Assembly (NCBI GenBank): GCA_938075435.1
Contig: CALJHL010000065.1
Location: forward strand, 1-38,333
Origin: an uncultured Thalassotalea sp.
Lineage (GTDB): Bacteria; Pseudomonadota; Gammaproteobacteria; Enterobacterales; Alteromonadaceae
Reading direction: 5' to 3'
Length of the DNA: 38,333 nucleotides
Of the stretch, positions 1 to 38,333 are shown one piece after another. The notes under the pieces were generated by a model that worked only from the letters and a program-made list of their open reading frames with translations, was not told the origin of the DNA and made no database searches. The translations under genes and the position numbers were made by a program. Position 1 is the first letter of the stretch; every line of letters starts with the position of its first letter.

Positions 1-77
1 AACGTGAGTAATAACAACATCATAGTAAAAATGGCTACCATGGTGTTTTTAAAAGGCGAGCGGCTAAATACGGTCAT
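1..77 (-). CDS. 5' end of an unidentified gene leaving the window, hydrophobic N-terminus
   Basis: An ATG on the minus strand at 77-75 opens a frame that stays open to the window edge (25 codons plus 2 nt). It starts MTVFSRSPFKN and turns strongly hydrophobic (MVAIFTMMLLLLT), as expected for a signal anchor or first membrane helix. An AAGGA ribosome site (84-88) sits 6 nt upstream, which is ideal spacing and the main reason to believe the gene. A long palindrome (105-131) lies just upstream. The gene is co-directional with glmS and separated from it by hairpins. Too little is visible to name a product; an inner-membrane transporter or membrane-fusion protein is one possibility. Confidence 0.5.
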   Translation of the reverse strand, partial: MTVFSRSPFKNTMVAIFTMMLLLLT

Positions 78-104
78 GCAACATCCTTGTTTTATTATTT
101 TTAT

Positions 105-131
105 GTGACAATAGTTGTATAACTATTGCAC
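105..131. promoter_or_regulatory. Palindromic operator candidate
   Basis: Arms CAATAGTT and AACTATTG flank a 4-nt centre (GTAT). The symmetry continues outward to GTG/CAC with one extra base in one arm, giving about 27 bp. It lies 28 nt upstream of the minus-strand start at 77, where a TetR- or MarR-type repressor would sit. The regulator is not identifiable from this window. Confidence 0.45.
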
Positions 132-247
132 ATAAACACAAAAACACTCAATAGTATAGTTGGAAACCCTTCCAGTACCACGACCATCTTTAATTCGTTT
201 GATAATTTACTTTTCAGTTAGAACGTACTTTGACTTTTCCATAAAAA

Positions 248-271
248 AATCCGGTTAACTTTAACCGGATT
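248..271 (-). terminator. Rho-independent terminator after glmS
   Basis: Perfect 11-bp stem (AATCCGGTTAA / TTAACCGGATT) with a 2-nt loop. Read on the minus strand it is followed by a run of seven T, so it fits termination of the DeoR-glmS transcript. It stands alone between glmS and the next minus-strand gene. Confidence 0.75.
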
Positions 272-274
272 TAA

Positions 275-310
275 AAAGTTTTCAACTTTAATGTGTAAGT
301 TGAAAACTTT
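275..310 (-). terminator. Second hairpin in the glmS 3' region
   Basis: Perfect 14-bp stem (AAAGTTTTCAACTT / AAGTTGAAAACTTT) with an 8-nt loop, lying between the glmS stop and the U-tracted terminator at 248-271. It has no long T run of its own. It may be a first terminator, a 3'-end protecting stem-loop, or a processing or sRNA-type element. Confidence 0.5.
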
Positions 311-369
311 ATTGTTTAGTTCTAATCTTTATTGTCTACCGACAAAAACCGCATTTACGGTTTAGGTAA

Positions 370-2217
370 TTACTCAACCGTTACCGATTTTGCCAAGTTG
401 CGTGGTTGGTCAACATCGGTACCCTTAATAATTGCCACGTAATAGGACAATAATTGTAATGGTAGGGTGTAAACAATTGGTGCAATTACATCATCACAAT
501 GCGGCACATTGATAACCTTCATGGTGTCGTCACTGTCAAAGTGGGCGTCAACATCGGCAAATACATACATTAAGCCACCACGGGCGCGTACTTCTTCAAC
601 GTTAGACTTTAACTTCTCAATTAAATCGTTGCGCGGCGCGACTACGATCACCGGCATATCGGCATCAATTAATGCTAATGGGCCATGTTTTAATTCACCG
701 GCGGCATAAGCTTCAGCATGAATATAAGAAATTTCTTTTAGTTTTAAAGCGCCTTCCATTGCAATGGGATATTGATCGCCGCGGCCTAAAAATAACGAAT
801 GGTGCTTGTCGGCAAAATCTTCGGCTAATGCTTCAATGTCAGGTGCTAGGGTTAATACTTCTTCTAGTTTACTTGGCAAACTCATTAATGACGCAATGAT
901 TGATTCTTGTTCGGCTTCAGTCATGGCTTTATGTTGACCAATCGCTAGAGTCATCATCATTAATCCGACTAATTGAGTCGTGAAGGCTTTAGTTGAAGCC
1001 ACGCCAATTTCAACACCGGCTTTGGTCATAAAGGCTAAGTCTGACTCGCGCACTAATGATGAGCCGGGTACATTACAAATACTTAAACTGGCACTGTAGC
1101 CTATCTCTTTGGCTAAACGCAGCGCCGCCAAGGTATCGGCGGTTTCACCAGATTGTGAAATGGTAACAATGAGTGAATTTTTAGGCACAAATGATTTGCG
1201 GTATCTAAATTCACTGGCAATTTCAATGTTACAACTCACTCCAGCGTGTTGCTCTAACCAATAACGAGCCACCATACCAGAGTGATAACTAGTACCACAG
1301 GCGATTATTTGCACGTGTTCGATATTTTTAAAGATATCATCGGCGCAAACGCCTTTATCGCTTGTACCAAACGCGTCGCTGCTGATTTTACCATCACTAA
1401 AGCGACCTTCTAACGTGTTGCGAATCGCAGTAGGTTGCTCATAGGTTTCTTTTAACATGAAGTGGCGATATTCACCTTTATCGCCGGCATCATGGCTAGC
1501 TTGTGCTTCGCTTATTTCACGTTCGACGCTATTGCCGTCGGTATCAAAGATGTTAACTTCATGGCGAGTGATTTCGGCGACATCACCTTCTTCTAAAAAG
1601 GCAAAACGACGAGTTACTGGCAATAAAGCCATCATGTCAGAGGCTAAAAAGTTTTCGCCTAAACCGTAGCCAATAACTAATGGGCTACCTGAACGGGCGA
1701 CTACAACTCGATCTTTATCACGGCTATCCATAATAACGGTGCCGAAAGCTCCTTCAAATTGCTTGGTTGATTTTTGCACTGCTGCTAATAAAGTGTCGCA
1801 GGTTTTTAGCTCGTGGTGGACTAAGTGAGCAATTACTTCGGTATCGGTTTGTGAAGTAAAAACATAACCAAGATCTTGCAAACGAGTGCGCAGTAGCTGA
1901 TGATTCTCAATGATGCCGTTATGGACAACGGTGATGTAGTCACTCGATATGTGCGGGTGAGCATTCGCTTCGCTAGGTACGCCATGCGTAGCCCAACGAG
2001 TGTGGGCAATACCAGTGCCGCCAGGTAATGGTTGCTCGGTTAACGCGTTTGCAAGCTCTTGCACTTTTCCTAAACGACGCAGGCGTTGTAACTGGTTGTC
2101 ATTGCTAATAATGGCAACACCAGCCGAATCATAACCACGGTACTCAAGGCGTTTTAAGCCCTCTATTAAAATATCTGCTACATCACGTTGTGCTACTGCA
2201 CCAACTATTCCGCACAT
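370..2217 (-). CDS. glmS: Glutamine--fructose-6-phosphate aminotransferase (isomerizing)
   Basis: Makes glucosamine-6-phosphate from fructose-6-phosphate and glutamine, the first committed step to UDP-GlcNAc for peptidoglycan and LPS; cytosolic. The 615 residues match the family length. The N-terminal glutaminase domain begins MCGIVG, with Cys2 as nucleophile after Met removal. Two SIS sugar-isomerase domains follow (about residues 285-425 and 455-600), with [17 protein letters not shown] and the late [10 protein letters not shown] motif. The C-terminus AKSVTVE carries the conserved Schiff-base lysine (Lys610). It lies 19 nt downstream of a DeoR-family regulator on the same strand, implying co-transcription. 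Two hairpins follow it. No glmS ribozyme-like element is expected or seen in this lineage. Confidence 0.97.
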
Positions 2218-2236
2218 AATAAAAACCTTGTTAAAT

Positions 2237-3010
2237 TTATTGATCTATTTGAGCACAAATTAATGTAATGCCCAATTGAGTAATTTTGTTTTGTAATTCA
2301 ACCGATAAATTATTATCGGTAATTAGTGTATCTATTGCCAGCCAGGGCAATTCTAAATTTGGAATTCGCCGGCCAATTTTATCCGATTCCACCACGACTA
2401 TTACTTCGCGAGCAACTTCGCTCATTACTTGCGACAAGCCGATTAATTCATTAAAGGTGGTGGTGCCGCGGTCTATATCTATGCCATCAGCGCCAATAAA
2501 CAGTTGATCGAAGTCATACGATCTTAAAACTAACTCGGCTATTTTACCTTGAAAAGCTTCTGAACTCGCATCCCAGGTGCCACCGGTCATTAGTATGGTG
2601 GGTTCGTTTTCCAACTCATGTAAGTTATTGGCAATAGATAAGGAATTGGTCATGACCACTAAGCCTTTCTTTTGGCTTAATTGCGGTACAATGGCTGCCG
2701 TTGTTCGGCCACTATCAATAATTATACGATTATGATCGCGAACATGACGGCCTGCTTCTTTGGCTATCGCCAACTTTTGCAACGAAACTTTTTCGGCTTG
2801 GTTGGTATTAATAATTTCTTTCGGTAATGGAATTGCACCTCCATAACGACGTAATAATAGGCCACTTTTTTCCAGTGCCGCTAAATCTTTACGTATGGTA
2901 ACTTCCGAGGTCGAAAATTGCGTCGACAAGCTGTCTACGCTCACTTCACCTTGGTCAGTTAATTGACTCAAAATGGTATGACGGCGCTGTTGAGTATTAC
3001 GTTTTGACAT
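2237..3010 (-). CDS. DeoR-family transcriptional regulator upstream of glmS
   Basis: 257 residues with the standard DeoR layout: an N-terminal winged helix-turn-helix (about residues 6-60, including [14 protein letters not shown] and the RRYGGA wing) and a C-terminal sugar-phosphate-sensing domain of the DeoR C-terminal type, containing DSGRTT and GADGID. The family senses phosphosugars, and its position directly before glmS suggests control of amino-sugar synthesis or use. The start at 3010 has no strong Shine-Dalgarno. Instead AAGTTTCGTT occurs twice just upstream (3011-3020 and 3032-3041), which may be its own operator. The exact effector cannot be read from the sequence. Confidence 0.9.
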
Positions 3011-3048
3011 AAGTTTCGTTGTAAGTTAGCTAAGTTTCGTTTCGAAAG
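3011..3048. promoter_or_regulatory. Repeated TTTCGTT boxes, candidate DeoR-family operator
   Basis: AAGTTTCGTT occurs at 3011-3020 and again at 3032-3041, 21 bp apart (two helical turns). The second copy runs into TTTCGAAAGAAA and forms an imperfect palindrome. DeoR-family proteins such as AgaR are known to use TTTCGTTTC-like repeats. The site abuts the regulator's start codon, so autoregulation of the regulator-glmS unit is inferred. Confidence 0.5.
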
Positions 3049-3102
3049 AAATGGGATTAAAGCAAAACTTGCCGCTAAATGCAAATTCTAATCGATAAAA
3101 TT

Positions 3103-3131
3103 TTGCCTAACTGGTGTTAAAATGATAAATT
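3103..3131 (+). promoter_or_regulatory. Candidate sigma-70 promoter of hutG-hutF
   Basis: TTGCCT (3103-3108), 17-nt spacer, TAAATT (3126-3131). Transcription would start near 3138, just ahead of the HutC-type palindrome at 3147-3158, so a bound repressor would block initiation or clearance. Confidence 0.4.
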
Positions 3132-3146
3132 AGCACTACTGCAAAT

Positions 3147-3158
3147 TTGTATATACAA
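3147..3158. promoter_or_regulatory. HutC-type operator
   Basis: TTGTATATACAA is a perfect 12-bp palindrome and contains TGTA-N2-TACA, the core known for HutC, the GntR-family urocanate-responsive repressor of histidine utilisation. It sits 31 nt upstream of the hutG start and just downstream of a promoter-like sequence. HutC itself is not encoded in this window. Confidence 0.75.
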
Positions 3159-3189
3159 CTTGCTATTAACTAGGATCTACCTGAAAATT

Positions 3190-3981
3190 ATGACCGAGCC
3201 AACTTATACCCTACATAAAGGTAAAATTCCGTTACTGATCAGCATGCCTCATAATGGCGAAGAAATTCCTGCTGATATAAAGGCAATGATGACTGCCTCC
3301 GGGTTAGCGGTGAAAGACACCGATTGGTATATGGATCGCCTGTATGACTTTGCCCGCGAATTAGGAGCCTACATATTAATACCGCGCTATAGTCGTTTTG
3401 TTATTGATCTAAATCGTGACCCCGCAGGGATTAATTTATATCCAGGTGAAAATACCACCGAATTGTGCCCAACCACGAGTTTTGATAGCCAACCGTTATA
3501 CCTAGCCGGACAATTACCCGATGGCGAAGAAAACCAGCGCCGGGTAGCACTTTATTGGCAACCGTATCATCAAGCAATTGTTGACACCTTAGCAGAGCTA
3601 AAGCAACAATTTGGCAAAGCGGTGTTATTAGAAGCGCATTCCATTGCATCCGTGGTGCCGCGATTTTTTGCCGGGCAATTACCCGATTTTAATTTTGGTA
3701 CTAACAATGGTTCGAGTTGTGCAACAGGGCTAATTAATGCGGTTGCAGCTTTAGACTATGGCCCCTATTCAAAAGTAATTAATGGCCGTTTTAAAGGCGG
3801 TTATATCACCCGTGCTTATGCCGATGTAGACAATAATATTCATACCCTACAACTAGAATTGTCACAAGCAACCTACTTAAATGAAGATACCCTTAGCTAT
3901 AATGCTGACAAAGCTCAGCAAGTGAAACCTAAATTACAGCAATTAGTGCAAGCCATGATTGAATTTGCCTTGCATAAGTAA
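3190..3981 (+). CDS. hutG: N-formylglutamate deformylase
   Basis: Hydrolyses N-formyl-L-glutamate to glutamate and formate, the last step of the five-step histidine degradation route. It belongs to the FGase (N-formylglutamate amidohydrolase) family: the N-terminal PLLISMPHNGEEIP strand, DTDWYMDRLYDFA, and RFVIDLNRDP followed by the LLEAHSIASVVPRFF metal/substrate region are all present. I use the ATG at 3190 (263 residues). An in-frame TTG at 3160 adds 10 residues but falls at the operator edge and before the AGGA at 3172-3175. hutF follows after 43 nt, so the two enzymes of the formylglutamate branch are co-transcribed. Confidence 0.93.
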   Translation: MTEPTYTLHKGKIPLLISMPHNGEEIPADIKAMMTASGLAVKDTDWYMDRLYDFARELGAYILIPRYSRFVIDLNRDPAGINLYPGENTTELCPTTSFDSQPLYLAGQLPDGEENQRRVALYWQPYHQAIVDTLAELKQQFGKAVLLEAHSIASVVPRFFAGQLPDFNFGTNNGSSCATGLINAVAALDYGPYSKVINGRFKGGYITRAYADVDNNIHTLQLELSQATYLNEDTLSYNADKAQQVKPKLQQLVQAMIEFALHK

Positions 3982-4024
3982 CCTAAGTAGATAAATAAGC
4001 TAACCACAAAAGTAAGATAAACCT

Positions 4025-5398
4025 ATGATGAAACTATTCGCCGAAAACATATTACTTGCCGATGGCTGGCAACAAAACATCACCTTGCATATTGAGCAAG
4101 GCGTTATTGTCAATATTACTGAAGGTCAGGATAACGATGCCTACATAGCCGATGGAGCGGTGATCCCAGGAATGATTAATTGTCATTCGCATGCCTTTCA
4201 GCGCGGTTTCGCCGGCTTTTCCGAACAAGGTAGCGAAAGCCAAGACAGTTTTTGGACTTGGCGCAAGATCATGTATCAATTTTTGGATAATATCTCTAGC
4301 TCGCAAGCCGAAATTATTGCCCAACAATTGTATATAGAAATGCTTAAAGCCGGTTATACCCGAGTGGCTGAATTCCATTATTTACATCATGATAAAGATG
4401 GCGAAAATCACTCAAGCTTGGCGACTATGGCACAGGCCATTTTTACCGCTGCCAAAACGTCTGGTATCGGCTTGACCTTGTTACCGGTAATGTATCGTTT
4501 TAGTGGCTTTGGTAATCAATCAGCAACGACCGGGCAAAAGCGCTTTATTAACTCCATTGCCCAGTTCAACCAATTGGTAAGTGATTGTTTTGCTATTGCC
4601 GAAAATCAAGATAATTGTAACCTTGGTATTGCGCCGCATTCGTTGCGAGCCGTAGATAAAGAATCGTTACTCTCGGCAGTAAAGCATGTCCGCAGTTTAG
4701 ACGCCAAAGCACCAATCCATATTCATATTAGTGAACAACAAAAAGAAGTGGATGACTGTTTACAGCATTGCGGTAAACGCCCGGTGCAATGGCTGCTTGA
4801 TAATGCTGAATTAGATCAAAACTGGTGTTTAATCCATGCAACCCATATTGATAAAAGTGAAGTGGCAGGCATTATAAAATCGCAAGCAGTAGCGGGTATT
4901 TGTCCAACGACAGAAGCTAATCTGGGTGATGGTATTTTTCCAACCACAGAATTTATGGCGCAAGGCGGTCAGGTAGCAATTGGTTCAGACAGCCATATTA
5001 GTGTGTCAGCCATTGAAGAATTACGATTACTTGAGTACGCGCAGCGCTTACAAAAACAGCAAAGAGCTATTTTGGCTGATGGTAAAACCCCATCAGTTGG
5101 GCAAAACCTTTGGCAGCATAGTGCTCGTGCTGGCGCGTTAACAACCAACAGCAATACCGGTGAGCTAATGGTAGGGAAGCAAGCAGATTTATTGGTATTA
5201 GACCCCCAACAAACGCGTTTATTTGCCAATAATAATAAATTTATGCTCGACAGTATGATTTTCGCTAGCCAACAAAATCCAATTAAGGACGTGATGGTAA
5301 ATGGTCATTGGGTTGTTGTCGCGGGACAGCATCAACAGCAAACTATGGCGGCAGATGAGTTTGCTGAGGTGTTGCAGCAGTTGGGTGGCAATCAATAA
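4025..5398 (+). CDS. hutF: Formimidoylglutamate deiminase
   Basis: Converts N-formimidoyl-L-glutamate to N-formyl-L-glutamate and ammonia, feeding HutG. It is a 457-residue amidohydrolase-superfamily protein with GMINCHSHAFQRG (H-x-H zinc ligands, about residues 52-64), IHIHISEQ, LIHATH and GSDSHISVS, which together give the mononuclear metal site of the HutF clade. Two ATGs are adjacent (4025 and 4028); either gives essentially the same protein. It lies 43 nt after hutG. The presence of hutF with hutG shows the five-step pathway, not direct formamide release by HutE/HutG-type enzymes. hutH, hutU and hutI are not in the window. Confidence 0.94.
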   Translation: MMKLFAENILLADGWQQNITLHIEQGVIVNITEGQDNDAYIADGAVIPGMINCHSHAFQRGFAGFSEQGSESQDSFWTWRKIMYQFLDNISSSQAEIIAQQLYIEMLKAGYTRVAEFHYLHHDKDGENHSSLATMAQAIFTAAKTSGIGLTLLPVMYRFSGFGNQSATTGQKRFINSIAQFNQLVSDCFAIAENQDNCNLGIAPHSLRAVDKESLLSAVKHVRSLDAKAPIHIHISEQQKEVDDCLQHCGKRPVQWLLDNAELDQNWCLIHATHIDKSEVAGIIKSQAVAGICPTTEANLGDGIFPTTEFMAQGGQVAIGSDSHISVSAIEELRLLEYAQRLQKQQRAILADGKTPSVGQNLWQHSARAGALTTNSNTGELMVGKQADLLVLDPQQTRLFANNNKFMLDSMIFASQQNPIKDVMVNGHWVVVAGQHQQQTMAADEFAEVLQQLGGNQ

Positions 5399-5434
5399 CA
5401 ACTCGACGATTGTTATTGTCTTATCTGCGAATAA

Positions 5435-5459
5435 TTCCAGTGATGTTTAGTCACTGGAA
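5435..5459 (+). terminator. Hairpin after hutF, possibly bidirectional
   Basis: Perfect 9-bp stem (TTCCAGTGA / TCACTGGAA) with a 7-nt loop between the convergent stops of hutF and the small membrane protein gene. It is followed by AAATTTAG, so the U-tract is poor. Position favours a terminator. Confidence 0.55.
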
Positions 5460-5494
5460 AATTTAGTCGTTAGCAGGCTTAATCGCGAATACGC

Positions 5495-5848
5495 TTACAA
5501 TATTCGGTACTGTTCTAGTTTATTACAAACCAAAATGAGATGGTCGCGTCGTAAGCGAATATTGTCTTTAGTAACTTCGCAGTATTCTTTATGAAAAGCG
5601 CGTAAGTTATCTCGAGACTCTGCTAATTGCTCAACATAAGCGACTTCTTTTTTGGAAAACGTCTTAAAATCTTGCTGTAAACCAGAGATCAGTTTAGTTG
5701 GGCTAACTCGAGCTTTGGTATCGGCGATATCAGAAAATTTTGTTTTAGCCTGTTGCTTGGTCTTGTCATACCATGCATTCAATTCTTCATTTGGGTAAAA
5801 ATGTAAATATACGGCGATGGCAACAATTATGATTAATAATTTCTTCAT
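5495..5848 (-). CDS. Small single-pass membrane or secreted protein, unrecognised
   Basis: 117 residues. The first 18 (MKKLLIIIVAIAVYLHFY) form one hydrophobic helix, either an uncleaved anchor or a signal sequence. The rest is charged, Lys/Glu-rich and predicted mostly helical (TKQQAKTKFSDIADTKAR, then LAESRDNLRAFHKEYCEV), with two cysteines near the end (EYC and LVCNKL). Ribosome site AGGT lies shortly before the ATG. It is transcribed convergently with hutF and divergently from ccoG. I recognise no family; codon use looks like its neighbours, so I take it as a genuine lineage-specific gene. Confidence 0.7.
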   Translation of the reverse strand: MKKLLIIIVAIAVYLHFYPNEELNAWYDKTKQQAKTKFSDIADTKARVSPTKLISGLQQDFKTFSKKEVAYVEQLAESRDNLRAFHKEYCEVTKDNIRLRRDHLILVCNKLEQYRIL

Positions 5849-6020
5849 AAAGACCTTTTATTAAGTGCATTTGCTATAAGTGATAAGTTAATCATAACCA
5901 ATTTCTTACAAATTATTCATTTATTTCACAAAACTTAATGCAAATCATATTTTTACTGGCGTATATAGGTATAATTACCGTGTTCATATTCTTTATGTAG
6001 CTAACGTTAGGAAAGTAACA

Positions 6021-7463
6021 ATGGCAGTCGACCAGGAAAAACCTCAGCACACCCAAACCATCCCGGTTAAAAATATTAAAGTCCACCAACCGAAAGATAC
6101 TGGTGTCGAACACTATAAGCCTCGTGATCAAATTTACGTACGTAAAGTAAAGGGTTACTTTCAAAACATCCGTCGTAAGATGAATTTCGTTTTCTTAGCT
6201 GCTTTCGCGTTATTGCCTTGGTTACAATTTAATGGTCAGCAAGCGATTTTATTTGATTTGTCTGAACAGCGTTTTAATATTTTTGGCTTAACTCTATGGC
6301 CACAAGATCTGACGTTATTGGCGTGGATGTTTATTATTGGCGCATTTTTACTGTTTTTTGTGACTACGTTTCTTGGCCGGGTGTGGTGTGGTTATTTATG
6401 CCCGCAAACAGTATGGACGTTTATCTTTATTTGGTTTGAAGAAAAATTGGAAGGTAGTGCAAATCAACGCAAAAGACTCGACCAACAAAAACTAGATTTC
6501 AATAAATTTTGGCGAAAAGCGGCTAAACACAGTTGTTGGATGTTTTTCTCCATTTTAACGGCATTAACCTTTGTTGGCTACTTTGTACCCATGCAAGAAC
6601 TGACCCTAGATTTCTTTAGTTTTAATGCGTCTATTGCCGCAACAGCCTGGATACTTTTCTTTGCGTTTTGTACCTACGGCAATGCTGGTTGGATGCGAGA
6701 AATTATGTGTTTGCATATGTGTCCATATGCACGTTTTCAATCGGCAATGTTTGACCAAGACACCCTCACCGTGTCGTATGATACGGCTCGTGGTGAAAAT
6801 AGGGGGCGCCGCGCCCGTAAAGCCGATCCAGTTGAATTAGGACTTGGCGATTGTATTGATTGTAGCTTGTGTGTGCAAGTGTGTCCTACCGGTATTGATA
6901 TTCGTAACGGCTTACAATATGAGTGCATTAATTGTGGCGCCTGTGCCGATGCCTGTGACGATGTCATGGATAAAATGGGTTATCGCAAAGGCTTAATCCG
7001 TTATACCACCGAAACCGCATTAGAAGGGCGAAAGGTTCATATTTTAAGGCCAAAACTATTTGTCTATGCGTTGGTATTGCTGGTTATGACTGGGTTTTTC
7101 GTCGCCGATATTGCGACTCGAGTACCGTTGCAGTTAGATATTATTCGTGACCGAAATACCCTCGCTCGCGAAAATATAGATGGCTTGGTTGAAAACGTTT
7201 ATACCTTAAAAATACTGAATAAGTCCCAATTTAAAAGCCGCTATAAAATCCATCTTGAAGGCTTAAATGGTTATATTTGGCAAGGTGAGCAAGAAATAAC
7301 GGTTGCTGGCGCTGATATAGCGACCTTGGCAATCAGTATTGCCATAGATCCATACGAACTTGAGGCATATATGACAGATGTTGCCTTTGTTATTCAACAA
7401 GTAGAGCCAAAGGATAGCGCCGTGATTTTAAAACAAAGCAGTGTCTTTTTTAATAAACGCTAA
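6021..7463 (+). CDS. ccoG: Cytochrome c oxidase accessory protein CcoG (FixG/RdxA family)
   Basis: Membrane ferredoxin-like protein that reduces copper for assembly of cbb3-type oxidase. The 480 residues contain about five membrane helices (first near 55-75, last near 340-360), the WCGYLCPQ motif (about 123-130), and two ferredoxin cysteine clusters, CIDCSLCVQVCP (about 278-289) and CINCGACADAC (about 304-314). A C-terminal periplasmic Ig-like domain follows, as in the FixG C-terminal family. It ends in TAATG, with the stop overlapping the srkA start by one base, so translation is coupled. The ccoNOQP and ccoHIS genes are not adjacent here. Confidence 0.93.
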   Translation: MAVDQEKPQHTQTIPVKNIKVHQPKDTGVEHYKPRDQIYVRKVKGYFQNIRRKMNFVFLAAFALLPWLQFNGQQAILFDLSEQRFNIFGLTLWPQDLTLLAWMFIIGAFLLFFVTTFLGRVWCGYLCPQTVWTFIFIWFEEKLEGSANQRKRLDQQKLDFNKFWRKAAKHSCWMFFSILTALTFVGYFVPMQELTLDFFSFNASIAATAWILFFAFCTYGNAGWMREIMCLHMCPYARFQSAMFDQDTLTVSYDTARGENRGRRARKADPVELGLGDCIDCSLCVQVCPTGIDIRNGLQYECINCGACADACDDVMDKMGYRKGLIRYTTETALEGRKVHILRPKLFVYALVLLVMTGFFVADIATRVPLQLDIIRDRNTLARENIDGLVENVYTLKILNKSQFKSRYKIHLEGLNGYIWQGEQEITVAGADIATLAISIAIDPYELEAYMTDVAFVIQQVEPKDSAVILKQSSVFFNKR

Positions 7464-8443
7464 TGACCGACTTTAGCTTCGCGAGTTTATCGCCAGAAAC
7501 AATTATTGATGGTTTAGAGAGTGTCGGTTTTTCAGTGGCTAGTGGTTTATTGGCTTTGAACAGTTATGAAAACCGTGTTTATCAATTTCATGATGATGAC
7601 ATGCAAAAATTTGTCACTAAGTTTTATCGACCCAACCGTTGGTCTTTGCCGCAAATTCAAGAAGAGCATGACTTTGCCCTTGAATTAGAAGCAGAAGAAC
7701 TACCTTTAGTGGCACCCCTTGTTCGAGATGGACAAAGCCTGTTTCATTTTAAGGGTTTTTGTTTTGCGGTATTCCCTTGCCGTGGCGGAAGAACTTTTGA
7801 GGTGGATAATCTTGACCATTTGGAATGGATGGGACGCTTTATTGGTCGTATTCATGCTGTGGCGGCGAAAAAACCATTTATTCATCGGCCAGTCATCAGT
7901 TGTGACGAAAGTTTGCATCAAGCACGAGATATTTTAATCAACACCCCGGATACGGTAACTAAAGGCTTACAACTGCCATTTTTCACCGTGCTTGATCAGG
8001 TGATAGAATTGACTGAACAACAGTATAAACCACAAAAGTTAATGCGCTTACACGGCGACTGTCATGCTGGCAATATTCTTTGGACCGATGCTGGACCACA
8101 CTTTGTTGATTTAGATGATTGTCGCACTGGTCCGGCGGTGCAAGACCTGTGGATGATGCTTTGCGGTGACCGCCAACAAATGTTGTTACAATTAGATACA
8201 CTATTAATGGGCTATGAAGACTTTTTTTCATTTGAACATAGTGAACTAAGACTGATAGAATCATTGCGGTCGATGAGATTAATTAACTATATGGCTTGGT
8301 TAACAAAGCGCTGGCAAGACCCGGCCTTCCCGAGAAACTTTCCGTGGTTTAATACCGAGAAGTATTGGGAGCAGCAAATATTAATATTGAAAGAGCAGTT
8401 TGCAATCTTACAAGAGCCTGCGTTAAGCTTAACGCCGCAATAA
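7463..8443 (+). CDS. srkA: Stress response kinase A (YihE/SrkA)
   Basis: Ser/Thr protein kinase of the APH/choline-kinase fold. In enterobacteria it protects against stress-induced death and is encoded just before dsbA, as here. The catalytic loop HGDCHAGN begins at residue 197 and the metal site FVDLDD lies about 20 residues later. The 326 residues are close to the 328 of E. coli. The start overlaps the ccoG stop by one base. The 3' end is odd: the last ~130 bp are tandemly duplicated, and an 11-bp slippage (AACGCCGCAAT/AACGCTGCAAT) makes the current TAA at 8441-8443. Without that stop the frame would run to 8599 through the second copy, ending SPKNNSQIA, probably the ancestral tail. Confidence 0.92.
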   Translation: MTDFSFASLSPETIIDGLESVGFSVASGLLALNSYENRVYQFHDDDMQKFVTKFYRPNRWSLPQIQEEHDFALELEAEELPLVAPLVRDGQSLFHFKGFCFAVFPCRGGRTFEVDNLDHLEWMGRFIGRIHAVAAKKPFIHRPVISCDESLHQARDILINTPDTVTKGLQLPFFTVLDQVIELTEQQYKPQKLMRLHGDCHAGNILWTDAGPHFVDLDDCRTGPAVQDLWMMLCGDRQQMLLQLDTLLMGYEDFFSFEHSELRLIESLRSMRLINYMAWLTKRWQDPAFPRNFPWFNTEKYWEQQILILKEQFAILQEPALSLTPQ

Positions 8444-8467
8444 CGCTGCAATTACCCAAAAATAACT
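8331..8467 (+). repeat. Tandem repeat copy 1 (3' end of srkA)
   Basis: First unit of a contiguous imperfect tandem duplication. It covers the codons for FNTEKYWEQQILILKEQFA through SLTPQ plus the following 24 nt. It carries an internal 11-bp duplication at 8431-8452 that produces the srkA stop codon. Confidence 0.85.
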
Positions 8468-8599
8468 CAAGAAAATGTGTGTGGTTTAATACCGAGAGAG
8501 CAGCAAATATTAATATTGAAAGAGCAATTTGCAATCATACAAGAGCCTGCGTTAAGCTTAACGCCGCAATCACCGAAAAATAATTCACAAATAGCGTAA
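8468..8599 (+). repeat. Tandem repeat copy 2 (srkA 3' end remnant)
   Basis: Second unit. It matches copy 1 with an 8-nt deletion (AGTATTGG, copy 1 positions 8361-8368) and lacks the 11-bp slippage. The conserved part lies 129 bp (43 codons) after copy 1, so it is in the srkA frame and encodes ILILKEQFAI and then an undisturbed C-terminus to TAA at 8597-8599. It fills the gap between srkA and dsbA. Confidence 0.85.
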
Positions 8600-8623
8600 A
8601 AATTAGTAAGGATTTAAACACGA

Positions 8624-9259
8624 ATGAAAAAATTTATCAGCATGTTCCTAGTGGCATTGATGTTACCTTTAGCGGCCACTGCTGCAGATTATAAAGCAGG
8701 TACTCATTACAAAGTGGTAAACGAAAGCATCACAGCAAAAGCTGAAGTGCGTGAGTACTTCTCTTTTTATTGTCCACATTGTTTGAAATTTGAACCTTTC
8801 ATGAAAGACTTAGCTGCAGCATTACCTGCGGACACTACCTTTGAAAAAAACCACGTTGATTTCCTTCGTGCCGCTAGCCCACAAGTGCAATTTGAAATTA
8901 CTAAAGCACTTGTTGTTGCTATGCAGTTACCACAAAAAGAACAATTAATATCATCAATTTTTGATGCCATTCAAGTACAACGTAATCCTTTAGCGTCAAT
9001 GGCTGAACTGCGTAAAGTATTTGAAAAAAATGGTGTTGATGGCGATCAGTTTGAAAAACATATGAAAAGCTTTGGTGTAAATTCGAAAGCCAAGCAAATG
9101 AAAAAATTCCAAGATGATATGACTGCCAAAGGTGCTATTACCGGCGTACCAACAATTATTGTGAATGGTAAATATAAAGTAAATGCCGATAAATTAAGTC
9201 GTAGTGATTTTTTAAATGACTACAAAAATATAGTATTATATTTATTAACGCTTAAATAA
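8624..9259 (+). CDS. dsbA: Periplasmic thiol:disulfide oxidoreductase DsbA
   Basis: Introduces disulfide bonds in exported proteins. The 211 residues have a signal peptide (residues 1 to about 20, ending LAATAA) and a thioredoxin fold with active site Cys50-Pro-His-Cys53 (FYCPHC, the classical DsbA CPHC). The helical insertion is in the middle, and the cis-proline loop TGVPT lies near residue 174. An AAGGA ribosome site precedes the ATG. srkA-dsbA synteny is conserved in gammaproteobacteria. A strong terminator follows at 9281-9306. Its reoxidising partner DsbB is not in the window. Confidence 0.95.
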   Translation: MKKFISMFLVALMLPLAATAADYKAGTHYKVVNESITAKAEVREYFSFYCPHCLKFEPFMKDLAAALPADTTFEKNHVDFLRAASPQVQFEITKALVVAMQLPQKEQLISSIFDAIQVQRNPLASMAELRKVFEKNGVDGDQFEKHMKSFGVNSKAKQMKKFQDDMTAKGAITGVPTIIVNGKYKVNADKLSRSDFLNDYKNIVLYLLTLK

Positions 9260-9280
9260 TTAGATTTGAATATCGATTGA

Positions 9281-9306
9281 AGGCGCTCATAGAGCGCCTT
9301 TTTTTT
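9281..9306 (+). terminator. Rho-independent terminator after dsbA
   Basis: Stem AGGCGCTC / GAGCGCCT with a 4-nt loop, followed by a run of eight T. Textbook form, 21 nt after the dsbA stop. Confidence 0.9.
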
Positions 9307-9431
9307 ATACAGGGATTGTCTCGTTTTGGAATAAGTATCCTCGACAGGCAGGGATTGCCTGAAGAGAGGGTTTATAACTAAAATTTAGATACTGCTAGCA
9401 TAGGCTTAGCGAACATTTAATTTTAATGCTC

Positions 9432-10013
9432 TTAGCTAGCAATGTCCTGGTATAGCTGGCTGGCTAATTGTTCTAACACTTTTGCTTCCGGGTGGGTATG
9501 GGCGAAGGTTCTTAAGCCATATATGCCCATCAAAAAATAGCGAGCTAAATGGTCACTGTCTTTGTCACTAGGTATGCTTTTTTCAGCAATTGCGAGGGCA
9601 AACTTTTCTGCTAATGCCTGTTGCAACATTGACAAATTGTCACTAATAATCTGTTGAATTTCGTCATCTTGCTCTGCGATTTCATTCAATGCTTTCGTCA
9701 ATAAACAAGCTTGTGAACTATCGCAACTTACACACTCAGCCACAACATTATCAAGATACGCTTTTAAATTAACTAGGGTAGGCTGCGAGCCAGAAAAAAA
9801 TTGTTCAAACTCGGTTGTTCGATCGAGGCGATATTGCTCAAGCGCCGCCAACAATAATCCGCGTTTATTTTCAAAAGCACAGTATATCGACCCCGGATGT
9901 AATCCCGTTGCCGTTTTAAGATCTTGCATACTGGTTTTAGCATAACCTTTATGCATAAAGGCGTTCATCGCCGATCTTAGTACTTTTTCTTTATTAAATT
10001 CTGCATTACGCAT
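9432..10013 (-). CDS. TetR/AcrR-family repressor divergent from an Old Yellow Enzyme gene
   Basis: 193 residues. The N-terminal TetR helix-turn-helix spans about 8-55 (KVLRSAMNAFMHKGYAKTSM, then GLHPGSIYCAFENKRGLL). The C-terminal helical ligand domain has cysteines at AECVSCDSSQACLL, which could sense electrophiles as in NemR-like regulators. It is divergent from the flavin reductase gene at 10142 with 128 bp between. That gap contains three copies of a 16-bp palindrome, the likely binding sites. Control of itself and of the reductase is inferred from this layout. It could be called NemR-like, but orthology to E. coli NemR is unproven. Confidence 0.9.
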   Translation of the reverse strand: MRNAEFNKEKVLRSAMNAFMHKGYAKTSMQDLKTATGLHPGSIYCAFENKRGLLLAALEQYRLDRTTEFEQFFSGSQPTLVNLKAYLDNVVAECVSCDSSQACLLTKALNEIAEQDDEIQQIISDNLSMLQQALAEKFALAIAEKSIPSDKDSDHLARYFLMGIYGLRTFAHTHPEAKVLEQLASQLYQDIAS

Positions 10014-10058
10014 TATTTTTCATTCTATTTGCACTGGATTTATTGATTGTATCCAATT

Positions 10059-10126
10059 TTGAACGAACATTCAAAAATAATTCTTGAATGTTTATTCAAG
10101 AAAAGGTATCTTGAACGCATATTCAA
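10059..10126. promoter_or_regulatory. Three copies of a TetR-type operator between the repressor and reductase genes
   Basis: Sites TTGAACGAACATTCAA (10059-10074), TTGAATGTTTATTCAA (10084-10099) and TTGAACGCATATTCAA (10111-10126) share the form TTGAAyG-nn-yATTCAA, starting 25 and 27 bp apart. The flanks extend the first two (TTTTGAA/TTCAAAA and CTTGAAT/ATTCAAG). A promoter for the reductase (TTGAAT 10084-10089, 17-nt spacer, TATCTT 10107-10112) overlaps site 2 and lies before site 3, consistent with repression. Confidence 0.8.
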
Positions 10127-10141
10127 TAACGAGATGCCGAA

Positions 10142-11197
10142 ATGACTGATAATTTACTTAAGCCTTATGCCCTAAATAATACAATTAATTTAAATAACCG
10201 TATATTAATGGCGCCATTAACACGTTGTATGGCCGACGATGAATTAGTGCCAACGCAAGCTATGGCCGATTATTATGCCCGTCGAGCTGAAGCGGGTTTG
10301 ATTATTTCAGAAGCTGTGATTATTCGTCCTGACGGCCAAGGTTACCCCAACACACCTGGATTATTTAGTCAGCCACAAATCGAAGCGTGGCAAAGAGTTA
10401 CTTCAGCAGTACATAACAATGGCGGTAAAATATTTGCCCAGCTTTGGCATACTGGCCGGGTAGCTCATCCATATTTTTATGGTAAAGGTGATGATAATGC
10501 CGCGGTAATGGCACCATCAGCCATTGCTGTTGAAGGTAGCGTACCAAGAATGCGTGAACTGACCTATAAAACGCCAAAAGCAGTTACCGTTGAGGAAATT
10601 AACTTATTAGTCTCTGATTATGCACAAGCTGCCAAAAACGCGATTGCTGCTGGTTTTGATGGGGTCGAAATTCATGGCGCTAATGGCTATCTTATTGATC
10701 AGTTTTTACATCATGACAGTAACCGTCGTACTGATGATTATGGCGGTAGTAGCGAAAACATGAGTCGTTTTGCTTTGCAGGTAGTTGATGCCATTATTGA
10801 TCAAGTCGGTAATGATAGAACTGCGTTAAGAGTGTCACCTGGAGCCTATTTTAATATCGCTGGTGATAGCCGAGACCGTGAGGTATTTGATTATCTACTA
10901 CCAGAGTTAGAAAAGCGTAATTTGGCATTTCTTCATATTGGTATATTTGACGATAGTATGGAGTTTGATTATTTAGGCGGTCGTGCTTCAAGTTATGTTC
11001 GAGCGAACTATAATAAAACCTTAGTGGGTGTTGGAAGTTACAGTGCAGAAACCGCAAGTAGTGCGATAGATAACAACAAGTTTGATCTTATCGCAATTGG
11101 TAGACCATTTATTGCTAACCCAGATTATGTCGCGAAAATTCGAAATAATGAGCCATTAGTCAACTACTCTGAAGACATGTTAGCTATCCTAGTTTAA
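10142..11197 (+). CDS. Old Yellow Enzyme family alkene reductase (NemA-like)
   Basis: FMN-dependent, NADPH-using ene-reductase that reduces activated C=C bonds of electrophiles such as enones, maleimides or nitro compounds; cytosolic. The 351-residue TIM barrel shows RILMAPLTRC near the N-terminus, AQLWHTGRVAH, GFDGVEIHGANGYLIDQFL with the His-x-x-Asn substrate pair, the following NRRTDDYGGS, and IAIGRPFIANPDY binding the FMN phosphate. All are hallmarks of the classical OYE class that includes NemA and XenB-type enzymes. It is divergent from a TetR repressor with triple operators, so induction by reactive electrophiles is likely. A long hairpin terminator follows at 11223-11260. Confidence 0.93.
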   Translation: MTDNLLKPYALNNTINLNNRILMAPLTRCMADDELVPTQAMADYYARRAEAGLIISEAVIIRPDGQGYPNTPGLFSQPQIEAWQRVTSAVHNNGGKIFAQLWHTGRVAHPYFYGKGDDNAAVMAPSAIAVEGSVPRMRELTYKTPKAVTVEEINLLVSDYAQAAKNAIAAGFDGVEIHGANGYLIDQFLHHDSNRRTDDYGGSSENMSRFALQVVDAIIDQVGNDRTALRVSPGAYFNIAGDSRDREVFDYLLPELEKRNLAFLHIGIFDDSMEFDYLGGRASSYVRANYNKTLVGVGSYSAETASSAIDNNKFDLIAIGRPFIANPDYVAKIRNNEPLVNYSEDMLAILV

Positions 11198-11222
11198 CTC
11201 AGTTTAATTCAGCGGGTTAGTG

Positions 11223-11260
11223 AAAACCGGAGGCTGGCAAACGGCCGGCTTCTGGTTTTA
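11223..11260 (+). terminator. Terminator after the ene-reductase gene, possibly bidirectional
   Basis: A 15-bp stem (AAACCGGAGGCTGGC / GCCGGCTTCTGGTTT, with three G-T pairs) and a 5-nt loop. Its 3' arm ends in TTTTA. Read on the minus strand it also ends in TTTT, so it may serve the convergent deacetylase gene. Confidence 0.75.
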
Positions 11261-11285
11261 CGGTTAGCTACTTTGCTATCAATAA

Positions 11286-12062
11286 CTATTTCATACTATC
11301 TGCATATTTCATCAAATTTATATATGAATCTACATGATAGCTATCGCGATTATTCGTTAAAAAAGTTAACAACTCGGCATGAGCCTCGGACGTAACGGAT
11401 AAATAATCCCCACCCACACCATGGAAAATAATATTGACTAACAATATGTCAGAGGGAATATTGTTAATATACTCGATTAATTGCTTGCCGGTTGAATTGC
11501 TTGGATCCCATATAAGTGAAAATCTTTTATCAGCCCCATGCCCTTTAATTGCTGTAAAAAGATTATTGACTGTACTGAGATACTCTTCACCACCGACCAG
11601 CAAATCTCCGCAGGGAACGGTATAAGTACGTTCGGTTTTACCATCAATAGCTTTGAGAAAGGTATTCGCAGTCGTTAGCTCCTCAATCATTTGTGTGACG
11701 CTGTAATTATCAAGATCGTGATGTTTTGGCACCCACTGTCTATCTGGAAGAGAGGCTCGGCACGGATGATAGATACTATGATTGCCTAGTTCATGGCCAT
11801 TTTTTGCTGCCGCTCGCCACTCTGCCATTCGTGCATTCATTACTGAGGAATTTGAAGTGATATAAAAGGATGCCTTTAGATTATGTTTATCCAGCTCGGG
11901 AATGGCATTGTCTAATTGACTGTTGAGGGCATCATCATAGGAAAGACTTACCGCTAATTTTCCTCCTCCAGGCCATGTGAATTCCTTGCTTTGTTCTTGT
12001 GAGCTGCTAGATACTGAAAACAGTATGGCTAACAACAACAAGATGGTTTTTATAAAAATCAT
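11286..12062 (-). CDS. Secreted polysaccharide deacetylase-family protein
   Basis: 258 residues with a signal peptide (about residues 1-21, IFIKTILLLLAILFSVSSSS). A NodB-type carbohydrate esterase 4 domain follows, with SYDDAL (catalytic and metal Asp pair) near residues 41-46 and ELGNHSIYHPC giving the H-x3-H metal ligands near 95. Such enzymes remove acetyl groups from chitin-like or peptidoglycan sugars outside the cytoplasm. The short AWRAAAKNGHE segment before the histidines is typical. It is monocistronic with 141 bp upstream. It is not close to the XrtA deacetylase at 37205, which is of a different subfamily. The substrate cannot be told. Confidence 0.85.
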   Translation of the reverse strand: MIFIKTILLLLAILFSVSSSSQEQSKEFTWPGGGKLAVSLSYDDALNSQLDNAIPELDKHNLKASFYITSNSSVMNARMAEWRAAAKNGHELGNHSIYHPCRASLPDRQWVPKHHDLDNYSVTQMIEELTTANTFLKAIDGKTERTYTVPCGDLLVGGEEYLSTVNNLFTAIKGHGADKRFSLIWDPSNSTGKQLIEYINNIPSDILLVNIIFHGVGGDYLSVTSEAHAELLTFLTNNRDSYHVDSYINLMKYADSMK

Positions 12063-12203
12063 TTGAATTTCGCTCCAAGCTCTGCAGTTTAAAAGGCAAA
12101 ACTCTTAGTCTTAGTAGTTTACCTTGATAAACTCTAACTTACCTTAATAGTCTTAAATTTCAAAATATTAACATAGGGCTGACGGATGTCGTAGGCAAAG
12201 CAC

Positions 12204-12887
12204 CTAGGTAATATCTGGCCGTTTTAGTTCTTGTTGGTATTGCCTATGCAACCGATAACTGAGCCCCGTGGCAATAACACATAGCATTGCGCTTGCCCCT
12301 ATTTGCCAATAAGACATCATTTGTATACCACTGCCCGCTAAAGCAAATATTGCCATTTGTGGAAAGAAGCCTAAATAGGATGCGAAGATAAACTTATTCG
12401 CATCAATCGCGCCAACACCCGAGCATAGGTTTAATAAAAAATTATTACCGGCAGGAATAAGGCGGATGATAAAGGTCTTTTGAAAAGTATCTTTTTGCAG
12501 AAAGTTATTAAATATAGCAACCTTGTCACTTAAGCGTGTTAACACTAATGGTCGGACAATAAACCTTGCCGTGTAAAAGGTGATACTACAGCCGATTGCG
12601 GCCGCCAACGTGGCAATAAAGGTACCTTGCCACATACCAAAGGCATAGCCCGCAGTAAAGGCAGCCACTTGCCTTGGCAAGCCACAACTCGTTGCTAACG
12701 CGATGATAGCGAAGAAATAAATAATGCCGCTAAGACCATTATGCTTAATGGTGCCATTTACCCATTGTTGATCAAAATGAGTAAACAGTCCGGAAAAGTG
12801 CAGCAGCAATGCAATTAAGGTACTGGCGACAAGAAACAATAATACCACTTGTGTTTTGGGCCAATTGTTTTTAATAAAATTTCTCAT
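12204..12887 (-). CDS. TVP38/TMEM64 (DedA-like, VTT domain) inner-membrane protein
   Basis: About 227 residues from the ATG at 12887. A GTG at 12905 in frame would add six residues and overlap the upstream nuclease gene by 7 nt; neither start has a clear ribosome site. It has about six hydrophobic segments: an N-terminal helix (VVLLFLVASTLIALLLHF), the ATSCGLPRQVAAFTAGYAFG re-entrant motif of SNARE-associated/VTT proteins, and the partner motif NNFLLNLCSGVGAIDANKF. Members are proposed lipid scramblases or flippases. It is translationally close to the nuclease gene upstream, suggesting one transcript. The substrate is unknown. Confidence 0.85.
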   Translation of the reverse strand: MRNFIKNNWPKTQVVLLFLVASTLIALLLHFSGLFTHFDQQWVNGTIKHNGLSGIIYFFAIIALATSCGLPRQVAAFTAGYAFGMWQGTFIATLAAAIGCSITFYTARFIVRPLVLTRLSDKVAIFNNFLQKDTFQKTFIIRLIPAGNNFLLNLCSGVGAIDANKFIFASYLGFFPQMAIFALAGSGIQMMSYWQIGASAMLCVIATGLSYRLHRQYQQELKRPDIT

Positions 12888-12898
12888 CAAGGCGCTGC

Positions 12899-13327
12899 TT
12901 AACACCAGCTACGGCGTTTGCCGCCAGCGTAGATATAGCCATGACCATGTTGTATTAATAACTCGGCTAGATTTTCCCCATCAATATAAACATCAGCCAG
13001 TAAGCGAAAATATTTGCCCCGTTCAATGTTTTTTAATTCAATGATTTCGGCATCGGCAAGTTTTTGTTGAGTAAAGGTTTTAGCGCTCAGAGCGAGTTTT
13101 TTTTCTATCGAACATTGACTACGCAGCTCGGGAGTATCAACCCCTTTAATACGGATTGAGGTATTAGCACCTATGATACTAGGCCAATCCTTAATGTTTA
13201 CTTTAAACGTGTCGCCATCGTAAACACTGGCAATATCATAAACACGAATATCGCCATAGTTACTGGCATTGCTGGCGTAACTGGGAATAAAAAATAACAA
13301 ACAGATTAATGCTAGGGCAAACTTCAT
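12899..13327 (-). CDS. Secreted staphylococcal-nuclease-like (thermonuclease) protein
   Basis: About 142 residues from the ATG at 13327, which gives a clean signal peptide (MKFALALICLLFFIPSYA); an ATG at 13345 would add six residues before it. The SNase OB-fold is complete: VYDGDTFKV (calcium Asp), IRIKGVDTPEL (Arg and Glu of the active site), and YFRLLADVYIDG containing the second arginine, then NLAELLIQHGHGY. Calcium-dependent cleavage of DNA/RNA in the periplasm or outside the cell is expected. The C-terminus GGKRRSWC ends on a cysteine, and an earlier Cys in RSQCSIEKK might pair with it. It is followed directly by the VTT protein gene. Confidence 0.88.
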   Translation of the reverse strand: MKFALALICLLFFIPSYASNASNYGDIRVYDIASVYDGDTFKVNIKDWPSIIGANTSIRIKGVDTPELRSQCSIEKKLALSAKTFTQQKLADAEIIELKNIERGKYFRLLADVYIDGENLAELLIQHGHGYIYAGGKRRSWC

Positions 13328-13391
13328 AGGACTACTTAACGGCATGGGAAAATACGAACAGCTAACTCACTAAAGATAAATTAAAGCGAGT

Positions 13392-14066
13392 TTATTTAGT
13401 TGGGCAAATAATAACTTTTTTGGCTTCAATAAACTGTTGTTTTTTGTTATTACCCACATAGCTAACGCTGCCTTCAATCAGGACCTGTTGATGTAATTGG
13501 GCTTTCTTGGCAAAGTACTCGGCGGTTTTCCCCCACAGGTGCACTAAACGTTGAATTTTTTGGCCTTTAAAATGATGATTAGCCTCACTAAAACCGGGTT
13601 CATTTATGGTGACGGTAAATTCTGCCAAGCTGACGTTATTTTCGGTTTTCACCAATTTTATCTCTGAGTCGACGGTGGCGTTGCAAATGAGTTGGTTAAC
13701 GCCATTATGAACGCCTTTACCTAACACCGATAAACTTTCAACTTGAATAACATCTTTGCTTTGGCTTTTACTGGTTGCCAGAGCACCATGTAACATAATT
13801 AATTGGCCTTTGTCGGCAAAGAGAAAATGTTGCTCTACATTTTGCCCTTCAAAATGACATTGATGGTAGCTGGTCCAGTCTTTAAAAGAGTTGGATTTTT
13901 TATCAAACCAAGAGTGATTGGTGGCGATAACAAATTCTGCAATTGGCACAACAGGGTTTGCCCGGTAGCGGATTTCAGGTTTAGCAACTAAGTTACCGGC
14001 CAGAATAACATGGCATTGTTGTTTGCTTTCTTGAGGTTCTGGCACGCTGCGAGTTTTATCGGTCAT
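13392..14066 (-). CDS. Protein with two tandem SSB-like OB-folds
   Basis: 224 residues. Residues about 17-118 read as an SSB OB-fold (HVILAGNLVAKPEIRYR, FVIATNHSWFDKKSN, WTSYHQCHFEG, then LIMLHGALAT). Residues about 122-222 repeat the pattern (QLICNATVDSEIKLVK, EFTVTINEPGF, QRLVHLWGKTAEYFAKKA, QQVLIEGSVSYVG). Canonical SSB is about 170-200 residues with one OB-fold and an acidic DDDIPF-type tail; here there are two folds and the end is KKVIICPTK with no acidic tip. It probably binds single-stranded DNA but may not recruit the usual SSB partners. It is upstream of the secreted nuclease gene, on the same strand and 64 nt away. Confidence 0.75.
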   Translation of the reverse strand: MTDKTRSVPEPQESKQQCHVILAGNLVAKPEIRYRANPVVPIAEFVIATNHSWFDKKSNSFKDWTSYHQCHFEGQNVEQHFLFADKGQLIMLHGALATSKSQSKDVIQVESLSVLGKGVHNGVNQLICNATVDSEIKLVKTENNVSLAEFTVTINEPGFSEANHHFKGQKIQRLVHLWGKTAEYFAKKAQLHQQVLIEGSVSYVGNNKKQQFIEAKKVIICPTK

Positions 14067-14159
14067 GGTAAATTTAATTAGTTAGCAAGTGGCTAATATA
14101 ATAGGAAATTTGGCGTTGGAATAAAACACATTTTTATGATCTGCTTGATCATTATTTTT

Positions 14160-15560
14160 TTAGGGTTTAACTCGGCCGGCCCAAGCAATAATAAATGCTA
14201 ATGTGAATGGAATAATTCGCTCTAAATAATCACCTGGTGCAGAAGGGAATAAACTTAAAATTACCGACAACGCAAAGCCAGTAAAAATAGCGGTAAAAGC
14301 ATACCTTCCATCGACAGACTTACTGATCACTTTTATGATCAATAATGGTCCAAATGCGGCGCCAAGAGCATTCCAAGCAAATAACACTCTCGAGAAAATG
14401 TCATCGGGCGCGTACAGGGCAATAAGCATCGAAATAACACACATAATAACAACCGTTAACCGTGAATATAACAGGCTATTTTTGTTGTTTTTATTTTCAC
14501 TAATATCATAAGAAATAGCCGATGCTGAAACCAATAACTGACTATCTGCGGTCGACATGATGGCGGATAAAATTGCGGCAATAATAATACCGGCAACAAC
14601 CGGAGGGAACAGTAAATTAGTGACTTCAAGTAAAGCTTGTTCACTATTTGCTATCGGCTCGATTAGCACCTTGGCACACCAGCCAACAATCAGCATGCCG
14701 ATTATGACAATCGCCGACCAACCAATAGCAATGGCTTTAGCTTGTTGTACCGATTTTTCATCGCGTAATGCCATCATTCTGTTTACTACATGCGGTTGTC
14801 CTGGGTGGCCAAGACCTATTCCGCCAAGTCCAAACACGAACCCTATTGCCATAATGCCGGTATGCTCACCGGTGAAACTCATCTGTGTTTCTGTGTAGGC
14901 AATATGCATTTGTTGCCATAATTCTATTGGTCCACCAATGGCAATTAAGCCAGCAATTGGTAGTAAAAGACCGGCTGCTGCCATCAATAAGCCTTGTAAG
15001 GTATCGGTTATGCTCACCGCCCAAAAACCGCCAAGCAAGGTATACACAAGTATGATAGTTGTGCCTAATAATATGCTGCCTTCCATTGATACATCAAAGG
15101 TACTAGCAAACGTTGTGCCAGCGGCTTGAAATTGTGCGGCAATATAAAAGGTAAAGGCAATAACGATACAAAGAGAAGCCAATACGGTGATTGGTTTAGT
15201 GAGGTTGCCACTGCCTTTAGCGAGTAGCTCAGTTAAGGTAACCGACTGCTCTGCTGCAGCTTTTTTTTGTAATTTTGGCGCAAGCCATAGCCAGTTAAAC
15301 ATGTAACCACCGACAACAGCGAAGACAATCCAAATGGCAGACAAGCCCATTACATAAGCAGCGCCACTCATACCCAGTAAGGTCCATGCTGAAGACGCAC
15401 TGGCGGCAGAGCTAATTGCCGCAACCCAAGGACCTAAACCACGACCACCAATAAAGTAATCTTCAGTAGAGCTGGTTTTTTGGTTGGCATAAAAGCCAAT
15501 GCCAATAAGAATAAGTTTATAAACGACAAGGGTAATGAGAACGGTAGTGGTGTAATCCAT
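14160..15560 (-). CDS. Sodium:solute symporter family protein (PutP-like)
   Basis: About 466 residues from the ATG at 15560 (MDYTTTVLITLVVYKLIL). A TTG at 15611 would add 17 polar residues unlike the family, so I reject it. It has about 13 membrane helices of the LeuT-like SSS family. The TSSTEDYFIGGRGLGP entry loop is followed by SSAASASSAWTLLGMSGAAY, which matches the sodium/proline symporter branch, and by YTLLGGFWAVSITDTLQGLL and MSTADSQLLVSASAISYDI with the conserved Na+ site residues. Likely substrate is proline or a related amino acid or osmolyte; this is inference from similarity to PutP. No catabolic partner gene is adjacent. Confidence 0.88.
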   Translation of the reverse strand: MDYTTTVLITLVVYKLILIGIGFYANQKTSSTEDYFIGGRGLGPWVAAISSAASASSAWTLLGMSGAAYVMGLSAIWIVFAVVGGYMFNWLWLAPKLQKKAAAEQSVTLTELLAKGSGNLTKPITVLASLCIVIAFTFYIAAQFQAAGTTFASTFDVSMEGSILLGTTIILVYTLLGGFWAVSITDTLQGLLMAAAGLLLPIAGLIAIGGPIELWQQMHIAYTETQMSFTGEHTGIMAIGFVFGLGGIGLGHPGQPHVVNRMMALRDEKSVQQAKAIAIGWSAIVIIGMLIVGWCAKVLIEPIANSEQALLEVTNLLFPPVVAGIIIAAILSAIMSTADSQLLVSASAISYDISENKNNKNSLLYSRLTVVIMCVISMLIALYAPDDIFSRVLFAWNALGAAFGPLLIIKVISKSVDGRYAFTAIFTGFALSVILSLFPSAPGDYLERIIPFTLAFIIAWAGRVKP

Positions 15561-15847
15561 GATATTTTTATTTTTATTATTGGAGTTGATTCGAGGATAA
15601 CAATTTAACAAGGCAATTACATCAAACGTGGTTGCTAAATGGCAAAAGTATGCCTCTTAAGTGCTTAGTGATTTTGCGCTTAAAAATGGGCCGTTTATTT
15701 AGCATGTTTGTCTTTGCCTCAAGCCTATAGAACCTTTGAAATCATAACAATGGTAACTGCAAGTCGTCCATAAGATCACAACAATACTTTTAGTTGATAA
15801 AATTTAAAATTTTATGCATGTTATTAAAAACAATAAGAAATACAGCG

Positions 15848-15946
15848 ATGGATAAGCAATTACCTAAACCATTTATGTTCACCTTGTCTTTGATTCAAGG
15901 GATATTACTCACTCTTATATATCGAAGTGTTGATAGTCAATCTTAG
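15848..15946 (+). pseudogene. Severed N-terminal segment of the DUF4153 gene, ending at an in-frame TAG
   Basis: ATG at 15848 opens 32 codons (starting MDKQLPKPFMFTLSLIQG) that end at TAG 15944-15946. The segment is exactly in frame with the downstream reading frame starting at 15971 and resembles the usual beginning of DUF4153 proteins. The codons after the stop read PGSESIWL, and DUF4153 proteins typically have a WPG...WL motif here, so TAG most simply arose from TGG (Trp). Confidence 0.75.
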
Positions 15947-15970
15947 CCGGGTTCAGAGTCTATTTGGCTA

Positions 15971-17572
15971 ATGGCATTGGCCACCTTTACCCTTAGTTTT
16001 CCATTGCTAACCTTGTTATCGATAAAAACGGATAATATTAAAGCCACCATAAAATTCCTGCTGCCCTTCACGTTATTAATTTCAATACTCGCCGGTTACG
16101 TGGGTTTTCAACAAGAGCCTAAAGAATTTGTAAATAATGACTTTGCCGCTTTGGTATTTGGCTTAACGGCATTAATTGCCTCTTTTAAAGGGTTAATGTA
16201 CATCCAACAGATGAATAGTAATGAAGCCATTAGTTACAGCTCTTTATTCAAACATTCATGGCGTAATTTTATTATTTTTGGTGAGAGTTGGCTGTTTACT
16301 CTGATCTTATGGGGAATTTTAAATTTAGGGGCAAGCCTTTTTGCCATTTTAGACATCGATTTTTTCAAAGAATTATTACAAAAAGACTGGTTTGTGATCC
16401 CGACACTTACCTTAGCTTTTGGCTTTGCAGTGGTTATTTTTCGTAACATCACTCATACCGTAGATACCATAGCGAAAATATTACAAACGTTAATTAAATT
16501 TCTACTTCCTATCATTACCATTGTCTCTATTGGTTTTCTTGCTACCTTACCTTTTAAAGGCTTAGACAAGCTTTGGGATACCGGCAGTGGCAGCCTTTTG
16601 GTTTTATGGTTGCAGGCATTAACGTTATTTTTTATTAATGCTGTATACCAAGAATCATCTCATCAGCGGCCATACCATAAGGTACTACACCGAATAATCT
16701 TTGTTGGCGTTGCTTTATTACCAATTTACACCTTAATTTCAGCTTATGGTTTGTGGTTGCGAGTCGACCAATATGGATTAACCGTTGCTCGTTGTTGGGG
16801 AATATTAGTATGTGCGTTATTGGGAGTTTTTGCGTTTGGTTATTTAATCGGAATAGTCAGAAAAAAAGATGCCTGGTTAGAAACCTTAAGCACAGTAAAC
16901 ATTCGCATGGGTGTTGTGGTATTAGTCGCCATGCTGCTAGTTAACTCACCACTTTTAAATTTTCAAGCCATTTCAACCGCCAGTCACTTGGCTAAACTAA
17001 CCAATAACGAAATTGATATTGAAGACTTAGACTTAGATTATTTTAGACAGGAACTTGGCCGTCATGGCTACTTAGCATTACAAGACTTGAAACAAGACAT
17101 CGCTAGCCAATACCCTGAAAAAGTTGTGTATATAGACAGAATGTATGCACAGCCAAATTATCGCTCAAGAACAGCTCAACCTGAAGAAATTAATGAAATA
17201 GAATTTGAACAATTAATTACTTATTGGCCAAATAAAACTGAGTTTCCGAACGCCCTAACAACAGCCGTTTTTAAAAAAGTGACCAAGCACCAATGGAACT
17301 CAGTTAAAAGTAATAATTATTATTTATTAACCATTGATTTAAACCAAGATGAAATCAATGAATTTATCGTTATAACCGAAGGTAACAACTCAACTTCTGC
17401 AAATTTATGGTACGCAGACGGTGAGGGCTGGAAGGCAAGGTACATGACAACTTCTAACCCCAATGATGAGCACTTTCTAAAAGCATTGATTGAACAACAG
17501 AACATAAAAACAATTGAGCCCAAATGGCAAGATTTAAGTATTGGTGGTTTAACACTTAGAGTTGCAATTTAA
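15971..17572 (+). CDS. DUF4153-domain membrane protein, N-terminus cut off by an amber codon
   Basis: 533 residues from the first ATG after an in-frame TAG at 15944-15946; the full-length protein would begin at 15848 and have 574 residues. Residues 1 to about 325 form some ten membrane helices matching DUF4153, with FQQEPKEFVN, SYSSLFKHSWRNFIIF, TLAFGFAVVIFRNITHTVDT and TLFFINAVYQESS. A C-terminal soluble domain (about 340-533) follows, with LDYFRQELGRHGYLALQ. Function is unknown in the literature I know. Only a weak AGAG precedes the internal ATG, so expression of this shortened form is uncertain. The reading frame is otherwise intact, so the nonsense change looks recent, or the codon is suppressed or a sequencing error. 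Confidence 0.8.
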   Translation: MALATFTLSFPLLTLLSIKTDNIKATIKFLLPFTLLISILAGYVGFQQEPKEFVNNDFAALVFGLTALIASFKGLMYIQQMNSNEAISYSSLFKHSWRNFIIFGESWLFTLILWGILNLGASLFAILDIDFFKELLQKDWFVIPTLTLAFGFAVVIFRNITHTVDTIAKILQTLIKFLLPIITIVSIGFLATLPFKGLDKLWDTGSGSLLVLWLQALTLFFINAVYQESSHQRPYHKVLHRIIFVGVALLPIYTLISAYGLWLRVDQYGLTVARCWGILVCALLGVFAFGYLIGIVRKKDAWLETLSTVNIRMGVVVLVAMLLVNSPLLNFQAISTASHLAKLTNNEIDIEDLDLDYFRQELGRHGYLALQDLKQDIASQYPEKVVYIDRMYAQPNYRSRTAQPEEINEIEFEQLITYWPNKTEFPNALTTAVFKKVTKHQWNSVKSNNYYLLTIDLNQDEINEFIVITEGNNSTSANLWYADGEGWKARYMTTSNPNDEHFLKALIEQQNIKTIEPKWQDLSIGGLTLRVAI

Positions 17573-17899
17573 ATGACGATAAGAGCGGTTTGTAGTCGGG
17601 AATAAAGATAAAATTTTAACATGTTGTTATTTTCTAGGTAAAACAGGGATTGTTTTCACGTTAAATTTGGCAGTAAATACTGGTAGGTAAATTTAAAACC
17701 AGCGCTTGCCAAATCGTACATTCCCTTTTTCTATCTTTTTAAGTACAGTATTCATTAACTTAAATTCTATGGTTACCAATGCGTTATGACCAATAAATTG
17801 GCGAAATAGTGTTTTTAAATTGCTTATTAGCAAAATAATTTCAGTCCTATAGTTAGGCGTTAATAATTTATGATTAGTATTTCAACTTCGGAGAACAAA
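17573..17899. other. Intergenic region with small palindromes, no gene seen
   Basis: No convincing coding frame. Short inverted repeats are visible: AAAACA/TGTTTT (17640-17656), CAGTA/TACTG (17671-17682) and TTGCT/AGCAA (17820-17833). The last is about 65 bp before the lipoprotein start and could be an operator. Confidence 0.4.
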
Positions 17900-18508
17900 A
17901 TGAAAAAAATAATAATACTAGCTCTTCCACTAATGGTATTAACAGGGTGTATATCTTCTAAAACATATATAGATCCAAACTTTGAAAAAGCAACTTATGA
18001 AGATGTTAAGAGTGTTGCTAAAAAATATGATACCCAGATATTCGTTGAGTTCCAAAGAAACGGAGAAACGTTAGAAGCTGTAAATAAAGAGGTTCTAAAT
18101 CACGTTGAGCGAACTTTACGAGCTACAAGTATTGTAACTCCTTCTCAAGGTGGAGCTGATTACTCAATTAAAGTGATAGTAAATAATATTGCTGATATCG
18201 GAGAGGCTGCAGCTAAAGGCTTTGGTACCGGGTTGACATTTGGCGCTGCTGGTTCAACAGTCACAGATTATTATGAAGTGAAAATTGAGTATACCGATAA
18301 AAGTGGTATAAATTTAACTAAAGATTATAAGCATGCTTTACATACGACAATAGGCAACGAAGATGCCCCTTTTGAAGGTGCAATCCCGACAACTCCAGCA
18401 GATGGTTTTGGTACTGTAGTAGAGCAAGTTTTACTTAACTTCGTAGTTGAAATGCAAAAAGAAGGCAAACTATCTTTAATCGCTAGTCCTTTTTACGGCA
18501 ATTCATAA
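17900..18508 (+). CDS. Unrecognised lipoprotein
   Basis: About 202 residues from the ATG at 17900, chosen because GGAG at 17890-17893 sits 6 nt before it and because it begins a perfect lipoprotein signal (MKKIIILALPLMVLTGC, lipobox LTGC, Cys17). An ATG at 17870 would put ten polar residues ahead. The mature part has an alpha/beta N-terminal half (VEFQRNGETLEAVNKEVLNHV), then a Gly/Ala-rich stretch (AAAKGFGTGLTFGAAGS) that could insert in a membrane, and then a strand-rich end. I do not recognise the family. A second lipoprotein gene follows after 84 bp. AT-rich codons such as AGA, ATA and TTA are frequent, suggesting acquisition. Confidence 0.8.
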   Translation: MKKIIILALPLMVLTGCISSKTYIDPNFEKATYEDVKSVAKKYDTQIFVEFQRNGETLEAVNKEVLNHVERTLRATSIVTPSQGGADYSIKVIVNNIADIGEAAAKGFGTGLTFGAAGSTVTDYYEVKIEYTDKSGINLTKDYKHALHTTIGNEDAPFEGAIPTTPADGFGTVVEQVLLNFVVEMQKEGKLSLIASPFYGNS

Positions 18509-18592
18509 GGGACCGTGCAAGTGGGTTTATATCGGTTTACTGGGCCCACATACATAAGCTGTTAAAGCTATTAATCTACATCGAGTATATTT

Positions 18593-19270
18593 ATGAAATT
18601 ACAAACTATCTTTCTGCTATTTTTAAGTGTGTTAGTTGTATCTTGTGCTTCAACTAGACCTAAAGAATTAACAAATTATGATAAAGAACTTCTCGCCCCT
18701 GCGGTTATAGATGAATATGCTCTGAAAAAGAAAGAGGTATTTGAAGAGCCAAGCTTAGGTGCGATGCTTAGATATGAGAATAGAGATTTCCCGGAAGATA
18801 ATATCACTGTTTATATTTACCCAATAAGCGCTGTTAGCTGGGAAGATCAAGGTTCAGTTTTAGCAAGTGAATTGTCAAATGCAGTAACTGAAATCGATGC
18901 TGCAGTTAAATATGGCTACTATCAATCTAGAACAGCCGAATTACTTTCTGATTATTCTTTTGGATCAAAAGGTAAAGAATTCAAAGGTAAAAAGGCTGAA
19001 CTCACATTAACAGCAAAAAATGGAACTTTGTTTTATTCAGGTGTATATATTTTTCTTGCTGAAGATAAATATATAAAATTTAGAACAAGCTTTGACAGTC
19101 GCTCAGCTAAGAGTTCAATGGGCGATGCTGTTGTTAAAAATTTACTCCCACAATTAAAAGTTCCTTCGGAGTCTATTTATATGAAAAAATTAAGAGCGGC
19201 TCACGAAGAGAAAATGCAGCAAGACTTAATGAAGCTAATGCTACAAGCGATGGAAAATAATACAGAGTAA
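18593..19270 (+). CDS. Unrecognised lipoprotein
   Basis: 225 residues with a lipoprotein signal (MKLQTIFLLFLSVLVVSC, lipobox VVSC, Cys18). The mature protein is lysine/glutamate-rich and ends with a charged helix (KLRAAHEEKMQQDLMKLMLQ). The middle section has the sequence YIYPISAVSWEDQGSVLASE and then FYSGVYIFLAEDKYIKFRTSFD, looking like a small alpha/beta domain for a periplasmic or surface role. No known family recognised. It follows another lipoprotein gene in the same direction with a similar AT-rich codon choice (AGA, ATA), so the pair may be a functional and horizontally acquired unit. Confidence 0.8.
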   Translation: MKLQTIFLLFLSVLVVSCASTRPKELTNYDKELLAPAVIDEYALKKKEVFEEPSLGAMLRYENRDFPEDNITVYIYPISAVSWEDQGSVLASELSNAVTEIDAAVKYGYYQSRTAELLSDYSFGSKGKEFKGKKAELTLTAKNGTLFYSGVYIFLAEDKYIKFRTSFDSRSAKSSMGDAVVKNLLPQLKVPSESIYMKKLRAAHEEKMQQDLMKLMLQAMENNTE

Positions 19271-19637
19271 AATAGCTATAAGTGACTTAATCAGGGTAAA
19301 AAAATTGTTGGCTTTTGCCCCTTCGTCGCTTATTTTAACTAACTTTTCTTTACCTCTTAGTAAGGCTTTGGTAAAACCTCAATAGCATGAAGCTGTATTA
19401 AGATGTAATGATTCTAGTATCGGTAATTTTATTTACTGGCGAAACCTTTTGTTACCAGTCGTAATCACTAGAATCAACAACTTGATCTTCAATATTTTAG
19501 ATTAAAAAAAAGTCTGCTATTTTTGTAAGCCTTCTTCGTATAAAATCCGGCTTATAAATTTTACTTCTTAAATACTTCGCAATATTAAAGTTTAACTAGT
19601 GACACCTTCTATCTCTTTCTAAAATGACACAAAATAA
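19271..19637. other. Intergenic region with a nested inverted repeat
   Basis: No credible gene. The notable element is at 19410-19475: outer arms GATTCTAGT / ACTAGAATC (9 bp) enclose inner arms ACTGG / CCAGT (19435-19439, 19455-19459). It could form a cruciform or a structured RNA. The rest is AT-rich leader to the MYG1 gene. Confidence 0.5.
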
Positions 19638-20507
19638 ATGAATGATAAAACTATAGCAACGCACAACGGTAATTTTCATGCAGATGATGTTTTTAGTGTT
19701 GCTGCACTGAAGCAAATTTACCCTTCTTTTAATCTTATTCGCACACGTGATTTAGAACTTATCAACAAGGCTGACATTGTGATTGATGTCGGTGGTGAAT
19801 ATGATGCAGATGCAGGTCGATTTGATCATCATCAACGTGGCGGAGCAGGTGAGCGCGAAAATGGTATTCCTTATTCTTCATTTGGTTTAATTTGGCAGAA
19901 ATATGGCTTAACAATATGTGAGGGCAATCAAGAGGTGGCAAATTCTGTTGATGCGGGTTTGGTATCAACGATTGATGCAATTGATTGTGGTCATGTTGAA
20001 GGTGTTTCTAAAGGTATTAGCCTTAGCCAAACTATTTCAATGTTTAACCCAACTTGGCAAGAAGATGGCAACTTTGATAGCTGTTTTGATGAAGCTGTAG
20101 ACTTTGCATCGCTTGTTTTATCTCGATTCATTGCAACTGCTAACGGTGGCATCAGTGCCAAGGAAATTGTAGCTAAAGCGATTGCTGATGCCGAAGATCC
20201 GCGAGTGATTGTGTTAGATAAATACACCCCGTGGAAAAGAACGGTTCATGCTTTGTCTGAAGTGGCTTTATATATGGTTTACCCATCGCCGTCTGGCCAA
20301 TGGCGAATTCAAACAGTCCCGGTTGAACCTGGTTCATTTGAAGACAGAAAACCCTTGCCTAAACCATGGGCCGGCTTGTCGGATAACGCGCTGAAAGATG
20401 CAACAGGTATCGATGATGCCATGTTCTGTCATAATGGTTTGTTTATTGCTGGTGCAGAATCATTTGCAAGCACTATGAAAATGGCAGCCATGGCACTGCA
20501 AGAATAA
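19638..20507 (+). CDS. MYG1-family metal-dependent hydrolase/exonuclease
   Basis: 289 residues matching the MYG1 (UPF0160) family. It opens with THNGNFHADDVFSVAALK, the signature DHH-like metal site, then VIDVGGEYD and GRFDHHQRGG (a second metal-binding His pair). The C-terminal part has QWRIQTVPVEPGSFEDRKPLP and FCHNGLFIAGAES. Human MYG1 is a 3'-5' RNA exonuclease; bacterial members are little studied and are predicted phosphoesterases of the DHH superfamily. It is a single gene with its own upstream region and a 12-bp hairpin downstream (20555-20585). Cellular role here is unknown. Confidence 0.9.
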   Translation: MNDKTIATHNGNFHADDVFSVAALKQIYPSFNLIRTRDLELINKADIVIDVGGEYDADAGRFDHHQRGGAGERENGIPYSSFGLIWQKYGLTICEGNQEVANSVDAGLVSTIDAIDCGHVEGVSKGISLSQTISMFNPTWQEDGNFDSCFDEAVDFASLVLSRFIATANGGISAKEIVAKAIADAEDPRVIVLDKYTPWKRTVHALSEVALYMVYPSPSGQWRIQTVPVEPGSFEDRKPLPKPWAGLSDNALKDATGIDDAMFCHNGLFIAGAESFASTMKMAAMALQE

Positions 20508-20554
20508 TAAAATTGCTCTCAAAAATTAAAATATAACCATGCAAATTAACATAA

Positions 20555-20585
20555 GAATTTTGTTACGCTAGAGGTAACAAAATTC
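20555..20585 (+). terminator. Perfect 12-bp hairpin after the MYG1 gene
   Basis: GAATTTTGTTAC / GTAACAAAATTC, loop of 7 nt. No T tract follows (CCAGTTG), so it may be a terminator of weak type or an operator for the adjacent decayed gene. Confidence 0.5.
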
Positions 20586-20674
20586 CAGTTGTTGAGGTTT
20601 TTCTGGCCCATTATTCATGGTACTGTAGTGTTTTCTGAATTGACTTAACACCTTTATTTACCCTAGGACAACCA

Positions 20675-20964
20675 ATACTAAAACTAATTGCAGGGATTGC
20701 ATTATTTACTTTCCCTTTATCTTCTTTTACTGAGCCAATAATATTTTCAGAAATTTTGATTGGTCAATCCCAACATAAAATTAATGTGGCAATGATCTCT
20801 ATTATTCTTTGGGCTCGGAGTATCAATTCACTGAAGATGTTTATGTCGGATTAGAGTATTCGTTGTTTGAAGTTGAGACGAAAGAGCGTTATGAGATGGG
20901 AAATCACGGTTATTACCAGCATGAAGTAGCAGATTTTTCTGTTGTATTAGGATGGGTATTTTAG
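20675..20964 (+). pseudogene. Internally deleted outer-membrane beta-barrel protein remnant
   Basis: Two pieces of one gene in different frames. The 5' piece reads LKLIAGIALFTFPLSS followed by FTEPIIF, a typical signal peptide. It has an AGGA at 20664-20667 at ideal distance, but the codon in start position is ATA (20675-20677) instead of ATG. The 3' piece, about 20808-20964, reads LYYSLGSEYQFTEDVYVGLE, then YSLFEVETKERY, and ends DFSVVLGWVF and stop: alternating strands and a terminal Phe, as in OmpA-like or OmpW-like barrels. The middle of the barrel is missing and the frames do not join, so the gene is dead. Confidence 0.7.
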
Positions 20965-20983
20965 TTATCAACTTCGCGGGTCA

Positions 20984-21012
20984 AACAAAAACGGCGCCAT
21001 TGCTGGCACCGT
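20984..21012 (-). terminator. Rho-independent terminator of the di-haem lipoprotein gene
   Basis: On the minus strand, ACGGTGCC / GGCGCCGT (8 bp including one G-T pair) with a 6-nt loop, followed by TTTTTGTTT, 35 nt after the stop at 21047. Confidence 0.8.
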
Positions 21013-21046
21013 TAGTGAGTAAAGTAGCTTTAGAGATAAAATTCGC

Positions 21047-24028
21047 TTACAAGCTTTCTAAAAAGCTCAATATTTTTGCCCGTTCATCGCTTGTTAACGC
21101 ATTGTAGGCATCGGTAATCGCTTGTGCTTCACCGCCATGCCAACGTATCGCTTCGTCAATAGTTCGCGCCCGTCCATCATGCAAATATGCATGGTGCGGT
21201 GTACATACTTCACCGCCTTCTGCCCCCGTTGGGTTGATTACACCACCCGTTACACACGCAGCTAAGCCAAGACCCCATAAGGGCGTGGTGCGCCATTCGC
21301 TGCCGCTGGCCAATCCTTCACCTAAGGTATCTGCAAGCCCTTCTCCCATATCGTGCAAGAGCATATCTGAATACGGGTGAATGGTTTGGTTACGAACTTC
21401 CGCCAGAGGATGGAACTCACTGGTTTGGAACGTTTCGGTGTGGCAGTCAACACAGCCAATGTTTCTGAATAGTGAAGCACCGGCAAGCACTTCTTGATCT
21501 TCTAAACCAGTTTTCCAAACCCGCTGAGGTCGTACACCAAGGGTGGAGATATAAGTGATCAGATTATTTAAATTTTCCTCAGACATCAATGGGTTGCTAC
21601 CACCACAATTTTCTTGGGCCGAACCACAATCAAGATTTGGCAGCACCGAGGTACGGACCCCAATATCGGTATTTAGCGCTGCGGCCACCTGATGGCGCAC
21701 GCTAATTGTGCTGGCTTTCCAACCAAAACGACCGAGATTAGTTACGGCACCGTTTTCTGGATTTACGGTTTTATTTGCCACACCCGAAATTCCGTTGCCA
21801 TCGGCATCCGTAGGATCTTCTAACGCAAGTATAGCGGTTTCTGGAATTGCATCGAGCAATCCCAAACCGACTAGGCGTGGCGCAATACGAGCCGAAAATG
21901 TGGCTGGCGTTGCTTCGCTAAATCGATAATTAGGTATACGTAAACCGTCAGCTAGTTCGGTCCAGGATGCTATAGAAATATGACCCTCACCGCCACTGCC
22001 ATTCGGCTGTAATACTCGACCAATTGCTGGGTCGGGATTACCGTTTGCATCGCCTACTTTGAATACCCAGCGATCCAGTAAATCACCATTCTCGGCAACT
22101 GGTGCGCCACCATTACGCTCGTGACAATCGGTACAACGTTCGTTTACATAACGCACTGCAGACAGACCAACGTTATCTGCAAATATACCGTTATCCGGAT
22201 CTTCGTCGTGAGTACCGTCAACAAATGACGAGTGGTGAACGCGACGACCTAATAAAAACGTCTGGCCATTGTCGTAGCCTAGGTTAGTGGCCATTTGCAT
22301 GAAGTGGTCATTCGGTTCATTGGTATATTGGTAGTGCAAGCTAGTCGCGCCACCTGACCAATATTCTTGGGGTATTTTAGCGCTGTCTTCGCGGTACGTG
22401 CTGCCGGCTGCTTCTGCATACCAAGGCACAATGCCTTCACCAACAATATAAAGGTAAGTCGTACCATAGTAGTTGGCTTGGCCGCGCGGTATACCTGATG
22501 CGCTGAACTGGCTGATTTCAAATTCCATTTTGTCACCAATTCGAATTTCTCGACCGAGACGGGTGTTTTCATTACTGATTTTTTGGTACTTGTAGTAAGT
22601 GCCATCAAAACCAATATAGTTCATGGTGCCATTACTCGCGTATTGTGCGACGGTGGTAATACCTTGATACCACCAACGGTTTTCAGCTTCTATATCGCTT
22701 AGCGGGAAAATGGTGCGTACATTCATTTCAATGGTGTCACCGCCTTTGGCAACGTAATCGATAATTTCAATGTTACTTGAGCGATTCTCGAAATAAAATT
22801 TAACGTAATGGTCATAAGATTGAAACTCATCTTCACGAGCGTGACGGGTACGCGGTCGATCAGAAAAACGGGTGACTAAGGCATCATCTGTTTCAAATTG
22901 ACTGTCCGGTTCAAGTAAGGTTGTTTCATCGTATAGCGTGCTTATATTCCCCAGCACACCATAAGGCACGAGCCACCAGGTACCACCGGCGCCATCGCCA
23001 TTGGTGTCACCGGCATTGATATCACCAACATAAAAATACAATGGACGGCCATTATGAGCCGCTTGGATAAGACCATCCGCGCGTACGATAGTAGTTAAGC
23101 CATTGACGCCAGATGCGACTGAGTCTGCTACTAAAACTGGCGGCCAAGTTATTGCACAGCCGTCATTACAGACACTGCTTTCGGGGGCAGCTAAATCGTT
23201 ATCAAATACATAAAGAGAAAAGCCAGGAAAGGCGGAGTTAGGGCCGCCAGTTAGGCGTTCATTGGCGAATGATACTTCGGTATCTACAGAAATAATTTCG
23301 CAACCATTAGTATCGACAATCGCACCCTCAGCAGTGTTTGGGCATTGATCGACAGAATCGGCAACACCATCTGCATCGTCATCGGAATCTGGGGTAAATT
23401 CAATCCAGTTAATGTTAAAATCGTTGCCGGTTACATCCAAACGCAAGGTCTGGACGGTTGGATCTTGAGCAACGACGATGGTGCCGATAGTGTGCGTTTC
23501 GAATGCTTGCCAGCCGCCGGTGCCGACGCTATCGGTGCCTATTAATATGCCATCAAGTTTTAGGGTATAACGACCGCTAGATACTTGTGAGGCAACACGT
23601 GTGGTCACTGAATACAAACCAGCGCTTAAATTCACTTGATACTCAAGCCACTCACCTGCCACAGTCCAACCAACATTGCGGCCGCCGCCAACATCTGTGG
23701 TGTTTTCGATATCAACATTGTCACCATTGCCGCTACCACCGTTATCACCGGCATCGGAGTCACTGAACCTTAGATAGTCTTCAGCTTCAACTTTTACACT
23801 TTCAGCTGGAGTAGGCGTCGGAGTCGGAATTGGAGCCGGAGTCGGAGTAGGCGTCGGAGCTGGAGTAGGCGTCGGAGCCGGAGTTGGAGCCGGAGTTGGG
23901 GCCGGAGTTGGGGCCGGAGTTGGGGCCGGAGTAGCAGGTGGCGTGCTTTCACCAGACCCGCCACCGCAGGCACTTAAGCTTGTGGCGGCAACCAAACACA
24001 GCGCCAAAATATATTTATTGGAATTCAT
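21047..24028 (-). CDS. Multidomain lipoprotein: CBM6, TSP3-like, lipoprotein-repeat and di-haem oxidoreductase domains
   Basis: 993 residues. Lipoprotein signal with lipobox LSAC (Cys21). A proline/threonine/alanine linker (about 29-76) is made of PTPA repeats. A CBM6-like carbohydrate-binding domain follows (about 80-215, VEAEDY start, [22 protein letters not shown] end). Next is a calcium-binding TSP3-type segment ([21 protein letters not shown]), then a COG4315-type lipoprotein repeat ([30 protein letters not shown]). The C-terminal half is a DUF1111-type di-haem oxidoreductase/peroxidase-like domain with CTDCH (631-635) and CVDCH (859-863), and the ending [16 protein letters not shown]. 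It should be surface or periplasmic and redox active. Ribosome site GAGG lies 10 nt before the ATG. The catalysed reaction is unknown. Confidence 0.88.
23811..23935 (-). repeat. 12-bp-phase tandem repeats encoding the PTPA linker
   Basis: Near-identical units of the type GGAGTTGGGGCC (plus strand) recur every 6 or 12 bp, encoding alternating Pro-Thr-Pro-Ala/Ile. The most identical units are at 23880-23930, which suggests recent slippage and possible length variation between strains. Confidence 0.85.
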
Positions 24029-24143
24029 TATTACTTAGCCTCAAATGTATCAAAAGTGCGAGCTCTCTCGCATATGAAGGTCGACAATACATCCTCGGAT
24101 TTATATTTTGTCTAAAGAAACTAGGTTAACTTTACATAATAAT

Positions 24144-24650
24144 TTAGGTTTTTCCTTTGTATTGGGACCGCTCCCAGAGAATATATCTGATAATGTCTTT
24201 AACTGCAAGTAAATTTGTAAATGTACCTTCTATCTTGGCGCGGGTTGTAACAATACATTTGTTGGTTGATACCGGTGCAGGTTGATAAATCACCGTCTGT
24301 TTTTTGTATGCGGATAACGCTGATGTATAGGTTTTCAATAAATTTTTATACATTGCTAAGGTAAAGCTCTGGCGCTGTTGTTTTGATGATTTTTTTAGAT
24401 TTTTACCCAGTATTTTGAACGAGACATACCGGTGATCAATGTGTGGCATCAGTTCTTGTTATACAAGGGTTCGCATAACGCTTTTGTCGTTACGTTGTTG
24501 GTCAGATAAATTAGCAATTTTGCGAAACAAATTTTTGGTAATATCTTCGATTAATACATAAGGAGATTGTTCTTGTGCAGCAGTAATAGCAGGTAAAAAA
24601 AGACCGAGTATTAACAAGGGTAAAATCATAGTTACTTTAATTGCAGTCAT
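24144..24650 (-). pseudogene. Broken mlaC-like (Ttg2D/MlaC family) gene
   Basis: A reading frame from the ATG at 24650 begins with a signal peptide (IKVTMILPLLILGLFLPAITA) and runs into SPYVLIEDITKNLFRKI, the standard MlaC start. It is stopped by TAA at 24459-24461 (codon 64), then continues in the same frame as QELMPHIDHRYVSFKILGK and AMYKNLLKTYTSALSAYKKQ, both MlaC-like. Family members have about 200-215 residues; here the last part after about residue 145 (AKIEGTFTN) no longer resembles MlaC and ends early. MlaC is the periplasmic phospholipid carrier of the Mla system; mlaABDEF are not near. Two lesions make this a pseudogene. Confidence 0.8.
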
Positions 24651-24792
24651 CGTATTAATTTTCTTGTAGTTATTTATTATGCAGATAACTATCGATGAAA
24701 ATTAAAATGATTACTTTAGAATTAGCTAATGTTTTTCTTAGGAAAGTTTATGTGTTCTTATATCAACAACTTAGATGGAGTTTCGGTGAAAG

Positions 24793-25901
24793 TTAGTCTT
24801 TATTATAATCCGGCAAACCTGTCGACAACCAATATTTTTGCAGTCCAAGCGTTTCAACCAAATGCTTAAATTCATCTGATTTTCTAAACCCCTTAGCCTC
24901 AACTGAAAACAAAAACTCGATATCTAACTCATATTTCTTTTGCAGAAGGCTTTCAAAAGCCGAAGCCGCCTTTTGGTACTGTTGCAGGTAAATCCAAATT
25001 CCGGGCTGAAAGTGAGGAGGAACCTGATTTTTTGCAATGGCGGTTTGCAGACTGGTAATCGCCAAAGCTCGTTTGTTGGTGTCGTAAAAACCATTGGTAA
25101 GTTCGAGTAAATCATCAAAGTCGATAAACATTGAGTCGCGTTTAGTGCGTTTAAGGTAAGCATTTAAAAACGAGGTTGTTGCTGCATTTACCATATACAG
25201 CGCATCGGTTTGTGGTGGATTTTCTTTTTCAGGTCTACAAATTAAATTGCCAAGGTAGTGATCTGCTCCTTGGGTAACAAGTGCGTATTTATTGTTTGGC
25301 TTGGCGCTATCAAACGACATTTTATGCATTTGCCATTCGGTGAAAAACTGGCTGTCCATATCCCAAGTACCCGTGGTTAGCATCACCGGCTTGGTTAAGT
25401 TGTTCCAACTGTCTTTAGTTATAACGTCAAACATTGGTCTCGGTGGATATAAGGCAACTATGGATTTGATACGGTCATTATTAATATAGTGAAACTGCTC
25501 AGTATCGGGCTCATATAATCCAGCGCCGCCGTATTGTTGTGCCGAAAATGCACCGAACGAGTGGCCAGTTGCGGCGATATTGTTAAAATCGGCTTTATCT
25601 TTAAACGCCGGATGTTGCTGTTCAATTCTCACTAAGTTGCCTAACAAAAAATCGAAATCAATCATTCGCTGTTCTACCAAGCCAAAGTTGCCATACCATA
25701 GACTATTGAAAATACCGCTGACCATGCCACAACAGTCTTGATGATTGGGAGCCACTACCACATAGCCATGACTTACCCAGTGTTCAATGACCATGTCGTA
25801 TTTGTCTTTGCTGGAAAGTTACCGTGCGAAAATAATACTAATGGAAAATTGTCACCAGTTTTTGGGTAGAACACACTCAACTCAAGATCTCTAGATGTTA
25901 A
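24793..25901 (-). pseudogene. Frameshifted, 5'-truncated alpha/beta hydrolase (dienelactone hydrolase/PAF-acetylhydrolase-like)
   Basis: The longest frame (25794 to 24793, 333 codons) starts inside the domain at MVIEHWVSHGYVVVAPNHQD and contains the nucleophile elbow GHSFG and late TQGADHYLG with the catalytic His. Upstream another frame encodes the missing beginning (DLELSVFYPKTGDNFPLVLF then SHGNF). The two would join as SHGNF-SSKDKYDM if one T were restored at the TTTCC run (minus strand, 25813-25817). The upstream frame itself is blocked by TAA at 25902-25904 with no start codon or signal peptide, so the 5' end is lost. The final ~100 residues form a helical extension. The gene is probably inactive. 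Confidence 0.75.
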
Positions 25902-25962
25902 TTAAGTGATTTTTATGTATTAGCTTACAAATGAAACGATAAATGTAGGAGGATTTAAGAAA

Positions 25963-26039
25963 TGGTCCACCCGACAGGAGTCGAACCTGTGACCTATGCC
26001 TCCGGAGGGCATCGCTCTATCCAGCTGAGCTACGGGTGG
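25963..26039 (-). tRNA. tRNA-Arg (anticodon CCG)
   Basis: 77 nt including an encoded CCA. Acceptor stem CCACCCG / CGGGTGG with A discriminator, D stem GCTC/GAGC, anticodon stem ATGCC/GGCAT with loop CTCCGGA (anticodon CCG, reads CGG), T stem ACAGG/CCTGT with loop TTCGACT. The 3' end faces the decayed region 20.6-25.9 kb. Confidence 0.97.
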
Positions 26040-26074
26040 TTATTGAAAAAACTTGTCTGGGATAAGTTTACGCC

Positions 26075-26102
26075 ATTTTATACAGACAACAGCCAGTGTC
26101 AA
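26075..26102 (-). promoter_or_regulatory. Sigma-70 promoter of tRNA-Arg
   Basis: On the minus strand TTGACA (26102-26097), 16-nt spacer, TAAAAT (26080-26075). Transcription would begin near 26068, about 29 nt before the tRNA 5' end at 26039. The perfect -35 box fits a stable RNA promoter. Confidence 0.8.
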
Positions 26103-26247
26103 CTACTGTCTTAGCCATTGGCTTTAATTGCTTGTTTATTCTTCAATCAACAAACCTAAGTCATGCAAACGACAAAGTAATATTTATCAACTATGCTTAT
26201 ATCAAGTCTATTAACCGATTGATTTAAAATAATAACTAGAGCGATAC

Positions 26248-28323
26248 ATGGAAATATTGGGTTTAATTGGCTATAGCACGGCAGCGATAGCATATTTAAT
26301 TTTTTTATTGCTGATTTTTGTCGGCAAACAGCAGGGCTTCACCAACCGATTAATGATGCTTGCATGCTTAGGCTCTTTTGCTGCGGCGTTAATCAGTACC
26401 CTGCAAATGTATTACTCATTTTCTTTACCTTTCACGTTGCTAATCGAAGCGATAAAAATTTGCTGTTGGTCGGTATTGTTGCTTAGCCTTAATAATGGCG
26501 TAGGCAGCTTAAGTGAATTTTTGTCACAACCACAACTAAAAAAATATCTAATAATTTGTGGGCTAGGGATCGCAATTGCCGCCATAGAAATTATCCAATT
26601 CCAGCAATACTCTTGGGTGTTTATTATTCTACTGGCGTTTAATCTTACGGCTTTAGTGCTGTTGGAGCAACTATATCGAAATCATAAAAATAAATTTAAA
26701 TGGGCAATTTGGCCATTAATTGCTGGTTTAGGTGGTGTGTTTGTTTTTGATTTTATTATTTATGCGCAAGCGTCACTATTGACCCGCATTGATTTTGACT
26801 TTTGGTATGGCCGTGGTTATATAGCGATTTTTGCCTTGCCATTTATCGTGCTAAGTTCGAAACGAATAAAAGGCTTATCACCAGACTTATTTATTTCAAG
26901 AGATGTGGTCTTTTATAGCAGCATCTTAGTGCTAAGTGGTCTGTATTTAATATTATTAGCTTTTTCAGGCTATGTTATTCGCTATATTGGCGGTCAATGG
27001 AGTGACTTATTAAGCATTATTTTTATGGCGCTAGGCAGCTTAGTGCTATTTTCGTTACTGATAACCAGCAGTTTACGAAATAAAGTTAAGGTATTTATTA
27101 GTAAACACTTTTTTGCCAATAAATACGATTATCGGCTAGAGTGGTTAAACGTTATTTCAGCAATAGAAGGGCAAGGCTCGGTCGATTTCTATAAAACAGC
27201 AACTCGGGCAATGGCTGCTTGCTTACAAGTAAACTATTGTGGCTTTGTGAAGAGTACCCATCGCCAATTAGAAGTGGCTTATCGAGATGGGTTGAATTTT
27301 CCTGATCCTGTTATTGAACAATTGCAGTTAATTGATAATTTTTGTCAGCAGCAACATTGGATTATTGATGTCAGAGAATATCAAGCCAAAAATAGTATTT
27401 ACCAAGGCTTAGTCATAGACGCGCCGTTATTAATAAGCCATTTTATTGAAATAATCGTCCCTACCTATAATCAACAGCAATTACTCGGTTATTTTGTTTC
27501 CCCTGGACCAGTAGAAAAACCCATTCTTAACTGGGAAGACAGAGATTATTTATTTGCTGTGTCAAAGCAACTAGGTAGTTACCTGTCATTGCAGCAAGCG
27601 CAATTAAAGTTGGCACAAAATCAGCAGTTATCGGCATTTCATCGGATGTCTGCTTTTGTCTTACACGATCTGAAAAATATCCAAGCTCAGCTTGCTCTGA
27701 TTAATACAAATGCCGAAAAGCACCAACAAAATCCTGAATTTATTGATGATGTTTTTACCACAGTCGCATCGGCAGGCGAGCGTTTGGATAAAGTGGTAAA
27801 ACAGTTACAAGTTAAAAGCGGTAAAAGCTTAGATAAAACAACGCAAGCGCATGGTTTAGTTGAATTGCCCATTGATCCAATAAATTTAGGAGATGTATTT
27901 AAAGACGTTCTACAAAACTGCAGGCACCGCCAACCGGTAGTGAGCGTAAACGGCGCAGATGATCTATTCTTAGAGGTAGATAAAGAACGTTTACTCGATG
28001 TATTAATTCACTTAGTGCAAAATGCACAAGAAGCTTGTCAAGCCGATGGGTGGGTAAAAATCAATGCCAAGCAGTCGCAGCAGCGTCTCATCATTACTAT
28101 TAGCGATAATGGTTGTGGTATGTGTGAGGAGTTTATTGCTACTAAGTTGTTTAAACCTTTCAATACCACTAAAGGTAATGCTGGTATGGGTATTGGCGTT
28201 TTTGAAGCAAAACAATTTATTGAAGACAATAATGGCGTGTTGTCAGTGGTAAGTGAAATAGACAAAGGCTGTGAAGTTACGTTGAACCTGCCGGTGTCAT
28301 TAACCAAATTAAGGACGGCTTAA
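26248..28323 (+). CDS. prsK: XrtA/PEP-CTERM system histidine kinase PrsK
   Basis: 691 residues, matching the PrsK family length and layout: about eight N-terminal membrane helices (residues 5-275), a GAF-like sensor (about 305-455), and a kinase core with LHDLKN (phosphoacceptor His473) and the ATP-binding boxes LVQNAQEAC, ISDNGCGM and GMGIGVF. It is expected to phosphorylate PrsR to control expression of PEP-CTERM proteins and exopolysaccharide. The prsR start is 3 nt after its stop, so they are co-translated. It begins the exosortase A region, with tRNA-Arg upstream on the other strand. The signal sensed is unknown. Confidence 0.93.
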   Translation: MEILGLIGYSTAAIAYLIFLLLIFVGKQQGFTNRLMMLACLGSFAAALISTLQMYYSFSLPFTLLIEAIKICCWSVLLLSLNNGVGSLSEFLSQPQLKKYLIICGLGIAIAAIEIIQFQQYSWVFIILLAFNLTALVLLEQLYRNHKNKFKWAIWPLIAGLGGVFVFDFIIYAQASLLTRIDFDFWYGRGYIAIFALPFIVLSSKRIKGLSPDLFISRDVVFYSSILVLSGLYLILLAFSGYVIRYIGGQWSDLLSIIFMALGSLVLFSLLITSSLRNKVKVFISKHFFANKYDYRLEWLNVISAIEGQGSVDFYKTATRAMAACLQVNYCGFVKSTHRQLEVAYRDGLNFPDPVIEQLQLIDNFCQQQHWIIDVREYQAKNSIYQGLVIDAPLLISHFIEIIVPTYNQQQLLGYFVSPGPVEKPILNWEDRDYLFAVSKQLGSYLSLQQAQLKLAQNQQLSAFHRMSAFVLHDLKNIQAQLALINTNAEKHQQNPEFIDDVFTTVASAGERLDKVVKQLQVKSGKSLDKTTQAHGLVELPIDPINLGDVFKDVLQNCRHRQPVVSVNGADDLFLEVDKERLLDVLIHLVQNAQEACQADGWVKINAKQSQQRLIITISDNGCGMCEEFIATKLFKPFNTTKGNAGMGIGVFEAKQFIEDNNGVLSVVSEIDKGCEVTLNLPVSLTKLRTA

Positions 28324-28326
28324 ATT

Positions 28327-29685
28327 ATGGACAAACTGTTAATTGTTGATGACGATATTGGCATTCAGAAGCAACTAAAATGGAGTTTAGCAGACTACAG
28401 CGTGGTATTTGCTAGTGACCGTGAGCAAGCCATTTCGGCGTTGCGCTTACATGAGCCTAAGGTAATATTACTTGACCTTGGCTTGCCACCAGATGCTGCC
28501 AATGCCAGCGAAGGCTTGCAAGCGTTAGAGCAAATGTTAGCACTCTCGCCGTTTGTTAAAGTGATTGTGATCACCGGCAACGATGATCATCAAGTTTCCT
28601 TAGATGCTATTGCTAAAGGCGCCTATGATTTTTATCAAAAACCAATAGATGCCGAAGTCATCAATATTATTGTCGCCAGAGCGTTTGGTTTAGCAACTAT
28701 TGAACAAGAAAATCGTGATATTCGTGAACTTGGTGGTGTTGATTCAGGCATTATTGGTAACAGTGAGATCATGGATAAATTGCGTAATATGGTTAAAAGA
28801 ATTGCGCCTACTGAAATTACCGCATTATTATTAGGCGAAAGCGGCACCGGTAAAGAGGTTATTGCCAATGCTATTCATCAACAAAGCAATCGCCACAATA
28901 AACCCTTTATAGCGATTAATTGTGCTTCAATTCCAGAAACCTTGTTAGAAAGTGAATTGTTTGGTTTTGAAAAAGGCGCTTTTACCGGCGCTCATAAAAC
29001 CACCAAAGGTAAAATAGAAATGGCCCAAAATGGCACGCTTTTTTTGGATGAAATAGGAGACATGCCATTTAATTTGCAAGCTAAATTACTTCGATTTTTA
29101 CAAGAGCGAATTATTGAACGCATCGGCGGGCGACAAGAAATTGCCGTAGATGTGCGGGTGATCTGCGCCACCAATCAAAATTTACTGCAAATGGTGACTG
29201 AAAAAAGCTTTCGGGAAGACTTATATTATCGAATTAGCGAGATTGTTATTCCTATCGCACCACTAAAAGACAGAGAGTATGATGTGCTGATTTTGGCACA
29301 ATATTTTTTATTGCAATACGCCCAAGACTACAACTTAAAACTTAAAGGCTTTAGTGATGAGGCGGTTAGTGCCTTAAAAAGTTACAGTTGGCCAGGAAAT
29401 ATTCGTGAATTGCAAAATAAAATTAAATCGGCAGTAATAATGGCAACAAGCGCACAAATTAATGCCGATGATTTGGGCTTTTATGAGGAGCTAGATGGGG
29501 AACTTTGCCTAGACTTTAATTTAAGAACGATAAGAGAAAAAGCAGAATCAAAAGCAATACAACAAGCGTTTGCTTTAGCCGAAGGAAATATGAGTAAAAC
29601 TGCGCAGATGTTAGGTATTACACGGCCAACATTGTATGGTTTAGTCGATAAGTATGGATTGCAATTTAAACCGATAGAAAATTAA
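28327..29685 (+). CDS. prsR: XrtA/PEP-CTERM system sigma-54 response regulator PrsR
   Basis: 452 residues: a receiver domain (1 to about 125, phospho-acceptor Asp50 in LLDLGLP), an AAA+ sigma-54 activation domain (about 145-370, with Walker A GESGTGKE, GAFTGA loop ELFGFEKGAFTGA, and Walker B TLFLDEIGD), and a Fis-type helix-turn-helix at the end (NMSKTAQMLGITRPTLYGLV). It activates RNA polymerase with RpoN at promoters of PEP-CTERM and exopolysaccharide genes. It follows prsK by 3 nt and its stop lies 8 nt from the convergent stop of the ATPase gene, with no terminator visible between them. Confidence 0.95.
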   Translation: MDKLLIVDDDIGIQKQLKWSLADYSVVFASDREQAISALRLHEPKVILLDLGLPPDAANASEGLQALEQMLALSPFVKVIVITGNDDHQVSLDAIAKGAYDFYQKPIDAEVINIIVARAFGLATIEQENRDIRELGGVDSGIIGNSEIMDKLRNMVKRIAPTEITALLLGESGTGKEVIANAIHQQSNRHNKPFIAINCASIPETLLESELFGFEKGAFTGAHKTTKGKIEMAQNGTLFLDEIGDMPFNLQAKLLRFLQERIIERIGGRQEIAVDVRVICATNQNLLQMVTEKSFREDLYYRISEIVIPIAPLKDREYDVLILAQYFLLQYAQDYNLKLKGFSDEAVSALKSYSWPGNIRELQNKIKSAVIMATSAQINADDLGFYEELDGELCLDFNLRTIREKAESKAIQQAFALAEGNMSKTAQMLGITRPTLYGLVDKYGLQFKPIEN

Positions 29686-29693
29686 TTTCTGTC

Positions 29694-30854
29694 TTATTTT
29701 TTGTCTTTAATTTGCCGTAAATATTCTTCTGCTTCGGCCATTGCTTCATTTTTAGTCGCTAATATATGGGCTTCAGATTCAGCGATTATAATATTTTGAG
29801 TCTTAATAAACTCTTCCTCCGCTTGTGCTAAAGCTAACTTTTTTTGTTTGCTTACTTTATCTAAATAGCGGTTCATTTTTATTTTTTGTGCGACATTTTC
29901 TTGTAAAAATTCATCAATGATCTTTATTTTTTCTAAAATGCTGGCGTTTATTATTGCTGAATGCTGCAATCTGTCCTGATCATCTACAGGGGTTGCATTG
30001 GTTACTGTAGTGGCTTGCTCATTTTCCAGATGAATAGTTGAGCTGAGTTCTTCGGCAAGCTCTAAGATAACCGACTTTACATCTTCTAGGCCGAATTTTT
30101 TAATGTCATTTAAAAATCCATAAAGCAAAATTCTATCCATTAATAAATTAATCTTTCGTGGCACTCCCAGAGTCTGACTTTCAATTAATGGGTAACAATC
30201 AGTGCTAAATATATTTACGTCGGGAATATTAACTAAACTGAGTCGGTGGCTTATATATTGAACAATTTCAGTAAGTGCCAGCGGTTTAAGGTGGCAAGAG
30301 GCAATGATACGTTGCCGAAACTGTTCCATCGCCGGGCTTTGAATTATCGCTTTTAACTCTTCTTGTCCTAATAGGAAACTTTGCAATAACGGCTTGTTAT
30401 TTATTTGAAAATTAGACAACATGCGCAGCTCTTCTACCGTATCAGCGGGTAAGTTTTGTGCTTCATCGACAATTAATAGAGCTCGTTTTTGCTGCTTGGA
30501 CAAGCTAATTAGATGTTGTTCAATAGTTTTCAATAACTGCGCTTTATTGGATACTGGTGTGGCTATTCCAAACTCATTAGCGATAACGGCAAGTAGATCT
30601 TCGGGAGAAAGCTTACTGGTGACAATTTGTATGGCTTCGACATTGGTATTTTCAATATGAGTTAGCAAATTTTGCGCTAAAGTGGTTTTTCCGGTGCCGA
30701 TTGGACCCGTGATCACAATAAATCCTTCACCTTGCTCTAAGCCATATTTTAAATAAGACAGCGCTTGCTGATGTTTGTCTGAGGCAAAGAAAAACTTTGC
30801 ATCTGGGGTTAATTGAAACGGTTTAGCGGTGATCCCATAATGCTGTTCATACAT
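29694..30854 (-). CDS. XrtA/PEP-CTERM system-associated ATPase (ExeA-like, AAA)
   Basis: 386 residues. The N-terminus MYEQHYGITAKPFQLTPD and the phrase YLKYGLEQGEGFIVITG fit the PEP-CTERM-associated ATPase family, which resembles ExeA/GspA. Walker A GPIGTGKTT (about 50-58), Walker B LLIVDEAQ (about 125-132). The family is normally around 270-350 residues; here an extra C-terminal tail from about residue 290 is a charged coiled coil (QKIKMNRYLDKVSKQKKL, then QAEEEFIKTQ and AEAEEYLRQIK). Last gene of the minus-strand export operon; the upstream gene stops 1 nt before this start. Likely role is energising or organising the envelope export complex. Confidence 0.9.
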   Translation of the reverse strand: MYEQHYGITAKPFQLTPDAKFFFASDKHQQALSYLKYGLEQGEGFIVITGPIGTGKTTLAQNLLTHIENTNVEAIQIVTSKLSPEDLLAVIANEFGIATPVSNKAQLLKTIEQHLISLSKQQKRALLIVDEAQNLPADTVEELRMLSNFQINNKPLLQSFLLGQEELKAIIQSPAMEQFRQRIIASCHLKPLALTEIVQYISHRLSLVNIPDVNIFSTDCYPLIESQTLGVPRKINLLMDRILLYGFLNDIKKFGLEDVKSVILELAEELSSTIHLENEQATTVTNATPVDDQDRLQHSAIINASILEKIKIIDEFLQENVAQKIKMNRYLDKVSKQKKLALAQAEEEFIKTQNIIIAESEAHILATKNEAMAEAEEYLRQIKDKK

Positions 30855-30855
30855 A

Positions 30856-32472
30856 TTAAAATTCTTTTGCTAGTTTTACTGCAAGCCGATTTTCGGTGTA
30901 GTCGTAATAAAATCGATTCGAGCTTCTATTTAAATGTTGACCCGAAAATGTCGCAGTTAGGCTCCTGCTGAGTCGTTGCTCCCAACTAAGTTTGTAGATA
31001 CGGTAATGGTCTATTTGATCTAAGCTATCGGGATTATTTTTATTAATATGGTTTTTATTAAAGCTATAACTAAATTTTAAGTCGGTGGTTCTGGAAGTCT
31101 GACGATTTATTGAAAATTTGGCGTTCTCATAAATATCATAATCACCGATCTCAAGATTTTTGCGTTCCGATTTTCTCAGGGTTAATTTATAACTAGTTCG
31201 CTGTAAATTTAGGCTAGAAGTAACGTTTAGAGTTTTGTTGAGACTAAAATGGTCGGCTTGTTGCGGTGCATAATCAGAGCTGCTACCAATCAGGGTATAA
31301 TCACTTAAATCGACACCTTCACCGGGTGAAAATAAACAACTGCTAATATCCGTCGGCGCTGCGGTTAAACACCACAAACTTTGCGAATTTACCGGCACAA
31401 ATTCTAGACGATCGAACGCTTGTATTGATTCATTATAGTTAATGGCGGTAGTTAAGCGTTTGCTGCGATGGCGGTAAGAAAACTGATAGGCATCACCAAA
31501 AAAGCGTTGATAGTATTTAGCCAATAAGCTTGTTCTCGAGGAGGGTTGCCATTCTATCAAGGCGCTTACATAATCATCTTGCTCCTCAGCATCATCGCCC
31601 ACCGAGGATGTATCATCGTCGGCGCTGTTATAAGCCATATCAATAATTAAATGCGGGCTTGCTAACCACCTAATTCCAGCGCCAATTGACGAGGAACCTT
31701 GGATGCTACCGTCATTAATATTGCCACTGAACCCTTCGTCATAATAACGAATAAACGGATTTAGTTTAAAGTCGCTAATATAGCCAGTTTTGAGCTCTGC
31801 GGTATAAAATCGACCATCTCGATTACTATTGTCGTAATCACTGTATTGACTGTTGATATTCCAAAAAACTACTCGGGAATTACTGCCGCTGGCACTCGCA
31901 AAAGAAGCGATGTATCCATCTCTTTCGCCGACTTTATCTTCGGCTTCATCGAGTAGCAAAGTAATTGCTGAGCCAATTGTAAAACTTGATGATTGAACAT
32001 TATAAGCTAAGCCAAGTCGGTAATTGTTGTATTCGACGGTGTCGCCAGAAACAATATCGGCCAAGGCATTACGAGTATCGTTTTCACTGACATTACGTAT
32101 CGTTGCTGAAGCATTTAATGACAAACCATTTGGTAATAAATCGATACGGCCAGTTGCTGATAAGTTATGAAAGTTATCATCTAAGTCATGGTCATGGGTA
32201 TACCAAGCCTGAGTTAATTCATAGTCTAATTCTAAACTGGCACCTGCCTCTAAGTATTCTAAATTGAGACCTGGGGAAAGCATAGAAACAAAACTGTCTA
32301 TTTCATTAATGCTATTGAGTTCAACATTATCTGTAAAGGTTTCTTCAAAACTTACTCGTGGAGTAACCCGCCAATCATTAGCAAAGCTTGGTAACGAATA
32401 AAGAGCAAGTACGACGAAAACAATGGAATAATTTCGTTTAGTTTTTTCCGTACCCATATCCGTAATATCCAT
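30856..32472 (-). CDS. XrtA/PEP-CTERM system-associated outer-membrane beta-barrel protein
   Basis: 538 residues with a signal peptide (YSIVFVVLALYSLPSFA, cleaved near residue 31), then WRVTPRVSFEETFTDNVELN, the hallmark opening of the PEP-CTERM outer-membrane family (TIGR03016), and many amphipathic strands ending in LAVKLAKEF. It probably forms the barrel through which the polysaccharide passes. The ATG at 32472 lies inside the kinase gene and is preceded by AAGGA 5 nt upstream, so I prefer it to the ATG at 32457; the overlap is 35 nt. The stop lies 1 nt before the ATPase start. Confidence 0.88.
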   Translation of the reverse strand: MDITDMGTEKTKRNYSIVFVVLALYSLPSFANDWRVTPRVSFEETFTDNVELNSINEIDSFVSMLSPGLNLEYLEAGASLELDYELTQAWYTHDHDLDDNFHNLSATGRIDLLPNGLSLNASATIRNVSENDTRNALADIVSGDTVEYNNYRLGLAYNVQSSSFTIGSAITLLLDEAEDKVGERDGYIASFASASGSNSRVVFWNINSQYSDYDNSNRDGRFYTAELKTGYISDFKLNPFIRYYDEGFSGNINDGSIQGSSSIGAGIRWLASPHLIIDMAYNSADDDTSSVGDDAEEQDDYVSALIEWQPSSRTSLLAKYYQRFFGDAYQFSYRHRSKRLTTAINYNESIQAFDRLEFVPVNSQSLWCLTAAPTDISSCLFSPGEGVDLSDYTLIGSSSDYAPQQADHFSLNKTLNVTSSLNLQRTSYKLTLRKSERKNLEIGDYDIYENAKFSINRQTSRTTDLKFSYSFNKNHINKNNPDSLDQIDHYRIYKLSWEQRLSRSLTATFSGQHLNRSSNRFYYDYTENRLAVKLAKEF

Positions 32473-33379
32473 AAAGTTCCTTTTGAGAATGAATGGCTTT
32501 ATTTAAAATTAGCCCTTTAGCTAATTCATCATGCAATAATGCATTAGCCTGATATACATCGTTTAGAGAGGTTTTGTTTTCTTCGACGGCAATTAATGCC
32601 TGGCCCATAAGCCTAGCTAAAACTGGGGTTTCTGTTACGCCTAATAACGGCGGAGAATCGAAAATAACTATCCGGTCTGGGTATCTGGTTGATAACTCGC
32701 TTGCTAATATCGCCATTCGTTCGCTGGCTAATAATTCATTCGATAAATGATGCGGGCTACCGGCAGGTATGATTTTTAAATTATCAATATTGGTATGGTA
32801 AATAATGTCGCTGACACTTTTATTTTTACTCAACAAATATTCAATTAATCCTGAGCGTTGCTTTGCCCCAAATTCGCGCAATATACTTGGTTTTAATACG
32901 TCGCTATCAACCAACAGCACGGTTTTATCTTGTTCTAAAGCAATACTTAGGGCCAAATTAATAGCAATGTAAGTTTTACCCTCATCAGGCCTAGCGCTGG
33001 TGATCATAATTAAATTTGGATGAGTTAGGGTAGATGCTACCGCGCCAAAAGCATTATTAAGCAGTTTTCTTTTAACTTGTCGAAACTCTTCTTTTAATAT
33101 TCGGTTATCTTCGATATTTTCGGGGACGATATAATCGTTTTGAGCCAGTTTTTTTAAATCTAAATTGATAACGTTAGCTTCGCCTTTGGGGTGCTCAACT
33201 TTTGAAATAACGGCGGCTTTTTCAGGAGCACTAGCTAATATATCACCCGGATCAGTCATAGGTTCACTTGGTTCTGGCTTAACGGCTATTTCAATAGCTG
33301 ATTTTGGTTTTTCAGTGGCCTGCTGCTCAGATTGTTTACTCGCTTGATTTTTGGCTAGCGCTTGTTCAATGGTAGACAT
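32438..33379 (-). CDS. XrtA-associated tyrosine autokinase (BY-kinase)
   Basis: 313 residues. The first ~80 residues are disordered and charged (STIEQALAKNQASKQSEQQ). The kinase core then has LKEEFRQVKRKLLN, Walker A ITSARPDEGKTYIA, Walker A' LLVDSDVLKPSI and Walker B VIFDSPPLLGVTE. The extreme C-terminus is a tyrosine cluster, YGYYGYGYGKN, the autophosphorylation tail that tunes polymerisation. In BY-kinases of this type the activator is the chain-length protein encoded just upstream (33382), with the stop 2 nt before this start. The tail codons are also the beginning of the next gene. Confidence 0.93.
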   Translation of the reverse strand: MSTIEQALAKNQASKQSEQQATEKPKSAIEIAVKPEPSEPMTDPGDILASAPEKAAVISKVEHPKGEANVINLDLKKLAQNDYIVPENIEDNRILKEEFRQVKRKLLNNAFGAVASTLTHPNLIMITSARPDEGKTYIAINLALSIALEQDKTVLLVDSDVLKPSILREFGAKQRSGLIEYLLSKNKSVSDIIYHTNIDNLKIIPAGSPHHLSNELLASERMAILASELSTRYPDRIVIFDSPPLLGVTETPVLARLMGQALIAVEENKTSLNDVYQANALLHDELAKGLILNKAIHSQKELYGYYGYGYGKN

Positions 33380-33381
33380 AA

Positions 33382-34968
33382 TTAAAAGATCCTTCTTAAC
33401 TGCGGCTGAAGAACGTCAGGGGCTAAAAAATAGCCGATAAAAGCTATGAAGATAAGTAAAATAACCATATTCGAGAGATAAAATAGTCGAGTTTTATTCT
33501 TGTAGCTGGCTCTAAGGTGCAAATTATCTGATGCCGCAATAACACCAAATATTGGTAAACCAATTGCTCTATGTAGTTGTGTTGCAGAAATTACTACTGG
33601 GTTGATTTTGATCATTAAAATGGCTGAACTTACCCCAACCGCAATGCCAATAATGAGCACTGCCAATGATAACAATAGCCGGTAAGGACCCGATGGCTCA
33701 GCTGGCGAACGTGGCGGGTCAATTACCCGAAATTGAATTTTATCTGATGTTGCATCTGCTTGTTTGGCTAGCAATGCCGTTTCACTTCTTCCTAGCAACT
33801 GTTCATATTTGGCTTTGGTAATTTCATAACCACGATTTAATGCCACCATCTCAGCTTCAATTTCAGGCAGTACATGTATTTTGGCATTAAGTTCATTTAC
33901 TTGATTTTGATAATCGATACTTCTTACTTTTAATGAAGCAACTTCACTCTCCAGCTGATTCATTTGTATTTTCATTGCTTGGTAGACCGGGTTTTTAATC
34001 GCCGAATCACTTTCTGCACCAGCAACACCATTATTACTGTAATAATTCTCTATTTCGGTTCTTCTTAAATCTTTTAATTCACTAATCCTGCGGGTCAACT
34101 CCCTGACGTCGGGGTGGTTTTCGGTATAGCTGATTTTTAAATTATCGAGATTGGTTTGCAGGTTAACTATGCTTTCATCATAGGTTGTCGCAATGCTGTT
34201 TTGCTCAATAACATTGTCTGAAATTCTATTATTCGGACTATTTTCTTTGGCCAGTTGGGCTTTTGCCGATATTAACCGGGTTTGGGTTTCCAGTAATTGT
34301 AATTTAGTGGCTTTTAATAAGCGTTTAACGTTATCCAGAGCAGCATAGAAGCCGTTTGAGTCGCTGGGCATAATACCACTATATTTTTGTTTAAATTCGG
34401 TGAGTCGTCTTTCTGCTTCAATCAGGCGTAATTCATAATCACTAATTTGTTGCTTTAAAAATTGCTGGGCGGTGTCGGTGTCACTTCGCGTTTCACCTAA
34501 GGTGTTTTCAATAAAAACAGTCAAGGCTGCTTGCACTATATTTTTTGCTAATTGTGGGCTTTCTTCTTCAATCGACAAGGTATAAATATTTTCTCGGCCA
34601 GCACTATCTATCTTAATGTTTTTTTTAAGTGCTTCAATAATAGCATCAAATTCTTCATTATCTTGGGCTTTTAAATCTAGGTCGGTCATCCGCGCAATAC
34701 GCTCAAGGTTAGGCCGACTTAATAAAGTTTTGACCATTAACCTAATTTGCATATTGGCATCGGTTTCTACCATTATGCCTTTCATTAAAGGCCTAAGGAG
34801 TGATTGAGTATCAACATATACCCGAGCAGATGCTTGGTATTGATCAGGTAGGCTAGATACGCCTAGCCAACCTAACGGGCAAATTAACCAGGTGGAAATA
34901 ATTATGTAGTGTTTCTTACTCCAAACACCTAGTAACGTTTCCTTAATTTTCTCTATTTGTTCATGCAT
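33382..34968 (-). CDS. XrtA system polysaccharide chain-length determinant (Wzz-like)
   Basis: 528 residues. N-terminal membrane helix near residues 20-40 (YIIISTWLICPLGWLG), then a long periplasmic coiled coil (about 170-405, VKRLLKATKLQLLETQT, LRRTEIENY), then two membrane helices (LLSLAVLIIGIAVGVSSAI and LSNMVILLIFIAFIGYFL). The proline-rich VIDPPRSPAEPSGP before the second helix is typical of Wzz proteins. It matches the PEP-CTERM chain-length family (TIGR03007). It regulates length of the exopolysaccharide and activates the BY-kinase. Together with the export lipoprotein and kinase it forms the standard Wzx/Wzy export core. Confidence 0.93.
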   Translation of the reverse strand: MHEQIEKIKETLLGVWSKKHYIIISTWLICPLGWLGVSSLPDQYQASARVYVDTQSLLRPLMKGIMVETDANMQIRLMVKTLLSRPNLERIARMTDLDLKAQDNEEFDAIIEALKKNIKIDSAGRENIYTLSIEEESPQLAKNIVQAALTVFIENTLGETRSDTDTAQQFLKQQISDYELRLIEAERRLTEFKQKYSGIMPSDSNGFYAALDNVKRLLKATKLQLLETQTRLISAKAQLAKENSPNNRISDNVIEQNSIATTYDESIVNLQTNLDNLKISYTENHPDVRELTRRISELKDLRRTEIENYYSNNGVAGAESDSAIKNPVYQAMKIQMNQLESEVASLKVRSIDYQNQVNELNAKIHVLPEIEAEMVALNRGYEITKAKYEQLLGRSETALLAKQADATSDKIQFRVIDPPRSPAEPSGPYRLLLSLAVLIIGIAVGVSSAILMIKINPVVISATQLHRAIGLPIFGVIAASDNLHLRASYKNKTRLFYLSNMVILLIFIAFIGYFLAPDVLQPQLRRIF

Positions 34969-34997
34969 GATAGGGATTCTTTATAAGTATTTTTAGT

Positions 34998-35636
34998 TTA
35001 AAACCATGCTTCAGGGATGACAATAATATCGCCAGGCAAGACATCAACATTACCTTTGATATCACCATATTTAACTAAATCTTCAATCAATAGTTGATAT
35101 TGTTTCTGTTGACCGTTTTCAATTCTAACCAGAATGGCATCGTTACCATCGGCATACTCAGTTAAGCCGCCAACCGCAATCATCACATCCAGTAAAGTCA
35201 TATTTTGTCGATAGCTAACCGCTTTCGGTTGGGCAGCCTCTCCAATTATTCTGATTTGTTCATGATAAGGGCCAACAAAACCATTTACCGTAACGGTGAC
35301 AATAGGCTCTCTTAAATAGGTAGCCAACCGCTCTTCAATGCTTCGAGCTAACTGGGTGGGCGTTATTCCTGAGGCGGGAATATCTTCCACTAAAGAGGTG
35401 GTTATTTTTCCGTCTGGACGAACAATAAAACTGCCAGATACCTCTGGATTACGCCAAACAAATATATTTAAGGTATCACCAGGGCCGATTAAATAATTGT
35501 AGTTGGCAGCACTGTCGGTTTTCGCTGGGTGTAGGGTTGCAGTTGGTAAGGTTGGGCTAGAGCTACAGCTTGCTAAAAAAGTAAGAGCAGTCACTAGGAC
35601 CAATGCTGATTTAAGAGACAAAAATCCTTTCGTCAT
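34998..35636 (-). CDS. XrtA system polysaccharide export lipoprotein (Wza-like)
   Basis: 212 residues. Lipoprotein signal with lipobox LASC (Cys24). Then the polysaccharide export domain YLIGPGDTLNIFVWRNPEVSG (about 48-68), the PDGKITTSLVED strand pair, and an SLBB-like domain (IRIIGEAAQPKAVSYRQNM, LLDVMIAVGGLTEYADGN). Ends VLPGDIIVIPEAWF. It should form the outer-membrane or periplasmic export channel of the exopolysaccharide. First gene of a five-gene minus-strand operon. Divergent from the glycosyltransferase gene across 177 bp of very AT-rich DNA that must hold both promoters. Confidence 0.93.
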   Translation of the reverse strand: MTKGFLSLKSALVLVTALTFLASCSSSPTLPTATLHPAKTDSAANYNYLIGPGDTLNIFVWRNPEVSGSFIVRPDGKITTSLVEDIPASGITPTQLARSIEERLATYLREPIVTVTVNGFVGPYHEQIRIIGEAAQPKAVSYRQNMTLLDVMIAVGGLTEYADGNDAILVRIENGQQKQYQLLIEDLVKYGDIKGNVDVLPGDIIVIPEAWF

Positions 35637-35813
35637 AACTAACGCCTTTTGTTTATTAAATTATTATTACTAAATTAGAGATTAGTCGATAAGCAAAAAA
35701 ATGCATAAATTTTACACAAAAATCTTTTTATCTAGTTGATTGGTCTATTATTAAATTCAAACCCTCAATGACTGTTAATTTTTCTTAGTCTGTTTTTGAT
35801 AAGGTAATGAAGT
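35637..35813. promoter_or_regulatory. Divergent promoter region of the two exopolysaccharide operons
   Basis: 177 bp, AT-rich, between the export lipoprotein (minus) and the glycosyltransferase (plus). A long A tract (AAGCAAAAAAATGCAT, 35691-35706) is visible. I see no clear -24/-12 (TGGCAC-N5-TTGC) element for PrsR/sigma-54 and no confident sigma-70 pair. The ribosome site AAGGT at 35801-35805 serves the plus-strand gene. Confidence 0.45.
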
Positions 35814-37196
35814 TTGAATAATAATAATCAAAATTACTCATCGTTAATGTTAAAGCTTTTATTATTATGCGATGCCGTGCTATTTTTTAGCGCATTTTAT
35901 GTCGCTAGCACCGAGACTTTGCAACAAACAACTGGCTTTAATTTTATTATTAATGGTTTGTTTTTTGCTTTTGTAATGCAGCTGAGCTGTTTAGGCTTAG
36001 GCCTGTATAAATCGAAATTGCGAGAAAAAATAAGTGGTGTTTTTAGACGATTAATGTTGGTTTGTGGTATCAGCTATATTTTTCTAGCCATGCTTGAACA
36101 ATTTACAAGTAATCCGAGTTTAAACAATGACTTTCTGATCAAAGCTTGTATTTTGGCGTTTGTGTTTAGCGCGGGATTTCGTTTCTTACTTTATAAATTT
36201 AATATTCTAGGTTTTGCTAAGCGCAATGTGTTGGTACTTGGGGCGGGCCAGCGAGCATTAATTATTGATACCCGGATGCGGCGCGAAGTTGATCGACAAG
36301 GTTTTAATTTGCTCGGTTTTATTCTCATGGATGGTGATTTGCCTGCCGATATAGAACCAAGTCACATTATCGATTTGAAAACCCAGTTAATAGATTATGT
36401 AGTTAAAAATCAAGTGCATGAAATTGTGGTTGCCACTGATGAAAGGCGCACCAACTTACCCGTTGATGAGCTGTTTGCGTGTAAATTAAGAGGGGTTGTC
36501 GTTTCTGAAATATTAGATTTTATTGAAAATGAAACCGGTCAAATTGCGGTAAATTTAATTTATCCGAGTTGGATTATTTATTCAAAAGGATTTCATTCGA
36601 GCAATGATTTAAGGAATACTTTTGATTGGGGACTTAATGCGAGTTTAGCCGTATTTCTGTTTATACTTAGTTGGCCATTTATGCTTTTAGCGATTTTGGC
36701 GATTAAAATGGAAGATGGTTTTAATGCCCCGGTGCTTTATTGGCAAGAGCGAGTTGGCTTAAATGGTAAAATTTTTCGTATCGTTAAATTTCGCTCTATG
36801 ACCGTGGATGCCGAACAAAATGGAGCCCAGTGGGCAAAACCGCAAGATAGCAGAGTAACTTGGGTAGGTCGTTTTATTCGTAAATACCGTATTGATGAGC
36901 TCCCGCAAATTTATAACGTATTTACTGGTGATATGGGCTTTGTTGGGCCAAGACCTGAGCGCCCAGAGTTTGTTGAAAAATTGAAGGGAATTATCCCTTA
37001 TTACAGTGAAAGACATAACGTTAAATCGGGCTTAACGGGCTGGGCGCAACTTAAATACCCTTATGGCGCAACCCAAGAAGATTCTCTTGAAAAACTAAAG
37101 TTTGATCTCTATTACATTAAACATCGCAGTATCTTATTGGATTTATTGATATTAATACAAACCGCAGAGGTGGTGTTATTTGGTAAAGGCAGGTAA
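35814..37196 (+). CDS. XrtA system priming glycosyltransferase (polyprenyl phosphate sugar transferase)
   Basis: 460 residues starting at TTG, supported by AAGGT eight nt upstream; an ATG at 35807 is in another frame and closed at once. It has five membrane helices in the first ~150 residues plus one at about 275-300, a nucleotide-binding-like domain between them (NVLVLGAGQRALI), and the bacterial sugar transferase domain at the end (IFRIVKFRSM, RIDELPQIYNVF, GPRPERPEF, SGLTGWAQ). It matches the PEP-CTERM glycosyltransferase family (TIGR03013, EpsB-like) and would load the first sugar phosphate on undecaprenyl phosphate. The deacetylase follows in the same operon. Confidence 0.93.
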   Translation: MNNNNQNYSSLMLKLLLLCDAVLFFSAFYVASTETLQQTTGFNFIINGLFFAFVMQLSCLGLGLYKSKLREKISGVFRRLMLVCGISYIFLAMLEQFTSNPSLNNDFLIKACILAFVFSAGFRFLLYKFNILGFAKRNVLVLGAGQRALIIDTRMRREVDRQGFNLLGFILMDGDLPADIEPSHIIDLKTQLIDYVVKNQVHEIVVATDERRTNLPVDELFACKLRGVVVSEILDFIENETGQIAVNLIYPSWIIYSKGFHSSNDLRNTFDWGLNASLAVFLFILSWPFMLLAILAIKMEDGFNAPVLYWQERVGLNGKIFRIVKFRSMTVDAEQNGAQWAKPQDSRVTWVGRFIRKYRIDELPQIYNVFTGDMGFVGPRPERPEFVEKLKGIIPYYSERHNVKSGLTGWAQLKYPYGATQEDSLEKLKFDLYYIKHRSILLDLLILIQTAEVVLFGKGR

Positions 37197-37204
37197 ATAT
37201 TATT

Positions 37205-38092
37205 TTGTCTAACCAGCCTGTCAGAAAATCTATTCTTACTGTCGATGTTGAAGATTATTTTCAAGTATCAGCCTTTGAAAATATTATCGAACATCGGCAA
37301 TGGGATAATCTTGAGCATCGAGTAGAGGCCAATACCCAGCGAATATTAGATTTGTTTGCTAACCATAACGCTACTGCTACTTTCTTTGTTTTAGGTTGGG
37401 TCGCAGAGCGTTATCCGGCGCTTATTAAGCGCATTGTTGATGACGGCCATGAATTGGCAAGCCATGGCTATGGTCATCAACGACTGACTAATTTAACACC
37501 GGCCCAAGTGTTGGAAGATATCAAAAAAAGCAAAGATATCTTGGAGGACCTTGCGGGTAAGGAAGTCGTTGGCTACCGAGCTCCCAGTTTTTCAATTAAT
37601 AAATCTAATCTTTGGGTATATCAAATATTAAAGGATTTGGGCTTTAAATATAGCTCAAGTACCTACCCCATCCATCATGATTTATATGGTGAGCCAGATT
37701 GGCCACGGCATGCCTACACAACCGATGCCGGCATCTTAGAAATTCCCTTATCGACTTTAAAGTTAGCCAATAAAAATTTCCCTATCGCTGGTGGTGGTTA
37801 TTATCGCTTACTGCCTTATTGGCTAAATAAGCGAGCGATTAAACGCTTTATGGACACAGAAAGTGCCCCTTATATGTTTTATTTTCATCCCTGGGAAATC
37901 GACGTAGAACAGCCAAGAATAAAGGGCGCTGCAATTAAGTCTATTGTTCGTCATTACACCAATTTAAACCACATGGAAGCGAAAATTGTTAAGTTATTAA
38001 CAACTAATCAGTGGCAAAGTATCCGACAAAGTTATCAACAGCAGTGGCTAAATACCGATGATTGCAGCCCTAAAGGTCACAACAGTGTCTGA
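37205..38092 (+). CDS. XrtA system polysaccharide deacetylase
   Basis: 295 residues, beginning with TTG (MSNQPVRKS) and followed by ILTVDVEDYFQVSAFEN, the hallmark of the PEP-CTERM deacetylase family (TIGR03006, with DUF3473 at the C-terminus). The NodB motifs are DVEDY, HELASHGYGHQ (H-x3-H), GYRAPSFSI and, near the end, FYFHPWEID. It removes acetyl groups from the exopolysaccharide, probably in the periplasm, though no signal peptide is visible. It is 8 nt after the glycosyltransferase stop, and its last 8 nt overlap the exosortase start, so all three genes are co-transcribed. Confidence 0.93.
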   Translation: MSNQPVRKSILTVDVEDYFQVSAFENIIEHRQWDNLEHRVEANTQRILDLFANHNATATFFVLGWVAERYPALIKRIVDDGHELASHGYGHQRLTNLTPAQVLEDIKKSKDILEDLAGKEVVGYRAPSFSINKSNLWVYQILKDLGFKYSSSTYPIHHDLYGEPDWPRHAYTTDAGILEIPLSTLKLANKNFPIAGGGYYRLLPYWLNKRAIKRFMDTESAPYMFYFHPWEIDVEQPRIKGAAIKSIVRHYTNLNHMEAKIVKLLTTNQWQSIRQSYQQQWLNTDDCSPKGHNSV

Positions 38093-38333
38093 TTTTTTGT
38101 TAAAAACTAAAGCCATTATTAAGGGCAATTCACTGCTGCTGTTATTGGTGACTTTAACCATTATGTTGTGGTTGTTAAGTTTTTCTAGCGGTTTGCAATC
38201 GGCTGCATCGGTGTGGTGGGGCTCAGAGATATTTCATCACTGTGCTTTTGTTGTGCCCATTAGTATTTGGCTAATTTATGACAAAAGAAATCAGTTATTA
38301 ACCAGCAAAGCCAAGCCAAATTATCTGGCGTTA
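38085..38333 (+). CDS. xrtA: Exosortase A (partial, runs off the window)
   Basis: A frame starting at GTG 38085, preceded by AAAGG (38072-38076), stays open for 83 codons to the window end. It shows a hydrophobic helix (LLLLLVTLTIMLWLLSF), then SEIFHHCAFVVPISIWLIYDK, which fits exosortase family proteins (integral membrane sorting enzymes that cleave PEP-CTERM signals). Its first bases overlap the end of the deacetylase gene by 8 nt. The catalytic Cys, Arg and His lie beyond the window, so the type cannot be fully verified, but the genes before it fit XrtA. Confidence 0.8.
   Translation, partial: MSDFLLKTKAIIKGNSLLLLLVTLTIMLWLLSFSSGLQSAASVWWGSEIFHHCAFVVPISIWLIYDKRNQLLTSKAKPNYLAL

Follow-up and report, generated by a model that had tools for sequence, protein, structure and literature searches.

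A tail-less paralogue of single-stranded DNA-binding protein with two OB folds in Thalassotalea and related marine bacteria

In the textbook view, the single-stranded DNA-binding protein (SSB) of Gammaproteobacteria is a homotetramer of chains that each carry one OB fold and an acidic tip. Firmicutes use dedicated SSB paralogues in transformation. Paralogous SSBs have been discussed previously (PMC3168475), and the gonococcal SsbB, encoded on a genetic island with parA, parB and topB, ends in a short acidic stretch (PMC3334931). In Deinococcus radiodurans, SSB (DrSSB) is described as a homodimer whose subunits each contain two OB folds (PMC3739723). The open-access articles that we searched do not describe two-OB SSB paralogues from Gammaproteobacteria, which is not proof of absence. 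The protein studied here is an overlooked form of the familiar SSB, present in the Colwellia/Thalassotalea group of marine bacteria and in three related families.

Gene, domains and predicted structure

We identified, in the window (the whole 38,333-nt stretch of DNA analysed here), a single open reading frame of 224 aa that fills positions 13392–14066 exactly on the minus strand; the plus strand of this segment is full of stops. The product (P0001) is a two-OB SSB paralogue, as indicated by the reading frame, Pfam matches, AlphaFold2 modelling, Foldseek comparisons and dN/dS ratios of about 0.03–0.07. It belongs to the SSB superfamily: PF00436 (SSB) matches the whole chain with 68 bits (cut-off 26) and TIGR00621 with 60.9 bits (cut-off 53.95). 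The earlier note had read two SSB-type domains in tandem, and HMM searches bear this out, as PF00436 matches each half on its own above the curated cut-off (residues 19–105 of the first half, E 4.9e-11; the C-terminal 106 aa, E 1.2e-6). Based on Pfam, AlphaFold2 and residue mapping, domain 1, an SSB OB fold, spans approximately residues 15–119 (13710–14024, minus strand), and domain 2, a divergent OB fold with a tail-less end, approximately residues 120–224 (13392–13709, minus strand). Purifying selection is strong on both (median dN/dS 0.031 for domain 1 and 0.065 for domain 2, by the Nei-Gojobori method for pairs at 80–99.5% identity). Family models name such proteins just ‘single-stranded DNA-binding protein’, so they are readily missed or taken for the housekeeping SSB.

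Structure prediction, proposed in the earlier note as a check, also returned two complete OB barrels rather than one. The AlphaFold2 monomer, modelled with 32 homologues (mean pLDDT 87, pTM 0.81), places them at residues 18–117 and 123–220; confidence is low only for the N-terminus and loop 159–166. Foldseek ranks 1–8 are full-length matches to two-OB SSBs from Thermus aquaticus, T. thermophilus and D. radiodurans (for 2ihf, TM 0.76/0.83, 217 columns, 21% identity), and single-OB SSBs rank below these with half the coverage.

The layout of a canonical SSB, in which a single OB fold is followed by a disordered linker and an acidic DDDIPF-type tip, is not found in this protein. A DDDIPF-like end had been reported missing from the window protein, and indeed none of 117 homologues of the two-OB family carries such an acidic tip. 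The basic tail said to replace it was not substantiated: in the AlphaFold2 model the last strand reaches residue 220 of 224, and the basic residues (EAKKVI) sit within this strand. As the strand ends four residues before the C-terminus, no tail is left, basic or otherwise. Domain 2 of the window protein carries a net charge of +3.5, versus a family median of only +0.6, indicating that basicity is not a conserved trait.

Putative binding residues were mapped onto E. coli SSB through alignments of less than 30% identity. Residues 8–89 of the E. coli sequence used agree with the PDB alignment. In domain 1, equivalents of W40, R21, K49 and K73 are kept in all 32 sequences and that of K43 in 31, and the W54 position is Y or F in 32 of 32. 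The F60 and W88 equivalents are absent from this domain (two of the four stacking aromatics), which may mean weak affinity or RNA as the ligand. Domain 2 lacks equivalents of W40, W54 and W88. Its F60 position is W in 29 and F in 3 of 32 sequences (W178 in the window protein), with R at the H55 position in 32/32 and K at the K62 position in 29/32; the window protein carries R173 and K180 in addition to W178. Thus, neither domain has the full canonical aromatic set of W40, W54, F60 and W88, and the division of residues between the domains in this low-identity mapping is suggestive of one ssDNA path across both.

Canonical SSB, distribution and origin of the second domain

The source assembly (2.83 Mb, 306 contigs, 78% complete) also encodes a canonical single-OB SSB of 222 aa that ends in MDFDDDIPF, which answers the question, raised earlier, of whether a canonical ssb lies elsewhere in the genome. 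Canonical SSBs were recovered from 14 relatives as well, with the usual tip except in one frame (L198), which was read only as far as ...DFDDD. The two-OB protein is therefore not the sole replication SSB of the cell, and its description as an accessory SSB-like protein holds in the sense that it exists in addition to the canonical one. Some relatives encode a further SSB with a single OB fold in addition to the canonical and two-OB proteins (G017, C15:2852-3238; G004, C1:2024753-2025016), possibly located on prophages or plasmids.

We searched 99 genomes of relatives for the two-domain protein. Every one of the 16 remaining genus members has it at full length (51–81% identity), giving 17/17 with the source genome; of 43 further genera in the family, 16 have it too (37–43% identity). 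Named records come from Thalassotalea, Thalassomonas, Colwellia, Cognaticolwellia, Litorilituus and Pseudocolwellia, with a few under other names. A profile built from three divergent hits revealed a second branch, type B, in 22 genomes that belong to three further families of this order (f9, f12 and f16), where the gene has a stable neighbourhood particular to each family. Foldseek returns the same list for the type B model (pLDDT 94, pTM 0.87) as for the window protein, and the W40 equivalent is retained in only 11 of 20 sequences of this branch. Most type B genes (L052, L053, L054, L165-L184) end in a GHTC-like motif. Applied at E <= 1e-14 to 369 genomes across the class, the type B profile found nothing outside the window's family; this sample has few members of the order and so informs on the class beyond the order.

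No full-length match was found among 50,697 phage records, 72,556 plasmid records and viral contigs. The gene is chromosomal, occurs in every genus member searched and keeps the same dsbA-srkA neighbourhood across genera, which argues against the plasmid or phage function suggested earlier and against a mobile-element origin. We conclude that the two-OB gene is vertically inherited and strongly conserved.

Profile comparison of the hhalign type scored the second domains of types A and B at 71.7 against each other, but at only 38.8 and 23.3 against the first domains of their own proteins and at 40.8 and 31.2 against canonical SSB; domain 1 scored 97 against canonical SSB. The second domains of the two branches are thus mutual closest relatives, pointing to one origin. 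A maximum-likelihood tree likewise placed them in one group (97/80), with the first domains near canonical SSB; we give this group moderate weight because of its long branches and the few columns in the tree. A smaller quick tree did not resolve how the two groups of second domains join. The simplest history suggested by these sequence comparisons would be a single fusion that predates the divergence of the families, after which domain 2 changed faster.

Both domains of the T. aquaticus (Taq) protein are closer in sequence to ordinary SSB than to domain 2 of the window family: its second domain scores 69 against SSB versus 31 and 28 against the second domains described here. In the same quick tree, which includes partial Taq segments, both Taq domains group with SSB, and descent from a Thermus/Deinococcus two-domain chain is not supported on this basis. 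As the Taq domains resemble ordinary SSB and not domain 2 here, the fusion probably arose independently of Thermus/Deinococcus, and the common layout looks convergent.

Gene neighbourhood and possible functions

Two genes follow on the minus strand. The first, 46 nt downstream, encodes a protein with an SNase fold and an apparent signal peptide (12899–13345; PF00565, E 1.4e-9) and overlaps by 7 nt a gene for a VTT-domain membrane protein (12204–12905; PF09335, E 4.8e-17). This confirms the secreted-type nuclease and VTT protein reported as neighbours. The VTT protein is the commoner of the two; SNase lies downstream in 10 of 80 named loci. More often, the first recognised downstream gene on the same strand is C6 (67/80 named loci, median gap 55 nt), which encodes a membrane protein of approximately 700 aa with a propeller-like periplasmic part (a weak GSDH match), one membrane span and a SHOCT C-terminus; its Pfam matches are weak. 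One example lies at L041:4544-6715, and the L051 copy is reduced to the TM and SHOCT part. C6 occurs in 14 of the 99 genomes, but no member of the window's genus has it (0/17). Given these counts, the two-OB gene has no constant partner in the nuclease and can do without C6; a nuclease operon as the functional unit was discarded, as SNase is not conserved beside the two-OB gene. Farther along lie dsbA and srkA, in opposite orientation.

Elsewhere in the window, translations at 26248–38092 read as a sensor kinase and a sigma-54-type regulator followed by an exopolysaccharide export/assembly-like cluster (chain-length protein, export lipoprotein, sugar transferase and deacetylase). At 21047–24028 on the minus strand, a 993-aa lipoprotein-like translation contains a proline/threonine-rich stretch, a carbohydrate-binding-like part and two CxxCH motifs and is di-heme oxidase-like.

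Taken together, the sequence and model data favour, with some confidence, an accessory chromosomal protein that binds single-stranded nucleic acid, as a passive or competing ssDNA coat beside the canonical SSB. With two OB folds fused in one chain, one molecule corresponds to an SSB dimer, as the model and the fold match show, and two molecules would probably pair into a four-OB particle as in Thermus/Deinococcus SSB. Domain 1, which keeps the chief stacking and basic positions, is probably the main ssDNA contact, whereas in domain 2 most of these positions are lost and one aromatic (W178) is gained together with the basic R173 and K180. As the acidic tip is absent, recruitment of partners through a DDDIPF tip is not expected, and ssDNA would be covered without it. 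A more specific version, which we regard as speculative and rather doubtful, is that the chain represents an SSB paralogue of a distinct kind, an asymmetric fused pair in which stacking residues are divided between the domains (the W40 and W54 positions in domain 1, F60 in domain 2) along one ssDNA path, acting as a tip-less blocker of the SSB interaction network that keeps recombination and repair proteins off some ssDNA or RNA.

Alternatively, the protein might join canonical SSB in mixed tetramers and tune it by diluting the acidic tips per particle. The fused pair is arranged like an SSB dimer, its first domain is most similar to canonical SSB and a canonical SSB is always alongside; an interface for such mixing lacks support and pairing of domains within the chain would compete with it, so we consider this unlikely. 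A role as a transformation-dedicated chaperone of the SsbB kind, shielding incoming ssDNA while the adjoining secreted nuclease supplies or limits DNA, recalls the special paralogues of Firmicutes and the SNase-fold gene directly after the two-OB gene in the window. The SNase gene, however, adjoins only the minority of named loci given above and was seen in none of nine divergent-branch neighbourhoods (clusters read by eye). Furthermore, ComEC is present in f1 genomes both with and without the two-OB gene, so near-universal that its co-occurrence is uninformative, and CRP-S-like sites lie upstream in 6 of 97 cases against 6.35 expected. The DNA-uptake role put forward in the earlier note thus finds no support, and we consider the chaperone quite improbable. 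LexA-like boxes upstream were also at chance in the Colwelliaceae set, and SOS or competence control was set aside, both kinds of box being at chance there by consensus search only.

Another possibility is that the protein is tied to the C6 membrane protein, with nucleic-acid binding used for signalling or localisation. C6 is the usual downstream gene and all 14 genomes with C6 have the tandem gene, but this co-occurrence is confounded by shared ancestry, C6 is missing from the window's genus, and genes of the divergent branch have different neighbourhoods; such a tie seems very unlikely. We place even less faith in a PriB-like replication-restart adaptor, a tail-less OB protein linking PriA and ssDNA. 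The window protein is tail-less like PriB, and PriB structures are among its weaker Foldseek matches, but the same genome has a normal priB between rpsF and rpsR. Moreover, both domains profile with SSB and not with PriB (E 0.034 for domain 1 and 0.21 for domain 2 of type A, against a single PriB sequence), and the latter comparison leaves a PriB origin of domain 2 unsupported.

Comparison with described systems

In the accessory coat protein that we favour, the covering of ssDNA would be naturally uncoupled from the recruitment of partners. That four marine families conserve a tail-less companion with two OB folds also suggests at least two origins of the two-domain layout.

The window protein shares its domain family with canonical bacterial SSB of the E. 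coli type (TIGR00621/PF00436), to which domain 1 aligns closely, but it has two domains and neither a disordered linker nor a DDDIPF tip. Like the SsbB proteins of Firmicutes and of the gonococcal genetic island, it is an extra SSB beside the housekeeping one; those are single-OB proteins, whereas the window protein has two OB folds and is chromosomal and off mobile elements. PriB is likewise an OB protein related to SSB that has no tail, but it has a single OB fold, a rpsF-priB-rpsR locus and a profile of its own, none of which apply here. The two OB folds per chain and their arrangement are those of Thermus/Deinococcus SSB (TaqSSB, 2ihf and 2fxq; DrSSB, 1se8 and 3udg). There, however, the two-OB protein is the canonical SSB of the organism, whereas the window protein has no tail and accompanies a canonical SSB.
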